Positions 1-64,000 of a stretch of 64,000 nt of DNA are shown in pieces. This DNA comes from Duncaniella muris. Its GTDB lineage: Bacteria; Bacteroidota; Bacteroidia; Bacteroidales; Muribaculaceae. The stretch covers positions 1 through 64,000 of the forward strand of contig NZ_PUEC01000011.1 in the NCBI RefSeq assembly GCF_003024805.1, written 5' to 3'. The first letter of the stretch is position 1. Every line of letters starts with the position of its first letter. Under the pieces are notes generated by a model. The model had not been told where the DNA came from. It saw only the letters and a list, made by a program, of their open reading frames with translations, and made no database searches. Made by a program: the position numbers and the translations under genes.

Positions 1-1
1 C

Positions 2-118
2 TTCAGAAGGCTGTGCAGGAATTACGAGGAAACGACAGAATCAGCCAACGAAATGCTCATGGTCGCAGCTGTTGTTATTTCTCTCCGAAAACTCACTTCT
101 GTTAACAATCGTTTTTAA
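2..118 (+). mobile_element. 3' end of an IS transposase gene (DDE type, IS5/IS4-like), cut by the window edge
   Basis: An open frame enters from the left edge and ends at TAA 116-118. Its last 38 residues include FRRLCRNYEETTESANEML followed by a hydrophobic stretch ending in SLRKL. The R-R-L-x-x-x-Y-E pattern followed by a hydrophobic helix is the usual C-terminus of IS5/IS4-type DDE transposases. The catalytic part lies outside the window, so family and activity cannot be judged. The right end of the element should fall between about 120 and 480, but I could not define a terminal inverted repeat without the left end. Confidence 0.55.
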
Positions 119-486
119 ACAAGCTCTTATTTTATTTTTAACCTTCTTTAGTATCTTTACAGGCCGTATGCTTGCCGGGGTGACCTGAGATTTCCGAAAA
201 ATCGCGGGCAAATTTTCCAAAATTGCAATAAGCCTCATGCAGGGATATAAAGAAAATAGAGAAACCTCACGGTCTCTCTATTCCCTTAACCTAACTTTTT
301 TAGTTGACTTTGTGTTATGCGTTGCTTTGATAGTAGCTATAAGCCTTCTGACGTTATAGTAGTAACAAAATTACAAATAATCTATTAAAACTACCCCCCC
401 CAATAGTTAATTATTGTTAATGGAGGCATTTTGGGTAACTTTTTGCTCCTTTTTCAGATTCTTTGAACCAAGTTGAAAAAAAGAGT
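119..486. other. AT-rich non-coding stretch right of the IS fragment
   Basis: No convincing coding frame is present; a 65-codon frame on the minus strand overlaps the transposase tail and has no family-like composition. The stretch holds an inverted repeat at 255-282 (AATAGAGA paired with TCTCTATT) that could terminate transcription leaving the IS. A run of eight C occurs near 394-401. The IS boundary is probably inside this stretch. Confidence 0.4.
255..282 (+). terminator. Hairpin right of the transposase fragment
   Basis: AATAGAGA (255-262) pairs with TCTCTATT (275-282). There is no strong T-tract, so terminator function is tentative. Confidence 0.3.
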
Positions 487-518
487 TTTGAATAAATAAA
501 TTATTTGTTCTACATTTG
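487..518 (+). promoter_or_regulatory. Bacteroidota-type promoter for the glycosyltransferase gene
   Basis: TTTG at 487-490, a 20-base spacer, and TACATTTG at 511-518 match the TTTG/TAnnTTTG consensus of the primary sigma factor in this phylum. The start codon at 591 leaves a leader of roughly 65-70 nt. Confidence 0.7.
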
Positions 519-590
519 TAACGTCGTGTGTCAAGACTTTTGCTGTCTCAGTATTAGCAAACGTCAGACATTGTCATATTATTATACACA

Positions 591-1352
591 ATGAAAAAAA
601 TTTCAGCTACTATTCTTGCCTTTAATGAGGAGAAGCGCATTGGAGCTTGTCTGGAATCGTTGCGCGGGATAGCTGATGAGATAATAGTGGTGGATTCCGG
701 CTCGACAGACCGCACGGTCGACATATGCAGCCGCTACGGATGCCGGATCAGTGTCAGGAAATTTGATGGTTTCGGTGCGCAGCGCCAGTATGCCACATCG
801 CTGACCACTCACCAGTATGTGCTTTCGATTGATGCAGATGAGGTGCTCTCGCCTGCCCTCCAGGAGTCAATTCTGCGTCTGAAAGAAGAAGGCTTCAGCC
901 ACAGGGTCTACAGTGTGGCGCGCCTGAATTTCTACTGCGGTTTTCCGGTAAGACACTGCGGCTGGTATCCCGACAGGCAGATACGTCTGTTTGACAAGCG
1001 TTATGCAAACTGGAACCTGCGCGATGTTTCAGAGGCGGTGATTTTCCGCGATTCGGTGCGTCCGGCGCTCCTTGACGGAGATATTCTCCATTATCGCTGC
1101 GACACCCCGCAGCAGTATGAGGCCGTCATAAATTCCCATGCCAAGATGAAGGCCAAGGTGCTTGCTGCCAAAGATGAGGAAATCGGGTTTCTCTCTCCGT
1201 TTCTTCACGGGATGAAGGCTTTCTTGAAAACGTTTGTGAACTGCGGGGGTATTTTTGAAGGAAAAGTCGGGAGAGAGATATCCCGCCAGTCATACAGAGC
1301 TGAACTGCTTGCCTACACGGCTGCAAGAAAAATAAAAAAGTCATCCTGCTGA
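591..1352 (+). CDS. Family-2 glycosyltransferase (WaaE/KdtX-like)
   Basis: This 253-residue protein has the GT-A nucleotide-sugar domain at its N-terminus: SATILAFNEEKRIGACLESL, then VVDSGSTDRT (residues about 35-44) and SIDADEVL, the DxD-type metal/donor site. A short cytosolic protein with the SGSTDRT signature and a tryptophan-rich middle (GWYPDRQIRLF) resembles the LPS inner-core glucosyltransferase family WaaE/KdtX. The family adds a sugar to lipooligosaccharide core at the inner face of the inner membrane. The exact donor and acceptor cannot be read from sequence. It is monocistronic, with its own promoter and a terminator that overlaps its stop codon. Confidence 0.8.
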   Translation: MKKISATILAFNEEKRIGACLESLRGIADEIIVVDSGSTDRTVDICSRYGCRISVRKFDGFGAQRQYATSLTTHQYVLSIDADEVLSPALQESILRLKEEGFSHRVYSVARLNFYCGFPVRHCGWYPDRQIRLFDKRYANWNLRDVSEAVIFRDSVRPALLDGDILHYRCDTPQQYEAVINSHAKMKAKVLAAKDEEIGFLSPFLHGMKAFLKTFVNCGGIFEGKVGREISRQSYRAELLAYTAARKIKKSSC

Positions 1353-1364
1353 AGGATGGCTTTT
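1336..1364 (+). terminator. Rho-independent terminator overlapping the glycosyltransferase stop codon
   Basis: AAAAGTCATCC (1336-1346) pairs with GGATGGCTTTT (1354-1364) and the right arm ends in T's. The last codons of the gene (KKSSC-stop) form the left arm. The A-rich left side could also serve leftward transcription. Confidence 0.7.
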
Positions 1365-1435
1365 GTGTTTTATAAGAGGTTGTTTTTAAACCACCTTTAG
1401 GAGTGGAACTCTATCTCTGAAGATCGGCTATTGTG

Positions 1436-2095
1436 TCAGGCCTTTCCTGATTTTTTCGCTCTGACGGCTTTCGGTGACTTCGTAGGCTTTTCCTCAGAGT
1501 CGGGGAGCAGGCGGAAGGTCATGCGGTGGATGGGCGACGGGCCAATGGCGGCGATGGCCTCGCGATGGTCACGTGTCGGATAACCTTTGTTGATTTCCCA
1601 GTTATAGCCCGGATAGCAGGCGGCGGCATCACGCATGAATTCGTCGCGGTGGGTCTTGGCGAGGATTGAGGCCGCGGCTATGTTGCCGTATTTCGCATCG
1701 CCTTTGACCACGGTCACGTGGGCTATGTCGCGGTATGGTTTGAAACGGTTGCCGTCAACGGCGATTCCGCCCGGTATAACCTCAAGCGAATCCAGGGCGC
1801 GGTGCATGGCGAGGATCGAGGCGTTGAGAATGTTGATGCGGTCTATTTCCTCATGGTCAACCGAGGCAACGGCCCAGGCTATGGCATCGCGTTCTATGAT
1901 GGGACGCAGTTCCTCGCGCTGCTTTTCGGTGAGTTTTTTCGAATCGTTGAGCAGCGGGTTTGAATATCCGTCGGGAAGAATTACGGCAGCTGCGAAAACT
2001 GGTCCGGCCAGGCATCCGCGCCCGGCTTCATCGCAGCCTGCTTCGAGAATGAACGGAGTGGTGGAGGAGGGCAGTGGTGATGAAAGTTTTTTCAT
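1436..2095 (-). CDS. rnhB: Ribonuclease HII
   Basis: The 219-residue protein carries the RNase HII signature GCDEAGRGCLAGPVFAAAVI near residue 20, which supplies the first Asp-Glu pair of the metal site, then the AVDGN segment and a KGDAKYGNIAAASILAKTHRD segment containing the further carboxylate and the SILAK motif. RNase HII nicks RNA:DNA hybrids and removes single ribonucleotides misincorporated in DNA. The C-terminus has a basic Lys/Ala tail (KSPKAVRAKKSGKA). Its start codon overlaps the response regulator stop by 4 nt (ATGA), so the two genes are translationally linked. Confidence 0.95.
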   Translation of the reverse strand: MKKLSSPLPSSTTPFILEAGCDEAGRGCLAGPVFAAAVILPDGYSNPLLNDSKKLTEKQREELRPIIERDAIAWAVASVDHEEIDRINILNASILAMHRALDSLEVIPGGIAVDGNRFKPYRDIAHVTVVKGDAKYGNIAAASILAKTHRDEFMRDAAACYPGYNWEINKGYPTRDHREAIAAIGPSPIHRMTFRLLPDSEEKPTKSPKAVRAKKSGKA

Positions 2096-2784
2096 ATCGA
2101 ATCCATGAAACCGTAGCCGAGCCCCGAACGGTTGACTATGTGCTGTCCGTAGGATCCGAGTTTTTTGCGCAGGCGTGAGATGTTGACATCGACAAGGCGC
2201 GGGTTGGTCATCTCTTCGTTGGGCCAGGTGGATGAGAAGATGTCTTCGCGCGGGAAGAGCTTGTTGCGCGAGCGCATGAGCAGTGTCAGAATGGAAAATT
2301 CGGTAGGTGAGAGGGCCAGGGTTTCGCCGTCGATTATCAGTGTGCGCGAGTCGATGTTGAGGATCAGGGTGCGGTATTCAATGGTGCGCTGGGTGGCGGC
2401 GGGTGCGAAATTGCGGTGGCGGCGGAGCACTGAGCGGATTCTGGCCATGAACTCGCGCAGCGAGAAGGGTTTGATGATGTAATCGTCGGCACCGGCGTTC
2501 AGCCCTGCTATGATGTCGCGCTCGCCGTCGCGGACGGTGCAGAACATCAGTGGAACGTGTTGGGTCATACGGTCTTCTTTCATGCGTTCGAGCAGTTCAA
2601 GACCGTCTATTTCTCCCGGAAGCACCACTTCTGAAATGACAAGCTGAAAGGTGTCAAGCGGAAGAATCAAAGCTTCTTCTGCCTGCCCTACGGACGTGAC
2701 ATCATAACCCTCGCTCTGAAGATTTTCCATCAGCAGAGAGGTGATGCCGCTGTCATTGTCCACAATTAATATAGAAGGGGTCAC
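2092..2784 (-). CDS. Orphan OmpR-type response regulator with Glu in place of the phospho-acceptor Asp
   Basis: The 230-residue protein has a receiver domain (about 1-120) and a winged-helix DNA-binding domain (about 130-228; LSPTEFSILTLLMRS, then LVDVNISRLRKKLG and the RSGLGYGF wing). In the receiver the switch Thr83 (FCTVRD) and Lys105 (IIKPF) are kept. The position normally holding the phosphorylated Asp (LDxMLP) reads ISEVVLPG, so Glu52 replaces Asp. The acidic pair is D9-N-D11. Glu can mimic a phosphorylated Asp, so the protein may act without a kinase; no histidine kinase gene is nearby. The start is a GTG at 2784, because no ATG lies between the upstream in-frame stop and the conserved N-terminus. 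Confidence 0.88.
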   Translation of the reverse strand: MTPSILIVDNDSGITSLLMENLQSEGYDVTSVGQAEEALILPLDTFQLVISEVVLPGEIDGLELLERMKEDRMTQHVPLMFCTVRDGERDIIAGLNAGADDYIIKPFSLREFMARIRSVLRRHRNFAPAATQRTIEYRTLILNIDSRTLIIDGETLALSPTEFSILTLLMRSRNKLFPREDIFSSTWPNEEMTNPRLVDVNISRLRKKLGSYGQHIVNRSGLGYGFMDSI

Positions 2785-2950
2785 TCTTTGTTTCTGTTGT
2801 GCTTACGATTGCAAAATAGTTATGCGGAGAGAAGGATAGTGATATGAAATCCGGGAGCAAATATACTGAGATTTTGCAAAATTTGAGAAATTTGTAACAG
2901 AATTGTGTGACTTTTGAAATGGAATTGTCATTTTTTAAAGGAATAATCCT

Positions 2951-2958
2951 TACCTTTG
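2951..2958 (+). promoter_or_regulatory. -7 promoter element ahead of pyrH
   Basis: TACCTTTG at 2951-2958 matches TAnnTTTG. No clean TTTG lies 19-21 bases upstream; ATTG at 2924-2927 is the nearest. The predicted transcript would start about 40 nt before the pyrH start codon. Confidence 0.5.
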
Positions 2959-3005
2959 TTGAAACAAGATCATCAGACACATATATTATATATAAGCACA
3001 AGGAA

Positions 3006-3716
3006 ATGGAAGCAAAATACAAAAGAGTGCTGCTTAAACTCAGCGGCGAGTCGCTCATGGGAAAGCAGGGCTACGGGATAGACACCGAGCGTCTTTCGGA
3101 ATATGCGTCACAGATCATGGAGATCTGCTCTATGGGTGTTCAGGTGGCCATCGTCATAGGCGGCGGCAATATTTTCCGCGGTCTTTCGGGAGCTGCCAAA
3201 GGTTTCAACCGTGTCAAGGGCGACCAGATGGGAATGCTCGCCACGGTGATCAATTCGCTGGCACTTTCATCGGCTCTTGAATCTATCGGACAGCCTGCAA
3301 AAGTGCTTACAGCCCTTAACATGTATCCTATCGGCGACTACTATTCAAACCGTGTGGCCATCGAGGCTCTTCAGCGCGGCGAAGTGGCCATCATAGCCGG
3401 CGGCACAGGCAATCCGTTTTTCACCACTGACACCGGAAGCGCCCTGCGCGGCATCGAGGTTGAGGCCGATGTGATGCTCAAAGGCACCCGCGTGGACGGA
3501 ATCTATACGGCCGATCCCGAAAAAGATCCTGCTGCCGTCAAGTTTGACAAGATTTCCTATGACGAGGTCTATAACCGCGGTCTCAAGGTCATGGACCTCA
3601 CGGCAACCGCTCTCTGCAAGGAGAACCATCTGCCCATCGTGGTGTTCGATATGGACACTCCGGGCAATCTTCTCAAGGTCATCAGCGGCGAGAACATCGG
3701 CACTCTTGTCTACTGA
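3006..3716 (+). CDS. pyrH: UMP kinase
   Basis: The 236-residue protein is an amino-acid-kinase-fold UMP kinase, which phosphorylates UMP to UDP with ATP in pyrimidine nucleotide synthesis. Visible motifs are KLSGESLMG (N-terminal phosphate loop), GGGNIFRG, and AGGTGNPFFTTDTGSALRG, followed by the LKGTRVDGIYTADP segment. I chose the ATG at 3006 because MEAKYKRVLLKLSGE is the normal N-terminus; the open frame continues upstream to 2907 but that part overlaps the promoter. The pyrH-frr order is a common bacterial arrangement linking nucleotide supply and translation genes. The gap to frr is about 100 nt. Confidence 0.96.
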   Translation: MEAKYKRVLLKLSGESLMGKQGYGIDTERLSEYASQIMEICSMGVQVAIVIGGGNIFRGLSGAAKGFNRVKGDQMGMLATVINSLALSSALESIGQPAKVLTALNMYPIGDYYSNRVAIEALQRGEVAIIAGGTGNPFFTTDTGSALRGIEVEADVMLKGTRVDGIYTADPEKDPAAVKFDKISYDEVYNRGLKVMDLTATALCKENHLPIVVFDMDTPGNLLKVISGENIGTLVY

Positions 3717-3817
3717 CCCGCGCCTGTGATGGTCTGAGTCTGCCTTATGAGAGCTGACCGGCCCCGTGAAACCGATTGTTTTTAGAAACAGAAATAACCA
3801 ATAAATACATCCCTTTT

Positions 3818-4375
3818 ATGGAACCCTCTGATTACCTTAATCCGGCCGAAGAAAAAATGGAGATGGCCGTGGCTTATCTTGACGAATCGCTGGCCCATAT
3901 CCGTGCCGGCAAAGCCAATCCGAAGATTCTTGACGCAGTGCGTGTGAGCTACTACGGCAGCAATGTGCCCGTGTCGCAGGTTGCAAACGTGGCTGTTCCT
4001 GACGCCCGTACAATCACCATCACTCCCTGGGAAAAGGCCATGTTCAAGGAGATTGAGAAAGCTATCATCAACTCTGAGATCGGCATCATGCCTGAAAACA
4101 ACGGAGAAGTCATCCGTCTTTCCATCCCCCCGCTGACTGAAGAACGCCGCCGTGCGCTGGTGAAGCAGTCGAAAGGCGAGGCTGAGAATGCCAAAGTGAG
4201 CGTGCGCAACGCCCGCCGCGATGCTATAGAAGGTCTGAAAAAGGCCGTGAAGCAGGGCATGAGCGAGGATGTCGAGAAGGATGCTGAAAATGATGTGCAG
4301 AAGCTTCATGACAAGTATCTCAAAAAGATTGACGATCTTTTTGCTGCTAAGGAAAAAGAAATTCTGACCGTCTGA
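3818..4375 (+). CDS. frr: Ribosome recycling factor
   Basis: The 185-residue length equals the family norm. Features are the N-terminal helix, the segment [22 protein letters not shown] (R-x-G-[KR]-A-x-P), then the small beta domain ([14 protein letters not shown]) and the long C-terminal helices ending in [14 protein letters not shown]. The factor works with EF-G to split the post-termination ribosome. The ATG at 3818 fits the family N-terminus; the frame is open 14 codons further upstream. A terminator follows the gene. Confidence 0.96.
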
Positions 4376-4401
4376 TCTGACGGAGTTTTTCTCGATAAAA
4401 G

Positions 4402-4436
4402 AGCCGGTGGAGATTCTCTGCCGGCTTGTTTTTTTG
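4402..4436 (+). terminator. Rho-independent terminator of pyrH-frr
   Basis: AGCCGG (4402-4407) pairs with CCGGCT (4421-4426) and is followed by a T-rich tract through 4435. The loop contains a further short GAGA/TCTC pairing. Confidence 0.75.
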
Positions 4437-4635
4437 ATGACAGGGCTGGTTTTTCCAGGGTCAGCTGCCGATTTACCGCTCCGGATGGTGTGCCTTCTCT
4501 GTTGCATTTTGCAGGGGTGCATGGCGATTTTTAGGCTGAATTCTTCGGAAAGGAGGCGAAAATTGCTTAATTTTGTTTTTAAAGAAACATGAAGTCAATA
4601 TGATTTCAGTTTCTGAATAATCTCTAAGAAAAGAT

Positions 4636-5415
4636 ATGCAGACCGTACTCTTTCACTCTACTATTTTCGGGCCGATCAGATCGCGGCGGCTCGGCGTTTC
4701 GTTGGGGGTCAATCTGACTCCTGACGATGGAAAGATATGCACATTCGACTGCCTCTACTGCGAGGCCGGTTTCAATGCCCAGGGCCCCGGAACCACCGGT
4801 TTCGCGCCACGCGAACGGGTGGCACACCTGCTCGAATCGCGCCTCAGAAACATGAACGAGGCCGGCGAACCGCTTGATGTGATCACTTTCTCAGGCAACG
4901 GCGAGCCTACTCTCCACCCTGATTTCGGAGGGGTGATTGATGACACTCTGCGCCTGCGCGACCGCTATTGTCCGTCGGCCAGAGTCAGTGTACTGAGCAA
5001 CTCCACGCGCCTTGACCGCCACGATGTGGAGGAGGCTCTGCGGAAAGTCGACAACAATATTCTGAAACTCGATTCGGCCCTTACGGCGACAATGCGCGCC
5101 ATTGACCGCCCTACACAGCCGTCGTTTACCTCGGAAAAGGCCATCGACCTGCTCTGCCGTTTCAAAGGGCAGTGCATAGTCCAGACCATGTTTCTGCGTG
5201 GCGAATACGAGGGTGTCAGGATTGATAATACAACTCCGGAAGAGGTCGATGCGCTCATCGAGGCTTATCGGCGAATTCAGCCCCGCGAGATAATGATCTA
5301 TTCGATCGACCGTCAGACTCCGGCCCAGGGACTTGAGAAGGTGTCGCGCGAGGAACTCGAAGAAATTGCCCGGCGCATAAGCCTGGCCACAGACATAAAA
5401 GTACAGGTAGCATGA
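4636..5415 (+). CDS. Radical SAM protein of unknown substrate
   Basis: The 259-residue protein carries the radical SAM cluster motif as CTFDCLYC (Cys-x3-Cys-x2-Cys, about residues 36-43), preceded by FGPIRSRRLGVSLGVNL, a conserved lead-in of this subgroup. A glycine-rich SAM-binding stretch follows (TFSGNGEPTLHPDF). There is no additional C-terminal cysteine cluster, so it may hold a single 4Fe-4S cluster. The domain resembles COG0731-like Fe-S oxidoreductases, whose substrates are mostly unknown. The gene overlaps the LD-carboxypeptidase gene by 4 nt, so the two are co-translated, but the pairing alone does not identify the reaction. Confidence 0.85.
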   Translation: MQTVLFHSTIFGPIRSRRLGVSLGVNLTPDDGKICTFDCLYCEAGFNAQGPGTTGFAPRERVAHLLESRLRNMNEAGEPLDVITFSGNGEPTLHPDFGGVIDDTLRLRDRYCPSARVSVLSNSTRLDRHDVEEALRKVDNNILKLDSALTATMRAIDRPTQPSFTSEKAIDLLCRFKGQCIVQTMFLRGEYEGVRIDNTTPEEVDALIEAYRRIQPREIMIYSIDRQTPAQGLEKVSREELEEIARRISLATDIKVQVA

Positions 5416-6329
5416 CAGAGGAACGCCCGATACTGACTCCGCGACCGCTGCGCCACGGCGACCGTGTGGCAATAGTCTCGCCCGCCGGAATCATCAAGCC
5501 GCAGGTGGTCTACAATTCTCTTCCGGTGCTTGCCGACTGCGGGTGGGTGCCCTATGTAGGCAAAAATACTTTCGGCCGCTTCGGCACTTTTGCCGGAACG
5601 GATGACGAGCGTTATGCCGACCTTGAAGCGGCTTTGCTCGATCCTGACACCCGCGCCATCATCTGCTCGCGCGGAGGCTACGGCGCGGTCCATCTTCTCG
5701 ACCGGCTCGACCGCCTGCCGCTGCGCGATGATCCGAAATGGATAGTGGGCTACAGTGACATCTCGGCTCTTCATGCCCTGATGACCCGTCACGGCATAAA
5801 GTCATTCCACGCTCCGATGACGAAACACATTTCGGAGAACCGCGGACGCGACACGGATTCCCGCCGGCTTTTCGAAATTCTTTCAGGCGCCACGCCTGAT
5901 CTGCGTGCGGGCGGCCATCCGCTCAACCGGCCCGGCGAAGCCGAAGGTCTTCTGGTGGGTGGCAATCTCGCTGTGATAGCCGGACTGCTCAGCACTCCGT
6001 TTGATGTCATAAGGCCCGGACGCATTCTCTTCATCGAAGACATTGCCGAACCTATATATAAGGTGGAGCGGATTCTCTACACTTTGCGCCTGAGCGGAGT
6101 GCTCGGTCAGCTGGCCGGACTGGTGGTGGGCCGTTTTACGGATTATGCTCCAGACCGCGGGTCGGCGTCAATGGAGGAGATGATCAGCCGCATTGTGGCT
6201 GACTATTCTTATCCGGTGGCCTATGGAATTCCGGTGGGCCACGTGGACCACAATGTGCCGCTCGTCTGTTCATCGCTTGTCAGACTTGAGGTGACACGAA
6301 ATTCAGCTGTCATCACACCGATAGGGTAG
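5412..6329 (+). CDS. LD-carboxypeptidase (peptidase family S66, LdcA-like)
   Basis: The 305-residue protein has the S66 fold: ICSRGGYGAVHLLDRLD contains the nucleophile Ser in the nucleophile elbow, FIEDIAEPIYKVERIL supplies the catalytic Glu, and GIPVGHVDHNVPLV supplies the catalytic His. Members cleave the L,D bond of cytosolic murein tetrapeptides (release of terminal D-Ala) during peptidoglycan recycling. No signal peptide is seen, which fits a cytosolic recycling enzyme. It overlaps the upstream radical SAM gene by 4 nt (ATGA). The region 6330-6540 after it holds no gene. Confidence 0.92.
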   Translation: MTEERPILTPRPLRHGDRVAIVSPAGIIKPQVVYNSLPVLADCGWVPYVGKNTFGRFGTFAGTDDERYADLEAALLDPDTRAIICSRGGYGAVHLLDRLDRLPLRDDPKWIVGYSDISALHALMTRHGIKSFHAPMTKHISENRGRDTDSRRLFEILSGATPDLRAGGHPLNRPGEAEGLLVGGNLAVIAGLLSTPFDVIRPGRILFIEDIAEPIYKVERILYTLRLSGVLGQLAGLVVGRFTDYAPDRGSASMEEMISRIVADYSYPVAYGIPVGHVDHNVPLVCSSLVRLEVTRNSAVITPIG

Positions 6330-6540
6330 GGGAGAGGAGGACTGTTCCGTCAGCTTAGGCTCCGGCATCGGCATCAGTGCTGCGGCCGGTCTGTTTCAGG
6401 CAAAATCCTTTGAAAATTCACGCCCACCCGTGCAGGCCAAAATGAATTTTTAATTCTCAGAGCCTTAAAATTCGGGTAATCTGTTTTGATTTAGTGAATT
6501 AAGTCCGATTTTGGCTTTTCGACGATTGAGTCAAATAAAA

Positions 6541-6572
6541 TTTGACCGAGATAGAAAAAATACTTAACTTTG
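6541..6572 (+). promoter_or_regulatory. Promoter of the ybeY-mnmG operon
   Basis: TTTG at 6541-6544, a 20-base spacer and TAACTTTG at 6565-6572 form a near-ideal Bacteroidota promoter. It ends only 4 bases before the ybeY ATG at 6577, implying a leaderless or almost leaderless mRNA. Confidence 0.8.
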
Positions 6573-6576
6573 TAAC

Positions 6577-7011
6577 ATGAACAAAATTGAGTGGCTGACC
6601 GACGGCGTGACCCTTATGCCTGACATCGACGCCCCGCTTTTGGAAAAGTGGATAGCGGCGGTGGCCAAAACACACAACCGTATCGTCGGGCCTCTCACCT
6701 ATATATTCTGCGATGACCCGAAGATCATAGAGGTCAACCGCCGGTTTCTGAATCACGATTATTTTACCGATATCATCACCTTTGACTATTCGCGCGGGCG
6801 AATGGTGTCAGGCGACATGTTTATTTCCCTTGATACGGTGCTTTCGAACTCCGAACTCGTGGGAGCCACTTATCAGCGTGAGCTTCTGAGAGTGATCATC
6901 CACGGAGTCTTGCATCTCTGTGGCATCAACGACAAGGGACCGGGTGAGCGTGAGATAATGGAAAATTTTGAAAACCAAGCACTTGTATTGCTTGACGAAA
7001 TAAAATCATAA
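6577..7011 (+). CDS. ybeY: Endoribonuclease YbeY (rRNA maturation factor)
   Basis: The 144-residue protein belongs to the YbeY/UPF0054 metalloprotein family, involved in 16S rRNA 3'-end maturation and ribosome quality control. The family core is visible: YIFCDDPKIIEVNRRFLNHDYFTDIITFDY, then the zinc motif HGVLHLCGINDKG. The classical motif is H-x3-H-x5-H; here the third position is Asp. The N-terminus MNKIEWLTDGVTLMPDI fits the family, so the ATG at 6577 is probably right despite the very close promoter. mnmG follows with no gap. Confidence 0.93.
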   Translation: MNKIEWLTDGVTLMPDIDAPLLEKWIAAVAKTHNRIVGPLTYIFCDDPKIIEVNRRFLNHDYFTDIITFDYSRGRMVSGDMFISLDTVLSNSELVGATYQRELLRVIIHGVLHLCGINDKGPGEREIMENFENQALVLLDEIKS

Positions 7012-8892
7012 ATGAACTTCGACTATGACGTCATTGTCATCGGCGCCGGTCATGCCGGGTGCGAGGCTGCTCATGCGGCCGCGCGTCTTGGTGTGTCTAC
7101 TCTGCTGATGACTATTGACATGAACAAAATTGCCCAGATGAGCTGCAATCCTGCCGTAGGTGGAATTGCCAAGGGGCAGATAGTTAGGGAAATAGACGCT
7201 CTCGGAGGCATGATGGGTGTTGTCACCGACGAGAGTGCCATACAGTTTCGTATGCTCAACCGCTCCAAAGGTCCGGCCGTATGGAGCCCGCGCTCACAGA
7301 GCGACCGTATGGAATTTTCGCGCCTGTGGAGAAATATCCTTGAAAATACCTCGAATCTCTCCATCTGGCAGGATTCGGCCAACGGCCTGCTGATTGAGGA
7401 CGGACGTGTGACGGGCGTGACAACCTGCCTCGGCGTGACTTTCAAGGCCAGATGCGTGGTGCTGACCGCAGGCACATTCCTGAACGGACTGATGCACACC
7501 GGGCCGGTGAAACTGCCGGGAGGACGCGTTTCAGAGCCGGCTTCGCATGGTCTTACCGAGCAGTTGCGCGAACTGGGCTTCACTACTGACCGCATGAAGA
7601 CCGGAACTCCGGTGCGTATCGACGGCCGGTCGGTTGACTGGAGTCAGACCAATCTCCAGGACGGTGACAATGATTTCCACAAGTTCAGCTATCTGCCGAA
7701 CATTCACCGCAAGCTACGTCAGCGTCCATGCCACACGGTCTACACCAATCCCGAAACCCACAGAATTCTTCGGGAAGGACTGCCGTTCTCTCCCCTCTAC
7801 AACGGACAGATCCAGAGCATCGGACCGCGTTACTGCCCCAGTATAGAAACCAAAATCGTAACCTTTGCCGACAAAGACGAACATCAGCTTTTCCTCGAAC
7901 CTGAAGGCGAGGTGACCAATGAATATTACCTTAACGGCTTCTCGTCATCGCTGCCGATCGATGTCCAGATCCGGGCTCTGGAAACAGTTCCGGCTCTGCG
8001 CAACGTGCATATTTTCCGCCCCGGCTATGCTATCGAATATGACTTTTTTGACCCTACGCAGCTCTATCACACACTTGAGACGAAGCTCGTCAGCGGCCTC
8101 TATTTCGCCGGTCAGGTCAACGGTACCACCGGTTATGAGGAAGCCGCCGGACAGGGCCTGATAGCGGGAATCAACGCCGCTCTCAAGGTCAAGGGCGCCG
8201 AGCCGTTTACCCTCGCGCGCGATGAGGCATATATAGGAGTGCTGATCGACGATCTCGTCACCAAGGGCGTCGATGAGCCTTACCGCATGTTTACCTCGCG
8301 CGCTGAATACCGCATACTTCTGCGCCAGGACGATGCCGACATGCGCCTCACACCACGCGGTCATGCCATCGGACTCGCCACCGACTACCGCTTCAATGAA
8401 ATGGAAAGCAAACGCCGTCAGCGCGACTCGCTCATTGAATTTTGCCGCGAATTTTCAGTGAAGGCATCGCTGATCAATTCCTATCTTGAAAGCATCGGAG
8501 AGCAGCCGTTGAAGCAGGGCGTTAAACTCCATGACCTGATTCTGCGCCCCGGCCTGACGGTTGAAATTCTTGCCAAAGGCATCGGGCCGTTTGCCGAATT
8601 CATAAAAGAAAATATAGAAGAAGCGCGACGTCAGGAGATCATAGAGGCAGCCGAAATTCTGATGAAATATCAGGGTTACATACAGCGCGAGCAGCAGATA
8701 GCCGACAAGCTCCGCCGACTGGAAAATCTGACCATCCGCGGCAAGATCGACTATGCGTCGCTCACCGCACTCTCTACTGAAGCCAGGCAGAAACTCGAAC
8801 GCATCAACCCCGAAACCATAGCCCAGGCATCACGCATTCCTGGCATCTCTCCGGCTGATATAAACATACTGCTGTTGCTCATGGGACGATGA
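7012..8892 (+). CDS. mnmG: tRNA uridine-5-carboxymethylaminomethyl modification enzyme MnmG (GidA)
   Basis: The 626-residue protein has the full MnmG length. The N-terminal FAD site is DVIVIGAGHAGCEAAHAAARLG. Family signatures CNPAVGGIAKGQIVREIDALGG and, in the middle, TGYEEAAGQGLIAGINAAL are present, and the C-terminal helical domain ends with the ILLLLMGR-type terminus. With MnmE it installs the carboxymethylaminomethyl group on the wobble uridine of certain tRNAs, using FAD and 5,10-methylene-THF. It starts immediately after the ybeY stop and is part of the same operon. A parS-like site lies 8 nt beyond its stop codon. Confidence 0.97.
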   Translation: MNFDYDVIVIGAGHAGCEAAHAAARLGVSTLLMTIDMNKIAQMSCNPAVGGIAKGQIVREIDALGGMMGVVTDESAIQFRMLNRSKGPAVWSPRSQSDRMEFSRLWRNILENTSNLSIWQDSANGLLIEDGRVTGVTTCLGVTFKARCVVLTAGTFLNGLMHTGPVKLPGGRVSEPASHGLTEQLRELGFTTDRMKTGTPVRIDGRSVDWSQTNLQDGDNDFHKFSYLPNIHRKLRQRPCHTVYTNPETHRILREGLPFSPLYNGQIQSIGPRYCPSIETKIVTFADKDEHQLFLEPEGEVTNEYYLNGFSSSLPIDVQIRALETVPALRNVHIFRPGYAIEYDFFDPTQLYHTLETKLVSGLYFAGQVNGTTGYEEAAGQGLIAGINAALKVKGAEPFTLARDEAYIGVLIDDLVTKGVDEPYRMFTSRAEYRILLRQDDADMRLTPRGHAIGLATDYRFNEMESKRRQRDSLIEFCREFSVKASLINSYLESIGEQPLKQGVKLHDLILRPGLTVEILAKGIGPFAEFIKENIEEARRQEIIEAAEILMKYQGYIQREQQIADKLRRLENLTIRGKIDYASLTALSTEARQKLERINPETIAQASRIPGISPADINILLLLMGR

Positions 8893-8900
8893 AAAATCAT

Positions 8901-8916
8901 TGTTTCACGTGGAACA
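8901..8916 (-). promoter_or_regulatory. parS-like centromere site
   Basis: The 16 bases TGTTTCACGTGGAACA read on the minus strand as TGTTCCACGTGAAACA, the sequence known as the ParB-binding parS site in Bacillus subtilis and conserved across many phyla. The site is intergenic, between the mnmG stop and the apt start. ParB bound here would take part in chromosome segregation. parA/parB are not in the window. Confidence 0.85.
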
Positions 8917-8957
8917 ATTTTACTAAAAAGAATCATAAATCTAAATTCAAATACATC

Positions 8958-9476
8958 ATGGAATATCTGAAACAGCGCATCCGCGACGTCTATGACTTCC
9001 CTAAGAAGGGTATAGTTTTTAAGGATCTCACCACACTTTTCAAAGATCCACGCGGTCTGCATATCATCGGCTGGGACCTTTCCCAACTTTACCGCGACAA
9101 AGGTGTTACTAAAGTTGTAGGCATCGAGTCACGCGGCTTCATCGGCGGTTCGATCCTTGCATTCGAACTCGGAGCAGGCTTTGTGCCCGTCCGCAAGCCC
9201 GGCAAACTTCCTGCCGACACAATCCAGGCTTCATATGACAAGGAGTATGGAAAGGATGTGATCGAGATCCACCGCGATGCTATCACTCCTGATGACATCG
9301 TGGTGCTTCATGACGATGTGCTTGCCACCGGCGGAACAATGGCTGCCGCCTACGAGCTTGTAAAATCTATGAATCCTAAGAAGATTTACATTAACTTCAT
9401 CATCGAGCTTTCGGCGCTCAACGGACGTGCGGTGCTTCCGGCCGATGCTGAAGTGACTTCGCTGATCACATATTAA
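8958..9476 (+). CDS. apt: Adenine phosphoribosyltransferase
   Basis: The 172-residue enzyme converts adenine and PRPP to AMP in purine salvage. Motifs are MEYLKQRIRDVYDFPKKGIVFKDLT (typical N-terminus), VVGIESRGFIGGSILAFELG, and the PRPP-binding loop VVLHDDVLATGGTMAAAYEL. The ATG at 8958 matches the family start. The frame is open back to 8889, but that extension would overlap the mnmG stop and run across the parS site, so I reject it. uvrC follows 29 nt downstream. Confidence 0.95.
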   Translation: MEYLKQRIRDVYDFPKKGIVFKDLTTLFKDPRGLHIIGWDLSQLYRDKGVTKVVGIESRGFIGGSILAFELGAGFVPVRKPGKLPADTIQASYDKEYGKDVIEIHRDAITPDDIVVLHDDVLATGGTMAAAYELVKSMNPKKIYINFIIELSALNGRAVLPADAEVTSLITY

Positions 9477-9505
9477 ACAACCTCTGATAAATACCTTCGA
9501 TATCA

Positions 9506-11317
9506 TTGGCCAAACATAAAAAATCGGCCTCTCTGACCGAAAAAATATCAATTCTTCCCGATACCCCCGGCGTCTATATGTATTATGACGCCGAGGGTAC
9601 GGTGATTTATGTAGGTAAGGCTAAGAACCTCAAACGGCGTGTAAGTTCTTATTTCAACCGTACGCATGACAGTCTCCGCACCAATCTGCTGGTGCGCGCC
9701 ATCACTGACATGAGCTATATAGTTGTGCCTACGGAGCAGGATGCACTCAACCTTGAAGCCTCGATGATCAAGGAGTATCAGCCGCGCTACAATGTGTTGC
9801 TGAAGGATGACAAATCCTATCCCTGGATAGTGGTGACAAACGAGCCTTATCCGAGGGTTTTCATGACGCGCCAGCGCATAAAGGACGGGTCGAAATACTA
9901 CGGCCCATATACCGACACGGGCAGCGCGCGCGCCACTCTTGATCTTCTCAGAAAGCTCTATTCCATCCGTTCGTGCCGTCAGCCGATGACTCTCGACTGG
10001 GTCCGGGCCGGCAAGGGCCGTCTCTGTCTCGACTATCATCTCAAGCGTTGCAAGGGGTGCTGCACGGGGCTTGTGTCGGCCGAGGAATATGGCCGTGATA
10101 TTGAAAAGGTGCGCACTATTCTGCGTGGCGACATCGGGGAACTCCTGACGTATCTGCGGGGAGAAATGGAGAAACTCTCGCTTGAAATGCGCTTTGAAGA
10201 AGCTCAGGAACTCAAGGAACAGTATGATCTGATCAGACGCTATCAGGCCAAGAGTGTCATAGTCTCGCAGACCATCGAGGACATTGACGTGTTTGGTATA
10301 GACGATGAAGACAGCGATGTCTATATTAACTATATGCACGTGCGCCACGGTGCCGTTGTCAAGTCGGTCACACTCGAATTCAAGCGCCGTCTTGACGAGT
10401 CGAAAGCACAGCTTCTGGGCTATGCCATGTCTGAGATTTCAGAGAGTCTCGGAGTGAAATTCGACGATGTGATAGTGGCGGAAATGCCGGATGTGGAGAT
10501 GCCCGATGTCCGCTTCATAATGCCTCAGCGCGGCGACAAAGCCAAACTGCTGGAGGTCTCGCAGAAGAACGCGCGCCAGCATCGGGTGGACAAGATCAAA
10601 ACAATGGAGAAACGGAATCCGGAGACGAGAGCCGACAGGATTCTGATGCGGATGCAGTCTGATTTTCATCTCTCGGAACTGCCGCGCCACATAGAGTGTT
10701 TTGACAATTCGAACATCCAGGGCACGAATCCCGTGGCCTCATGTGTGGTCTTCAAAGATGCGCGTCCGAGCAAAAAGGACTATCGTCATTTCAACATAAA
10801 GACGGTGGTCGGACCTGACGATTTCGCTTCCATGAAAGAGGTGCTGACCAGGCGCTACACACGCCTTGTCAACGAGGGACGGGAGCTGCCGCAGCTCATC
10901 GTGGTTGACGGTGGCAAAGGTCAGCTGTCGGCGGCTGTGGAGGCTCTTGACGAGATGGGGCTGAGGGGCAAAATAGCTGTGGTCGGCATTGCGAAGCGCC
11001 TTGAGGAAATCTATTTTCCGGGTGACAGCATTCCGCTCTATATCGACAAAAACAGCGAGACTCTGCGGGTGGTACAGCACCTGCGCGACGAGGCCCACCG
11101 CTTCGGAATAACCCACCACCGCGACCGCCGCAGCAAGTCGCAGGCTGTCTCGGAACTTGACGGAATAAAGGGAGTCGGAGAGAAAACCCGCACGGCACTG
11201 CTGACCCATTTCAAGAGCGTCAGACGTCTGCGCGAAGCCGACCTCGATGCCATTGCCGAAGTGGTCGGTCCGGCCAAGGCTTCGATTGTTTTCGGAGCCC
11301 TCCATGCCGAGGAGTGA
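9506..11317 (+). CDS. uvrC: Excinuclease ABC subunit C
   Basis: The 603-residue protein makes both incisions in UvrABC nucleotide excision repair. Domains in order: GIY-YIG nuclease (LPDTPGVYMYYDAEGTVIYVGKAKNLKRR), the cysteine segment around CLDYHLKRCKGCC, the UVR domain (MEKLSLEMRFEEAQELKEQYDLI, about 220-250), the RNase H-like C-terminal nuclease (ECFDNSNIQGTNPVASCVVF; VVDGGKGQLSAA) and the terminal helix-hairpin-helix region (ELDGIKGVGEKTRTALL). The start is a TTG at 9506: after the upstream in-frame TAA at 9488 no ATG or GTG exists before the conserved nuclease, so TTG is the most plausible initiator. Confidence 0.95.
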   Translation: MAKHKKSASLTEKISILPDTPGVYMYYDAEGTVIYVGKAKNLKRRVSSYFNRTHDSLRTNLLVRAITDMSYIVVPTEQDALNLEASMIKEYQPRYNVLLKDDKSYPWIVVTNEPYPRVFMTRQRIKDGSKYYGPYTDTGSARATLDLLRKLYSIRSCRQPMTLDWVRAGKGRLCLDYHLKRCKGCCTGLVSAEEYGRDIEKVRTILRGDIGELLTYLRGEMEKLSLEMRFEEAQELKEQYDLIRRYQAKSVIVSQTIEDIDVFGIDDEDSDVYINYMHVRHGAVVKSVTLEFKRRLDESKAQLLGYAMSEISESLGVKFDDVIVAEMPDVEMPDVRFIMPQRGDKAKLLEVSQKNARQHRVDKIKTMEKRNPETRADRILMRMQSDFHLSELPRHIECFDNSNIQGTNPVASCVVFKDARPSKKDYRHFNIKTVVGPDDFASMKEVLTRRYTRLVNEGRELPQLIVVDGGKGQLSAAVEALDEMGLRGKIAVVGIAKRLEEIYFPGDSIPLYIDKNSETLRVVQHLRDEAHRFGITHHRDRRSKSQAVSELDGIKGVGEKTRTALLTHFKSVRRLREADLDAIAEVVGPAKASIVFGALHAEE

Positions 11318-11420
11318 GTTATTGTCAGCCCTTCCGCATCATCGCACTTAAAGGCCGTGGCGGGGCCTTATCTTTGCAATGAAATTTTCATTATCAAGAA
11401 CCAATTGCAAAGAAACAGAC

Positions 11421-11846
11421 ATGAATCTCACACGTATCTTTCCGATCCTTCTTCTGCTGAGTGTGGAATACTCTGGGGTCTTCATCGCCGTCATTGCCGA
11501 CCTTGTCAGCGGCCTTCGGAAATCTCGCTCCAGAGGAGAGAAATGTACTTCCTGGGGACTGCGCCGCTCCGTCGACAAACTGCTGCGCTACTATCTCGCT
11601 CTGATGGCTCTCTCGCTTGTCGATTTCATGGCCATCGCCGCCTTTATCCTGCTCCGTGACTCCGGCTCTGTGGCCATACCTGAGTTTCCTTTTCTGACCA
11701 CATTCGGGGCTTTGTCACTGGCGCTGATCGAAGTCAAAAGCATCTGCGAGAAGTCGGAAGACAAGGGCGATCTGCGCCGTGCCGCAGGGCTGCTTTCCGA
11801 TATTCTTTCCCGCATTCCGGCCGGATTTCTAAGCCGTCTGAAATAG
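11421..11846 (+). CDS. Phage-holin-family small membrane protein, isolated
   Basis: The 141-residue protein has three predicted membrane segments (about 5-27, 57-78 and 90-105) separated by a basic loop, SGLRKSRSRGEKCTSWGLRRSVDKLLRYY. The pattern of a short hydrophobic helix, ADLVSGLRK, the S-x-G-[FL]-R-R-[ST]-[IV]-D-K-L segment and LTTFGALSLALIEVKSI is that of the Bacteroidota phage_holin_4-type family. No endolysin, tail or integrase gene is adjacent, so this may be a domesticated holin. I chose the ATG at 11421; the frame is open to 11379. It lies about 100 nt after uvrC. Confidence 0.65.
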   Translation: MNLTRIFPILLLLSVEYSGVFIAVIADLVSGLRKSRSRGEKCTSWGLRRSVDKLLRYYLALMALSLVDFMAIAAFILLRDSGSVAIPEFPFLTTFGALSLALIEVKSICEKSEDKGDLRRAAGLLSDILSRIPAGFLSRLK

Positions 11847-11943
11847 CGGTCTTGGTCGTGATTCCGGAGCGATCCTGTAGCGCTCCTGTAGCAATCCTGG
11901 CTGCTTCCGTTTGAACCGTCTCCTCATTGGCATTATTCTAAAA

Positions 11944-12005
11944 CTAAAAAATTAGTCTGATCTGCATGGCCGCATAAGCCATACTGAGCAGACTAAATTT
12001 TTTAG
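11944..12005. terminator. Bidirectional terminator between the holin-like gene and the flavodoxin/ferredoxin gene
   Basis: CTAAAAAATTAGTCTG (11944-11959) pairs with CAGACTAAATTTTTTAG (11989-12005) with one bulged A. A-rich and T-rich flanks allow termination in both directions, fitting the convergent genes. Confidence 0.75.
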
Positions 12006-12058
12006 ATACTGATCCCTCTTTTCAGAGGGTGATTTAACAAGTTCTGTGCCGATCCGTT

Positions 12059-12826
12059 TCAGCGGGTCCGGTTGTTGGCATGGATTATATCCTGCAGCGT
12101 GACGGCCGGATTCCTGAAGCAGTAGCGGCTGCGCTCATTGCGGTATCTGACGGCACCCTGCGGACAGTTGTGGTAACAGGCGGTGCATTTCAGGCAGTCG
12201 CCCTGCCATTGCGGATGGCCGCCGGCGAGTTGCACGTTGGCATTCGGACAAACCTTGACGCAGGTTCCGCAGCCGTTACACTTGTCAGCCTCGACGCTGA
12301 ATCCGCTGTCGAATTTCGGGCCCTGCGGCATCCGTTCTTCAATAATTCCGATCAGCCTGCTAACCACTCCGGGTTTCTCGACAAAGCATTTCCGCTCCCT
12401 GATCTCCCCTGCTATCGCATCCATGCAGACGGAGATTTTTTTGCGTCCGCAGTCTCTGACCTGACGGCTGACACTGACGATTATGAAATTGTTGTCGACC
12501 ATCTTTATAGTGCGGATGTAGTCGAATATGATGCCTGTCTCCTTCCCTAAGCGGCACATGTGAGTGGCCGCGCGTCCGGCAAGCTCACCGTAGGTCAGAA
12601 CGGCGAAGAGATATGGCGCCCGTAGGCTGAGGCGGCGCATCAGCTGAGTGACCACAGCGGGTATCTGCCCGAAATAGACAGGCATCACAAGACCTATCCC
12701 TTCAGGGTCGCTGAGCTCGACGGAGCCGGTTTGCCGCAGGAGTGTCACGGCGCTTATGCAGCGTCCGCCAATATGCCTGGCCACGGCAAGCGAATTGCCG
12801 GTGGCGGTGAAATAAATTACTGTCAT
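12059..12826 (-). CDS. EFR1-type flavodoxin-like/ferredoxin fusion protein
   Basis: The 255-residue protein has an N-terminal flavodoxin-like domain (MTVIYFTATGNSLAVARHIGG, the FMN phosphate loop) and a C-terminal 2[4Fe-4S] ferredoxin domain with CNGCGTCVKVCP and CLKCTACYHNCP. The architecture is that of the EFRO1/EFR1 family, proposed to move electrons between flavin and iron-sulfur partners in anaerobes. The electron donor and acceptor are unknown. I chose the ATG at 12826; the frame is open to 12871 but an internal -7 box at 12860-12867 makes the shorter start likely. It is transcribed divergently from the MFS gene. Confidence 0.85.
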   Translation of the reverse strand: MTVIYFTATGNSLAVARHIGGRCISAVTLLRQTGSVELSDPEGIGLVMPVYFGQIPAVVTQLMRRLSLRAPYLFAVLTYGELAGRAATHMCRLGKETGIIFDYIRTIKMVDNNFIIVSVSRQVRDCGRKKISVCMDAIAGEIRERKCFVEKPGVVSRLIGIIEERMPQGPKFDSGFSVEADKCNGCGTCVKVCPNANVQLAGGHPQWQGDCLKCTACYHNCPQGAVRYRNERSRYCFRNPAVTLQDIIHANNRTR

Positions 12827-12859
12827 GCAGATTTCTGTTAACGGCGTTGGGTCTTTCTG

Positions 12860-12867
12860 CAAAAGTA
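12860..12867 (-). promoter_or_regulatory. -7 element for the EFR1-type gene
   Basis: CAAAAGTA on the plus strand reads TACTTTTG on the minus strand, matching TAnnTTTG, 33 nt ahead of the ATG. No clean -33 box is visible. Confidence 0.5.
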
Positions 12868-12877
12868 GCAATAAAAA

Positions 12878-12908
12878 TTTGTCAGCTAAGGGATTTTAGC
12901 TAATTTTG
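12878..12908 (+). promoter_or_regulatory. Promoter of the MFS gene
   Basis: TTTG at 12878-12881, a 19-base spacer and TAATTTTG at 12901-12908. The leader to the ATG at 12971 is about 55 nt. The site sits back to back with the divergent -7 box at 12860-12867, so one regulator could control both genes. Confidence 0.7.
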
Positions 12909-12970
12909 CAGGCCAAAATGTCAGTGAAATGATGCATTATGTTGGTTCTCAATAGTTTAAAGATTGTTTT

Positions 12971-14125
12971 ATGAAATGGATGCCCTTGATCCTGCTCACG
13001 GTTGCGGGATTCACATTCAACACCTCCGAGATAACCCCTATCGGACTTCTCAGCGACATAGCCGCTGACTTCGGAGTCAGCGAAGCCCGTGCCGGCCTGC
13101 TGATTTCTATCTATGCCTGGGTTGTGGCCCTGCTTTCTCTGCCGCTGATGCTCTGGTGTGCGCGCATGGATTTCCGTAAACTGCTGCTGATAATAGTCGG
13201 AGTCTTTTTTGTCAGCCACATCGGATCGGTACTCGCCACCGGTTATTGGACACTCCTCGCATCGCGTATCGGAGTGGCCTGCGCCCATTCGCTTTTCTGG
13301 TCCATAGCTCCGCCGATGGCAGTTGCGGTCACCCCCGACGGCAAGCGGTCTACAGCCTTGAGTGCGCTTGTAGCCGGCGGCGGCATCGCTCTTATAGCCG
13401 GTCTGCCCCTCGGCCGTATGCTCGGTCTTCTTGCCGGATGGCGTGTCACGTTCGGCGCACTCGGTCTTCTGGCGGGACTGATCCTTATAGGGCTTTTCCG
13501 TTTCTTCCCCACACTGCCCCGCAGCGGAGAGGGCGAATCGCGGCGCGACATGCTCCGCGATGTGATCACCAGTCGCCCGCTGCTGATGGTCTATTTCATC
13601 ACGGCCGTGATTGTGACCGGACACTACACGGGCTACAGCTACGTCGAGCCGTTCATGGACCGTATTGTCCACATGCAAGCCAGGGCCATCACTCTTACGC
13701 TTGCTCTTTTCGGCATAGCCGGTCTGCTCGGCAGCGCTGTCATGACCCGTTATTTTTTCCGCTATCCGCGCCGGATCATCAGCATGGCCTGCATCGGTCT
13801 TCCGGTGATGCTTCTGCTTCTGCTCCCGGTAGCCTCGCTGTCGGTGAGCCTGCTCGCGCTGCTCTGCATTCTGTGGGGACTTGCCATGACGATCTACAAT
13901 ATCGCTTTCCAGAACGAGATCATAGTGCTTGCGCCCCACAACTCGGCAGTGGCCATGAGTCTCTACTCCGGAATCTTCAATCTCGGCATTGGCGGAGGCG
14001 CTTTTGTAGGCGGCATTGTCTGTGACCACGGAATGATGGCCGACATCGGTTTTGTGGGCGGTTCTATCGCTCTTGTGGCCGCGATCTACGCAATCTTCCG
14101 TTATCTGCCTTTGCGTCGATTTTAA
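12971..14125 (+). CDS. MFS transporter, DHA1/sugar-efflux type
   Basis: The 384-residue protein has about 12 predicted membrane segments. The first helix is MPLILLTVAGFTFNTSEITPIGLLSDIAADFGVSEARAGLL, which resembles the N-terminus of SotB/AraJ-like sugar-efflux and drug:H+ antiporters. The loop after helix 2 is short and basic (CARMDFRKLLLI), and helix 5 keeps the GLPLGRMLGLLAGWRVTFGAL antiporter-type motif. Substrate is not deducible. It has its own promoter, divergent from the EFR1-type gene. Confidence 0.85.
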   Translation: MKWMPLILLTVAGFTFNTSEITPIGLLSDIAADFGVSEARAGLLISIYAWVVALLSLPLMLWCARMDFRKLLLIIVGVFFVSHIGSVLATGYWTLLASRIGVACAHSLFWSIAPPMAVAVTPDGKRSTALSALVAGGGIALIAGLPLGRMLGLLAGWRVTFGALGLLAGLILIGLFRFFPTLPRSGEGESRRDMLRDVITSRPLLMVYFITAVIVTGHYTGYSYVEPFMDRIVHMQARAITLTLALFGIAGLLGSAVMTRYFFRYPRRIISMACIGLPVMLLLLLPVASLSVSLLALLCILWGLAMTIYNIAFQNEIIVLAPHNSAVAMSLYSGIFNLGIGGGAFVGGIVCDHGMMADIGFVGGSIALVAAIYAIFRYLPLRRF

Positions 14126-14193
14126 GGGCGTTTCCGTGGCTTTTTCTTTGCGATATTTTCTGCGAAACAAATCGCGGGGCCGGAGAAGGTCTT

Positions 14194-15477
14194 TCAGCGG
14201 CGGCGGGCGTGTCTGGCAAGCAGACTGTGGCCGAGACGGCAGTAAAGACATTTGCGCTCTTCGCAGTAGCGGCGGCGCAGCTGGATGAGAGCCTGAGATG
14301 TGAAGGCATCCTTGCAGCCGATGCCTGCGTTTGAGAAAAGAGTCACAATCGAATTGCTTTCCGGCGGAAGTTCCTGAAGCCATTCAACTGCCCGACGGGT
14401 CATCTCTTCATCGCCGTGCATGTTGCCATAGGCCATCAGGAGCGGGATGGCCACGTTGATAATAAGAATGTCGGCCGAGTTCCGGCTGAGGGTGTCGAAG
14501 TTGCGTTCGCTGCCTGGCCCGAAAGTGAAATGGCAGGCCCAGTAGCCTGTGAGCGGCTGGCGGAAGAGTTCGCGCAGGGAGTCGATGCTTTCGGTACTGG
14601 TTATTTTTCTGACGAGCCTGAAATCGGAGGCTACGAGCTGCGCAAGAAGGGCTATGCGGCGGTGGGGGAAATTGTGGGGGCGCATACGGGCCATTTTCCA
14701 GCCTAAAGGCTGAAGGGGGCGCAGAGAGAATTTGTGGGCGAAGAATTTGTGCTCCCTGATCAGTTCTTCTACATATGGATCGGTTTTTGGAGCGTTGTCG
14801 AGGAAGCCTCCCTGACCGAAAAACAGGGCTTCCATAGTCAGCTGCGAGTCGCTGTGCTTGCGCAGGAAATGCAGAGGCAGTGACATTGCCAGCCGCTCCA
14901 TCGGTTCGGAATTGGTGCTGAATCCGAGGGCGCGGGCGAGGATCACGTAGCAGGTCTGTTCCCAGTCACCGGTGTAACGGGCGAGGAGTTCCTCGATGTG
15001 TGCGGCCTTGGAATATATGCGCTCATAGGCAAGTGATGTCAGCCAGTCTGTGAGGCGGAGCGAGTCGAGGGTCTTTATTTCCTCGGCACAGGGCAGGTCT
15101 ATGTCGGCGCGGTCAACCAGCTCATGATAGCGGATATGGAATTCCGGCTCGCATTTCATCACCATCTGCGGAATTATCTCTCCGTTGTGGCGTCTGACGG
15201 CGGTGTCGTCACGGTCGACCACATGGAGCACCACGGAGTCATATGCGCGGTCGCCGTCGTGGCGGTGGCGGTGCCAGTCACTTGCTCTGACATGGATCTC
15301 GATGTCACCGGCCCACATGGCTTCGCCAAGTTTTATTTTGGCATTGAAAAAGTCAGGCCCCGCATCGGTGTTGAGCCGACCGGGGTCTATGACTGTGACT
15401 TTACGCCCGTCCACAGTGACCATGTCCGTTGTTTCCAACAGACGGTGCTGCCACACGTATTGCATCAGGCGTTCCAT
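14194..15477 (-). CDS. DUF2851 family protein
   Basis: The 427-residue protein matches the Bacteroidota family DUF2851: an N-terminal WQHRLL segment, then VIDPGRLNTDAGPDFFNAKIKLGEAMWAGDIEIHVRASDWHRHRHDGDRAYDSVVLHVV. The D-x-G-[PG]-D-F-x-x-[AG] and E-x-H-[VL]-x-x-S-D-W patterns suggest an enzyme with an acidic metal site, perhaps nuclease-like; that is inference. The C-terminus has a conserved cysteine pair (CEERKCLYCRLG). No function is established. It is the last gene of the leftward operon with ribH. A second start 12 nt inside is possible. Confidence 0.82.
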   Translation of the reverse strand: MERLMQYVWQHRLLETTDMVTVDGRKVTVIDPGRLNTDAGPDFFNAKIKLGEAMWAGDIEIHVRASDWHRHRHDGDRAYDSVVLHVVDRDDTAVRRHNGEIIPQMVMKCEPEFHIRYHELVDRADIDLPCAEEIKTLDSLRLTDWLTSLAYERIYSKAAHIEELLARYTGDWEQTCYVILARALGFSTNSEPMERLAMSLPLHFLRKHSDSQLTMEALFFGQGGFLDNAPKTDPYVEELIREHKFFAHKFSLRPLQPLGWKMARMRPHNFPHRRIALLAQLVASDFRLVRKITSTESIDSLRELFRQPLTGYWACHFTFGPGSERNFDTLSRNSADILIINVAIPLLMAYGNMHGDEEMTRRAVEWLQELPPESNSIVTLFSNAGIGCKDAFTSQALIQLRRRYCEERKCLYCRLGHSLLARHARRR

Positions 15478-15554
15478 TCAGAGGTTTGCAGTGGAGAGTC
15501 GGGGAGGTGAGAGAATATGGGAATGAGGAGGTGGCGTTGAGCCAACGGGAGGGC

Positions 15555-16034
15555 TTAAAGCTCGTCGATATGGCGGTTGAGAGCTACCATTTTGATTGCT
15601 GTCTCGGCTGCTTCGGCACCCTTGTTGCCGAGCGAGCCGCCTGCGCGGTCAAGAGCCTGCTGCTCTTCGTTGACGGTGAGCACTCCGAAAATCACCGGGA
15701 TGTCACAGTCGGCGTTGAGTGCGGTCATGCCCTGGGTTACGCTTTGACATACGTAGTCGAAGTGGGGAGTGTCGCCCTTTATCACGCATCCAATGATTAT
15801 GATGGCGTCATATGATCCGGTTTCGATGAGCTTAGAGGCTGCGAATGTCAGTTCTACGGCTCCGGGTACGCTGACCACTGTCACGTCTTTTTCGGGCATT
15901 CCGTAGCTGCGCAGAGTGTCAAGAGCGCCGTCGCGGAGGGCTCCGGTGATGTGGCCGTTCCATTCGGCTACTGCTATCGCTATTCTGAAGTCTTTGATTC
16001 GGGGGAGTGAGCTGGTAGGGGTGTGCTGTGACAT
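15555..16034 (-). CDS. ribH: 6,7-dimethyl-8-ribityllumazine synthase
   Basis: The 159-residue enzyme condenses 5-amino-6-ribitylaminouracil with 3,4-dihydroxy-2-butanone 4-phosphate in riboflavin synthesis. Motifs: IAVAEWNGHITGALRDGAL (substrate-binding W-N), VSVPGAVELTFAASKLI, GCVIKGDTPHFDYVCQSVTQGM (catalytic His region, usual GDTxHFxxV) and VIFGVLTVNEEQQALDRAGG. Length is normal. No FMN riboswitch is visible upstream; it is preceded by the TPR gene 48 nt away and followed by DUF2851. Other riboflavin genes are not in the window. Confidence 0.96.
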   Translation of the reverse strand: MSQHTPTSSLPRIKDFRIAIAVAEWNGHITGALRDGALDTLRSYGMPEKDVTVVSVPGAVELTFAASKLIETGSYDAIIIIGCVIKGDTPHFDYVCQSVTQGMTALNADCDIPVIFGVLTVNEEQQALDRAGGSLGNKGAEAAETAIKMVALNRHIDEL

Positions 16035-16082
16035 TGTGAAGTTCCTTGTTTTGATTGGTTTTAATTTCAGTCTCCGGGCTTT

Positions 16083-17105
16083 TTATTTCGGGAAAACCTT
16101 GTGCCAGAGGCCGAGTATGTCGAGCGATGAGCTTTTGGCATTGTAGAGTATGTCGACAATGCGGCGGTGCTCGTCGGTGGCGTTGATCTTTGTGGCTTTA
16201 TGGAGCATTGTGTTGAGCAGGTGGATGCCCTTGTCCTTCATGGCGCTTATGCGGAGCATGGATTCACCGAGGGCTATTGACAGGCGCAGATGGCGCAGGG
16301 TGAACTGAGGTTCGATCTTGGTCAGATATTTCAGCGCGCGGGTATAGTACTGCACGGCTTCGCGGTGGCGTCCCATCTGTACGAGGGTGTCGCCCTCGGC
16401 TGTTATCGAGTCGATCAGGCGGCTTGTGGCTTCCTCCACTTCCACTCCGGCACTGACCATTTGCAGATAGGTAGAGGTTACGGCCTGGTAGTGGGCCAGG
16501 AGTTCGGCCTGGCTGACGCGGTTGCGGTAGGTGGCTGTAGCGGCGTTGAGGGCCATTACGTGAGGCGAGGCATAGCGGGCCGGATCGTTCTTGGCCAGGC
16601 GCTCGAAGATTTTGAGCGATTTGGCCAGTTCGCGCTCGGCCTGCTTGTACTCCTTGCGTTCGGTGTGGAGATAGGCTATGTCATAGAGCAGCGCGCCGAG
16701 TATGGCCAGAAATGGCTCGTCTTTGCGCTTCGGTTCCTGGGCCAGAAGCGAGAGGGCCGATGCGGCGGTGGTCATGGCGGCCTCGCTGTCGGCTTTCTCG
16801 ATATAGAGAGCGGTGAGAATCTGCATCAGGGCGGCGTGGATGTTGAGCAGATTGCGTTCTTCCTCACCGTTGCGGCTGATCAGCTCGTCAATTTCGCAGA
16901 CTCCGTGGATGGCACGGTCGATCTCCCCTTTTTCAACCATCTCCATAGCAGTGGAGCGCAGAAAGTCATAGGCTGTGTTGAAGTCAGCGTCACCGATCGC
17001 ATGGCTGACTTCCGACATGGAGCGGTTGCGTCTCAGCAAGTTTCTGAGAGAGGCTATATCGGTGGTAGTCTGTGCGAATACCGGCTCTAAGGATATGGCT
17101 TTCAT
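16083..17105 (-). CDS. Tetratricopeptide-type helical protein of unknown function
   Basis: The 340-residue protein is almost entirely alpha-helical, with TPR-like repeats such as TERKEYKQAERELAKSLKIFERLAKNDP (about 170-197) and LVQMGRHREAVQYYTRALKYLTKI. No signal peptide or membrane segment is present, so it is probably a cytosolic scaffold. The position between the PfkB-like gene and ribH suggests an operon; the gaps are 55 and 48 nt. I do not recognise a named family, and no catalytic motif is visible. Confidence 0.75.
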   Translation of the reverse strand: MKAISLEPVFAQTTTDIASLRNLLRRNRSMSEVSHAIGDADFNTAYDFLRSTAMEMVEKGEIDRAIHGVCEIDELISRNGEEERNLLNIHAALMQILTALYIEKADSEAAMTTAASALSLLAQEPKRKDEPFLAILGALLYDIAYLHTERKEYKQAERELAKSLKIFERLAKNDPARYASPHVMALNAATATYRNRVSQAELLAHYQAVTSTYLQMVSAGVEVEEATSRLIDSITAEGDTLVQMGRHREAVQYYTRALKYLTKIEPQFTLRHLRLSIALGESMLRISAMKDKGIHLLNTMLHKATKINATDEHRRIVDILYNAKSSSLDILGLWHKVFPK

Positions 17106-17160
17106 CTGTCGGCTCTTTGGTGGGTGTGGGGATGTTTGATGATGTTTTGAGTGGTTTCGG

Positions 17161-18024
17161 TCAGCGTGAGCATGGATGGTTGATCTCTGAAGCGAGTTCG
17201 CTGTGGGCTGTCTCGTTGGCGAGGTTCATTATCTCGTCAGGATCGCGCATGCCTTCGGTGAGCGCTCTGACGGCGCCTGCGAGAGCTCCTGCGGTCCACT
17301 GCAGTTCTGTGTTGTCAGTCGGGTGGCAGAGCAGGCTCCATGAGCGGTCGCCGTCAAAGAAGCGGAGTTTCTTTGCCACGGGGTCCATGTGGAGGAAACG
17401 CGGGCAGTAGAAAAGTATGTGGTCCTTGAAGATTGCTTCGGTTTCTTTGCCTTCGAAGATAGCTCGGATGTCGGCATCGCGGGCCACTATGAGGTCGGCC
17501 AGTTCAAGGCAGTCGAACACCGACGGCATCACCCGTGTGATTCTCGGCACCTGATGGGCTTCGAAATATGGCAGATATATAAGGAAGGCTTTGCGGGCCT
17601 TGGCATGGCGCAGGAGTTCGAGCAGCCGGGCATGGTTGCGGTCTTCGAGGGCCATGTATGATCCGTAGACGACTACGTCGCCTTCATCTATTCTCGGCCA
17701 GACGGCATTGACCGGCTCTGCGGGGAAGCGGCTGTGGTCCACTTTCCGGCTGTCGGCACCATCGGAGAATATTCTGACCGGGCTTACACCTTCGGTGAAG
17801 CGGTCAACGGATGTCACGTCGACACGGGCTTCTTCAAGCGTTCTGACTATATGGTCGCCGACAGTTCCGGCAGCCGCCTCTCCGACCCAGAGAGTCGGGA
17901 GTTCCATGCGTCCGTCAAGCATCGCCGCGTTCACGGCCCAGTCGCCCACTCCTGTCTGAGCTGAGCCGTCGGGGCTCAGAGCCACGATGAGCGACAGCTC
18001 TCCGATATAGATTGCCTTTTTCAT
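17161..18024 (-). CDS. PfkB-fold protein that has lost the GAGD catalytic motif (probable pseudokinase)
   Basis: The 287-residue protein follows the ribokinase/PfkB layout: an N-terminal MKKAIYIGELSLIVALSPDG strand, WAVNAAMLDG (substrate-lid region), a middle strand pattern with VVVYGSYMALEDRNHARLLELL, and the C-terminal helix region. In active kinases the anion hole and catalytic base read D-T-x-GAGD-x-F-x-x-G. Here the aligned segment is DNTELQWTAGALAGAVRAL, so GAGD is replaced by ELQW and the catalytic Asp is missing. It is therefore unlikely to phosphorylate a sugar by the usual mechanism and may be a ligand sensor. It is the first gene of the TPR-ribH-DUF2851 cluster. Confidence 0.8.
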   Translation of the reverse strand: MKKAIYIGELSLIVALSPDGSAQTGVGDWAVNAAMLDGRMELPTLWVGEAAAGTVGDHIVRTLEEARVDVTSVDRFTEGVSPVRIFSDGADSRKVDHSRFPAEPVNAVWPRIDEGDVVVYGSYMALEDRNHARLLELLRHAKARKAFLIYLPYFEAHQVPRITRVMPSVFDCLELADLIVARDADIRAIFEGKETEAIFKDHILFYCPRFLHMDPVAKKLRFFDGDRSWSLLCHPTDNTELQWTAGALAGAVRALTEGMRDPDEIMNLANETAHSELASEINHPCSR

Positions 18025-18137
18025 AAACTGATGATTCTGTTGTCAAAGAGGAGCGGACAAGCCTTTGGCGTGGTCCGTCAGAAGAGTAACGTCTGTAAAC
18101 CGTGTAAGTTCACTCGGCAGACTCTTCAACCTCACGG

Positions 18138-18145
18138 CAAAATTA
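18138..18145 (-). promoter_or_regulatory. Possible -7 element for the PfkB-like/ribH operon
   Basis: CAAAATTA on the plus strand reads TAATTTTG on the minus strand. It lies about 115 nt ahead of the start codon at 18024; no -33 box is evident. Confidence 0.35.
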
Positions 18146-18292
18146 AGCAAAAATCATGACTTTTCGCACCACCATTCCCAAGAAATAATTATCTCCTTTA
18201 TCAATAGACTTAAGGACAGAAGACGGTTAATTAAATATTTTATTTGTTTAGGTTATAAATGTTGTGATTATAAATATTTTGCGGCTGTTTAT

Positions 18293-18323
18293 TTTGAAAT
18301 TAAAACAAAATGACTTAGTTTTG
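18293..18323 (+). promoter_or_regulatory. Promoter of the duplicated lipoprotein pair
   Basis: TTTG at 18293-18296, a 19-base spacer and TAGTTTTG at 18316-18323. The leader to the ATG at 18400 is about 70 nt. Confidence 0.65.
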
Positions 18324-18399
18324 TAGGAACTTAATATTTTAGCACTCTATGTTTACTCTGGATTCTCCTTATAGCTTATGGTAATAAATAAAGTAAGAC

Positions 18400-19035
18400 A
18401 TGAAAAGCATTAGATTTTTGATATTTATCTTGATTGGGATATCTGTTTCCGGATGTGTGATGTTGTTTCCTCACAAAGAGTTTAAAAAGGCGGATCAGAG
18501 AGCATTATTCACTACGCACTATGCTGCTGATCCGGACGGGACTCTTAACACCGGCCTTTATTTATTATATGATGAATCCTGTTCAAAATTTTTGAAAGGT
18601 GGAGGTTTTATACTCTTTGAGGATGGATGTATTGAATCGGCTTTTTTGAGTTTGGATTTTTTATGTCTTAAAGATGCGACTTCGGAAAATATGGAGAAAT
18701 TGATTGATGCACATTTTCTGACATTCGGCAGTGAGGGTATTTACTTTGTGAAAGGAGAAAAGCTGCTTACAGACATTTACTACAATCCGATGTATAAAAT
18801 ATGGGAACTGAGCAAAGAAGAATATATCATTATTGATGAGAATACAGTGGAGACTTTGCCGACTGAAAATGAAATTAACCGTATTTGTAAAGTCCGTAAG
18901 CTCTATCGGCGCATAGCGATGTTCTCGTCTTTGTCTTTTCCATCGAAACAAAGCATCAAGAATAAAAAGTGGATGTGGGAATCAGGATCGGAGTGGAAGA
19001 TATATAAAAAATCAGAAGAAATTAGAAATAAATAG
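18400..19035 (+). CDS. Hypothetical lipoprotein A of a tandem pair
   Basis: The 211-residue protein starts with a lipoprotein signal, MKSIRFLIFILIGISVSGC, with the lipidated Cys at 19. The mature part has no motif I recognise. It shares a layout with the next gene: a lipobox, a QRALF/QGALF segment, TGLYLLYD versus SGYYLLFD, a GGFILFEDG versus GDGFRLWDDG strand, and a C-terminal KWMWESGSEWKIYKK versus KWMWEDEAEWKTYRR block. The two are therefore diverged duplicates. The genes are AT-rich compared with the housekeeping genes around. It ends 2 nt before lipoprotein B. Confidence 0.75.
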   Translation: MKSIRFLIFILIGISVSGCVMLFPHKEFKKADQRALFTTHYAADPDGTLNTGLYLLYDESCSKFLKGGGFILFEDGCIESAFLSLDFLCLKDATSENMEKLIDAHFLTFGSEGIYFVKGEKLLTDIYYNPMYKIWELSKEEYIIIDENTVETLPTENEINRICKVRKLYRRIAMFSSLSFPSKQSIKNKKWMWESGSEWKIYKKSEEIRNK

Positions 19036-19037
19036 GG

Positions 19038-19769
19038 ATGGCTATGAAACGTTATAAGTTAATCGTCAATATATTACTGTTGTTTATCTGTTCGGCCTGT
19101 GTGATAGTTAAAGGGCCTGAGATCAAATTTGACAGGAGCCGACAGGGAGCCTTATTCAGTTCAGGATTTAAGCCAAATGAGACAGGACTCTTGAAAACAT
19201 CCGGCTATTATCTCCTTTTTGATGTAGATTGTGCAAATTATCTGGAGGGAGACGGTTTCAGACTTTGGGATGACGGAGCTGTTTCGAATATTTATTTCTG
19301 GTTGAGAGGCGTATCTGAAGAGTTGCTGTCCGGTGAGTTTATGGATGCGGTCATTGAAACTGGAGGTGTTTTATTTAAGGACGGAAACTATGGTTATTCA
19401 ATGGGCGGAATCTACAAAGTAGAGGGTGATACATTAATAATTGACCGTTATTTTAAAGATGATAATTCGTGGTGGCATGACTATTGGACAATGGAAAAAA
19501 AGAAGTATAAAATAATTGATGACGGACTCTTTCTAATGGAAATCAGTCCTGACAGTTGTTGCCTCCAAGATGAGATAAGAGAAAAATTTTGCGGGGATCG
19601 GTTTTTTCGTTTTGTTCCTGCATCCATATTTATGAATGAGCGTTTTCTTGGGGTGAAAGATGCCAAATGGATGTGGGAAGATGAGGCTGAATGGAAAACA
19701 TATAGACGGGAGTGGAAAAAGTGGCGCAAAAAATTTCTCATGGGTGCTTATGATGAATGGGTACATTGA
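19038..19769 (+). CDS. Hypothetical lipoprotein B of a tandem pair
   Basis: The 243-residue protein has a lipoprotein signal (KLIVNILLLFICSAC, lipidated Cys about residue 21). An ATG two codons further in (19044) is an alternative start. It is the diverged duplicate of lipoprotein A: same lipobox, same GxLxTSGYYLLFD and GDGFRLWDDG blocks, and same C-terminal DAKWMWEDEAEWKTY block, plus a charged tail (RREWKKWRKKF). No known domain is recognisable; beta-rich, tryptophan/tyrosine-rich composition suggests an exposed envelope protein. A terminator follows. Translation is probably coupled to gene A because the gap is 2 nt. Confidence 0.75.
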   Translation: MAMKRYKLIVNILLLFICSACVIVKGPEIKFDRSRQGALFSSGFKPNETGLLKTSGYYLLFDVDCANYLEGDGFRLWDDGAVSNIYFWLRGVSEELLSGEFMDAVIETGGVLFKDGNYGYSMGGIYKVEGDTLIIDRYFKDDNSWWHDYWTMEKKKYKIIDDGLFLMEISPDSCCLQDEIREKFCGDRFFRFVPASIFMNERFLGVKDAKWMWEDEAEWKTYRREWKKWRKKFLMGAYDEWVH

Positions 19770-19804
19770 TAGAGCCCTAATGATGCGGGAACAGGTATAA
19801 AATC

Positions 19805-19844
19805 AAGAGAGACAGATGCTTTGTGGGGCGCTTCTGTCTCTCTT
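19805..19844 (+). terminator. Terminator after the lipoprotein pair
   Basis: AAGAGAGACAGA (19805-19816) pairs perfectly with TCTGTCTCTCTT (19833-19844). The T-tract is short. The stretch from here to the dapB promoter holds no supported gene. Confidence 0.65.
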
Positions 19845-19991
19845 TGGTCTATCTGTCTTATATATATATGTGGCGGTGGGATTATATGCCGGTGATGTCT
19901 GAGATGTTGAATGAGCCTGACATGGTGCGGACTTCTGTCTTTCCGCTGTGGATGGCTCTGAGCGGTTTTTGTATGCCTACCTGGAAAGAAA

Positions 19992-20023
19992 ATTGCTGAA
20001 ATTGGAGAATTTGTGTAAATTTG
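19992..20023 (+). promoter_or_regulatory. Promoter of dapB-lepB
   Basis: ATTG at 19992-19995 (TTTG-like), a 20-base spacer and TAAATTTG at 20016-20023. The leader to the ATG at 20082 is about 50 nt. Confidence 0.6.
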
Positions 20024-20081
20024 CAACATCTATGGCCCGCTGCGGGCCACCGGTTCCACGCTTCAGAAGAATTACAGATTT

Positions 20082-20876
20082 ATGAAAATAGCCCTTATAG
20101 GTTACGGGAAGATGGGTCACGCCATCGAGCGCATCGCCCGTGAACGCGGCCATGAGATTGTCGCAATAATTGATGTTGATAATAATGCAGATATTGACGG
20201 CGAGGCCTTTGCTTCGGCTGAAGCCGCCATCGAGTTCACAACCCCTTCGACCGCGCCTGACAATGTGATGCGCGCCGCAGCAGCCGGAGTGCCTGTGGTA
20301 TGCGGATCGACCGGCTGGGGCGCCCGCCGCGATGAGGTTGAGAAGCGCGTCAGCGAAGTCGGTGGCGCTCTTCTGGCTTCGAGCAATTTCAGCATCGGGG
20401 TCAATGTGTTTAACATCATCAACCGCAAACTGGCCCGTCTGATGAGCCATCTGCCACAATATAAGCCTCATATGTATGAGACTCACCATGTCCATAAACT
20501 CGACCATCCGTCAGGCACGGCCATCACTCTCGCCGAGGGTATCATAGCCGAGAATGACCGTGTCAGCTCCTGGGCCGACGAGGGAATGGTCAGCGTAGAC
20601 AGCTCGAACGCTTCTCTGACTCCGGCGCAGATCGCCGCCGGTCTTGATCCGAAGCCTGTGATGGCCGAAGGGGCTCTTCCGGTGCTGAGTCTGCGTGAAG
20701 GCGAGGTGCCGGGCACGCACATCATCGAGTGGGACTCGCCGGTTGACACTATCGAGATCACTCACCGTGCCAAGAGCCGCGACGGATTTGCCCTTGGTGC
20801 CGTGATGGCTGCCGAATGGATTGCGGGAAAAAAGGGTGTTTTCTCGATTGATGAAATGATGCACGACCTCCTTTAA
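20082..20876 (+). CDS. dapB: 4-hydroxy-tetrahydrodipicolinate reductase
   Basis: The 264-residue enzyme reduces the DapA product with NAD(P)H on the way to diaminopimelate and lysine. The Rossmann start is MKIALIGYGKMGHAIERIA; FTTPSTAPDNVMRAAAAGVPVVCGSTGW is the conserved domain junction; and ETHHVHKLDHPSGTAITLAEGI is the catalytic and substrate-binding motif (HHxxKxDxPSGTA). The location upstream of signal peptidase I is a Bacteroidales-type arrangement and fits envelope biogenesis. The gap to lepB is 25 nt. Confidence 0.95.
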   Translation: MKIALIGYGKMGHAIERIARERGHEIVAIIDVDNNADIDGEAFASAEAAIEFTTPSTAPDNVMRAAAAGVPVVCGSTGWGARRDEVEKRVSEVGGALLASSNFSIGVNVFNIINRKLARLMSHLPQYKPHMYETHHVHKLDHPSGTAITLAEGIIAENDRVSSWADEGMVSVDSSNASLTPAQIAAGLDPKPVMAEGALPVLSLREGEVPGTHIIEWDSPVDTIEITHRAKSRDGFALGAVMAAEWIAGKKGVFSIDEMMHDLL

Positions 20877-20901
20877 TAAGAATTTCTCCTAAAACTGATA
20901 T

Positions 20902-22380
20902 ATGACAACAAATAACGACAAGACTGCCGGAAGCGGAAGTTTCGCTGAGGATTTCCGGCGCCGCGTGGCCGACAACCGCACTTCTCGCTGGGTGCGCTTT
21001 GCCATCGTCTCGCTGATCTTTTTCCTTTGGGTGGCATGGCTCGGCAACTGGTGGGTGGCTCTGTTCTGGTTTCTTCTTTTTGATATCTACATTACCGGAT
21101 ATATACCTCTGACCTGGTGGAAGAAATCGAAAAGCGCTGCCGTGAGGGCTGTGATGAGCTGGGTGGATGCCATTGTCTACGCGCTTATTCTTGTCTACTT
21201 TGTATTCACCTTCATAGGGCAGAATTATCAGATACCGTCGTCATCGCTTGAAAAATCGTTGCTTGTAGGCGATTATCTGTGGGTCAACAAGATGGCCTAC
21301 GGACCAAGGGTGCCGATGACTCCGGTCCACTTCCCGCTGGTGCAGAACACGTTTCCGATCATCAACACCAAGTCTTATCTGGAGACTCCGCAGTGGACCT
21401 ACCACCGCCTCAAAGGGCTCGGACAGGTGGAGCGGGGTGACATTGTGGTGTTCAACTTCCCTGCCGGTGACACAGTGGCCACTAAAGTCACCAATCCCGA
21501 CTATTATTCGCTGGTGCGGGCTTACGGACGTGAGAACATTCTCCGTAATCCACAGACTTTCGGCGAGGTTGTCTATCGTCCGGTTGACCGCCGTGAGAAT
21601 TATGTGAAGCGCGCTTTAGGCCTGCCCGGTGAGTGGCTTAAGATTGTAGACGGCGTGATTCATATCAACGGAGAGCCTGTCGAGCAGCCTGAAAACGTTC
21701 AGTTTAACTATTACTTCCAGCTCCGCCAGGGTGCTATGACAGAGGCGAAGTGGGATGAACTCGGCATTGCCGCCGATGACCGTCACTCGGTCAATATTAC
21801 TCCTGACGATATCTCAGGTCTTCAGATACTTGGATTCACTGTCAACCCTGACGGCACTGTGCCTCCGGTCTACATCTCTCCTCTGACACCCGCTATGGTC
21901 AAGACTCTTGAATCAGATCCGGCTGTGACCAAGGTGATGAAGGTGCCTTCATTTTCCCCCGAACCTCTTTTCCCTGAGGCTGTGAGCCAGGGCTGGACTC
22001 CGGCCGACTATGGCGAAATCTGGATTCCGCGCAAGGGTGCCACTCTCAAGATGGGGCCGCGCGCCTGGGACATCTACGGACGTGTGATCCGTGTCTATGA
22101 AGGTAATTCTGACGCCGAGTTCCGTGACGGCAAGCTCTATATAGGCGGTGAGCCGCAAGACAGCTATACGTTCAAGATGGACTATTATTTCATGATGGGC
22201 GATAACCGCGACAATTCGCTCGACTCGCGTTTCTGGGGCCTTGTGCCTGAAGATCACATAGTAGGCCGGCCGGAGCGAGTGCTGATCTCCTTTGACAAAG
22301 ACCGCTCGCTCTTCAACGGCGGCATCCGTTGGGACCGCATTTTCATGAACGCCAACCCTGACAAACCGAAATATGAGTGA
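20902..22380 (+). CDS. lepB: Signal peptidase I, long Bacteroidota form
   Basis: The 492-residue protein cleaves signal peptides of exported proteins at the outer face of the inner membrane. Two or three N-terminal membrane segments (about 30-105) precede the nucleophile region QNYQIPSSSLEKSLLVGDYL. The catalytic Lys follows in ENYVKRALGLPGEWLKI. A large insertion (about 260-380) separates this from the conserved MGDNRDNSLDSRFWG box. Bacteroidota enzymes carry such an insertion and are longer than the E. coli protein. It overlaps the next gene by 8 nt. Confidence 0.93.
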   Translation: MTTNNDKTAGSGSFAEDFRRRVADNRTSRWVRFAIVSLIFFLWVAWLGNWWVALFWFLLFDIYITGYIPLTWWKKSKSAAVRAVMSWVDAIVYALILVYFVFTFIGQNYQIPSSSLEKSLLVGDYLWVNKMAYGPRVPMTPVHFPLVQNTFPIINTKSYLETPQWTYHRLKGLGQVERGDIVVFNFPAGDTVATKVTNPDYYSLVRAYGRENILRNPQTFGEVVYRPVDRRENYVKRALGLPGEWLKIVDGVIHINGEPVEQPENVQFNYYFQLRQGAMTEAKWDELGIAADDRHSVNITPDDISGLQILGFTVNPDGTVPPVYISPLTPAMVKTLESDPAVTKVMKVPSFSPEPLFPEAVSQGWTPADYGEIWIPRKGATLKMGPRAWDIYGRVIRVYEGNSDAEFRDGKLYIGGEPQDSYTFKMDYYFMMGDNRDNSLDSRFWGLVPEDHIVGRPERVLISFDKDRSLFNGGIRWDRIFMNANPDKPKYE

Positions 22381-22996
22381 GGCCGGAAGAGCTGTCACCG
22401 TGCTGTTGCTTCCGCCGATGCTGTGTGCTCCGGCGGAGGTCTATGCCCGCATCGCGGCGTTGGGCGGGGAGGCGCGTTTTGACTGGAGCCGCCGATTCGA
22501 CAAGCGGTTCAAGGACAGTCACCGTTTTGCCATAGCCGATACCCGCGGACGTCTGGAACTGACGGTTCCGATAGCCAAGCCTCAGTCTTCGCATTGCCGC
22601 TGGGATGAGATCCGCATTTCGGATCATGGCCAGTGGTGGGACGTGCACCGTGTGGCGCTCGAAAGCGCCTATGGACGCACTCCGTATTTTGAATTCTACA
22701 TTGACCGTCTGCTCCCTATGCTTACTGACGGAGTCTGCGTGCGCTATCCCCTGCTCAGGGATCTTGCCGGTGCCTGGGATTCATGGATAAGAAAAACTCT
22801 TGAACTTCCTGCCGCCACAGATGCGGAATCTGCTCCGCTGACAGTCTGTGAGGCCGGTCCCGCCGACCGTGAGATCGTGCTGCCGCAGTACTGGCAGATC
22901 CGTGCCGACAAGCTGGGTTTTATCTCCGGACTTTCGGTGCTCGATCTGATTTTCAATCTTGGTCCTGAAGCCGTCATCTATCTTGACAGGCTCTGA
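22373..22996 (+). CDS. WbqC-family protein
   Basis: The 207-residue protein resembles the WbqC-like family often found among O-antigen and polysaccharide genes: an N-terminal VTVLLLPPMLCAPAEVYARIAAL strand-helix, RGRLELTVPIAKPQ, a WWDVHRVALESAYGRTPYFEFYIDRLLP block and a C-terminal GFISGLSVLDLIFNLGPEAVIYL. The function of the family is not established; a role as transferase in surface glycan synthesis has been suggested from context. It overlaps lepB by 8 nt and precedes two glycosyltransferases. Confidence 0.8.
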   Translation: MSEAGRAVTVLLLPPMLCAPAEVYARIAALGGEARFDWSRRFDKRFKDSHRFAIADTRGRLELTVPIAKPQSSHCRWDEIRISDHGQWWDVHRVALESAYGRTPYFEFYIDRLLPMLTDGVCVRYPLLRDLAGAWDSWIRKTLELPAATDAESAPLTVCEAGPADREIVLPQYWQIRADKLGFISGLSVLDLIFNLGPEAVIYLDRL

Positions 22997-23019
22997 ACAT
23001 CTCTCTTACCTGATTTCTG

Positions 23020-24009
23020 ATGCCACAATCACCTGCAATATCCATAATTATACCTGTATATAATGCAGAAGCCTCTCTGCGGCGCTGCATTGACAGTCTG
23101 CTCGCCCAGAGCTTCGGCGATTTCGAGCTGATAGCCGTGGATGACGGCAGTTCTGACCGATCGGCCGGGATTGTCAGTGCCTATGCTGCCGATGACAATA
23201 GGGTCAGGCTGCTTACTCCGGGACATGGCGGAGTTTCCGCTGCCCGCAACTGCGGGATAGATACCGCCCGCGGCACGTGGCTTACCTTTGTGGATTCCGA
23301 TGATTATGTGGCACCTGACTATCTGGAGAGACTGATCAGCGGGTGTGAAGACACTGACTTTGCCATTTCGGCCTATTCCGTGGTAAATCCGGGTGAAAGT
23401 CCGAGGGTTGTCAATGTGCTGGCCGGAGAACTTCTGACCGACCGGAATGGCAATTGCGCCCTACCGGCTCTTATGGCGGCTTTCAGAGCCGATGCCTTAG
23501 GCTTTGTGTGGGGCAAACTTTTTCGCCGTGAAAGTCTCGACTCGGACTGTCTGCGTTTTGAAAGTGACATCACTTTCGGCGAGGATGGGATTTTTTGCTT
23601 TTCCTATCTCCGTCATGTCAGAAATTGTCATGTCAGCCTGAATCCCGGTTATTTCTATGTCCGCAGCGCCGACAATTCCTCATTGGCCATGTCGGCCCCG
23701 GCTTCAGTCCGTCTTGCAGGTCTTGAGCGTTTCTGGGAAATAATTATGTCGAAAGGATTTGAGAACCTGTCAGTGAGAAAAAAGATGGAGGTCTACTGTC
23801 TTGACGGCCTGCTGGCGGCGATCACGGCTGACCGGCTGTCGGCGCAGCCGTCACTTTCGGCTGATGACAGATATGGCTGCTATGATAAGATACGGCAGCG
23901 GCTTCTGCCTTCGTCCTATAGGCCGTATGTCCCTTTTTTCTTTGATTTTTGCGGTCGTTTCCACTGGTGGCGGCTCTACGAGCGTCTGTATAAACTGATT
24001 TACCTTTAG
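23020..24009 (+). CDS. Family-2 glycosyltransferase
   Basis: The 329-residue protein has a GT-A domain: SIIIPVYNAEASLRRCIDSLLAQSFGDFELIAVDDGSSDRS at the N-terminus, then HGGVSAARNCGIDTARGTWLTFVDSDDYV with the D-x-D-D metal site. The C-terminal 120 residues are helical with aromatic residues and probably bind the acceptor or membrane. It acts in the cytosol on a glycan under construction; donor and acceptor are unknown. It is 24 nt downstream of the WbqC-family gene and a sister of the next gene. Confidence 0.88.
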   Translation: MPQSPAISIIIPVYNAEASLRRCIDSLLAQSFGDFELIAVDDGSSDRSAGIVSAYAADDNRVRLLTPGHGGVSAARNCGIDTARGTWLTFVDSDDYVAPDYLERLISGCEDTDFAISAYSVVNPGESPRVVNVLAGELLTDRNGNCALPALMAAFRADALGFVWGKLFRRESLDSDCLRFESDITFGEDGIFCFSYLRHVRNCHVSLNPGYFYVRSADNSSLAMSAPASVRLAGLERFWEIIMSKGFENLSVRKKMEVYCLDGLLAAITADRLSAQPSLSADDRYGCYDKIRQRLLPSSYRPYVPFFFDFCGRFHWWRLYERLYKLIYL

Positions 24010-24034
24010 ATGTTGTTTTTAAACAACATCTAAA
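24005..24034. terminator. Perfect palindrome over the stop codon between two glycosyltransferase genes
   Basis: TTTAGATGTTGTTT (24005-24018) pairs with AAACAACATCTAAA (24021-24034) with only TT between the arms. It overlaps the stop codon of the first gene. It lacks a following T-tract, so it may be an intergenic RNA hairpin rather than a full terminator. Confidence 0.5.
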
Positions 24035-24045
24035 CCTGCATCTCT

Positions 24046-24978
24046 ATGACGGCCTCTCCTCTGATATCAGTAATTGTCCCGGTCTATAACTGTGCGGCGA
24101 CGCTCGGACGCTGTGTGGACAGCCTGCTGAGGCAGGACTATGAGAATTTCGAACTGCTGCTGGTTGATGACGGTTCCACGGACGGTTCCGTCTCCACATT
24201 GCGCCGCTTTTTCGACCGGCGAATCAGACTTCTTGCCAAGGAGAACGGCGGCCCGGCATCGGCCCGCAATTTCGGCCTTGACCATTGCTCGCCGGAGTCG
24301 GAACTGGTGTGCTTTGTGGATTCCGACGATTATGTGGACCGCGATTATCTCGGCAGTCTGCTTGCGGTCGGCGGAGATCTTGCAGTGACAGCGCTTGTTC
24401 ATCACTATCCTGACGGCCGGATGGAGACTCAGCGGCTGTGTGACACGGAGTTCACTTCATTCAGTGACAACCGAGAGTTTCTTCAGGCTCTTGCCGGCGG
24501 CGCATTCAATCCCCCGGTCGGTAAACTATATTCCATGAAGCTTATCAGAGAGGCGCGCTTGCGTTTCCCGGAGATCAGGCTGCTGGAGGATGTCAGCTTC
24601 AATTTTCGTTATCTTGAAGGATGCCGGTCGGTGAGGATGGCAGACAAGGCTACCTATCATTATGTCCATCGTCAGGGTTCGGAGACATCACGGGCCGATA
24701 TGGAGGCTGTGGACAATTACGAGAGTTTTCACCGGTATCTGCGCTCCCGCTTCGATGCGGCTCTTGGACGCGATGTGGACCGCTTTGTCTATCCGCAGTA
24801 TATGGCGCTGATACTGCGTTTTCTGCGCAGTTCTGACACGGGCAAGGCGCGTGGCACTCTACGGCGCGAGATGGTGTGCAGGAGCTTCGCGGCCCACCGC
24901 AGTTCTTCGGCAGGAGAATGGCTTGTCAAAACCCTCATCCGCCTGCGTCTCTTCTCCCTTGCCATGCGGCTTATCTGA
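24046..24978 (+). CDS. Family-2 glycosyltransferase
   Basis: The 310-residue protein is a GT-A enzyme like its upstream neighbour: LISVIVPVYNCAATLGRCVDSLLRQDYENFELLLVDDGSTDGS, then ENGGPASARNFGLDHC and CFVDSDDYVD. The C-terminal half differs from the neighbour, so acceptor specificity probably differs. The last 25 residues are hydrophobic/basic (VKTLIRLRLFSLAMRLI), which may associate with the membrane. It closes the dapB-lepB-wbqC-glycosyltransferase run. Confidence 0.88.
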   Translation: MTASPLISVIVPVYNCAATLGRCVDSLLRQDYENFELLLVDDGSTDGSVSTLRRFFDRRIRLLAKENGGPASARNFGLDHCSPESELVCFVDSDDYVDRDYLGSLLAVGGDLAVTALVHHYPDGRMETQRLCDTEFTSFSDNREFLQALAGGAFNPPVGKLYSMKLIREARLRFPEIRLLEDVSFNFRYLEGCRSVRMADKATYHYVHRQGSETSRADMEAVDNYESFHRYLRSRFDAALGRDVDRFVYPQYMALILRFLRSSDTGKARGTLRREMVCRSFAAHRSSSAGEWLVKTLIRLRLFSLAMRLI

Positions 24979-25016
24979 ATATCCGGTTCAGGATGGCAAG
25001 AAATATAACTTTTTTG

Positions 25017-25024
25017 TAAATTTG
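25017..25024 (+). promoter_or_regulatory. -7 element for the HTH-tailed lipoprotein-like gene
   Basis: TAAATTTG matches the -7 consensus, about 69 nt ahead of the ATG at 25093. No -33 box is clear. Confidence 0.5.
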
Positions 25025-25092
25025 CAGTGAGCAGTGGCTTTTCTCTTTATTCCGGAGCCTGATTTTCTGCACAGTCTACCACCACCAAGCTG

Positions 25093-25827
25093 ATGAAACT
25101 TATCCGTTTAGTTCTTATCGTCATTCTGTTTTCGTTCACGGCGGTCTCCTGCGGTCCGTCGGAAGAATCCATGACGCTCAGCGAGGAGCAGGCTACTATG
25201 GATTGTGATCAGTTGCGTCAGGAACTTGTAAGGACTCGTATGAAACACTCGCAGATCATACGTCGGCTTACGATAGCCCTTGAAGTCATTTACTTTTCCG
25301 GAGCAGTAGTGTGGGGTATAATTCTATATCGAAGAAAATTGCGCCGTGACGAGTATTATTTTCAGATCGGTCAGAATATCAAAGAGATAACCGAGCTGCG
25401 TCAGAGAGACAACGAGGCTACCAATTCATTGCTGCGCGAACTGCTGACAAAGGAATATCGCCTGATGGACGGAAAATGTCGTGAGTATTACGAAAAATCC
25501 TCCCGGCAGACCAGGAAAAATATTTCAGATGAAGCTGTCGAGCTTGTAGAGCGTCTTTCGTCAGCCGGGCAGTTGGCTGAACTTGAGGAGACCGTCAACC
25601 GCTATCAGTCTGATATAATGGCGCGTTTCCGCCACGATCTTCCTGATCTTAAAGCCGATGATTACAAGCTCTTTCTCTATTCGATTCTTGGATTTTCGAG
25701 CACTGCGATCTCCGTTTTTCTGAAAACAGAAAAGATAGAGTCTGTCTACAATCGCAAGCGCCGTCTCAAAGCCAAGATCAGGCAGTTGCCTGAAACCACA
25801 GCCGGAAAATATCTCAGTTATCTATAG
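25093..25827 (+). CDS. Membrane-anchored protein with coiled coil and HTH-like C-terminus
   Basis: The 244-residue protein opens with a lipoprotein-type signal (LVLIVILFSFTAVSC, Cys 20), has a second hydrophobic segment (IALEVIYFSGAVVWGIILYR, about 62-81), a charged helical stretch of about 100 residues likely to coil, and a C-terminal block ADDYKLFLYSILGFSSTAISVFLKTEKIESVYNRKRRLKAKI. This end resembles the HTH-like tail (GFSxxxIxxxL....VYxRKxRLKxKI) of Bacteroidota TPR-type membrane regulators, here without the TPR part. It may be a cut-down inner-membrane regulator; target genes are unknown. It stands alone. Confidence 0.65.
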   Translation: MKLIRLVLIVILFSFTAVSCGPSEESMTLSEEQATMDCDQLRQELVRTRMKHSQIIRRLTIALEVIYFSGAVVWGIILYRRKLRRDEYYFQIGQNIKEITELRQRDNEATNSLLRELLTKEYRLMDGKCREYYEKSSRQTRKNISDEAVELVERLSSAGQLAELEETVNRYQSDIMARFRHDLPDLKADDYKLFLYSILGFSSTAISVFLKTEKIESVYNRKRRLKAKIRQLPETTAGKYLSYL

Positions 25828-26013
25828 AATCTGTAAAAATCCACAAGTATTGTTATGGCTCTTGACCAAGAATGGACTGGACCGGATATCGTAATTTTGC
25901 TCCGTTTAGATGCTTGGCGTCTGATTAGAATAATAATGAGATATTTAGCCGGATGTTACTCTTTGTAATTTTCATTGGCTGAATCTAATTGAATAATATA
26001 ACTATCTGTTGCT
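25828..26013 (+). other. Non-coding AT-rich spacer
   Basis: I see no gene, hairpin or clear promoter in this spacer; short frames present lack any family resemblance. Confidence 0.4.
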
Positions 26014-26211
26014 ATGAGTGATTTCATTTGGATGAACGCGGCTCTAAGTTTGGTTCCCGCTCAAATTCTTACATCTTACATAGAGCCTAAGATCAAATTG
26101 AAATATAAAAAACGGATGCACCGTTATGCTGCCATTTTTTGTGTGGAGGCCATTAGTTTTGCAATTATATTCATTCTCCTATTGTGGATATTTGATTGGG
26201 ATACAAAATGA
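26014..26211 (+). CDS. Small membrane protein, hypothetical
   Basis: The 65-residue protein begins MSDFIWMNAALSLVPAQIL, has a basic middle (KIKLKYKKRMHRY) and one strong membrane segment near the C-terminus (AIFCVEAISFAIIFILLLWIF). The composition is protein-like, but there is no recognisable family and no clear promoter. It is one of two small membrane proteins in an AT-rich stretch. Confidence 0.4.
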   Translation: MSDFIWMNAALSLVPAQILTSYIEPKIKLKYKKRMHRYAAIFCVEAISFAIIFILLLWIFDWDTK

Positions 26212-26411
26212 AATACATCAAAAAAATGCACGCTGCGCTTATTTTAGGATAGCTGATTTGTTAAGTTTCAGAGGCTGACGCGATGTAAATGTTAGATAAA
26301 ACAGAATGATAAATTTATTTAACATTAATAAGCCTTTAAATCAGTGGTTTACCGACGAGAAAAGACAAGAGGAATATCGAAAAAACTAATGATCGGTATG
26401 GAGTGATTCGC
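26212..26411 (+). other. Non-coding spacer with a 27-codon frame
   Basis: A short frame at 26306-26389 could encode a 27-residue hydrophilic peptide ending EEYRKN. I cannot support it as a gene: there is no promoter match or family. Nothing else is seen. Confidence 0.3.
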
Positions 26412-26419
26412 TAATTTTG
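26412..26419 (+). promoter_or_regulatory. -7 element for the 138-residue membrane protein
   Basis: TAATTTTG at 26412-26419, 27 nt ahead of the ATG at 26447. Confidence 0.5.
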
Positions 26420-26446
26420 TAGCGAAGAATTTCTAAATTTATAACT

Positions 26447-26863
26447 ATGGTTTGTACTCTATGTGTGATAGTTGCAGTGTGTGTCGGAGTGATGCTTTTG
26501 GTCTGCGGGCCTATTGCAAGGTCTGAACTTAGAAAAGCGAAGCTGACTATTGAAAAGCAAGGCGAAACTATCAACGTGAATAAGTTGCTGCTGATGACTT
26601 TCTTGTTCTGTGCAGTAGTGGAAGCGGCTATCATTCTGGTGGTTGCATATCTCGTAGGAGTTGACAGAATTTTAGATAATAAATACTTTACGATTGTTGT
26701 TGTCGGCCTTCTCGTCACTCCAATCGGAATGTGCTTTGACCACAAAATGAAACGCCTGATCCAAAAGGAGACGTTAAGAACAGCGATCAGTTATGCCGGC
26801 GGTGTTGTCCTGCTGGTGTTGACGTACTGCTTCATGACTTCAATCGGATTTGCCGGTCTCTGA
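26447..26863 (+). CDS. Hypothetical membrane protein with about four membrane segments
   Basis: The 138-residue protein has hydrophobic segments at about 1-20 (VCTLCVIVAVCVGVMLLVCG), 45-68 (LLMTFLFCAVVEAAIILVVAYLV), 78-95 (YFTIVVVGLLVTPIGMCF) and 112-137. A charged cytosolic-type stretch (RSELRKAKLTIEKQGETINVN) follows the first. No family is recognised. It has its own -7 box and a strong terminator, so it is probably a real single-gene unit. The glycine/small-residue-rich layout is reminiscent of F-type c-subunit hairpins in shape only. Confidence 0.6.
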   Translation: MVCTLCVIVAVCVGVMLLVCGPIARSELRKAKLTIEKQGETINVNKLLLMTFLFCAVVEAAIILVVAYLVGVDRILDNKYFTIVVVGLLVTPIGMCFDHKMKRLIQKETLRTAISYAGGVVLLVLTYCFMTSIGFAGL

Positions 26864-26897
26864 ACCGCCCCTCTCCGGCATATATGATTCCCCCTCA

Positions 26898-26939
26898 AAA
26901 CATCGCCCCGCCTCGGTATTCCGAGGCGGGGCGATGTTT
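26898..26939 (+). terminator. Strong perfect hairpin terminator
   Basis: Nineteen bases at 26898-26916 (AAACATCGCCCCGCCTCGG) pair without mismatch with 26921-26939, around a TATT loop. A's on the left and T's on the right allow action in both directions. Confidence 0.8.
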
Positions 26940-27020
26940 CAATGTGGTTACAGCTGTGAAAATTCGGTTACAATCAGGCATGATCGGGGTGTGGATGCTG
27001 TGGTTTCGGAGGGAATTTCG

Positions 27021-27028
27021 TAATTTTG
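27021..27028 (+). promoter_or_regulatory. -7 element for the Sel1-repeat gene
   Basis: TAATTTTG at 27021-27028; the leader to the ATG at 27120 is about 85-90 nt. No clear -33 box. Confidence 0.5.
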
Positions 27029-27119
27029 TCGAGATGCAGCTTTTCAAAAGCGACATTCATTCATTATAGAATACCTTTACTGAAGTGCAAATATTATAGA
27101 CTGACAATCATATACTCGA

Positions 27120-28397
27120 ATGAACGGACGATATTCAACCGAAGTAGCGAGGGCTATCCAGAAGATCTGGCTCAGCCATAGCCCGCGGCAGATGCGCGAG
27201 GGTTTCGAGATGCTCCGCAAGGCATCCGAGGCCGGAGATGCTGACGCTATGTGCTACTTTGCACGCTGCCATTTGGGCGAGAGCTATGTGTGGAGCGGAG
27301 CGGGTTTCCCGGTTGACGAGGATCTGGCTTCTGATCTGCTGAAAAAGGCTGTCAGGCTCGGCAGCGCCTCTGCGGTGCTGTGTGCGCTGCGCAATGGCAA
27401 ACTTTCTCAGGATGTGGCCGGGGAGATGCCTTTCGGTTCGCTCTTTGAGGCCTATGAGGAGATACTTTCACAGGCCGAGGCCGGCGATGCGTTCTGTCTC
27501 TATATGATAGGCAATGTGATGTTCTGGGGCGATTATATGCTTATCTGCCCCGAAGAGGCCGAAAAATTTGCCTCGGCGGAGGAGTATAAGCGCTATGCCT
27601 ATCCGATAGCGGCCGATTACTATCAGCAGTCGTTCGAAGCCGGTCTGGGGTCGGGGTTCGGAAATTACCGTACCATCTATGAGTCTGGGCTTGCCGGAAT
27701 GGAGACAGAAGTCTTCGAGGAGCACATGGAGATGCTTGCCGAGACGGGCGATGCGCTGGTGTGTAACGACTACGGCAAGTGGCTTGAAGACGAGTATGAC
27801 GATGCTCCGCATGCTTTCGAATATTACCGCAAGGCGGTGGAACTCGGCGATCAGAAGTCGGCCTACAATGTGGGCACTTGCTACGGACGCGGATATGGTG
27901 TGGACGAGGATACTGACAAGGCTTTCGAATATTATCTCATAGCCGCCCGCGACGGCCATCCGATGGCCCAGTTCCAGATAGGTAATTTTTACTTCGAGGG
28001 GCGCGGGAGCCTGCCGTGTGATTATTCGCAGGCCTACCGCTGGCTGTCAATGGCGCATGAAAACGCCGACTGTGACGAGCGGACTTCATGGCAGGCTGCG
28101 GCAGAGCTCGGCATACTGCTTCAGGATGGTCTCGGAACCTCGCAGGACGATTGTCAGGCCTATCGCTATCTGGCTGAGGCCGAGAGATATCTTGCTGATG
28201 TCTGGGAGCCGCTTGACGCTATGGTGCTCAACGCGCTGGGCGTGGCTTATGGCTTCGGGCGCGGCACGGATGAGAATATAAAGCTTGCGATAGATTATTT
28301 CGACCGGGCTATAGACTTCGGTCTGGAGAAGGCAAAGGCCAACAAAGCCCGTTTCCGCCGCAGTCTGTTCGGGCTTGGAAAATGGGCGCGGCGGTAG
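27120..28397 (+). CDS. Sel1-like repeat protein
   Basis: The 425-residue protein is built from Sel1/TPR-like helical repeats, for example RKASEAGDADAMCYFARCHLGE, YRKAVELGDQKSAYNVGTCYGRGYGVDEDTDKAFEYYLIAARDGHPMAQFQIGNFYFEGRG and a last repeat LNALGVAYGFGRGTDENIKLAIDYFDRAIDFGLEKAKA. The pattern A-x-x-x-G-x-x-x-A-x-x-x-L-G-x-x-Y-x-x-G-x-G is diagnostic. No signal peptide, so it is a cytosolic interaction scaffold. Partners are unknown. Its end is 88 nt before metF. Confidence 0.85.
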   Translation: MNGRYSTEVARAIQKIWLSHSPRQMREGFEMLRKASEAGDADAMCYFARCHLGESYVWSGAGFPVDEDLASDLLKKAVRLGSASAVLCALRNGKLSQDVAGEMPFGSLFEAYEEILSQAEAGDAFCLYMIGNVMFWGDYMLICPEEAEKFASAEEYKRYAYPIAADYYQQSFEAGLGSGFGNYRTIYESGLAGMETEVFEEHMEMLAETGDALVCNDYGKWLEDEYDDAPHAFEYYRKAVELGDQKSAYNVGTCYGRGYGVDEDTDKAFEYYLIAARDGHPMAQFQIGNFYFEGRGSLPCDYSQAYRWLSMAHENADCDERTSWQAAAELGILLQDGLGTSQDDCQAYRYLAEAERYLADVWEPLDAMVLNALGVAYGFGRGTDENIKLAIDYFDRAIDFGLEKAKANKARFRRSLFGLGKWARR

Positions 28398-28485
28398 GAG
28401 GCCGGTAAAAGATCAGACGTCAGAGGAACGCGCACAGATATATGAGTATAGTACAATAAAAAAGATCAAGTATATCAGAAAAAGT

Positions 28486-29439
28486 ATGAGAGTAATAGAT
28501 CATCTTCAGGCCAATCCGGGCCGTACGGCTTTCTCGTTTGAGATATTGCCTCCGCTGAAGGGCAACAGTATCGAGAAGGTCTACAATATCATAGACAAAC
28601 TCCGCGATTTCGATCCGAAGTATATCAATATAACATCGCACCACAGTGAGATGATTTTCAAGGAGATGCCTGACGGAAGTTTCCGCCCCCAGAAGATGCG
28701 CAAGCGCCCTGGATCGGTGGCTATCGCATCGGCTATACAGAACAAGTATGGCATCACTGCCGTGCCGCATATCATCTGCAAGGGTTTCACCCGCGATGAG
28801 ACAGAATATGCGCTTATCGACCTTAATTTCCTCGGTGTTCACGATCTTCTGCTGCTCCGCGGCGACATAAAGGGCCCTGAGAAGTCTGATGATCCGACAA
28901 AAATCAACCGTCACGCCACAGACCTGCAGGCTCAGGTCAATGATTTCAACCGTGGAATCTACGCCGACGGGGAGACTTTCGAGCCGAATGCCACTCCGTT
29001 CAGCTATGGCATGGCCTGCTATCCGGAGAAGCATGAGGAGGCCCCTAACATGGACTCGGATCTCTACTATGCCAAGCAGAAGGTGGATGGCGGTGCGGAC
29101 TATCTGGTGACACAGATGTTTTTTGACAACAGCAAGTATTTTGACTTCGTGGAGCGCTGCCGCAAGGCCGGTATCACGGTGCCCATCGTGCCCGGAATCA
29201 AGCCTGTGGTTTTCGCCAACCAGCTCAATGTGTTGCCACGTGTGTTCCGCTCGGATATCCCTGAGGCCTTTGCCTCAGAGCTACGCAAGTGCAAGGATGA
29301 TGCCGAAGTCAGAGAAGTAGGCATAGAGTGGTGTATCGGCCAGTGTCGCGATCTTATAGCCCACGGTGTGCCCAGTATCCATTTCTACACTCTGATGGCT
29401 TCCGAATCGGTTCGCCGCATAGCCAAAGAGATTTATTGA
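28486..29439 (+). CDS. metF: 5,10-methylenetetrahydrofolate reductase
   Basis: The 317-residue flavoprotein reduces methylene-THF to methyl-THF for methionine synthesis. Motifs: FSFEILPPLKGNSIEKVYNIIDKL (N-terminal F-E-x-x-P-P), VPHIICKGFTRDETEYALIDL, LLLLRGDIKGP (conserved LRGD) and a QMFFDNSKYFDFVERCRKAGI segment. I chose the ATG at 28486 because MRVIDHL is followed at once by the conserved barrel start; the frame is open to 28375 inside the Sel1 gene. A bidirectional terminator separates it from recA. Confidence 0.94.
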   Translation: MRVIDHLQANPGRTAFSFEILPPLKGNSIEKVYNIIDKLRDFDPKYINITSHHSEMIFKEMPDGSFRPQKMRKRPGSVAIASAIQNKYGITAVPHIICKGFTRDETEYALIDLNFLGVHDLLLLRGDIKGPEKSDDPTKINRHATDLQAQVNDFNRGIYADGETFEPNATPFSYGMACYPEKHEEAPNMDSDLYYAKQKVDGGADYLVTQMFFDNSKYFDFVERCRKAGITVPIVPGIKPVVFANQLNVLPRVFRSDIPEAFASELRKCKDDAEVREVGIEWCIGQCRDLIAHGVPSIHFYTLMASESVRRIAKEIY

Positions 29440-29484
29440 CAGATCCTATTTCCCGGCTCTTCTTTCAGGGGGTGGCGGGACATA

Positions 29485-29530
29485 AAAAAGCGCGGATGCT
29501 CTCTATTTTTGGAAAGCATCCGCGCTTTTT
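29485..29530. terminator. Bidirectional terminator between convergent metF and recA
   Basis: AAAAAGCGCGGATGCT (29485-29500) pairs perfectly with AGCATCCGCGCTTTTT (29515-29530). T-tracts on both strands fit the convergent genes. Confidence 0.85.
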
Positions 29531-29554
29531 CAAGTCGGTATGTGTGTGTTTCTC

Positions 29555-30763
29555 TTAGATGTCTTCTTCGATTGAGAAGTCGTCGGGCAGATCTTCGTCG
29601 TCAAAGAGGCCGTCGGCTATTGAGTTGATGTCATCGGCGCTGGGCTCGTCTTCATCATCCGAGGCTTTTGAGGCTGCTTTCTTTTCGGCAGGCTTCGGGC
29701 TCTTTTTGCCGGAAGTGGCTCCGCCCTTTTCTTTGAGGGCTTCCATGATGAGGTTTTCAAGTTCATCGGCGAGTTCGGGATTGTCGCGGATCACTCGCTT
29801 GGCTGCATCGCGTCCCTGGGCTATCTTGGTGTCATTGTAAGAGAACCAGGAGCCGCTTTTCTTGATGATGCCGAGCTCTACGCCGAGGTCGATGATCTCG
29901 CCGCTGCGCGAGATGCCTTCGCCGAACATGATGTCGAATTCAGCGCGCTTGAAAGGAGGCGCAACCTTGTTTTTTACAACCTTGACCTTGGTGAGTTTGC
30001 CGAGCACATCGTCACCGTCTTTGATAGCTGTGCTCGGACGGATGTCGATTCGGACAGAGGCGTAAAATTTGAGGGCGTTGCCGCCGGTGGTTGTCTCTGA
30101 CGGACCGAACATCACGCCGATCTTCTCGCGCAGCTGGTTGATGAAGATGCAGGTGGTGTTGGTGCGGGAGATTGTGCCGGTCAGCTTTCTCATGGCCTGT
30201 GACATGAGGCGGGCCTGTACGCCCACGTTCTTGTCGCCCATGTCGCCGTCGATTTCGCTTTTGGGGGTCAGCGCGGCCACAGAGTCGATCACGAGGATGT
30301 CAATTGCCGAAGAGCGGATCAGCTGCTCGGCTATTTCGAGGGCCTGCTCGCCGTTGTCGGGCTGAGCCATGAAGAGGTTGTTGACGTCCACTCCGAGTTT
30401 TTCGGCGTAGAAACGGTCAAAGGCGTGTTCGGCATCGATTATCGCGGCTATGCCTCCTGCTTTCTGTGCTTCAGCTATGGCGTGGATGGCAAGGGTTGTC
30501 TTACCGGATGATTCCGGGCCGAAGATCTCGATGATTCGTCCGCGGGGGTAGCCTCCTACGCCGAGAGCGTAGTTCAAGCCGATGGAGCCGGAGGGAATCA
30601 CTTCCACGTCTTCAATATTTTCATCGCCGAGTTTCATAATGGCCCCGCGACCGTAGTTTTTCTCTATATTTCCAAGTGCCTGGTTGAGGGCGTTGAGCTT
30701 TGCTTTCATCGGGTCAAGCTCTTTGTCCTTCGAGGCCTTGATGGTGGTCTTTTTCTTTTCCAT
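29555..30763 (-). CDS. recA: Recombinase RecA
   Basis: The 402-residue protein binds single-stranded DNA and ATP and drives strand exchange and the SOS co-protease reaction. Walker A is [42 protein letters not shown] is Walker B and the L1 start; [19 protein letters not shown] follows L2. The core ends near residue 345; a C-terminal tail of about 55 residues is Lys/Ala-rich, then strongly acidic ([26 protein letters not shown]), longer than in E. coli. No LexA-type operator is evident. Confidence 0.97.
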
Positions 30764-30798
30764 GTCTTTTTATTTCTATGGTCTAATTGTTTATGATG

Positions 30799-30806
30799 CA
30801 AAGTTA
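30799..30806 (-). promoter_or_regulatory. -7 element of recA
   Basis: CAAAGTTA on the plus strand reads TAACTTTG on the minus strand, about 36 nt ahead of the recA start. Confidence 0.55.
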
Positions 30807-30949
30807 AGGCCGGTGGTGTGCCTTATTGGCGCACAGGTGTGCTAAAATGAGTTAATAATATGCGGTCCGGCAAAATTTTTCAGATTGCTAAATTAGCGAT
30901 TTTTAGGGAGGTTGTCAAAAAAATTAGAAATAAATAAAAATTTTTTTGA

Positions 30950-31077
30950 TTTGCAGTGAACCATTCTGCGGGCGTGGTGTTTAATAAGTACATAGCAAAA
31001 TTACTTTTTCCATTGCAAGAAATGTGATAATGATTGGTTTATAAAAGAATTAAAGCTGTCGGGAGACAGCTTTTTTC
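30950..31077 (+). ncRNA. RNA-like unit, copy 1 of a tandem repeat, ending in a terminator hairpin
   Basis: This unit and the next are the same sequence shifted by 182 bases. A core at 30979-31042 (starts GTTTAATAAGTACATAGC, ends ATGATTGGTTTAT) is nearly identical to 31161-31225. The unit ends in a hairpin AAAGCTGTC / GACAGCTTT (31052-31073) with loop GGGA and a T-tract, as in a Rho-independent terminator. AACCA near 30959-30963 can pair with TGGTT near 31035-31039, closing a long stem. There is no coding frame. I see no clean promoter, so strand and start are inferred from the terminator. Function is unknown. Confidence 0.55.
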
Positions 31078-31131
31078 ATGTCATTACGCCACCTGAGAGT
31101 AAAAAATATTGCCGTCCGAATAAAATTCGCC

Positions 31132-31262
31132 TTTGCGGTGAACTATTTTCCGGACGATATGTTTAATAAGTACATAGCAAAAATTACTTTTTCCATTGCA
31201 AGAAATGTGATAATGATTGGTTTATTAAACGAATAAAGGCTGTCGGGATGACAGCCTTCTTC
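31132..31262 (+). ncRNA. RNA-like unit, copy 2 of the tandem repeat, ending in a terminator hairpin
   Basis: Second copy, offset by 182 bases from copy 1. The terminal hairpin is AAAGGCTGTC (31235-31244) with GACAGCCTT (31250-31258). Relative to copy 1, an A-T pair has become a G-C pair on both arms (AGCTGTC/GACAGCT versus GGCTGTC/GACAGCC), a compensatory change that supports a conserved RNA or DNA hairpin. In the upstream pairing AACTA replaces AACCA, still pairing with TGGTT by a G-U wobble. The sequence between the copies (31078-31131) is unrelated to them. Confidence 0.55.
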
Positions 31263-31298
31263 GTTTATATACGTTTTGTGATTTCCTTCCGTGTCTGT

Positions 31299-32522
31299 TC
31301 AGCTTTGCCGTAAACCCTCGGCAAGCATGGCTATATCGCGGCTTGAGGGAGCCTGATAGACGCGCAGACCGAAGCGGTGGACTGCTGCCAGCACATGGTC
31401 CGTGACAGAGGCTGTAAACAGCTCGTAGGGCTTCCACGATGTAAGCGAGGTGAAGAAGTAAAGCTCCAGCGGAATGCCCTGGGGAGTGGGGGCAAGCTCG
31501 CGCACCATGTAGATCATGTTGTCGTTGGTCTTCAGTTCAGGCAGGCGTGAGATGTAGTGCTCAAGGTAGCGTCGGAACAGAGTCAGGTTGACATGCTGCG
31601 CTTCCGGGTCGAGATCGCCCCACCAGTCTTCTTCTTTCAGGCTGTCGATGGTCCGGCGGTCGCAGAAGCTTACGCTGTCAACATCAATTGTGACAGAGCG
31701 GTTTATGCGGCGTCCGCGCGAGTCAGACATGCCGCGCCAGTTCTGGAACGATTCGCTCACCAGAGAGTAGGGAGGCACGGTGACTATGGTCATGTCGAAA
31801 TTCTGTACTTTCACGGTGGTGAGGCCTACTTCAAGCACAGTGCCGTTGATATTGCGCGCGGGCACCGTGATCCAGTCGCCGGGGCGGAGCATGTCGTTGA
31901 GCGTGAGCTGCACACCGGCCACCACTCCCATTATCGAGTCCTTGAACACCAGCATGAGCACCGTGGCTGCGGCACCGAGGCCGGTTATAACCGTAAGCGG
32001 ATTCTTGTCGGCAAGGATGGAAATAATGATGATCACACCCACCGAGACGGAGATTACCTGGAGCATCTGCCTGATGCCTTTGAGCGAAGAGGCGCGCCCT
32101 GACGAGGAGCTTTCTATCAGCTCGTAGAGAGCCAGAAGGAAGCGGTTGACCAGATGGACTATGACGCAGACAATCAGTATGCGGAACGTGAGCGACGTAA
32201 TGGTCAGCAATGTCGGATAAAGTGCGAGTGACGGCGGCAGGAAGGTCTGGAGCAGGAGCACACAGGCCAGTTCGGCTACCACGCGCAGCAGACGCGGGTT
32301 GAAGAGCACATCGTCCCACTTGGCTTCCGTGTGGCTGATCAGCCGGTCGATAGCCGGAATCACGTAGCGGGTGAGCGCATAGAACAGCAGCCAGGCGCAT
32401 ATGAGTATCGTCCCGGCTGTCAGTAAAGTGGCACAGGCGCGGAGCAGGCTGTCGCCCACTCCCCACCCGTGCAGTGTTTCGGAGGTCCATTTAAGGAACC
32501 CGGCTGTCAGCTCAGGCTCCAT
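31299..32522 (-). CDS. MscS-family mechanosensitive channel (YbdG/MscM-like)
   Basis: The 407-residue inner-membrane protein has about five hydrophobic segments in the first 190 residues, the last being the pore-like helix [31 protein letters not shown]. The beta domain follows: [50 protein letters not shown], which fits the YbdG-type branch better than small MscS. The soluble C-terminus forms the vestibule. The channel opens on membrane tension and protects against osmotic downshock. It overlaps the cysS 3' end by 16 nt. Confidence 0.9.
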
Positions 32523-33991
32523 TCGGCACCGTCTTTAGTGTCTTTGACCGTAAAGCCGAGAGCGGCGAGACGGTCACGGATAAGATCTGACGTGGCCCAG
32601 TCTTTCGATGCTTTGGCCTTGGCTCTTACATCAAGAAGCAGCTCTACGGCTCCCTCGAAGGGCTTGAGGGCTTCGGCTGAGTCTCCTGCCATTTCGGTGC
32701 GGACACCGAGGATGTCGACAAGGAAGGTGTCAAACACGGTCTTCAGTTCGTCGATATCGGCCTGGGTCGCGGTTGCGTGTCCGTCTTTCACCTGATTGAC
32801 CAGACGCAGGGCATCGAAAAGATTTGCAATGACCATAGGAGTATTCATGTCATCGTCCATCGCCTCATAGCATTTGCGGCGGATGTCGCTCACGTCGATT
32901 GTAGAGCTTTCTGACGGCGTCAGCTCCTGCAGTCGGCGATAACCTTCAAGCATGCGTCCGAGGGCTTTCTCAGAGGCTTTTAGAGCCTCGTTTGAGAAGT
33001 CGACGGTTCCGCGATAGTGGGCCTGGAGTATGAAGAAGCGTATGGTCATCGGCGAGTAGGGTTGTTCGAGCAGCGGATGAGTGCCGTTGAAGAACTCGTC
33101 GAGGGTTATGAAATTGCCCAGCGACTTGCCCATTTTCTTGCCGTTGATGGTGATCATGTTGTTGTGCATCCAGTAGCGCACGGTGTCATGACCGTTGTGG
33201 GCCACAGACTGGGCTATCTCGCATTCATGATGTGGGAACATGAGGTCCATGCCTCCGCCGTGGATGTCGAAGCTCTCACCGAGATATTTCTCGCCCATTG
33301 TAGAGCATTCAAGATGCCATCCGGGGAAGCCTTCGCTCCAGGGCGATGGCCAGTGCATGATATGTTCGGGCGCGGCCTTCTTCCAGAGGGCGAAGTCGGC
33401 GGGATGGTGTTTCTGATCCTGGCCGTCGAGCTCGCGGGTGTTGCTCAGAAGTTCGTCAACGTTGCGGCCCGACAGTTTGCCGTAGGGATGGTCTCGGTTG
33501 AATTTTGGCACATCGAAATAGACGGATCCGTCCGAGATATAGGCATAGCCGCTTTCAAGGATCTTTTTGATGTATTCGATCTGTTCGATGATGTGGCCTG
33601 ACGCGTGAGGCTCGATTGAGGGCGGAAGCACGTTAAGAGCCTCCATAGCCTTATGGTAGCGGGTCAGATAGTGCTGCACCACTTCCATCGGTTCGAGCTG
33701 TTCGAGGCGGGCTTTCTTGGCTATCTTGTCCTCGCCGTCGTCGGCATCGTGTTCGAGATGGCCCACGTCGGTGATGTTGCGGACGTAGCGCACTTTGTAG
33801 CCCAGATGGCGCAGATAGCGGAAGAGTACGTCAAAGGTGATTGCCGGGCGGGCGTGGCCGAGATGGCCGTCGCCGTAGACTGTCGGACCGCAGACATACA
33901 TGCCGACTTTGCCTTCATGCAGCGGTTTGAAAAGCTGCTTGGTGCGCGTCAGGGTGTTATAGATGGAAAAATTGTTTTCAATCAGATTCAT
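32507..33991 (-). CDS. cysS: Cysteinyl-tRNA synthetase
   Basis: The 494-residue class I synthetase carries the HIGH-type motif in [23 protein letters not shown], the KMSKS-type motif as [16 protein letters not shown], and the zinc/cysteine-binding residues including Cys in [37 protein letters not shown]. It charges tRNA-Cys. The C-terminal anticodon domain is complete. Its 3' end overlaps the mscS-type gene by 16 nt, suggesting coupled expression. Confidence 0.96.
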
Positions 33992-34016
33992 AAGTCGCTT
34001 GCGTGATAGGGGGGGA

Positions 34017-34346
34017 TCAGGCTTTTCCGCCCATGATGAAGGGGTTGGGGATCTCGCCGCCGGGGTTGCCGCCGCCGTTTACCGGGCGTTTGGGGCGGAT
34101 TTCGCCGAAAGTAGCTTCGTATTTCTTCACATTTTCCATGAGTGCGCCGAGCAGGTTCTTGGCGTTTTCAGGAGTCATGATCACACGTGACTGCACTTTA
34201 GCCTGGGGCATGTTGGGTGCCATTGTGATGAAGTCGAGGAAGAATTCATTGGCACCGTGTGAAATCACTGCGAGATTCGAGTAGATGCCTTTGGCTACTT
34301 CGGGTGAAAGTTCGATCTTTATTTCGTTGGGATTGTTGTTTGCCAT
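34017..34346 (-). CDS. DUF3467 family protein
   Basis: The 109-residue protein matches DUF3467, small proteins common in Bacteroidota: [74 protein letters not shown]. The segment pattern is typical (A-x-G-x-Y-[AS]-N; F-x-x-D-F; P-x-x-x-x-x-x-V-x-S-R-[VI]-I-x-[TS]-P). Function is unknown. The frame is open to 34499, but the real start is the ATG at 34346. The C-terminus is Gly/Pro-rich. Confidence 0.88.
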
Positions 34347-34399
34347 TGTCGTTTTAATTTTTTTGAGGTATAAGTTTATAAGATAAGATAGATCGGATG

Positions 34400-35143
34400 C
34401 TATGTTACGGGCTTGGTTGCCGTGTAGATACAGCATGTCCCGAAGGTCATCGGTATGAAGCGGGCTCCGGTAAAGCCTGCTTCTGCCATAAGGGCGCACA
34501 TGCGCTCGCGCTGCGGCACTGCGGCTATTGATTCGGGCAGATAGCTGTAGGCGCGGACATCTTTGGATACAAGCCGCCCTACAGCGGGAATGATTCCGCG
34601 GGTGTAGAGCCTGTAGAACGGTCTGACAAACGCGGATGCGGGGGTGGAAAGCTCAAGGATCACTATCCGTCCTCCGGGACGTAAGACGCGCAACATCTCG
34701 CGGTAGCCTGCGCCGAGGTCCTGAAAGTTACGGACACCGTAGGCGCAGGTGACTGAGTCAAACGAGCCGTCGGCGAAAGGTAGCGCCAGGCAGTCGGCTA
34801 TGCCGAGGCTGACGCATTGCTCCAGCCCCTGCTCCGCAACTTTGCGGCGGCCTATCTCGACCATTCCTTCCGAGAGGTCAACGCCTGTGACCCCGCACGG
34901 GTTCAGGCGGCGGGCCATCAATATGGCCAGATCGCCTGTGCCGGTGGCTATGTCAAGGATCTCTCCGTGGGGTTCATGGCGCAGGAGGTCAACGGCCTTG
35001 CGCCGCCAGATGCGGTCAATGCCAAAGGTCATCGCCCGGTTCATGAAGTCATAAGCCGGGGCGATGGAGTCGAACATCTCGCGCACCTGATCAGCCTTGT
35101 GGCGGGAGTCGGAGTTGTAAGGTGTGATCTCTTCTACTTTCAA
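34400..35143 (-). CDS. menG: Demethylmenaquinone methyltransferase (UbiE/MenG)
   Basis: The 247-residue class I SAM methyltransferase carries the UbiE/MenG signatures: [35 protein letters not shown] at the N-terminus, [13 protein letters not shown] (SAM loop), [34 protein letters not shown] and the C-terminal [24 protein letters not shown]. It methylates demethylmenaquinone in quinone synthesis, as expected for a menaquinone-using anaerobe. It overlaps purC by 4 nt (35140-35143). Confidence 0.93.
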
Positions 35144-36093
35144 GGATTCAGAGTGTTGAGGCAGTCGAGCACGTTGCGTGCGATGCGGTCGTCAAGATGC
35201 TCTTCGGGAGCGGGAACGAATTTCTCGCCGGTGATGTGTTCGTAAAGCTCGATATAGCGTTCAGAGACTTCATTGCAGAATTCATCGGTCATTTCAGGCA
35301 CCTGCTGGCCTTCCTTGCCCATGAAGCCGTGGTCCATAAGCCACTCGCGCACGAATTCTTTGGAGAGCTGGCGCTGGGGTTCGCCCTTGGCGAGGCGTTC
35401 CTCATAGCCTTCGGCATAGAAATAGCGTGAGGAGTCGGGGGTGTGGATCTCGTCGATGAGGATGACTTTTCCGTCACGCAGGCCGAATTCATATTTGGTG
35501 TCGACGAGGATCAGACCTTTTTCAGCAGCCATTTCCGAGCCGCGTTTGAAGAGGGCGCGGGTGTAGGCGGCCATAGTGTCGAACTGTTCCTCGGTCACGA
35601 TGCCCTGGGCGATGGCTTCCTCGCGCGAGATGTTTTCATCGTGTCCGGCATCGGCTTTGGTGGTCGGGGTGATGATCGGTTCGGGGAAACGCTGGTTTTC
35701 CACCATTCCTTCGGGGAGCTTGACGCCGCAGAGTTCACGCATGCCGTTTTTGTATTCACGCCAGGCGCTTCCTGCGAGATAGCCGCGGATAATCATTTCC
35801 AGACGCAGGCCTTCGCAGCGGTAGCCCACGGTCACCATCGGGTCGGGAACCGCAATCTTCCAGTTGGGAACGATATCAGCGGTAGCGTCGAGAAACGAAG
35901 CTGCGATCTGATTGAGTGCCTGCCCCTTGTAGGGTATTCCTTTGGGTAGAATTACGTCGAAAGCCGAGATGCGGTCGGTTGCGACCATGACAAGCAGATC
36001 GTCATTGATGGTGTAGACGTCGCGTACTTTGCCGTGGTAGACAGCGGTCTGTCCCGGAAAGTTGAAATCGGTGTTGACCAGGGTTGTAGCCAT
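35140..36093 (-). CDS. purC: Phosphoribosylaminoimidazole-succinocarboxamide synthase
   Basis: The 317-residue SAICAR synthetase joins CAIR and aspartate with ATP in purine synthesis. Motifs: [46 protein letters not shown] at the N-terminus, [23 protein letters not shown], and [31 protein letters not shown] in the C-terminal half. The length is typical of the longer, Bacteroidota-type enzyme. Its stop overlaps the menG start by 4 nt, so the two genes are co-translated. Confidence 0.96.
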
Positions 36094-36133
36094 AGTGATT
36101 GGGAAAATGAATGGTTGTGTTTGTTGATTGCTG

Positions 36134-36141
36134 CAAATTTA
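36134..36141 (-). promoter_or_regulatory. -7 element of purC-menG
   Basis: CAAATTTA on the plus strand reads TAAATTTG on the minus strand, 41 nt ahead of the purC ATG. The -33 box is not clear. Confidence 0.55.
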
Positions 36142-36156
36142 CAAAAAATTGCGGTA

Positions 36157-36252
36157 AAAAACCTGCCGCCACCGGAATAAACATGATGATTTTTCAGGCC
36201 GCTCTGTAAAGAGGCGTGAGCATCGCATGATTCCGTGTTGACGGCAGGTTTT
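36157..36252 (-). terminator. Long hairpin terminator of the pectinase gene
   Basis: AAAACCTGCCG near 36157-36167 pairs with CGGCAGGTTTT (36242-36252), and an inner CACGGAAT/ATTCCGGTG pairing extends the stem. On the minus strand it is followed by a T-tract just before the purC promoter, isolating the two transcripts. Confidence 0.6.
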
Positions 36253-36285
36253 ATAATTTTCGATAGATTGCTGTCAGACAGCTTC

Positions 36286-39200
36286 TCAGAGTTTGATCTT
36301 CAGTGTGACGGGAGTGATGGAGCGTGACGAGACGCGCAGCAGCAGGATTCCTTCTGGCAGATGGGCGAGGCTTGTCTCGGCTGAAGAGATGGTCTGCATG
36401 GCTATGCGGCGACCGTCGATACCGTAGACCTCAAGCAGAGCGCCTATGCTGGTTTCGCCCACGCGGAGGCTGCGGCTCGCACTATCATAGTCTATTCGGT
36501 TGTCGACACTGATATTGCCGATCGAGCTTTCGCGGAAGTCATTGTCGGAGAGTTCGCCCATCAGCGAATTGAGCCACACTTCAAGCGCGGTGTAGCCCTC
36601 AGCGTTGACCAGGTTGTTGTCAGGTGTGGTCGGGTCGAGGTTGTTGGCCTTTTCCCATTCATCGGGCATTCCGTCACCGTCGGTGTCGGCCGGAATTGTG
36701 TAGTCGCTGCGGTAGGGGAAGAAGCCTTCTGCATCGGCTTCGGTGTCGATCATGCCCATCCCGGCGCCTGCGAAGTCACCGCTGAATGTGACCTTGCCGT
36801 TTTTCACATCGTCAGCCACACGGCGTTCTACTTTGTCGCGGTTGATGGTGCCTGCTTTCTCGACTACGGTCTTGAAGGCTTCTTCGGCGCTCTGTATGTC
36901 ATAAAGCATATAGTTTTCCGGTATATATCTGCCGGTCGGACCGAGGGCGGAGTGCTGATACCAGGGGGTTGCGGTGACAATGCGCCGGTCGGCGCGGATG
37001 TCGGCAAGCGTGTAGCTTCCCTCAACGGCTATGGCAGTCCAGTTGTCGGCGTTGGCCGAGGGGAATCCTTCGGCTATATTGCCGTTGATATACCATTTGG
37101 CCGGGCCCCATGAAGTGGCTCCGCTGCGGGCATAGCTTGAGTTTACGAATTCGATGCGGGTCTTGTCTGACCATGGTCCGGGCTTGTAATAGTTGTTTAT
37201 GAAGTTGCATTCATGGACTGAGTTCAGTCCGGTGTAGTTTGACACCGGAGCTGTGTTTTCGCCACCATAGCAGCCTCCGCGTTTGCCATAGTTGTAGTTG
37301 ACGTTGTTGACATATTCCATGAACACCACGTGGTCCTCGCCGCGGGCTCCGTTGAAACGTGGCGAACGGGAATTGTTGTGGGCAAGAAGATTGTGGTGGT
37401 AGGTGGCAGGCGATCCGCCCCACTGGCAGGCATAGCCGCGCTCGTCTTTGACGTGGCCGGCGTTATAGAGGCCTTCGTGTAACATGGAATACTGCACGGT
37501 CAGGAAGTGTGAGTCGGCGGTGTTCATGTTTTCCTCTGTCGACCATCCGAAGGAGCAGTGGTCGAAAATAAAGTTCGAGCAGTTTTCGGCTCCGAGGGCG
37601 TTGTTGGCTATGATCTGGCCTGACATGTCTTTCTGCCCGATGCGGAAACGCATGTTGCGGACAATGAAGTTCTGTGATCCGCCAACGTTGAGTTTGTTAC
37701 GGGTGATGACGATTCCTTCGCCGGGAGCGGTCTGTCCGGCCAAGGTCCAGTTGGCTCTTTTCACATTCAGGGGGCTTGCCAGAGCTATGTCACCGCTGAC
37801 TTCGAAGATGATTGTCAGTGGCTCGCCTTTGTGCTGGTCGAATGCCCAGCGGAGTGTTCCGGCTGTGCCGTCATCGGCAGTCGAGGTGACTTTGACCACC
37901 TTGCCGCCGCGTCCGCCGGTGGCATATTTTCCGAATCCTTCGGCTGTCGGGAAGGCCATGAGACGGGCTGCCTCGCTTGCGCTGACGGCTTTCGTGGTGA
38001 CGCCGTGGCGTGAAATGGATGCCACGCTGAATTCAGAGGCTTCTGCTCCGGCGGGGAGCGTATAGCTTGTCTCCACGCTCAGACAATCCATTTTGCCGTT
38101 GCGGTATATGATGTAACCCGCTGCATCTTCTCCGCTCTCCCAGGAAAATGACGAAGGGCTTATGGTGAAGTTGCAGGGTTCGGCGGTGCCGCTTAGTATT
38201 GTTTTGAAGTCAAAGGGTATCTCTGATGCTTTTTTGAACAGGAACTCAGGACTGATGTAGGCGGCGACTTCCGCGTCTGAAGCCTGGCTGGAGAAGGCGG
38301 CGCGGCGCGAAATGTCGGCCGGAGAGCCGTCGGCGTTGAGGTTTTTGTATTCGTAAAGCGACGCTGAGTTTTCCGATCCGTTCCAGTCTTTCCAGCCTTC
38401 AGCCTTTATGTGATTGCCGAGGCGGCAGTTCAGGAACATGCTTCCGGAATTCACCTTCCAGGGACGGCCGAGGTAATAGGTTGAGGCTCCTGTGCCTTCG
38501 CCGGCCATAATGTTGCAGCTGTTGAAGAAGAGCCCTGCGCGGAATGCCTGTGCAGAGAGTTCGGGATAGAATGTGCGGTTGAGGGTCAGTCCGGCTTCAG
38601 CAGGAGCGGTGATGTAGCCGCCATTGGGGTTGTAGAGGCAGATGATGTCGCAGCCTTCGAACCATTCCAGGCCTCCGTCATAGATGAAGTCAGTTGAGCC
38701 GCTGATCTTGCAGCCGGTGAAGTAACCGCGGGCACCGGTGTTGGCTTTATATGTGTCCTGGAAGCCTTCGAGGATGCAGTTTTTGAACAGATGGGCGTCA
38801 GCTGCGGTGTAGAGTGCTTCGGCCTGTCCGACATTGCCTGAGGTGTTGCGGATGGTGAGGTTTTCGGCGTAGAAGCGTTCGGTGAACACGTTGAGGGCCG
38901 CGCAGTCGGTGTAACTGTTGCCGCTTGAGCCTCCGCGGTTGACTGATGATGTCAGAATAGTCGTTGCGGCATCGGCGCCGATGAGGGAGATGAATTTATT
39001 GTGATTCTCCTTGGTGCCGGCGTAGATGTTTTCGTCATAGATGCCTGGAGCTATGTATATTATGCCTCTCGTTCCGTCAGGAACGGCGTTGATGGCGGCC
39101 TGTATAGTGCTGTAGTCGCCTGAACCGTCGGGATTGACATAGAGCAGGGTGACGGGCGCGTTTTCATCAGGCGCAGGCTTCTGGTTGCCTTCCTGGGTGA

Positions 39201-40218
39201 ATCCGAATTTGCTGAGGTCGCTGAGTTCGCCCACATCTCCTACCGGATTGGCTTTGGCATAGTCGGCCTGCTCGGCGCTTATGCGGTCGCCGAATATCTG
39301 GAGCTTGTGAACTCTCGGTGCCTGCTTTGTTGCCAGCGGGTCTATGGCCTGCCAGTCAAACGGCGCTTTCTGCACCTGGTCATCGGCATTAGCCTTGCCG
39401 TCGCCGTCCCACACGCGCCAGCGCAGTGACACGTCATGGCGGTCAATGACATTTTCCATGAAGTAACCCTGGTCGGAGAATACGGTCCAGCCTTGTTTCT
39501 GCTTTTCGGAACCGGCCCAGACGAGCGGCTTCCACTCTCCGTCACCGATTTTGATGTCGCACTTTATGCCTCTGCCCCATGAAGTGGATGACCATGACCA
39601 CTGGATGCGTTCCACATAAGGTATGTGGTCTATCTCCATCCATCCGTGGAGAGAGGAGGTCTTGTCAAGAGAGGCTCCACGACACATCTGCACGAAGCCT
39701 GCTTCGCCTTTGGCCGGACGGCCGTTTTCATAAACCACATTGTCTTCGAGCATCACCGTGTGGCCCGGACTTTTCCAGTCGTTGTACCCATAGTCGGGTC
39801 TGCCAGGGGCCGATTCATTGTGGTAGAACTGGCGGCTGAATGCGGCAGTAGCGGCCGCAGAACCTCCGTTTGATGCTTTGGTGGCAAAGGTGCAGTTGTG
39901 GAACAGCACCGGATAGGTCACTCCTTCTGTCCCGATGACCGGCACGTTTATTATGGCGTTGACATAGGTGTCATCAGCCCATTCCGGACACGCTCTTCCG
40001 GTCCATTTGTCCGGATTGGAGGGGTCCTTAGGCCATGTGTCGGGCCATGATGTGTCTGAAAAGTTTATGTCAATGATTTTGGGTGATGTTGAAGCGTTGC
40101 TCCACTTTTCAACCGCTCCATCCGGATCTGAGACGGCAGCACTTGCCGGCAGCGGTAGGCATTGCAGACCGGAGGCCAGGAGTGCTCCCGCCATTAAATA
40201 GCGGTAAATTTGTTTCAT
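36286..40218 (-). CDS. Secreted pectin methylesterase (CE8) - pectate lyase (PL1) fusion
   Basis: The 1310-residue protein starts with a signal peptide (LMAGALLASGLQCLPLPASAA). Order: unassigned N-terminal region (about 30-350); CE8 domain (about 355-620) with VNPDGSGDYSTIQAAINAVPDG, QAEAL, QDTYKAN, DFIYDGG (catalytic Asp pair) and YLGRPWK; an FN3-like linker (about 670-750); a PL1-type pectate lyase (about 755-1110) with VIFEVSGDI and FIFDHCSFGWSTEENMN; a Ca-binding DTDGDGMPDEWE segment near 1176; and a C-terminal type-IX-secretion-like sorting domain (VYGIDGRRI, then LPEGILLLRVSS). It should demethylate and then cleave homogalacturonan outside the cell. I chose the ATG at 40218; the open frame reaches 40455. 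Confidence 0.88.
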   Translation of the reverse strand: MKQIYRYLMAGALLASGLQCLPLPASAAVSDPDGAVEKWSNASTSPKIIDINFSDTSWPDTWPKDPSNPDKWTGRACPEWADDTYVNAIINVPVIGTEGVTYPVLFHNCTFATKASNGGSAAATAAFSRQFYHNESAPGRPDYGYNDWKSPGHTVMLEDNVVYENGRPAKGEAGFVQMCRGASLDKTSSLHGWMEIDHIPYVERIQWSWSSTSWGRGIKCDIKIGDGEWKPLVWAGSEKQKQGWTVFSDQGYFMENVIDRHDVSLRWRVWDGDGKANADDQVQKAPFDWQAIDPLATKQAPRVHKLQIFGDRISAEQADYAKANPVGDVGELSDLSKFGFTQEGNQKPAPDENAPVTLLYVNPDGSGDYSTIQAAINAVPDGTRGIIYIAPGIYDENIYAGTKENHNKFISLIGADAATTILTSSVNRGGSSGNSYTDCAALNVFTERFYAENLTIRNTSGNVGQAEALYTAADAHLFKNCILEGFQDTYKANTGARGYFTGCKISGSTDFIYDGGLEWFEGCDIICLYNPNGGYITAPAEAGLTLNRTFYPELSAQAFRAGLFFNSCNIMAGEGTGASTYYLGRPWKVNSGSMFLNCRLGNHIKAEGWKDWNGSENSASLYEYKNLNADGSPADISRRAAFSSQASDAEVAAYISPEFLFKKASEIPFDFKTILSGTAEPCNFTISPSSFSWESGEDAAGYIIYRNGKMDCLSVETSYTLPAGAEASEFSVASISRHGVTTKAVSASEAARLMAFPTAEGFGKYATGGRGGKVVKVTSTADDGTAGTLRWAFDQHKGEPLTIIFEVSGDIALASPLNVKRANWTLAGQTAPGEGIVITRNKLNVGGSQNFIVRNMRFRIGQKDMSGQIIANNALGAENCSNFIFDHCSFGWSTEENMNTADSHFLTVQYSMLHEGLYNAGHVKDERGYACQWGGSPATYHHNLLAHNNSRSPRFNGARGEDHVVFMEYVNNVNYNYGKRGGCYGGENTAPVSNYTGLNSVHECNFINNYYKPGPWSDKTRIEFVNSSYARSGATSWGPAKWYINGNIAEGFPSANADNWTAIAVEGSYTLADIRADRRIVTATPWYQHSALGPTGRYIPENYMLYDIQSAEEAFKTVVEKAGTINRDKVERRVADDVKNGKVTFSGDFAGAGMGMIDTEADAEGFFPYRSDYTIPADTDGDGMPDEWEKANNLDPTTPDNNLVNAEGYTALEVWLNSLMGELSDNDFRESSIGNISVDNRIDYDSASRSLRVGETSIGALLEVYGIDGRRIAMQTISSAETSLAHLPEGILLLRVSSRSITPVTLKIKL

Positions 40219-40323
40219 GTGTAATGATTTGGAAGGCATATGAAAGATAATTAAGGGTGTCGGATTATAATTGGTGTCTGATGTATAATTAAATAAATTG
40301 CCTGATGTCTGTTGAAAAAAACA

Positions 40324-40361
40324 CTTGCCCAGGACCGTGTTTAGCCGGTCGGCAGGGCAAG
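40324..40361 (-). terminator. Terminator of the TPR membrane protein gene
   Basis: CTTGCCC (40324-40330) pairs with GGGCAAG (40355-40361), with inner GACC/GGTC pairing. On the minus strand the hairpin is followed by a run of T's. Confidence 0.7.
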
Positions 40362-40402
40362 CGTCTGTATTGTTGTTTGAAATTGAATGCGCTGGATGTG
40401 CT

Positions 40403-41089
40403 TTATTTTGCAGCGGCGTCTTTGGCGCGTTCGAGATATTTCTGCATGTCCACACCGATCTCGGCTCCGTAGTTGGGATATTCCTTTACGATCTGCTCGT
40501 AGACGGTGGCTTCAGCCTTGTAGTCTTTCTGTTCGCGGAGCACTGTGGCTTCCTTGAGAAGGAACGCGGGTGTGTAGTGGGGATTGTTGTCAGAGATCTT
40601 CACTGCGCTCTTGTAGCATTCGATGGCCTGGGGATACTGCTTGAGGTTTACATAGCAGTCACCTTCAAGTGATTTTGCAGCGGCGCCGATGATTGATTCT
40701 GTGGCATCATAATTTTTAAGGTGATTGAGCGCGTCCTCATATTTGCCCTGCTTGTAGAGAAGGATAGCGGCGTTGAGGTTGGCAAGGTTGCCGGCAGAGT
40801 AGCCGTGGTCGGCTGCCACCTGCTGGTATTTGGCGAGGGCTATCGAGTCGTTGCCCATCAGAAGTTCCATGTCGGCCTGGCCGAGGGCATTGTTGGCGGC
40901 GTTTTGTCCGGGCTGGCGGATGGCATAGACGTAGATCAGGACAGCTGCTACGACTGCGGCCACTGCGATGCACGACCATACGATGATTTTAGGGTTGCTC
41001 TGCACCTTTTCGCCGAGGCCGGTGAGAGTGTCGTTTACCTCGTCGATAGAGGTGTGGATCTGTTCGTTGTTGGGCTTGTTATTTGCCAT
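40403..41089 (-). CDS. TPR-containing membrane protein
   Basis: The 228-residue protein has a short hydrophilic N-terminus (MANNKPNNEQIHTSIDEVNDTLTGLGEKVQ), one membrane helix (IIVWSCIAVAAVVAAVLIYVYAI, about 34-56) and a periplasmic-type TPR region: ADMELLMGNDSIALAKYQQVAAD, LNAAILLYKQGKYEDALNHLKNYD, LEGDCYVNLKQYPQAIECYKSAVKIS and LREQKDYKAEATVYEQIVKEYPN. The shape resembles YfgM-type chaperone partners of the Sec machinery, but the specific role is unknown. It is a single gene with its own -7 box and terminator. Confidence 0.85.
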   Translation of the reverse strand: MANNKPNNEQIHTSIDEVNDTLTGLGEKVQSNPKIIVWSCIAVAAVVAAVLIYVYAIRQPGQNAANNALGQADMELLMGNDSIALAKYQQVAADHGYSAGNLANLNAAILLYKQGKYEDALNHLKNYDATESIIGAAAKSLEGDCYVNLKQYPQAIECYKSAVKISDNNPHYTPAFLLKEATVLREQKDYKAEATVYEQIVKEYPNYGAEIGVDMQKYLERAKDAAAK

Positions 41090-41172
41090 TGTTATGTGAT
41101 TCGTTTTTGATTTATTCAGATTCCGGTGCGACTAAAAGCCTTGTTTTTAGCTCGTTGTCGCGTTCCAAAGTG

Positions 41173-41180
41173 CAAAATTA
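41173..41180 (-). promoter_or_regulatory. -7 element of the TPR membrane protein gene
   Basis: CAAAATTA on the plus strand reads TAATTTTG on the minus strand, about 84 nt ahead of the ATG. Confidence 0.5.
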
Positions 41181-41274
41181 ATACATATTCTCCAATAAAT
41201 GAAATTTTTAGCCTGATTTTTGACCGCTGTCTGTCGGATTCTTCACTGATTTTTGGTGTTCACATGTGTCAGGG

Positions 41275-41306
41275 GTTGCACAATTGAAAAATAATGTCTA
41301 ACTTTG
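41275..41306 (+). promoter_or_regulatory. Promoter of tRNA-Pro
   Basis: GTTG at 41275-41278 (TTTG-like), a 20-base spacer and TAACTTTG at 41299-41306, 12 nt ahead of the mature tRNA 5' end. Confidence 0.65.
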
Positions 41307-41318
41307 CACCCATAGTTC

Positions 41319-41393
41319 CGGGGCGTAGCGCAGTCCGGTTAGCGCACCTGCTTTGGGAGCAGGGGGTCGCGAGTTCGAATCCCGCCACCCCGA
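41319..41393 (+). tRNA. tRNA-Pro(TGG)
   Basis: The 75-nt gene folds as a cloverleaf. The anticodon arm is CCTGC-TTTGGGA-GCAGG, with anticodon TGG (proline). The D-arm is AGCGCAGTCCGGTTAGCGC and the T-loop is TTCGAAT. The discriminator is A and CCA is not encoded. Two pairs are imperfect: C6-A67 in the acceptor stem and A52-C62 in the T stem. Promoter upstream and terminator downstream support a functional gene. Confidence 0.93.
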
Positions 41394-41403
41394 CGAACAT
41401 TTC

Positions 41404-41447
41404 AGCCGCAGGCTTCAGATCGCAAGATCCGAGGCCTGCGCTTTTTT
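41404..41447 (+). terminator. Terminator of tRNA-Pro
   Basis: CGCAGGC (41407-41413) pairs with GCCTGCG (41434-41440), followed by CTTTTTT. Confidence 0.75.
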
Positions 41448-41547
41448 ATATAGGTGAGATGGCTGATTCATTGGCCTTATGCAAACCTTTGCCAAGGCGG
41501 GTGCGTTGAAAAAATAAGTCTGGATATGAATATACAAAAATAGGCTT

Positions 41548-43173
41548 ATGAATATGAACAAGAAATCTGTCACTACGTCTGATGAATCGCCTGTAACGGC
41601 GTCAGGACGTAAGAAAATCGTATCGACGGCCAAAGGATCAGTCACTATGGCGGCTATGGCTGTCCTGATCGTTACGTCGATTCTGAGTCTTCGCGGGTTG
41701 CCGTCGGAGGCGAAATATGGCGTCCAGTCGATATTCTACTATCTTTTTGCGGCTTTGGTGTTTCTGCTGCCGTTTTCGCTGGTGTGTGCCGAGCTGGCTT
41801 CCACCTATACCAAGAGCGGAGGTCTCTACCGTTGGGTGTCGGAGGCTTTCGGTCCACGATGGGGTTGGACGGCCATGTATCTGGAGTGGCAGACAATAGT
41901 GATATGGTTCCCTACCGTGCTTATGTTCGGTGCAGCTTCATTAGCCTATATATTCTGGCCTGAAAGTTTCGATGCTGCCCTGGCTTCGAACAAGGTCTAC
42001 ACTATTGTGATAGCGATGCTGATGTATTGGATTGCCACATTCAACGCCTTCCGCGGACAGCGTTCGGCGAACCTGCTGAGTACCTGCGGCGGCCTGGTGG
42101 GCACCATCATTCCCGGCGCAGTGCTGATTGTGCTTGCCGTTCTCTATGTCTGCCTCGGCAAGCAGGTCAATCTCACCGACGTTTCGTTTTTCCCTGATTT
42201 CGGCAATGCCGGAACAATAGTCCTTGCCGCCTCGATATTTCTGTTCTATGCGGGCATGGAGCTTCAGGCTGTCCATATCAATGACATGAGCAATCCGGCG
42301 AGAGATTTCCCGAAGTCGGTTTTTCTCGCTATAATAGTGATTGTGGCTGTCTATGCGCTCGGCACTCTTGCCATAGGCATCATCATACCGTCAGACAACA
42401 TCGACCTGCTGCAGTCGCTGCTTGTGGCTTATAAGTCTCTGTGGGCTTCGTTCGGACTGAGCTGGCTCGGCAATGTGATGGCTCTGCTTATTATGATAGG
42501 TGTGATAGGGCAGATCAGTGCTCTTGTCACCGGTCCGGCAACAGGCCTGATGGCCGTAGCGCAGTCGGGATATCTTCCGCGGTCACTTCAGACAGTGAAC
42601 AAAAATGGTGTCAACAAGCCGATCCTCTTGATCGAGGGTGTGTTTGTGTCGCTGCTTTGCCTGGTGCTGATTGTGCTGCCTACCGTGGAGTCGGCCTATC
42701 AGATCATGTCGCAGATGGCCACCATTATATATCTGATAATGGTGCTGCTGATCTATGGAGCTTTTATCCGTCTGCGCCGTGTGGCTCCGGGCCGCAAGCG
42801 GGGATTCAGGGTCCCCGGAGGGAAAGCCGGTGAGGTGATTGTCTGTGGGCTCGGCATCCTCGGAGCCTTGCTTGCTCTTGTGCTGAGTTTCCTACCGCCG
42901 TCACAGATCTCTACTGGGTCGCCTGTGGTTTATGTGGGGATAATCATTATCGGTGTGGCTGTTTTCCTCGCCATTCCTCTTGTGGTCTATGCCAGACGTA
43001 AGCCGTCATGGCGTAATCCTGATGCTCATTTCTATCCTTTTGACTGGCAGATAGAGGGCCGCAAGCCTAACCAGGTGTCGAAGTGGGTTCCGGGCTATGA
43101 GCCTACCGAGCAGGAGGTGGAGGAGGCTGAAACCGTTGCCATAGCCCGCCACGGCAGTGAGCCACATATGTAG
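41548..43173 (+). CDS. APC-family amino-acid permease (glutamate:GABA antiporter-like)
   Basis: The 541-residue protein has about 12 membrane segments. The first helix TMAAMAVLIVTSILSLRGLPSEAKYG and the second-helix signature LVCAELASTYTKSGGLYRWVSEAFGPRWGW are typical of the GadC/YjeM branch of the APC family, and the C-terminal cytosolic tail (about 45 residues, SWRNPDAHFYPFDWQIEGRKPNQ) resembles the GadC plug. GadC exchanges glutamate for GABA in acid resistance; no decarboxylase gene is adjacent, so the substrate is open. It follows tRNA-Pro. Confidence 0.85.
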   Translation: MNMNKKSVTTSDESPVTASGRKKIVSTAKGSVTMAAMAVLIVTSILSLRGLPSEAKYGVQSIFYYLFAALVFLLPFSLVCAELASTYTKSGGLYRWVSEAFGPRWGWTAMYLEWQTIVIWFPTVLMFGAASLAYIFWPESFDAALASNKVYTIVIAMLMYWIATFNAFRGQRSANLLSTCGGLVGTIIPGAVLIVLAVLYVCLGKQVNLTDVSFFPDFGNAGTIVLAASIFLFYAGMELQAVHINDMSNPARDFPKSVFLAIIVIVAVYALGTLAIGIIIPSDNIDLLQSLLVAYKSLWASFGLSWLGNVMALLIMIGVIGQISALVTGPATGLMAVAQSGYLPRSLQTVNKNGVNKPILLIEGVFVSLLCLVLIVLPTVESAYQIMSQMATIIYLIMVLLIYGAFIRLRRVAPGRKRGFRVPGGKAGEVIVCGLGILGALLALVLSFLPPSQISTGSPVVYVGIIIIGVAVFLAIPLVVYARRKPSWRNPDAHFYPFDWQIEGRKPNQVSKWVPGYEPTEQEVEEAETVAIARHGSEPHM

Positions 43174-43212
43174 CGGCCTCAGTCATGGCGTTTTGTCAGG
43201 GTAAAAGCAACG

Positions 43213-43262
43213 GCCCTCTGACCCGGAGCGCGCTTGAAGAGCGTTGCGGCGGATCAGAGGGC
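43213..43262. terminator. Inverted repeat between the permease and the DUF3857 gene
   Basis: GCCCTCTGA (43213-43221) pairs with TCAGAGGGC (43254-43262) between two convergent genes. No T-tract is obvious, so termination is plausible but not strong. Confidence 0.45.
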
Positions 43263-43309
43263 TGTCGGAGGAGTTTTGGATGCCCGGAGAGGCTGCGGGA
43301 GTCCGGCTC

Positions 43310-45508
43310 TTACTTCTTATCGAGAATCAGAGTGGAGCCTTGCCATGTGTTGGCGGCGTCCAGGACTTTGAGCAGGTCGCTCCAGTCAGAGGCAGAGAGG
43401 AGATGCGCATTGTAACGCTTGGTGATCTCGATGTTGACGAGATCGGCCGAAGGTGCTGAAGCGCAGACCGTGAAACCTCCGGTCTCGTTGCTGACCGAGG
43501 TGTCAAGAGCTGCGAGTGAACGGGCGTTGACGCTATAGCCGGCAGGAAGTTTCAGGCTGATGCGGGTGACGTATTCGCGCGGAGTGCGGAGATAGACGTC
43601 GTCTGTGCGCCAGCGGTCCGACGGCAGGGCTTCGATCTGTCCGCTCATAAGTTTTCCGGCTGAGAGGATCAGGTTTTTGCCTGCGCGCTTCACGAGGTTG
43701 TCCATAGTATAGCTGATGTTGTATCTGAGTTCCGGATCTGAGGGGTCGATGCCGATTGAGGTGACGCTTCCGGATGAGAATTCCGAGGCGTCAGTTCCGT
43801 GATATGCTTTGATTTCCTCCTTGAAATCGTTTTTTTGCTCGTTGCGTCCGTCGGCATAGCGCTCCTGGCGGTCGGCGGCCTCTTTTTTGTTTTCTTTGAT
43901 GTCCACGGTCAGACCGTAGCGGTTCAGCCAGGCTTTATAGCCCTCGTTGATATCTTCTTCGCTGAGCACTCTGAAGCCGCCGGATTTAGTGGCTCCGGTG
44001 TATGCTTCCTCACGCCTGATGCTGAGTGAGGTGCCGTCAATTGTTGCTTCGACGGAGGTGACGTTGCGGTTGTCGGCCGCGCTTGTCATCGGCAGCGTTA
44101 TGTAGTCAGCATCTGTGGTCGGGTTCTTTTTGCGTTCTTTGTATTTTCGCCACATCAGCACCTTGCGGCCCTGGAGCGACGGCGGCAGGTCAGATGGCGC
44201 CAGAATGCCACCTACGGGCGGGAAGTAGTAGCGAGGCTGATCTCCGCTGACTCTGGCAAAAACCAAGGTGTGGTTAAGATTGATGAGCTGGTCAAGCGGT
44301 TCATAGGAATCACGGGTAGAGATTCCGGGGTCTTGCGGGATTTTGAAGGAGCAAAGGTCGTAATTGAACTGCTTTGAGAATGATAAATTGTTGAGTGCGC
44401 CACGTTTGGCGATGTAGATATAACATAATATATTGTAGGTGTAGTCAGCGGCCTGCTGCGCCGTAATTTTCCCATCTTTCATGAGTTTCTGCAAGGTCTT
44501 GCCGATCTTCTTGCCGTCGCGGATATATTCCTGGGGCATGGAGCCGCTGACTGATCCCGGCTGCATCCACCAGCTTCTGGCATCCCAGACGTCTTCCTGA
44601 ATGAGTGTGGCGTCAGGGTTTGCGTGAAGTCCGTCTTTGCGTGCGCTTCTCGGAGTGAAGTCGTCGCTGTTACGGCGGTTGAAGATGTGGATTTTGACCA
44701 TAGGCGACTGCTGGTCGGAGTTGTACCACAGGCGGGGTTCCTTGGGGATGTCGGTCATTTCGAGGTCGAGCACATAGTTCTTGTCTTCGTCGCGGCTGAC
44801 GGTGAAATCAGGAGCTCCGTTGAGGGTGCGGTATTGTGTGGTGAGATTGTCATCGACCACACAGTGGATGCGATAGTTCATGATCGGAGCTTCATCGCGA
44901 AGGGTGAAGACCATCGGATCGGGGTGGACGTTCTGGAGTTTCGATTCGGTGTAGAAGAACACGTCGATGTCATCGCCGGTCTCAAGTCCGGGGATGGCGA
45001 GTTTTCGGCTCTTTTTTTCTCCTTTCTTTCCCTCTTCCACCTCGATGAATTCAGAGGTGTCGATGTCAACGGTGCGGCCGTCGGGCTTGATGAGGCGCAC
45101 GCCCATAGCGCGGCGGTTTTTCGCGTAGCCGTCCCAGTTTCGAGTCTTCTTGTCGGTGTTGAAATCGAATTCCGAATATTTTTCAAGCGCGGCTTTGTCA
45201 TTTACGTGTATGAGCATACGCGTCAGATGCGACCCCTGCACCTGGGCTTTGCGTGAGAAGCGCAGAGTGCCGCTCATTCGGCCGAAGCCGGTCTTTTTCT
45301 TGGCATCGACATCTTCATAGACGGCTTTGATGACTGCCGATTCGTTGCGGTATTTGTCAGGTATTTCCTTTACGTTGAAGGCCGGGAGTTCCATTGCATA
45401 GACTTCCGCGCGGATCGTGTCGGTAAACCGGCGGTAATCCTCCTTGCTGTCTGCGTAGGAGAGTAGGGCGCTTATCAGAGCGACTGTGGTGAGAATTACT
45501 TTTTTCAT
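43310..45508 (-). CDS. DUF3857 domain exported protein
   Basis: The 732-residue protein has a signal peptide (MKKVILTTVALISALLSYA) and an N-terminal DUF3857-like beta domain (AVIKAVYEDVDAKKKTG through ISTRD), including RAMGVRLIKPDGRTVDIDTSEFIEVEEGKKGEKKSRKLAIPGLETGDDIDVFFYTESKLQN, the IPGL-x-x-GDxI pattern typical of the family. A long beta-rich C-terminal part follows. Unlike the neighbour 45555-47360 I see no transglutaminase Cys motif. I chose the ATG at 45508; a GTG/ATG 6 codons upstream is open. Function is unknown; it is probably co-transcribed with that neighbour. Confidence 0.82.
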   Translation of the reverse strand: MKKVILTTVALISALLSYADSKEDYRRFTDTIRAEVYAMELPAFNVKEIPDKYRNESAVIKAVYEDVDAKKKTGFGRMSGTLRFSRKAQVQGSHLTRMLIHVNDKAALEKYSEFDFNTDKKTRNWDGYAKNRRAMGVRLIKPDGRTVDIDTSEFIEVEEGKKGEKKSRKLAIPGLETGDDIDVFFYTESKLQNVHPDPMVFTLRDEAPIMNYRIHCVVDDNLTTQYRTLNGAPDFTVSRDEDKNYVLDLEMTDIPKEPRLWYNSDQQSPMVKIHIFNRRNSDDFTPRSARKDGLHANPDATLIQEDVWDARSWWMQPGSVSGSMPQEYIRDGKKIGKTLQKLMKDGKITAQQAADYTYNILCYIYIAKRGALNNLSFSKQFNYDLCSFKIPQDPGISTRDSYEPLDQLINLNHTLVFARVSGDQPRYYFPPVGGILAPSDLPPSLQGRKVLMWRKYKERKKNPTTDADYITLPMTSAADNRNVTSVEATIDGTSLSIRREEAYTGATKSGGFRVLSEEDINEGYKAWLNRYGLTVDIKENKKEAADRQERYADGRNEQKNDFKEEIKAYHGTDASEFSSGSVTSIGIDPSDPELRYNISYTMDNLVKRAGKNLILSAGKLMSGQIEALPSDRWRTDDVYLRTPREYVTRISLKLPAGYSVNARSLAALDTSVSNETGGFTVCASAPSADLVNIEITKRYNAHLLSASDWSDLLKVLDAANTWQGSTLILDKK

Positions 45509-45554
45509 ATCGGTTCGGATTGGCAATGTGATGATATATGTCGGTCAGTGGTGA

Positions 45555-47360
45555 TCAGTTTCTGAGTCTTATCTCGATCTGCTGGTTGCAGGCTTCGTTC
45601 CAGGTGCTGACAGCCTTGTTCCAGTCCGGGATCTCCTGAAGCGGGAGGCGGGCGGTGTGCAGCAGGAGGGTCTTGGTCATGTTTATTTTCTGCCCTTCGC
45701 GGCTGAAAATGCAGCTGAAGTCGGCAATTGGACCTTCGTGGCGGTAGTTGTCGGGGAGTGTGACATCGACATTCTCAGGGATCATGACTGTGGTGCGCCT
45801 TTTGATCAGTCCTGTCATGGGAAACTGGTAGTCGCTGCGGCGCTCGTCGGTGTCGATGCGTGATGTCAGAGGATCGCCGGAGGTGTTCATGTCGATATAG
45901 ATTGTGTTGTCGGCCTCTGTGAGCGCCGCAGTGTTGAGTATCGGTGCCCAGAAGGTGATTTCGCCCGGAGTATCCTTTTTGTATATGATACTGTCAGCCG
46001 GAACCGCGGCCCTCTGTGTGGGGACAAGGGCTTTGGCAAGCAGTTCGTTGAGGTGCTGTCCGGGGACTTCGGCATAGCTCTTGATGAAGTGTTCGGCCAT
46101 GTCCTCGGAGTAGTGTCTGTAGGCTATGCCTGAGAGCCCGTCGGGGGTCAGCCTGTAGTTGTAATTCAGTATATCGGCAGATGCTACGGGTGATGTCGAG
46201 GGGATTTCTATCATACGGTAGCCCTCAGAAGTAAACATCATGGCGTCTTTGCCGCGAATCCATTCCGGGATGTGGCGGGCCGAGATCTGTTCGTGGGTCG
46301 GGTCGAGGAAGAGCCATGAATCGCCGTCGGGGACAATGCAGATCATGTGGTTTGTGGCTGCAAGCGAGGGCGCTTCGGCTATGCGGAAAGGTATGACATC
46401 GGTGCCCACGGCGGCTATGCTGGCCTCGATGCCTGCGCGGTTGAGAAGGGTGGCAAGCAGCAGCGACATGCCTTTGCAGTCGCCGTAGCGCTTGCGCATC
46501 ACTTCGGCGGGGGTGTCCGGCCGATAGGCGGCCTCTCCGGCTTCGAATGCCACATAGCGGATGTTTTGCTGCACATGGCGGTAGATCCGGCCTATGGCTT
46601 CGAGGCGGTCTTTGGCTCCGTCTGTCAGACCGGCTACTGTCGCGCTGGCTCCGGCTATCACGGTGTCGACATCGAGCATGGGGCGGTGGTAGCGGTAGAG
46701 CGAGTCGCAGTCAGGGAAGTAGCCTCTGACCATTATGTGGGGCAGTGCAGACAGGGCGGAGGGCTGGTGTGTGTCATCAGGTATTTCAGGGAGAGAGCTG
46801 ACGTTATAGGTGATTGTCCGTGATCCGTCCGGTGCGGTCCGGTCATCGCGTGTGATTCCTGATGCCGGGAAGTGACGGTCGACGAGTTCTATGGCAGGCA
46901 GCGATGCAGGTATATGGAAAACGATCTGCTTCGAGCGCACCGGATATTCCTCGGAGGGAAACACTCCGGTGAAGTGGGCGCCGTCAGTGAATGTGCGCCG
47001 GAACTGCACTTTGGCCTTGCGGTCCTTGCGGTCCAGCAGAATGTCGAAATAGCAGACTTTGCTGTCATCATGAAATACGGTCGGAGAGTTGGCGTTGCGG
47101 TATTGCGCTTTTCCTCCGGAAGCTTTGTCGAGGGAGATGATGTTGCTGTGGAATATGTGAGGCCTGATGCGCTCGGAGCGTCGTGTGGCCTGATATTCCA
47201 GGGTTGTGGAGTGTTTTATCTCAGGTCCGTTTTTGCCCTGCACGAAGCGGTATTCCTCGATGCCGGAGGTAATGACCACATTCTCGTCGGGTTTGGCTGC
47301 ATGTGTCGCAAAGGTGTGGCATGTCAGCAGTAAGGCGATGGGAAGCAGTTTTTTCAGCAT
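45555..47360 (-). CDS. DUF3857 and transglutaminase-like exported protein
   Basis: The 601-residue protein has a signal peptide (MLKKLLPIALLLTCHTFATHA). Residues about 30-200 form the DUF3857 domain and about 255-360 a transglutaminase-like domain: IYRHVQQNIRYVAFEAGEAAYRPDTPAEVMRKRYGDCKGMSLLLATLLNRAGI contains the catalytic Cys (GDCKG), ATNHMICIVPDGDSWLFLDPTHE the His and Asp. Such pairs are widespread in Bacteroidota and their substrate is not known; bacterial transglutaminase-like domains often act as peptidases. Its upstream region carries a CRP-like palindrome at the -33 position. Confidence 0.85.
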   Translation of the reverse strand: MLKKLLPIALLLTCHTFATHAAKPDENVVITSGIEEYRFVQGKNGPEIKHSTTLEYQATRRSERIRPHIFHSNIISLDKASGGKAQYRNANSPTVFHDDSKVCYFDILLDRKDRKAKVQFRRTFTDGAHFTGVFPSEEYPVRSKQIVFHIPASLPAIELVDRHFPASGITRDDRTAPDGSRTITYNVSSLPEIPDDTHQPSALSALPHIMVRGYFPDCDSLYRYHRPMLDVDTVIAGASATVAGLTDGAKDRLEAIGRIYRHVQQNIRYVAFEAGEAAYRPDTPAEVMRKRYGDCKGMSLLLATLLNRAGIEASIAAVGTDVIPFRIAEAPSLAATNHMICIVPDGDSWLFLDPTHEQISARHIPEWIRGKDAMMFTSEGYRMIEIPSTSPVASADILNYNYRLTPDGLSGIAYRHYSEDMAEHFIKSYAEVPGQHLNELLAKALVPTQRAAVPADSIIYKKDTPGEITFWAPILNTAALTEADNTIYIDMNTSGDPLTSRIDTDERRSDYQFPMTGLIKRRTTVMIPENVDVTLPDNYRHEGPIADFSCIFSREGQKINMTKTLLLHTARLPLQEIPDWNKAVSTWNEACNQQIEIRLRN

Positions 47361-47412
47361 AGCGGAGAGTCTCTGATTGGTTATTTGCAGAAAGTCTGGA
47401 AGATGTCTACTG

Positions 47413-47420
47413 CAAAGTTA
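47413..47420 (-). promoter_or_regulatory. -7 element of the transglutaminase/DUF3857 operon
   Basis: CAAAGTTA on the plus strand reads TAACTTTG on the minus strand, 53 nt ahead of the ATG at 47360. The -33 region (about 47441-47444) is occupied by the left arm of the CRP-like palindrome. Confidence 0.6.
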
Positions 47421-47433
47421 GCCATCAGAAAAT

Positions 47434-47458
47434 AAAAAAAGTGTGACTTAAATCACAC
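47434..47458 (-). terminator. Terminator of the Crp/Fnr gene (overlaps the palindrome)
   Basis: On the minus strand GTGTGA (47458-47453) pairs with TCACAC (47446-47441) and is followed by seven T's (47440-47434). The hairpin may both end the Crp/Fnr transcript and form the operator. Confidence 0.6.
47442..47457. promoter_or_regulatory. CRP-like palindrome TGTGA-N6-TCACA, candidate operator
   Basis: TGTGACTTAAATCACA fits the TGTGA-N6-TCACA consensus exactly. It overlaps the -33 region of the transglutaminase/DUF3857 operon and lies 20 nt beyond the stop of the Crp/Fnr gene. The Crp/Fnr protein carries the R-E-T-x-x-R recognition residues (below), which fits this operator. Confidence 0.55.
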
Positions 47459-47476
47459 CTGCAGAAGAATAATTGA

Positions 47477-48079
47477 TCAGAAACTCTGATCTGTGTCATC
47501 GTTTTGGTCAGAATCTCTTATTTGGGCATTCAGTCTGGAGCGCATTCTCACAAATGTCTCGCGGGCTATCCCGAGATAGGATGCGATGGCGGTATTTGAC
47601 ATCTGTCCGTTGATATGAGGCAGGCGTCTGAGCAGTTCAAGGTAGCGCGATTCGGGAGATTCGCAGCGGTAGGCTATGCCGCGCAACATGAAACTCGTGG
47701 CTATGGCTGTGGTGAACTGCAGGCGGAAGCCCGGAAGCTCGCGGTCGATATAGTCAGTCATGGCATCAAGGCTGACCACCGCTGCTTCAGAATCGCACAT
47801 GGCGGTGATGTCAAAGCCTGAGCGGCGTGAAAAATCAGGAGTTATGTAGGCTCCGATTATTTCATCTGTGAAAGCAAGCGAGAGTATCTGGCGGTCTCCT
47901 TTGTAGTCAGGGCGCGAGAATGCGAATCCGCCGGAAATTACCAGACCTATTTCCTGCGCTGGCCGGCTGAGGGTGCAGAAGTGTTGCCGCCGGCGGTAGC
48001 TGCGGCGTTCGCCGTTGGTCAGTATGTAACGGCGCAGCGGTTCCAGGTCAATGATGTCGTATAATTTGAGATCAGCCAT
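47477..48079 (-). CDS. Crp/Fnr-family transcriptional regulator
   Basis: The 200-residue protein has an N-terminal cNMP-like beta-roll (about 20-110) and a C-terminal winged helix (about 150-195). The recognition helix is IASYLGIARETFVRMRSRLN; E. coli CRP has GCSRETVGRIL, so the DNA-contact residues R-E-T-x-x-R are present. No 4Fe-4S cysteine set is seen, which argues against an FNR-type oxygen sensor. Ligand is unknown. It is transcribed divergently from the PurF-like gene, with a -7 box at 48188-48195. Confidence 0.85.
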   Translation of the reverse strand: MADLKLYDIIDLEPLRRYILTNGERRSYRRRQHFCTLSRPAQEIGLVISGGFAFSRPDYKGDRQILSLAFTDEIIGAYITPDFSRRSGFDITAMCDSEAAVVSLDAMTDYIDRELPGFRLQFTTAIATSFMLRGIAYRCESPESRYLELLRRLPHINGQMSNTAIASYLGIARETFVRMRSRLNAQIRDSDQNDDTDQSF

Positions 48080-48187
48080 GTGGTAAAAGGCATATCCGGC
48101 CAGAGATGACTCACAGGGGAGATACCATGAGATGTTTGTGAAATATCTTTGACATAGCCGGAATGAGAATCCGGATTTGAACTATGC

Positions 48188-48195
48188 AAATATAA
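48188..48195 (-). promoter_or_regulatory. -7 element of the Crp/Fnr gene
   Basis: CAAATATA on the plus strand reads TATATTTG on the minus strand; the leader to the ATG at 48079 is about 100 nt. Confidence 0.55.
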
Positions 48196-48218
48196 TGTTT
48201 CTCTGAGAAAAAATGCGT

Positions 48219-48226
48219 ACCTTTGC
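48219..48226 (+). promoter_or_regulatory. -7 element of the PurF-like gene
   Basis: TACCTTTG at 48219-48226, about 50 nt ahead of the ATG at 48277. The -33 region is shared with the divergent Crp/Fnr promoter. Confidence 0.55.
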
Positions 48227-48276
48227 GCTAGAATAATTATCACAGTTCTTAATTTTTAGCCAAACTCTGTAACACC

Positions 48277-49689
48277 ATGAGTGGTTTCTTTGGAACGGTA
48301 GGCAGACAAAGCTGCGTGACCGATCTTTTCTACGGTACGGACTATAATTCGCATCTGGGTACACGCCGTGCCGGTATGGCTACTTTCGATGCTGCCGACG
48401 GGCAGTTCAGCCGGTCAATTCACAATCTGGAAAATACCTATTTCCGGACCAAGTTCGAATCTGATCTCGGAAAATTCCGTGGCAACGCAGGCATCGGGGT
48501 CATAAGCGATACCGACCCGCAGCCGATAGTGATCAATTCACATCTCGGCAAGTTTGCGATAGTGACAGTCGCCAAGATCTCCAACATCAAAGAACTCGAA
48601 AAAGAGTTGCTTGAAGGCAATATGCACTTCGGCGAACTTAGCTCCGGCAATACTAACCAGACCGAGCTGATAGCTCTGCTTATCATTCAGGGCAGGAACT
48701 TTACCGAAGGTATTGAAAACGTTTTCAACAAGATCAAGGGCTCATGCTCGATGCTTCTCCTGACTGATGACGGAGCCATCATCGCTGCCCGCGACAAGTG
48801 GGGCCGCACTCCGATCGTCATCGGCCGTAAAGATGGCGCATTTGCCGCTACCAGCGAGTCGAGCAGTTTTCCGAATCTCGACTTCGATATTGACCGCTAT
48901 CTCGGTCCCGGTGAGATCGTGCGCCTGACCGCCGACGGTGTTGAGCAGATGCGCAAGCCCAACGAGCGCATGCAGATATGCTCTTTCCTATGGGTCTACT
49001 ATGGCTTCCCGACATCAAGCTACGAGGGCCGCAACGTCGAAGACATGCGCTATCAGTCGGGCTATGAAATGGGACAGACCGATGACTCGGAGGTTGACTG
49101 CGCATGCGGAATCCCCGATTCCGGTGTCGGAATGGCTCTCGGTTATGCTGACGGAAAGGGAGTGCCCTACAAACGCGCAATATCCAAATATACTCCCACC
49201 TGGCCCCGCAGTTTCACCCCTAGCCGTCAGGAACTGCGCGATCTTGTAGCCAAAATGAAACTCATCCCCAACCGTGCCATGCTCGAAGGCAAGCGGGTGT
49301 TGCTTTGCGATGATTCAATTGTGCGCGGTACTCAGCTGCGCGACAACGTCAAGATCCTCTATGACTACGGAGCGAAAGAAGTACACATCCGAATCGCCTG
49401 CCCGCCGCTGGTCTACAGCTGTCCCTTCGTAGGCTTCTCGGCGTCAAAGAGTGACCTTGAGCTGATCACACGCCGCGTGATCCAGGAACTCGAAGGAGAT
49501 CCTGACGCAAATCTTGACAAATATGCCACTACCGGCTCTCCGGAATATGAGAAGATGGTCTCCATCATCCGCGACCGTTTCGGACTGACATCACTGAAAT
49601 TCAACCCGATCGAAACCCTTGTCAAATCCATCGGATTGCCCAAGTGTCAGCTCTGCACCCACTGCTTCGACGGCAGCAGCTGCTTCTGA
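48277..49689 (+). CDS. Amidophosphoribosyltransferase-like protein lacking the N-terminal catalytic Cys
   Basis: The 470-residue protein has an Ntn-type glutaminase-like domain followed by a PRPP amidotransferase domain with RVLLCDDSIVRGTQLRDNV (PRPP loop) and VDCACGIPDSGVGMALGYADG; RIACPPLVYSCPF and CQLCTHCFDG may ligate a 4Fe-4S cluster as in Bacillus-type PurF. Classical PurF begins MCGI with the nucleophile Cys2; this one begins MSGFFGTVGRQSC, so the glutaminase nucleophile is missing. It may use free ammonia or act as a regulatory paralog. Length is close to that of PurF. Confidence 0.88.
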   Translation: MSGFFGTVGRQSCVTDLFYGTDYNSHLGTRRAGMATFDAADGQFSRSIHNLENTYFRTKFESDLGKFRGNAGIGVISDTDPQPIVINSHLGKFAIVTVAKISNIKELEKELLEGNMHFGELSSGNTNQTELIALLIIQGRNFTEGIENVFNKIKGSCSMLLLTDDGAIIAARDKWGRTPIVIGRKDGAFAATSESSSFPNLDFDIDRYLGPGEIVRLTADGVEQMRKPNERMQICSFLWVYYGFPTSSYEGRNVEDMRYQSGYEMGQTDDSEVDCACGIPDSGVGMALGYADGKGVPYKRAISKYTPTWPRSFTPSRQELRDLVAKMKLIPNRAMLEGKRVLLCDDSIVRGTQLRDNVKILYDYGAKEVHIRIACPPLVYSCPFVGFSASKSDLELITRRVIQELEGDPDANLDKYATTGSPEYEKMVSIIRDRFGLTSLKFNPIETLVKSIGLPKCQLCTHCFDGSSCF

Positions 49690-49772
49690 TGCAGAATTCT
49701 CGCGCCTGCATCAGCATCTGATCACAGCCAGTCTCTCCATCTGCAAGGGCAAGAACATTTTAACCGGATAGC

Positions 49773-49819
49773 ATCAAATAGCGTCAATTTTGCAAAATTG
49801 ACGCTATTTGATTTTTTTT
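49773..49819 (+). terminator. Long AT-rich terminator of the PurF-like gene
   Basis: Nineteen bases at 49773-49791 (ATCAAATAGCGTCAATTTT) pair with 49794-49812, then T8. It is the strongest terminator after this gene. Confidence 0.85.
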
Positions 49820-49955
49820 AGAGGGTATTTTATAACAAGAGTTAAAATCTGAGTGGTGTATCTTTTAGATAAATTGTTGGAAGGGAGGAAGAAGCATAGC
49901 GAGCTATGCGACTGACGAGCTTCAACAATTTAGCAAAAGAGACACCAAGGCTCAG
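49820..49955. repeat. REP-like palindromic element
   Basis: A 34-base lead (AGAGGGTATTTTATAACAAG, then AGTTAAAATCTGAG) is followed by a 107-bp imperfect inverted repeat (49849-49955, from CTGAG to CTCAG). Its tip contains the perfect 16-base palindrome GCATAGCGAGCTATGC. The lead recurs at 54952-54985 with 3 differences. No transposase is present, so this is probably a non-autonomous REP or MITE unit. Confidence 0.7.
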
Positions 49956-50047
49956 GTAACATAAAATTTTTTACAAATGGAATATCCTATTTCCAAAAAG
50001 ACAATACAATCGCCTCCGAAAGTTTTAAGCGGCTATGGCTCTTCATC

Positions 50048-50072
50048 TCAGTCACATAGCTCGCTATGCTCC
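50048..50072. repeat. Inverted degenerate copy of the REP tip
   Basis: This 25-base segment (TCAGTCACATAGCTCGCTAT and following) is the reverse complement, with two differences, of the tip at 49891-49915 (GAAGCATAGCGAGCTATGCG and following). The two could pair as a head-to-head REP doublet. Confidence 0.6.
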
Positions 50073-50116
50073 TTCAATTCAAAGTCAAATATAATCATTT
50101 ATAATGATATAACAAA

Positions 50117-50145
50117 AAAGCGAACCGATATTCTCGATTCGCTTT
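50117..50145 (-). terminator. Terminator of tRNA-Ala
   Basis: AAAGCGAA (50117-50124) pairs with TTCGCTTT (50138-50145). On the minus strand the hairpin is followed by TTTTTTG. Confidence 0.75.
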
Positions 50146-50147
50146 GG

Positions 50148-50221
50148 TGGAGTATAGCGGACTCGAACCGCTCACCTCGACACTGCCAGTGTCGCGCTCT
50201 AGCCAGATGAGCTAATACCCC
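50148..50221 (-). tRNA. tRNA-Ala(GGC)
   Basis: Read on the minus strand the gene folds with acceptor GGGGTAT/ATACTCC, anticodon arm CGACA-CTGGCAG-TGTCG (anticodon GGC, alanine), and T-arm loop TTCGAGT. The discriminator is A and CCA is not encoded. It has a promoter at 50239-50270 and a terminator on its 3' side. Confidence 0.93.
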
Positions 50222-50238
50222 TTTCACTTTTGCGGGAG

Positions 50239-50270
50239 CAAAGATAGGGAGTATTTTTGAGTTTAGCAAA
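50239..50270 (-). promoter_or_regulatory. Promoter of tRNA-Ala
   Basis: On the minus strand TTTG (50270-50267), a 20-base spacer and TATCTTTG (50246-50239), 17 nt before the tRNA 5' end, is a perfect Bacteroidota promoter. Confidence 0.8.
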
Positions 50271-50290
50271 ATTTTGGCGGATTTTTTTGT

Positions 50291-50298
50291 AATTTTGC
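50291..50298 (+). promoter_or_regulatory. -7 element for rlmN
   Basis: TAATTTTG at 50291-50298 faces rlmN. The leader to the ATG at 50482 would be about 175-180 nt and contains no clear coding frame. Confidence 0.45.
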
Positions 50299-50481
50299 AT
50301 CGAAATGCTTCTTAAGCAACCTTGAAATGGCTGTCTCTGCTTGCTTCGAATGCTCGGAATGGTGTGTCTGAGCGCAATTCCATGACGCTTCCCGGATGAG
50401 GCGGCTCGTTTTTTCAAGAAGGAAACACGTTTTTATCGTTTAATTTTTAACTCGAAAGAGTTGCTTATATGCTCTGAATTT

Positions 50482-51576
50482 ATGGAAAAGCAGAATATGG
50501 TCCGCAAGCCGTTGATCGGCATGACTCTTGGTGAACTTGAATCTGTGGCCGCTGAGGCCGGACTCCGCCGTTTTGCCGCAAAGCAGATTGCGCGGAGGCT
50601 TTATGTGAACCGCTCGCAGTCTGTTTCCGAGATGACCGAACTGCCTAAGGCTTCGCGTGAGTGGCTTGAAGAGCATTATTGTGTGGGGCTGCAGGCACCG
50701 ATAGCCGAGGCTCGGTCGACCGACGGTACAGTGAAGTATCTTTTCGCTACACGCGGGGAGGGCTTTGATTTTCTTGACGGGGGTGCCGGTGGGCGCGATG
50801 TTGAGGCAGTCTATATTCCCGACCGCGAGAGGGCCACTCTGTGTGTGTCATCGCAGGCCGGGTGTCGTATGGGCTGCCGCTTCTGCATGACGGGGCGCCA
50901 GGGTTTCCACGGCAATCTCACGGCTGCAGGCATCATCAATCAGGTGATGGCTATTCCGGAGAGCCGGACGCTTACAAACATAGTATTCATGGGGATGGGG
51001 GAGCCTATGGACAATATAGAAGAGGTTCTGAAAGCGGTGGAGGTGCTTACCGCGCCTTGGGGATTGGCCTGGAGTCCGAAGCGCATCACAGTGTCGAGCA
51101 TCGGAAAGCTTGACGGTCTGCGCCGGCTGCTTGACGAGACCAAGGTGCATGTGGCCATCAGTGTCCACTCGCCGTTCAAGCAGGAACGCGAAGATCTGAT
51201 GCCGGTTGAGAAGGCTTTCCCGGTGGCGGGAGTGATGGGTGTGATGAAGAATTACGACTTTGCCCATCAGCGCAGGCTTTCGGCCGAATATATAATGTGG
51301 CGGGGGGTGAACGACGATCTTCGCCATGCTGATGCGCTGGCGCGTTTGCTCAAAGGGGTGGACTGCCGTGTCAACCTGATCCGCTTCCATGCTATTCCGG
51401 GTTTCGACCATGTCACGGCAGACACGGAAACAATGGAGCGTTTCCGTGACCGTCTCAATGAGCTCGGCGTGACCGCCACCATCCGCACATCGCGCGGCGA
51501 GGACATCGAGGCTGCATGCGGTATGCTCAGCGGTAAGGAGGGAGCCGTGGAAAAAGAAGGGGTTGCGAATTGTTAA
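50482..51576 (+). CDS. rlmN: 23S rRNA (adenine2503-C2)-methyltransferase RlmN
   Basis: The 364-residue radical SAM enzyme methylates A2503 of 23S rRNA and A37 of some tRNAs. The cluster motif is CRMGCRFCMTG (Cys-x3-Cys-x2-Cys). Downstream the enzyme has NIVFMGMGEPMDNIEEVLKAVEVL and VAISVHSP; a catalytic Cys near the C-terminus is seen in EAACGMLSG. The frame is open back to a TTG at 50461, but ATG 50482 (MEKQNM) is preferred. Confidence 0.95.
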   Translation: MEKQNMVRKPLIGMTLGELESVAAEAGLRRFAAKQIARRLYVNRSQSVSEMTELPKASREWLEEHYCVGLQAPIAEARSTDGTVKYLFATRGEGFDFLDGGAGGRDVEAVYIPDRERATLCVSSQAGCRMGCRFCMTGRQGFHGNLTAAGIINQVMAIPESRTLTNIVFMGMGEPMDNIEEVLKAVEVLTAPWGLAWSPKRITVSSIGKLDGLRRLLDETKVHVAISVHSPFKQEREDLMPVEKAFPVAGVMGVMKNYDFAHQRRLSAEYIMWRGVNDDLRHADALARLLKGVDCRVNLIRFHAIPGFDHVTADTETMERFRDRLNELGVTATIRTSRGEDIEAACGMLSGKEGAVEKEGVANC

Positions 51577-51721
51577 AAAACAACAAAAAGGCTTTGTGGG
51601 CCAGTGCATAACTGAACCAATCATAGGTGTCGCAGGTTGTGTCTTATGGACAGCGTGCAAGAGCGTAACGACTATCTGTCAGACCTTGAAAGCAGCAATT
51701 TAATTAAAAATTATTAATAGA

Positions 51722-51745
51722 GAAAAATTTCTTTAATTTGCCGGC
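51722..51745. repeat. 24-base element shared with the mdh upstream region (copy ahead of pckA)
   Basis: The segment starts GAAAAATTTCTTTAATTTGC and ends CGGC; it is found at 57540-57563 with one difference (T/A). It lies 20 nt before the pckA -7 box. The flanks of the two copies differ. Confidence 0.6.
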
Positions 51746-51765
51746 TCTATACCGAAAAAAGTAAG

Positions 51766-51773
51766 TAACTTTG
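51766..51773 (+). promoter_or_regulatory. -7 element of pckA
   Basis: TAACTTTG at 51766-51773; the leader to the ATG at 51870 is about 90 nt. A TTTG at 51737-51740 is 25 bases upstream, too far for a canonical -33 box; the shared 24-base element occupies the -33 region. Confidence 0.6.
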
Positions 51774-51869
51774 CAAGCGGATAAAAAGGACCTTCCTCAA
51801 GGTTAAAAGATTATCAATTTTAGGAACAATAATTATCAATTTCATATCAAACACTCTACTTTAACGACA

Positions 51870-53468
51870 ATGAGTACAATTGATTTATCCCAGTACGGCA
51901 TCACCGGTGCGAAGGTGATCCACAACCCCAGCTACGATCAGCTTTTCATCGACGAAACCAACCCTGAGCTCACCGGCTACGAAAAAGGTCAGGAAACTGA
52001 ACTCGGTGCTGTCAATGTGATGACAGGTATCTACACCGGCCGTTCGCCCAAGGACAAATTCTTCGTGAAGGACGAAACCAGCGCAAACTCAATCTGGTGG
52101 ACTTCTGAAGAGTATAAGAATGACAACAAGCCCATCACTCCCGAAGCCTGGAAAGCCCTCAAGGCAATCGCCGACAAGGAACTTTCAGACAAGCCTCTCT
52201 ATGTTGTAGACGCATTCTGCGGAACCAACCCCGACACTCGTCTTTCTGTACGCTTCGTAATGGAAGTGGCATGGCAGGCTCACTTCGTGACCAACATGTT
52301 CATCCGTCCCACCGAAGAAGAACTCAAGAACTTCAAGCCCGACTTCGTTGTTCTCAACGCATCAAAGGCTAAGGTAGAAAACTGGAAAGAACTCGGCATC
52401 AACTCTGAAACCTGCGTTGCCTTCAACCTCACCGAACGCATGCAGCTCATCATCAACACCTGGTATGGCGGCGAGATGAAGAAGGGTATGTTCTCACTCA
52501 TGAACTACTACAACCCTCTCCGCGGCATCGCTTCAATGCACTGCTCGGCCAACACCGACAAGCAGGGCGAAAACACCGCTATCTTCTTCGGCCTCTCAGG
52601 CACAGGCAAGACCACCCTTTCAACCGATCCGAAGCGTCTGCTCATCGGTGACGACGAACACGGCTGGGACGACAACGGTGTCTTCAACTACGAAGGCGGC
52701 TGCTACGCCAAGGTCATCAACCTCGACAAGGAAAGCGAACCCGATATCTACAACGCTATCACTCGCGACGCTCTTCTCGAAAACGTTACTGTTGACGCTA
52801 ACGGCAAGATCGACTTCACTGACAAGAGCGTTACCGAGAACACCCGCGTAAGCTACCCCATCAACCACATCAAGAACATCATCGTTCCTTCTCGCGGTCC
52901 TGCCGCAAAGAACGTCATCTTCCTGTCGGCTGACGCATTCGGTGTGCTTCCTCCCGTTTCTATCCTGACTCCGGAACAGACCAAGTACTACTTCCTCTCA
53001 GGCTTCACCAGCAAGCTCGCCGGTACAGAACGTGGCATCACTGAGCCTACTCCCACTTTCTCTGCATGCTTCGGCGCAGCCTTCCTTTCGCTCCACCCCA
53101 CCAAATACGCTGAAGAACTCGTTAAGCGTATGGAACAGAGCGGCGCAAAGGCATATCTCGTGAACACCGGCTGGAACGGTACTGGCAAGCGTATCTCTAT
53201 CCGCGACACCCGTGGTATCATCGACGCTATCCTCGACGGTTCTATCCTCAAGGCTCCCACCAAGCAGCTCCCCATCTTCGACTTCACCATTCCTACCGAA
53301 CTCCCCGGTGTTGATCCCAAGATCCTTGATCCGCGCGACACCTACACCGATCCCGCAGAATGGACCAAGAAGGCTGACAAACTCGCTGAAATGTTCATCA
53401 ACAACTTCAAAAAGTTCGAAGGCCACGAAGCAGGCAAGGCTCTCGTTGCTGCTGGCCCCCAGCTCTAA
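51870..53468 (+). CDS. pckA: Phosphoenolpyruvate carboxykinase (ATP)
   Basis: The 532-residue enzyme interconverts oxaloacetate and PEP with ATP/ADP. Motifs: [19 protein letters not shown], the ATP site [28 protein letters not shown] and the metal-binding region [12 protein letters not shown]-ending codons (AAC, ATC, CTC) dominate more than in neighbours, as expected for a highly expressed gene. In Bacteroidota it often runs in the carboxylating direction toward succinate. It is monocistronic, with a terminator. Confidence 0.96.
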
Positions 53469-53512
53469 AAACCATAACTCTTGCTTTCACGCGAAAGCAA
53501 TGACTTGATAAG

Positions 53513-53550
53513 GTCACGGCCCGCCGGTCCCGGCAGGCCGTGACTGTTTT
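53513..53550 (+). terminator. Terminator of pckA
   Basis: GTCACGGCC (53513-53521) pairs with GGCCGTGAC (53536-53544), followed by TGTTTTTT. Confidence 0.8.
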
Positions 53551-53598
53551 TTATAGCTTGGTATTAAACAATCCGTTATACCGGCATGGCCGTTGGGA

Positions 53599-53630
53599 TT
53601 TGGCCCGGATGCAGGAAATAATTATTTTTG
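53599..53630 (+). promoter_or_regulatory. Promoter of the TlpA-like gene
   Basis: TTTG at 53599-53602, a 20-base spacer and TATTTTTG at 53623-53630. The ATG at 53659 is about 28 nt beyond the -7 box. Confidence 0.75.
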
Positions 53631-53658
53631 CAGAAAGCTAACAGAAGACCGACTGACG

Positions 53659-54846
53659 ATGGATAAAGTTTTTACACTGACTGTCGGACGCATGGTCCGC
53701 ATTATAATTGTGGTCGCCGCTCTGCTGCTGACGGCTGTCAGGGGGTGGGGAAAGGATAATTTTGTCATGTCCGGCCGGTTGGATGGAGTGGACAAGGACG
53801 TGCTGCTGATCGAATACATCTCTTTTGAACCTGACAGGAAGATGGTGCGTAAGCGCGTGCCGGTCAGGGATGGTTATTTTGAGTTTTCGGCATCTCTGAA
53901 AAATGCCTGGCTTGCCCGGATAAGGCTTAAGTCTGTGCCGGAGAAGGACAACAAAGGATTTTCAATATTTTTTGTGCCTGACGAGACTCTTGTTTTAAGG
54001 GGAGATCTTCGCCGTGAGCAGGAGCTTTATAAAGTAAAGGTGGGCGGGAGTGAATATTACGAAGATCTGGCCAAGGTCAGGGAATTTGTGCGTCCTTTTC
54101 AGGAGGAGCTCGCGGCTGCCGTCATGGAATATAATGACGGGCTTGCCTCCGGGGGTGACAGAGTGGCGCTCTTGCGCGGGCGCCAGAAATCCGAACAGCA
54201 GATCAATGACCGTTACCGGGCTGTGCGCGAGGCTTATGTCATGTCTCATCCTGAAAGTGAGGCAGCCTATAGTCTTGTGCAGCTTGATGACAGATGGGGG
54301 ATAGCGGCCATTGAGAACCTGAAGCCGGAAGTCCGTGACGGCCGGTTCGGGCGCAAGATCGCGCAGGATCTTAAGGTGATGCAGCTGATGTCACTTCAGA
54401 GAATGGCCGCCAAAACCCGTCCTGCGGCACTGCTTGCGCAGGGACGGCAGATGCCTCCTTTCAGACTGCGCAAGCCGGAGGGTGGTACCTTCTCGTCAGA
54501 TTCGCTGATAGGGAAATATACCGTGATTGACTTCTGGGGATCGTGGTGCATATGGTGCATCCGAGGTATTCCGAGAATGAAAAAGTGTCATGAACGCTAT
54601 GCCGACCGTCTCAATATAGTCAGCATAGCCTGCTCTGACACGGAAGAAGGCTGGCGAAGCGCCTTGAAAAAGAACCGTATGCCCTGGACACAGGTGATCA
54701 GCGATGACCGCACTGTCGAAGCCGCATATAATGTGAAAGCCTATCCTACCAAGGTTGTCATTGATCCTGACGGAGTGGTTCTGCGCTCTTTCAGGGGCGA
54801 GGGAGAGGATTTTTATGATTATCTTGAAGAACTCCTCGGCGATTAG
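53659..54846 (+). CDS. Exported TlpA-like thioredoxin with DUF4369 N-terminal domain
   Basis: The 395-residue protein has a signal anchor (VRIIIVVAALLLTAVRGWG) and a DUF4369-like beta domain (about 25-130; FVMSGRLDGVDKDVLLIEYIS), a helical linker, and a C-terminal thioredoxin domain (about 255-395) with DFWGSWCIWCIRGIPRMKKC (active site WCIWC) and the cis-Pro loop AYPTKVVID. Such proteins work as periplasmic disulfide reductases or in outer-membrane protein folding. The open frame extends to 53593 but the ATG at 53659 follows the promoter. It stands alone. Confidence 0.85.
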   Translation: MDKVFTLTVGRMVRIIIVVAALLLTAVRGWGKDNFVMSGRLDGVDKDVLLIEYISFEPDRKMVRKRVPVRDGYFEFSASLKNAWLARIRLKSVPEKDNKGFSIFFVPDETLVLRGDLRREQELYKVKVGGSEYYEDLAKVREFVRPFQEELAAAVMEYNDGLASGGDRVALLRGRQKSEQQINDRYRAVREAYVMSHPESEAAYSLVQLDDRWGIAAIENLKPEVRDGRFGRKIAQDLKVMQLMSLQRMAAKTRPAALLAQGRQMPPFRLRKPEGGTFSSDSLIGKYTVIDFWGSWCIWCIRGIPRMKKCHERYADRLNIVSIACSDTEEGWRSALKKNRMPWTQVISDDRTVEAAYNVKAYPTKVVIDPDGVVLRSFRGEGEDFYDYLEELLGD

Positions 54847-54951
54847 AATGTGGGGTGGGGGGATAGCCGGAAGCAGGTTACCTTCCGTGCTCTCATGCTG
54901 AGAATGGTTGTTTGCTGACTGGCGGTGTGAAAATCTCGCGGATTTTCAGTA
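54847..54951 (+). other. Short non-coding spacer with a small hairpin
   Basis: GAAAATC (54929-54935) pairs with GATTTTC (54941-54947) around TCGCG; there is no T-tract. Nothing else is seen. Confidence 0.35.
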
Positions 54952-54985
54952 AGAGGGTGTTTCATAACAATAGTTAAAATCTGAG
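54952..54985. repeat. Truncated REP lead at the pseudogene border
   Basis: AGAGGGTGTTTCATAACAAT and following matches 49820-49853 with 3 differences in 34 bases and stops at CTGAG, exactly where the glycosidase fragment begins. The palindromic body of the element is absent. Confidence 0.6.
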
Positions 54986-55548
54986 CGAAAGATTTTGCCC
55001 TTCACCAGGGGCGTGAAGCAGATGCCGCCGAGTGGGATGCACTGCGTTCAAAGTCTGTGGAGGCCTTTAACGGCCGCTTCCTGACATGCCACCGCGGAAC
55101 ATCGCCGGTGCCCGGCCATCCGCTTTACCCTGACAGCGTCTACTATGGCAACAACACTGCTACCGCCAATCTGCTCCCTATGGCATTCGGCATCGTGCCT
55201 GACTCTCTGCGCGGGGAAGTGGCCAGGCAGGTAGTGGCAAATGTCATCACCCGCAACAATGGCCATGTGCCATGTGGCGTGATAGGTATCTCATGGCTGC
55301 TGAGGGGATTGTCTGACAACGGATTTGCTGATGTGGCCTATCTGATAGCCACGAATAAAAGCTATCCGTCATGGGGATATATGACTGAAAACGGGGCGAC
55401 TACCATCTGGGAACTCTGGAACGGCGACAAGGCCGCGCCGTCGATGAACAGCGGCAATCATGTGATGCTGCTCGGCGATCTGCTGCCGTGGTGTTTCGAG
55501 CATCTTGCCGGAATAGCACCCGGTGCCGACGGACTCCGCTGTGCATAG
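54986..55548 (+). pseudogene. Internal fragment of an alpha-L-rhamnosidase (GH78) gene
   Basis: The translated frame, which begins at the end of the truncated repeat without a normal start, includes HQGREADAAEWDALRSKSVEAFNGRF, then a (alpha/alpha)6 barrel-type block NGHVPCGVIGISWLLRGLSDNG and YPSWGYMTENGATTIWELWNG, then SMNSGNHVMLLGDLLPWCFEHLAGI. This is the C-terminal part of the catalytic domain of GH78. The N-terminal domains are gone and the tail is cut off. It cannot be active. It ends at TAG 55546-55548, in the middle of the next fragment. Confidence 0.75.
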
Positions 55549-55712
55549 CTGTTAGTGACGATGGTGAGACATGGCGTCATGAACTGACGCTTGAAAATTC
55601 GCCGGTCAGCCAGTATTCCTATCCGGCCATCATCCAGGGCCGTGACGGTAAGGTGCATTGCGTCTACACCTGGCGCCGTCAGCGTGTAGCATATAAGCAG
55701 ATTGATCTGTAG
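55527..55712 (+). pseudogene. C-terminal fragment of a sialidase-like (BNR) glycosidase gene
   Basis: In another frame, immediately after and partly under the GH78 fragment, the translation reads RRTPLCIAVSDDGETWRHELTLENSPVSQYSYPAIIQGRDGKVHCVYTWRRQRVAYKQIDL and ends at TAG 55710-55712. The SDDGETW Asp-box and the SYPAIIQ...VHCVYTW ending are typical of sialidase-family beta-propellers. Its N-terminal four-fifths are missing. The junction at about 55530 is a deletion scar between two glycosidase genes. Confidence 0.7.
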
Positions 55713-55746
55713 GGAGTTCAGACAGAACAGTTGGCTGCAAAACATT

Positions 55747-55795
55747 ATTCCGGTCCGCAGGTCGCAGAAAATGGTCTGCGTCTGTGGGCCGGAAT
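55747..55795 (+). terminator. Hairpin after the glycosidase remnant
   Basis: ATTCCGGTCC (55747-55756) pairs with GGGCCGGAAT (55786-55795), with one G-T, followed by an AT-rich tract. It may be the surviving terminator of the lost gene. The rest, up to 55882, holds nothing else. Confidence 0.45.
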
Positions 55796-55882
55796 TATAA
55801 TAATATATGTATGGAGGTTGCCGGGTCAGGCTCCGGGCATGCGTGCGTCAGGCGTAGCTACCCGGCTATGGGACAACTCCTG

Positions 55883-56314
55883 TTATTTCGGTAGGTAAGG
55901 GGTGATGAAGTCTATAAACTGGCTTTTCTCCATGAACCCGACAGCCGATTTGACCGTGCCGTCAGGCATCAGTACGGTCAGCTGAGGGATGGAGCTGACC
56001 TCAAACATGCGGGCGAGTTCGGACGATTTGTCGACATCGACTGACATGAATATGGCTTTGCCATGATATTCCTTGGCTACTTCTTCAAAAATGGGTGCGA
56101 AGCGCTGGCATGGACCACACCAGACAGCGTTGAAGTCGATGATGGTAGGGAGGGTTTCGTGGGGAGTGATGGCGGTAAGCGGAGCATCCTTGGCAGGTGC
56201 TGCAGTGGTGGTCGCTTCGGACTGAGAAGCTGAAGACTTTTCTCTGTTCCCGCAGGCTGCAAGGCAGAGGCAAAGGCAGAGAGAGACGGAGAGAGTGAGG
56301 TGCCTGAATGTCAT
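55883..56314 (-). CDS. Thioredoxin-fold lipoprotein
   Basis: The 143-residue protein starts with a lipoprotein signal, MTFRHLTLSVSLCLCLCLAAC, with lipidated Cys at 21. The mature part is a thioredoxin domain: PTIIDFNAVWCGPCQRFAPIFEEVAKEYHGKAIFMSVDVD, active site WCGPC, and cis-Pro SIPQLTVLMPDGT. It is predicted to be attached to a membrane and to reduce disulfides in the periplasm. I chose the ATG at 56314; the frame is open to 56380. Confidence 0.9.
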   Translation of the reverse strand: MTFRHLTLSVSLCLCLCLAACGNREKSSASQSEATTTAAPAKDAPLTAITPHETLPTIIDFNAVWCGPCQRFAPIFEEVAKEYHGKAIFMSVDVDKSSELARMFEVSSIPQLTVLMPDGTVKSAVGFMEKSQFIDFITPYLPK

Positions 56315-56371
56315 AGTCAATAGAGTTTGATTGGTTGCCCTGGTGGCATTTGTTTTGAATTGTTTATAAAA

Positions 56372-56432
56372 AGCCCGCACTTCAGCGGCTCGGCAGAGAG
56401 CTGAGGCTCCTGCGGGCAGAGAAGTGCGGGCT
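56372..56432 (-). terminator. Terminator of mdh
   Basis: AGCCCGCACTTC (56372-56383) pairs with GAAGTGCGGGCT (56421-56432). On the minus strand it is followed by TTTTTATA. It lies between mdh and the thioredoxin gene. Confidence 0.75.
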
Positions 56433-56493
56433 GTCGGTTTATTCTGAACCGGTCATGCGGCCTCAAGCGGCCACAGACCATCCGGAAAATCTA

Positions 56494-57429
56494 TCAGAGA
56501 GCACCGGCGAGAGCGGCGTTTGTCTTGTGGACAGCTTCCGCACTTTTGTGGAAGAGGTCTTTTTCTTCATCGTTGAGGTCAAATTCAACGATTTTTTCGA
56601 TGCCGTCCTTGCCGAGGATACAGGGAACACCGATGCAGAGGTCTTTTTCACCGTATTCGCCGTCGAGAAGGGCTGAGCAGCTGATGAGTTTCTTTTCGTT
56701 GTGGAGAACGGCCTTGACAACCTGTGCTCCAGCCGCACCGGGAGCATACCATGCAGATGTTCCGAGGAGCTTGGTGAGAGTGGCACCGCCCACCATAGTG
56801 TCAGCAGCGATCTTGGCGAGCTGCTCTGCGGGGAGGTAGTTGGTGGCGGGAACACCGCGGTAAGCGGCATAGCGCACGAGGGGGATCATTGTGGTGTCGC
56901 CGTGGCCGCCGATCACGATGCCTTCGATTTCGTTGGGATTGGCGTTGAGGCCGAGAGAGAGATAATATTTGAAGCGTGCACTGTCAAGAGCACCGCCCAT
57001 GCCGATGATGCGGTTTTTGGGCAGACCGCTCACCTTGTGGATGAGGTAGGTCATGGTGTCCATCGGGTTCGAGATGCAGACAATGATAGCGTTGGGAGAG
57101 TGCTTGAGGAGCTGATCGGTAACAGACTTCACAATGCCTGCGTTTACGCCGATGAGTTCTTCGCGGGTCATGCCGGGCTTGCGGGGAATACCGGAGGTGA
57201 TGACAACAACATCAGAACCGGCAGTCATTTCATAATCGTTGGTGACACCTACCAGGCGGGTGTTGATGTTGAGAATGTTGGCGGTCTGCATGATGTCCAT
57301 AGCCTTTCCTTCAGCAACACCTTCTTTGATGTCGAGAAGAACCACTTCGTCAGCAATGCCCTGCTTTACGAGCACGTCAGCACAAGTAGCGCCCACATTA
57401 CCGGCGCCTACAACTGTAACCTTTGACAT
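56494..57429 (-). CDS. mdh: Malate dehydrogenase
   Basis: The 311-residue enzyme interconverts malate and oxaloacetate with NAD. It is the LDH-like type: TVVGAGNVGATCADVL (NAD loop), VVITSGIPRKPGMTREELIGVNAGIVK (substrate loop with the malate Arg), CISNPMDTMTYL, GMGGALDSARFKYYLS and the catalytic His in IVIGGHGDTTMIP. The final helix ends AALAGAL. It has its own promoter and terminator. Confidence 0.96.
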   Translation of the reverse strand: MSKVTVVGAGNVGATCADVLVKQGIADEVVLLDIKEGVAEGKAMDIMQTANILNINTRLVGVTNDYEMTAGSDVVVITSGIPRKPGMTREELIGVNAGIVKSVTDQLLKHSPNAIIVCISNPMDTMTYLIHKVSGLPKNRIIGMGGALDSARFKYYLSLGLNANPNEIEGIVIGGHGDTTMIPLVRYAAYRGVPATNYLPAEQLAKIAADTMVGGATLTKLLGTSAWYAPGAAGAQVVKAVLHNEKKLISCSALLDGEYGEKDLCIGVPCILGKDGIEKIVEFDLNDEEKDLFHKSAEAVHKTNAALAGAL

Positions 57430-57497
57430 AAGAAATTGATTTTTGGAAATTTATAGAATTGAATGATAAAAATTGGCTGTTGGAAATTTATCCTTTG

Positions 57498-57505
57498 CAA
57501 ATATA
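57498..57505 (-). promoter_or_regulatory. -7 element of mdh
   Basis: CAAATATA on the plus strand reads TATATTTG on the minus strand, about 69 nt ahead of the ATG at 57429. Confidence 0.6.
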
Positions 57506-57539
57506 CGGAAAAGATTTCGACCCTTGGCTATAAATTGAT

Positions 57540-57563
57540 GAAAAATTTCTTTAATATGCCGGC
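57540..57563. repeat. 24-base element shared with the pckA upstream region (copy ahead of mdh)
   Basis: GAAAAATTTCTTTAATATGC and following matches 51722-51745 at 23 of 24 positions. It is 34 nt upstream of the mdh -7 box, read in the opposite orientation relative to its gene compared with pckA. Confidence 0.6.
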
Positions 57564-57743
57564 AGGGAGAGAGCCGGCGAATTCCGGACCAGCCCAGGTG
57601 TCTTTGTGTTTGCCGGAATGGTTGAGATAATGTTAATTTTAACTCTTTTGTGTTAAAAGAGTGTTAACCGCTGTCATTTTGTCGATAAAGATCTTCTGGA
57701 CATTCAGATTTAGTATGATTTGGTAGCTTTTTTTAAGCAAAAG

Positions 57744-57775
57744 TTTGTTTAATCTAAATTCATTACCTATATTTG
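57744..57775 (+). promoter_or_regulatory. Promoter of the susC-susD operon
   Basis: TTTG at 57744-57747, a 20-base spacer and TATATTTG at 57768-57775 form an ideal Bacteroidota promoter. The leader to the ATG at 57855 is about 73 nt. Confidence 0.85.
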
Positions 57776-57854
57776 CAATGTCGCTGTTTGTCCTATTGGG
57801 CATACCTACACATGAAAAATAAACCAATCAAGTAAATTTAACCTTATCGAAAGT

Positions 57855-60800
57855 ATGAGAATTAACGGAGTCAAGCTTCTTGCTCTGTGTCTTGTTTTCC
57901 TGTTGTTTGGGGTGGAAACCTCAGTGGCTCAGGGAAGGAAGCCGGATGCAGGTGAAAAACTTAACTACTTCCGAGGCGTCGTGATCGACGATGAAGACGA
58001 GCCGCTCCCAGGCGTGACTGTAATGGTCGTAGGCAAAAAGGGCAGTGGTGCCGCCACAAATGCTGATGGCGAATTTACCATCGGTCTTAAGGATAAGACC
58101 ACCTGTACACTCCGCTTCACTTATATCGGCATGAAGCCGCAGGAAGTGCGCGTTCAGGCTGGCAAATCCGTCACAGTGAGACTTGAAACAGATGCCGCAA
58201 CAATGCAGGAAGTTGTGGTGAACGGTATCTATACCCGTAATATCGAAAGCTTTACCGGTACGGTCTCTACTTTTAATTCAGAAGATCTCAAGCAGATAGC
58301 TCCCCAGGGAGTGCTGAAGAGCCTTGCTCTTCTCGACCCCTCTGTGGTTCTTGCCGAGAATGTCGATTTCGGCTCAGACCCCAATGCTCTGGCTGACATT
58401 TCGATCAACGGTAAGATGAATGTCCAGGCTCTGAGCCAGGAATATGAAGCTGACCCCAACCAGCCTCTATTTATTCTTGACGGTTTCGAAACAACTCTTC
58501 AGACAATCAGTGACCTCAACATGGACCGTGTGGAAAGCATATCTGTACTTAAGGATGCCTCCGCTACAGCCATCTACGGCTCGAAGGCCGCCAACGGTGT
58601 GATTGTGGTCGAAACCAAGAAGCCAACCGCCGGCCGCCTGCGTCTGACTTATAACGGATCTATTCAGGTGGCATGGGCCGACCTTAGCGACTACAACCTC
58701 ATGAACGCAGCCCAGAAGCTTGAGTTCGAACGTCTCTCAGGTGTTTACAACTATACCCCAATTAGCGGCCCGACTGTCGGACTTGACGAAAACGGCATTC
58801 CTATCGCTGAGCCACAGCGCGAGCTCTACCTTGAACGCCTGCGCCTCGTCAAGGAAGGCTATGACACCTACTGGATGAACGAGCCTCTGCGTACCGCCTA
58901 CACCCAGAGCCATAACGTATATATAGAAGGTGGTGACCAGGCATTCCGCTATGGAGCCGGTCTGGCCTACAACAAGACTCAGGGTGTCATGAAGAATTCA
59001 GACCGCGATGTGATCAACGGCAACATCACTCTTTCCTACCGTGTAGACAACTTCAACTTCACCAACCAGACCACCATCTCGCATACAGGCTCAAGCCAGG
59101 AAACAGTGGCATTCTCAGCTTTTGCGAAGATGAACCCCTTCTATGAAAAATATACAGAAGACGGGCAGGTTCCGAAATACGTCTATAAAGACACCAGCGT
59201 AGGTGGGGAGACTATCTGGAACCCGCTCTGGGATTTCCGTCAGGGAAGCTATCGCAAGGGTGACATAATGTCGATCACTGACAACTTCCAGTTTGAATGG
59301 CGCGCCACCCGTCAGCTGCGTCTGCGCGGTAACCTCCAGTATTCGACTTCGAAGACAACCAACGAGACATACGTTTCGCCCAATGAAACTTCTCAGGACG
59401 GACTGGAACCCAGAAAGCGCGGTTCGTATAACAACACCAACCAGACAAACACTCGTTATAGCGGCCGCCTCAATGCCACCTACGGCGGATACTGGGGCGT
59501 CAACACCCTGAACGTGGTGGCCGGTATGCAGATATCCGACAACCATACCAAAGGCCATTCTTATGGTGTGCAGGGTTATCTCAACGACCAGTTCTCCAAC
59601 CCGAACTTCTCCGTAGGCTATCCCGAAGGCGGCAGGCCAAGTTCGACTGACACCCACAGCCGCAACGTCAGCTATTACGCCAACCTTAACTACGCCTGGG
59701 ACATGCGCTACCTCATGGACATCAACCTCTCGCGCAGCGGTGCCTCTCAGTTCGGTATCGACGATCCCTTCACCAACACCTGGTCAATCGGTGTGGGCTG
59801 GAACGTACACAACGAAAAATGGTTCAAGCCCAACAAATATATCTCCTACCTGAAACTCAATGCCTCTTACGGTAATCCTGGCAACCAGAACTATGATGCC
59901 AAGCTCGCGTCAAGTATCTATGATTACTTTAATGACTACACCAACCCCTTCGGCCTGGCAGCACTTGTAAGCCAGTGGGGCAACAACGGTCTGAAATGGC
60001 AGAAGACCAATACCTATAACGTGGGTCTCAGCGCTAATATGTTCCAGCAGAAACTTATGCTCAGCACCTCTTACCAGGCTCGTATCACCGATCCGCTACT
60101 GGTGCGCATCTCTCTGCCGCACTCGACCGGTGCATCGTCCGCTCCGATGAATATCGGTGGCACAGATAATCGCTCGATAAGCCTTAACGCCACCTTCTAT
60201 GTATTCCGTACTCCTGACCTCAACTGGTATTTCAACGGTAACATCAACCACAATACAACCAAGTATTACAAGATCGGCAACCAGCTTGACCAGTATAATG
60301 AATCAGGACGAGGAAGTTCGAGCCTCGAACGCATGTATGATGGTGCGAGCATATCCGGACTCTACATTGTCCGTTCGGCCGGCATCGACCCTGCTACCGG
60401 TAACGAAATTTTCATCCGCAAGGACGGCACCTATACTTACGAATGGAATTCTGAAGACGAGGTTCTTTACGGAGATACGAACCCTGATTTCACGGGTGCG
60501 CTCAGCACCTCGTTCCTCTATAAGGGATTCTCGTTCGGAACCACATTCTCCTTCCGCTCCGGAGCTGAAATCTTCCTGAGCACTCTGATGGAGAAAGTAG
60601 AGAACATTTCCAAATCGGCTCTCAGATACAACCAGGACCTCCGCGCTCTGACAGACCGCTGGAAAAAGCCCGGAGATATCGCAAAATACAAGCGAATCGA
60701 CGATACATCGACCACCTATAAGAGCAGCCGTTTCGTGGCTACAGAGCACACTCTCAGCTGCGCGTCTATAAATTTTGGCTATCGCACCACAACAATGCCT

Positions 60801-60944
60801 TTCCTCCGCACTATCGGGGCATCGTCACTTGACATCCGCGCTTATATGAACGACATATTCCGCCTCTCGAATATCAAGCAGGAACGAGGCCTCAGCTATC
60901 CATTCCAGCGCTCATTCTCGATCTCGCTCGGCCTGAGCTTCTAA
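57855..60944 (+). CDS. SusC/RagA-type TonB-linked outer-membrane transporter
   Basis: The 1029-residue protein has a signal peptide (LLALCLVFLLFGVETSVAQ), a carboxypeptidase-like beta-sandwich (about 35-115; FRGVVIDDEDEPLPGVTVMVVG), a TonB plug (about 115-260; ISVLKDASATAIYGSKAANGVIVVETKK), and a 22-strand-type barrel ending in the aromatic FSISLGLSF. It moves bulky ligands across the outer membrane on TonB energy, capped by the SusD lipoprotein. Substrate is unknown; see the neighbours for the peptide-type comparison. The gap to susD is 24 nt. Confidence 0.95.
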   Translation: MRINGVKLLALCLVFLLFGVETSVAQGRKPDAGEKLNYFRGVVIDDEDEPLPGVTVMVVGKKGSGAATNADGEFTIGLKDKTTCTLRFTYIGMKPQEVRVQAGKSVTVRLETDAATMQEVVVNGIYTRNIESFTGTVSTFNSEDLKQIAPQGVLKSLALLDPSVVLAENVDFGSDPNALADISINGKMNVQALSQEYEADPNQPLFILDGFETTLQTISDLNMDRVESISVLKDASATAIYGSKAANGVIVVETKKPTAGRLRLTYNGSIQVAWADLSDYNLMNAAQKLEFERLSGVYNYTPISGPTVGLDENGIPIAEPQRELYLERLRLVKEGYDTYWMNEPLRTAYTQSHNVYIEGGDQAFRYGAGLAYNKTQGVMKNSDRDVINGNITLSYRVDNFNFTNQTTISHTGSSQETVAFSAFAKMNPFYEKYTEDGQVPKYVYKDTSVGGETIWNPLWDFRQGSYRKGDIMSITDNFQFEWRATRQLRLRGNLQYSTSKTTNETYVSPNETSQDGLEPRKRGSYNNTNQTNTRYSGRLNATYGGYWGVNTLNVVAGMQISDNHTKGHSYGVQGYLNDQFSNPNFSVGYPEGGRPSSTDTHSRNVSYYANLNYAWDMRYLMDINLSRSGASQFGIDDPFTNTWSIGVGWNVHNEKWFKPNKYISYLKLNASYGNPGNQNYDAKLASSIYDYFNDYTNPFGLAALVSQWGNNGLKWQKTNTYNVGLSANMFQQKLMLSTSYQARITDPLLVRISLPHSTGASSAPMNIGGTDNRSISLNATFYVFRTPDLNWYFNGNINHNTTKYYKIGNQLDQYNESGRGSSSLERMYDGASISGLYIVRSAGIDPATGNEIFIRKDGTYTYEWNSEDEVLYGDTNPDFTGALSTSFLYKGFSFGTTFSFRSGAEIFLSTLMEKVENISKSALRYNQDLRALTDRWKKPGDIAKYKRIDDTSTTYKSSRFVATEHTLSCASINFGYRTTTMPFLRTIGASSLDIRAYMNDIFRLSNIKQERGLSYPFQRSFSISLGLSF

Positions 60945-60968
60945 ACCCTTGAAAAAGCAGACATTATT

Positions 60969-62525
60969 ATGAAAACTATAAATAAAGTAAAATCAATACT
61001 CGCCGCCTCGCTTCTTGCCGTCAGTGTCACCTCATGTGCCGACTGGCTTGAAGTGAAGATGGAAGACAAGGTCATGGAGAACACCCTGTTTTCCGATTAC
61101 CGTGGTTATATGACGGCTCTCAACGGTGTCTATCTCAGCATGAACGATGTCTATTCACGCAATCTCATGACTGGCCCGATTGACGTGATGGCCCAATATT
61201 ACAATGTGACCGAAAACAAAAACCACTCGCTGAAGCTCTATGCCACATATGCCTACAGCGATGTGGAACTTGAAAAAACATTTGCCACAATATGGGCCAA
61301 CATGTACACGCTGCTCGCCAATCTCAACGTGGTTATCGAGCACACCGCTGGCTCTAATCCGCTGACTGAATCGCAGCTGGGCATAATCCGAGGAGAATCA
61401 CTGGCCCTTCGTGCCTTCTTCCACTTTGATCTTCTGCGTCTGTTCGGTCCGATCTACACCGAAAACCCGACCATGCGGACTATCCCTTATCAGAATTCAT
61501 CATCGCGTGAAATCCAGCCCTTGCTTCCTGCCAATGAAGTCATGGAAAAGATTCTGGCAGATCTTGCCGAGGCCGAGACACTCCTGAGTCAGTATGACCC
61601 GGTCATCACTGACGGTGTGCGCAACGAAGTTACAGAAGACAATGGTGTCTATGCCTATGACTATTCTTTCCGTCAGTTGCGCATGAACTACTATGCTGTC
61701 AAACTTCTGCAGGCCCGCGCATATCTCTGGATGGGTGACAAGGCCACAGCCTACCGTATCGCCACTGAAGAAATTCTTGACAAGGTCACAACAGACAAGC
61801 TTGTGATTTTCCCCTGGGCTACAAAAGAGCAGGTAGAAGCAGCCGGAAAGCCGGACTGCCTATTCTCGACCGAAGTTATCTTCTCGCTTTACAACACCAA
61901 GCGTTCTGAAATTCAAAGCTTATATTTCAGCTCTGCTCTTCGCGCTCTTTCAAGCCGTCTGACATTCTTCGGCAACTCTCTTACCGGAGATGAATCAAAG
62001 GTCGGCACGTTCTATGACGATGACAATGACCTCCGTGTGAAAATGTGGAAACTCGTCGAGCCGCTCCAGTCGGAAATTGAAGAAGCCGAGTCAAATGGCG
62101 AAGAAGCCAAAAGCACCCTGGCTCTGACAAAATATGAATCCTTTACAAAAGACGCTGTACTTGACGGAAGTGAAACCTATCGCTACATGATGCCGCTCAT
62201 GCGTCTGAGCGAGGTCTATCTGATTGCAGCCGAGTGTACTAATGACCGCTCAGAGGCATTCCGTCTGATTAACACCATCCGTCACCACCGTCTGTGTGAG
62301 GAAGCAGATGAAAATAGTACAGATTTAGCCAAGCTTCTGACCTACGAGATGGCCCGCGAGGTGATTGGAGAAGGACAGCTCTTCTTCTTCTACAAGCGCC
62401 GTGGCGAAGAACAGATAATCTCCGGTACCAGCGCAGACGGTACTACTTCAATGATCAAGACAAACTATGTTGTTCCTATCCCACAGGAAGAGCTTGACGA
62501 ACGTGCAACTGAAACCAATAAGTAA
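60969..62525 (+). CDS. SusD/RagB-type outer-membrane lipoprotein
   Basis: The 518-residue protein has a lipoprotein signal (ILAASLLAVSVTSC, Cys about 23) and the helical TPR-like N-terminal body: LNVVIEHTAGSNPLTESQLGIIRGESLALRAFFHFDLLRLFGPIY. The C-terminal insertion region with YMMPLMRLSEVYLIAAECTNDRSEAFRLINTIRHHRL is typical of SusD. It forms a lid over the SusC barrel and binds the incoming ligand. It overlaps nothing and is followed by DUF4843 20 nt downstream. Confidence 0.95.
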   Translation: MKTINKVKSILAASLLAVSVTSCADWLEVKMEDKVMENTLFSDYRGYMTALNGVYLSMNDVYSRNLMTGPIDVMAQYYNVTENKNHSLKLYATYAYSDVELEKTFATIWANMYTLLANLNVVIEHTAGSNPLTESQLGIIRGESLALRAFFHFDLLRLFGPIYTENPTMRTIPYQNSSSREIQPLLPANEVMEKILADLAEAETLLSQYDPVITDGVRNEVTEDNGVYAYDYSFRQLRMNYYAVKLLQARAYLWMGDKATAYRIATEEILDKVTTDKLVIFPWATKEQVEAAGKPDCLFSTEVIFSLYNTKRSEIQSLYFSSALRALSSRLTFFGNSLTGDESKVGTFYDDDNDLRVKMWKLVEPLQSEIEEAESNGEEAKSTLALTKYESFTKDAVLDGSETYRYMMPLMRLSEVYLIAAECTNDRSEAFRLINTIRHHRLCEEADENSTDLAKLLTYEMAREVIGEGQLFFFYKRRGEEQIISGTSADGTTSMIKTNYVVPIPQEELDERATETNK

Positions 62526-62544
62526 AAAACAGTCAGAACAAATC

Positions 62545-63417
62545 ATGAAAAAAATCATATATCTTATATGCGCCCTGGTGTCCCTTCCGCTCGCCTATAG
62601 CTGTAAGGAGCATGAAATAGCGTTTTATGACGGTGTCGATGCCATTTTCTTTGACCAGCAGTATGGAGTATCGTATTACGACTCCCTGAGACAGGCTCAC
62701 AAGAATTACTCTTACATACCTTTCGGAGTGATGGACGAGAGAGATTCCCTGTTGAGAATCAAGATAGAGGTGGCCGGACATATCCGCGACTATGACCGCC
62801 CGTTCGGAATCGAAGTTGTGGCTGACAGCACAACGGCTGTGGCAGGTGAAGATTATGAACTTGCTTCTAATGAGGCCGTTATTCTTGCAGGTCAGAACAG
62901 CACCCATATATCACTTATGACACACCGCACACCCAGATCTGAGGAAGGAACAATCCAGCTGCAGCTCCGGCTGATACCCGGCGAGCACTTCTCTCTGCCT
63001 TTTGGTTCGAATGGTATTGGGAACATGCCTCTGCGCGATGAAAATACGGAAACTCAGCCTATGAGCACAAACGCTGACCCCGCCATCCACAACATTTTTA
63101 TAAATTGTAATCTCCGCAAACCCCAGGGCTGGAACGATGACAAGTTCGGTATATATTCAGAGACAAAATACAAGCTTATTCTGGAAATTTCTGAAGAAAT
63201 CTTCGGATGGACTGTCTCAGATTTTGATAATGATCCCAATGGTGTCATGAAGACTACCCGCTGTCTGCGAGTTGCCAACTACGTGTCAAAATACCTGCTT
63301 GAACAATACAAAAAGGGGCGCGAGCACTGGGTCATTGACGAAGACGGATCCATGATGTGGGTTTTAGGCTGTTCATGGGCAAGCGGCACAATGCCTGACA
63401 ATATGACTGAGATCTAA
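62545..63417 (+). CDS. DUF4843 domain surface lipoprotein
   Basis: The 290-residue protein has a lipoprotein signal (IYLICALVSLPLAYSC, Cys about 18). The mature part matches DUF4843: a beta-sandwich start AIFFDQQ, then PFGIEVVADSTTAVAGEDYEL, a segment HISLMTHRTPRSEEGTIQLQLRLIPGEHFSLP, and a C-terminal ILEISEEIFGWTVSDFDNDPNG. The family is found next to SusCD pairs as an extra lipoprotein, sometimes in peptide-type import loci. The frame is open to 62467; the ATG at 62545 has the lipobox. Confidence 0.85.
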   Translation: MKKIIYLICALVSLPLAYSCKEHEIAFYDGVDAIFFDQQYGVSYYDSLRQAHKNYSYIPFGVMDERDSLLRIKIEVAGHIRDYDRPFGIEVVADSTTAVAGEDYELASNEAVILAGQNSTHISLMTHRTPRSEEGTIQLQLRLIPGEHFSLPFGSNGIGNMPLRDENTETQPMSTNADPAIHNIFINCNLRKPQGWNDDKFGIYSETKYKLILEISEEIFGWTVSDFDNDPNGVMKTTRCLRVANYVSKYLLEQYKKGREHWVIDEDGSMMWVLGCSWASGTMPDNMTEI

Positions 63418-63447
63418 ACATTGTAGAATCAAAGAAAAATCGGATTA

Positions 63448-64000
63448 ATGAAAAAATATATATATCCCCTTCTGGCGCTCGGACTGATGACAGCCTGTGT
63501 AGAAGACGAGGGCAATTACAACTATAAGCATCTCAACGTCATCAAGATCGAGGGCATAGAGGAATCATATGCACCCCTTGCCTATATGGACAATGTGAAA
63601 ATCAGTCCGGTGCTTTCCGGCTCGCTTGCCGGAACGGATCTGAGCAACTACGAATATCAGTGGCATTTCTGCATAAACACCCATGCTTCACATGTGGTGA
63701 TCAGTAACGAGAAGGATCTTGACTGGCATGCTGATATAGCGCCCGGAACCTATTCGCTCTATTTCACCGTCAAAGACCGTACGACAGGGCTTGAAAAGCA
63801 GCAGAGAACCACCTTGAATGTCGGTTCGCCTTTCCTTCGCGGTTTCCTTGTGCTCGGTGACGATATGGAGACTGGCCAAGTGCGTCTTGACATGCTCTGC
63901 ATGCCTCAGGAGCGCGACACAGCATATGCCGAAAGCGTAATCACGGACCCAATAGGACTTGTCGGTGCCAGAGAGATGGTTTTCAGCGGTTATGGTTCGG
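63448..64000 (+). CDS. PKD-like family lipoprotein, cut by the window edge
   Basis: The first 184 residues are visible. A lipoprotein signal (KKYIYPLLALGLMTAC, Cys 17) is followed by a beta-sandwich of the PKD-like family (GLMTACVEDEGNYNYKHLN...; SNYEYQWHFCI; PGTYSLYFTVKDRTTGLEKQQRTTLNVGSPFLRGFLVLGDDM). The order SusC, SusD, DUF4843, PKD-like matches a common accessory set. The 3' part and any further genes lie outside the window. Confidence 0.8.
   Translation, partial: MKKYIYPLLALGLMTACVEDEGNYNYKHLNVIKIEGIEESYAPLAYMDNVKISPVLSGSLAGTDLSNYEYQWHFCINTHASHVVISNEKDLDWHADIAPGTYSLYFTVKDRTTGLEKQQRTTLNVGSPFLRGFLVLGDDMETGQVRLDMLCMPQERDTAYAESVITDPIGLVGAREMVFSGYGS

Follow-up and report, generated by a model that had tools for sequence, protein, structure and literature searches.

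The stretch of DNA analysed here (the window) comprises 64,000 nt of the Duncaniella muris genome and contains, next to recA and divergent from it, two tandem units that are followed by an MscS-like gene named by eye from its sequence (Table 1). Each unit is composed of a TGAAC(C/T) box, an TGTTTAAT box located 16-17 nt further on, a conserved AU-rich stretch of ca. 60 nt and a Rho-independent terminator. When drawn from position 30950 the units take in the promoter, and the RNA itself should begin near 30987 and 31169. The two copies had originally been noticed as a tandem pair ca. 182 nt apart, and the start-to-start spacing is indeed 182-183 nt, with 30950-31009 matching 31132-31191 at 80% and 30997-31055 matching 31180-31238 at 93%. 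The nearly identical 64/65-nt core then reported (30979-31042 and 31161-31225) holds, one inserted A being the sole difference, as does the terminator-like hairpin said to close each unit (31052-31073 and 31236-31258); over a 700-nt region, terminator-like sites number 6 vs 0.7 expected. A compensatory stem change from A-T to G-C was also recovered (AAGCTGTC..GACAGCTT to AGGCTGTC..GACAGCCT), but a C-G to U-G change claimed along with it was not: the loop region of copy 2 has instead gained one U (GGGA to GGGAU). The region had further been described as devoid of a coding frame, in agreement with a mechanical 52-aa ORF (31078-31236) that overlaps copy 2 only. A micro-ORF in the core (ATGATTGGTTTA..) was considered and rejected, its frame ending differently between copies, and a conserved coding frame is ruled out because no position of the core varies, not even the wobble ones.

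Table 1. Coordinates of the two units, their flanking genes and the predicted pairing sites of the window.
Feature	Position	Strand	Remarks
ribH leader, predicted pairing site ACCAATCA	16052..16059	-	ribH, lumazine synthase, 15558-16034
recA	29555..30763	-	Divergent from the units
Copy 1, promoter	30957..30985	+	-35-like TGAACC 30957-30962; -10-like TGTTTAAT 30978-30985
Copy 1, predicted sRNA	30987..31077	+	~91 nt; start inferred from promoter, end from terminator
Copy 1, invariant core ATGTGATAATGATTGGTT	31022..31039	+	Most conserved stretch across 65 copies
Copy 1, proposed seed TGATTGGT	31031-31038	+	Within invariant core
Copy 1, Rho-independent terminator	31052..31077	+	GGGA loop
Copy 2, promoter	31139..31167	+	-35-like TGAACT 31139-31144; -10-like TGTTTAAT 31160-31167
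Copy 2, predicted sRNA	31169..31264	+	~96 nt; sequence-based
Copy 2, invariant core	31205..31222	+	From alignment
Copy 2, proposed seed TGATTGGT	31214-31221	+	Extends to TGATTGGTTTATT (31214-31226)
Copy 2, Rho-independent terminator	31236..31260	+	
MscS-like gene	31299-32522	-	
Leader of exported transglutaminase-like protein gene, predicted pairing site ACCAATCA	47374..47381	-	Gene start 47360
Leader of thioredoxin-fold, lipoprotein-like gene, predicted pairing site ACCAATCA	56328..56335	-	Gene 55886-56314
Leader of SusC-type TonB receptor gene, predicted pairing site ACCAATCA in AATAAACCAATCA	57823..57830	+	Gene starts 57855

A BLAST-type search of 101 genomes gave matches in 55, of which 50 belong to Muribaculaceae, while the five matches found outside this family were short or marginal; one of the 50, in G054, was discounted because it is FopS-like. 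Overall, the element is present in 49 of 61 Muribaculaceae genomes representing 18 genera, and since it recurs in ca. half of the 101 related genomes the pair next to recA is far beyond chance. Named records with the core correspond to Muribaculaceae or to unplaced Bacteroidales bins (Duncaniella, Paramuribaculum, Muribaculum, Candidatus Amulumruptor and others), two cultured examples being Paramuribaculum intestinale DSM 100749 and Muribaculum caecicola NM86_A22, and a covariance model run over 393 genomes of the order, with nine candidates scored per genome, detected no member outside Muribaculaceae, to which the predicted family is thus confined as far as searched. No Rfam family matched the units of the window at its threshold, whether gathering or permissive settings were used, the best sub-threshold scores being those of STnc50 (24.6 bits vs 55) and FopS (18.8 and 16.3 bits vs a gathering score of 56). 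The unit had no match in phage and plasmid collections, and no described sRNA family was found in the literature for Muribaculaceae. The proposal of an unrecognised small RNA family is therefore supported by those of the checks named with it that concern sequence: Rfam as above, conservation in related genomes, where the element is kept, and covariation, which is strong in the terminator. In silico, the units are two tandem predicted genes of a previously undescribed multicopy small RNA family; promoter, multicopy dispersion and complementary sites in mRNA leaders are additions to the original prediction.

Overall, 87 sequences were gathered, of which 65 diverse copies were aligned, and the promoter motif was scored on 80. 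Its family form, TGAAC(C/T)-N15-GYGTT, occurs at each gene, and the spacing between boxes and core is mostly constant. The motif [TC][GA]AAC-N15-17-[CT]GTT was found in 72 of the 80 copies vs 1.04 +/- 0.94 in shuffles, and the hallmarks of ECF promoters (AAC in the -35 element, CGT in the -10 element and ECF-like spacing) are likewise seen in 72/80, with TGT instead of CGT in the -10 element of both window copies. The promoter is conserved and non-housekeeping, and is called ECF-like on this motif resemblance. Searching the genus with the motif for other regulon members returned no clear protein regulon, many matches being the sRNAs themselves plus some FopS genes. Downstream of the promoter, ATGTGATAATGATTGGTT is invariant in the 65 aligned copies while the 5' part is variable. 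The terminator changes completely in sequence among 65 distinct hairpins but keeps its pairing (588 of 650 stem cells paired vs 360 +/- 14.5 with partners shuffled) and an invariant GNGA loop. The centroid fold has the terminator as its main stable element with a core that is otherwise largely unstructured, and ensemble calculations leave the seed only about half unpaired. Each putative gene thus has its own promoter and Rho-independent terminator and no ORF, as befits an sRNA. Read on the minus strand, positions 30995-31004, opposite the sRNA 5' part, give GTAATTTTGC, a sigma-ABfr -7-like box directed towards recA, which could be an antisense promoter or a coincidence. One copy (L055:2065-2166) has a short internal insertion, GCAAGAAAAAGAAATG, just 5' of the invariant core.

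The position beside recA, as originally noted, is itself a conserved linkage: tblastn located recA next to an sRNA copy, divergently, in 27 other genomes and across genera, so that the location is regarded as syntenic. The D. muris genome has three copies, two on the recA side and one on contig C29. Across the family, the remaining copies are dispersed next to unrelated genes, although one location recurs, close to a phosphoglucomutase/phosphomannomutase-like and a proA-like gene (names given by eye). In G034, several copies lie exactly at contig ends (C16, C48, C54 and C79), so that draft assemblies probably give too low a number of copies. Dispersal, together with such contig ends, might evoke a mobile or repetitive, MITE-like element whose transcription is incidental; this is very improbable, as the units have no bounding inverted repeats, their flanks and terminator sequences vary, unlike the promoter boxes, the core and the base pairing, which are preserved, and the recA synteny is conserved. 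We give even less credit to cis-acting leaders or attenuators of downstream genes. At some loci a promoter and a terminator do precede other genes, but each unit ends in a terminator of its own and the downstream neighbours are mostly on the opposite strand, with no consistent gene or orientation, which argues against a leader acting in cis.

A trans-acting function is suggested by the leaders of other genes. The scan covered 1.6 Mb of the D. muris genome, taken as stretches with 1214 gene starts, and considered the 60 nt preceding start codons, with expected k-mer counts derived from a third-order Markov model; starts were called crudely, as the longest ORF from the first ATG, which adds noise. 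It was exploratory and its P values are raw, the replication and non-carrier sets being the main safeguards. The octamer ACCAATCA, the exact complement of the segment UGAUUGGU of the invariant core, occurs 25 times in these leaders vs 4.2 expected and ranks among the most over-represented octamers after k-mers of the sigma-ABfr -7 box. Related k-mers behave similarly (ACCAATC, 36 vs 9.8 expected; AACCAATCA, 14 vs 1.7). CCAATCA windows were sense in 43 cases and antisense in none. Their positions peak ca. 10-40 nt ahead of the start codon, with the maximum at -30 to -10, and ACCAATCA itself peaks at 20-30 nt; CCAATCA and ACCAATC are the commonest arrangements of their base composition (49 and 47 vs 24 for the next). 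Outside the sRNAs, 24 of 56 ACCAATCA sites fall in sense leaders, which make up a few per cent of the sequence. TAnnTTTG preceded the site in 15 cases and stood between site and start in one. The predicted seed is thus conserved and complementary to mRNA leaders beyond chance. Enrichment of GTAATTTTGC, also a complement of the sRNA 5' part, was discounted as the sigma-ABfr -7 box. Start-codon mimicry by CTTTTTCCAT, by analogy with FopS, was rejected as well, since no exact ATGGAAAAAG occurs at -20..+29 of the 1214 starts and the segment is not invariant.

The enrichment was found again in other carriers of the family (604 gene starts; 9 ACCAATCA vs 1.45 expected), and in five sampled genomes without it (three Muribaculaceae and two of other families; 568 starts) the octamer was absent (0 vs 0.78 expected). 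For presence of ACCAATC/CCAATCA, carriers and non-carriers differ with a Fisher P of 1.4e-5, a contrast that is supportive rather than decisive because non-carriers are few and mostly AT-richer; G042, the sole GC-matched one among them, gave 0/102. In a duplex-energy scan the core stood only modestly apart from shuffled cores (-27.1 vs -25.6 +/- 0.5 kcal/mol). The same scan gave no signal with FopS as positive control, and energy-based target ranking by itself was set aside as weak and blind to that control.

Four genes of the window have the octamer in their leader (see Table 1). In the susC leader, the site stands downstream of an TATATTTG box and the complementarity with TGATTGGTTTATT of copy 2 extends over 13 nt. 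Overall, the products of genes with the site include receptors of the SusC/TonB type, outer-membrane barrels, further exported proteins and an ECF sigma factor. Judged by a crude hydrophobicity rule, exported proteins account for 41% of site genes vs 21% (P 0.003), and for 60% vs 26% in the second data set (P 0.006). Housekeeping genes are also found (rpsF, valS, ribH and fabD), and these candidates fit a pure envelope regulon poorly. The ECF sigma gene (L276:2469-3056, minus strand) is a predicted target by its leader site, which D. muris shares with six close relatives; carriers further away, beyond this clade of seven close genomes, have a partial site or none, and the exact motif occurs in none of the ECF sigma leaders of six non-carrier genomes. 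Pairing with this mRNA would possibly provide negative feedback. The same leader (L276, orthologs L391-L419) also displays a block, GCCTAT(A/C)GA...(C/A)TACTC, kept family-wide including in genomes without the sRNA, which is a separate unexplained leader or promoter element.

Among known systems, FopS of Bacteroides (RF04319), which pairs near the start codon of SusC and represses its translation (PMC11697453), is similar in being a set of multicopy paralogous Bacteroidales sRNAs with a terminator hairpin after a single-stranded 5' region. GibS of B. thetaiotaomicron (PMC7366714), compared with the new family on its published description, is also intergenic, has a non-housekeeping promoter (PM2) and pairs with translation-initiation regions. 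That the units represent a divergent subfamily of FopS/GibS sRNAs would account for this shared multicopy architecture, with its single-stranded 5' part and GUGA-type terminator, for the weak sub-threshold cmscan matches and for the TGAACC-N-GTGTTATA promoter found before some FopS genes in these genomes. We nevertheless regard such a descent as improbable. The FopS matches reach 16-19 bits vs a threshold of 56 and lie mainly in the terminator; the conserved FopS 5' seed region R1, GUGUUUUUCAUGGUAUUAGAUUUAAGG, is absent from the core alignment of the new family, whose invariant core differs; and true FopS genes are present at other loci of the same genome (five FopS matches in G000). Moreover, FopS genes in these genomes usually have a sigma-ABfr-like promoter, unlike the new family. 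The subset preceded by TGAACC-N-GTGTTATA (L120 and L141) has the promoter in common with the new family, so that the two may share a regulator. No RRM_1 (RbpB-type) protein was detected in G000, rated 100% complete, hence no RbpB-type partner is evident in this genome. A further, functional analogy is offered by RybB and MicA, the sigmaE-dependent enterobacterial sRNAs (PMC1804206), which combine an alternative-sigma promoter with a short RNA regulating many outer-membrane mRNAs; they belong to another phylum and no sequence homology is claimed. The best explanation by analogy is that the new sRNA would work like RybB/MicA or FopS while belonging to neither.

These data make it likely that the units are paralogous genes of a trans-acting sRNA, under an ECF-type promoter, that represses translation by pairing with mRNA leaders. 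Several sRNA loci would be switched on, in response to a signal, by an alternative sigma factor that is probably of ECF type; the sRNA of ca. 90-100 nt would then pair via UGAUUGGU(UUA) with the leaders of dozens of mRNAs and cover their ribosome-binding region, so that translation would be repressed. Repression is proposed because the sites lie near the expected ribosome footprint and by reference to FopS (PMC11697453) and to sigmaE-dependent sRNAs (PMC1804206). As the core is complementary to a start-proximal tag in dozens of genes, their translation is probably controlled as a group. A less favoured interpretation, unlikely but with some claim to attention, accepts the sRNA and takes the leader ACCAATCA as an independent element (translation enhancer, protein-binding site or DNA operator), the complementarity being coincidental or the sRNA acting otherwise, for instance by protein binding. 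The occurrence of the site before housekeeping genes and the lack of signal for FopS in the energy scan speak in its favour, but it does not account for an octamer exactly complementary to the RNA where this is most invariant, essentially restricted to the sense strand in leaders and enriched only where the sRNA family occurs.

Starting from translational repression by the paralogous sRNAs, a wider regulon might be envisaged, though we hold it as a tentative extension that is rather less than probable: throughout Muribaculaceae, ECF-driven sRNAs would silence dozens of ACCAATCA-tagged mRNAs, including that of an ECF sigma factor, the tags and the sRNA would have co-evolved, and at least one phage would have its own copy of the seed with a terminator. 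On a viral contig with genes for phage terminase, helicase and exonuclease (IMGVR_UViG_3300035520_000548; L268:5774-5865), 26 nt of the sRNA core, AAATGTGATAATGATTGGTTTATTAT, precede a strong hairpin and a U-run of their own; this stretch is possibly a phage-borne sRNA copy or mimic. In Muribaculaceae, which are common bacteria of the mammalian gut, a conserved multicopy sRNA together with a readable leader tag would give a testable global regulon with SusC-type glycan receptors among its members. In this phylum mRNAs are generally without Shine-Dalgarno sequences (PMC7366714), and such an sRNA would also be relevant to the way in which base-pairing sRNAs operate there, here in a genome with no detected RbpB-type protein.
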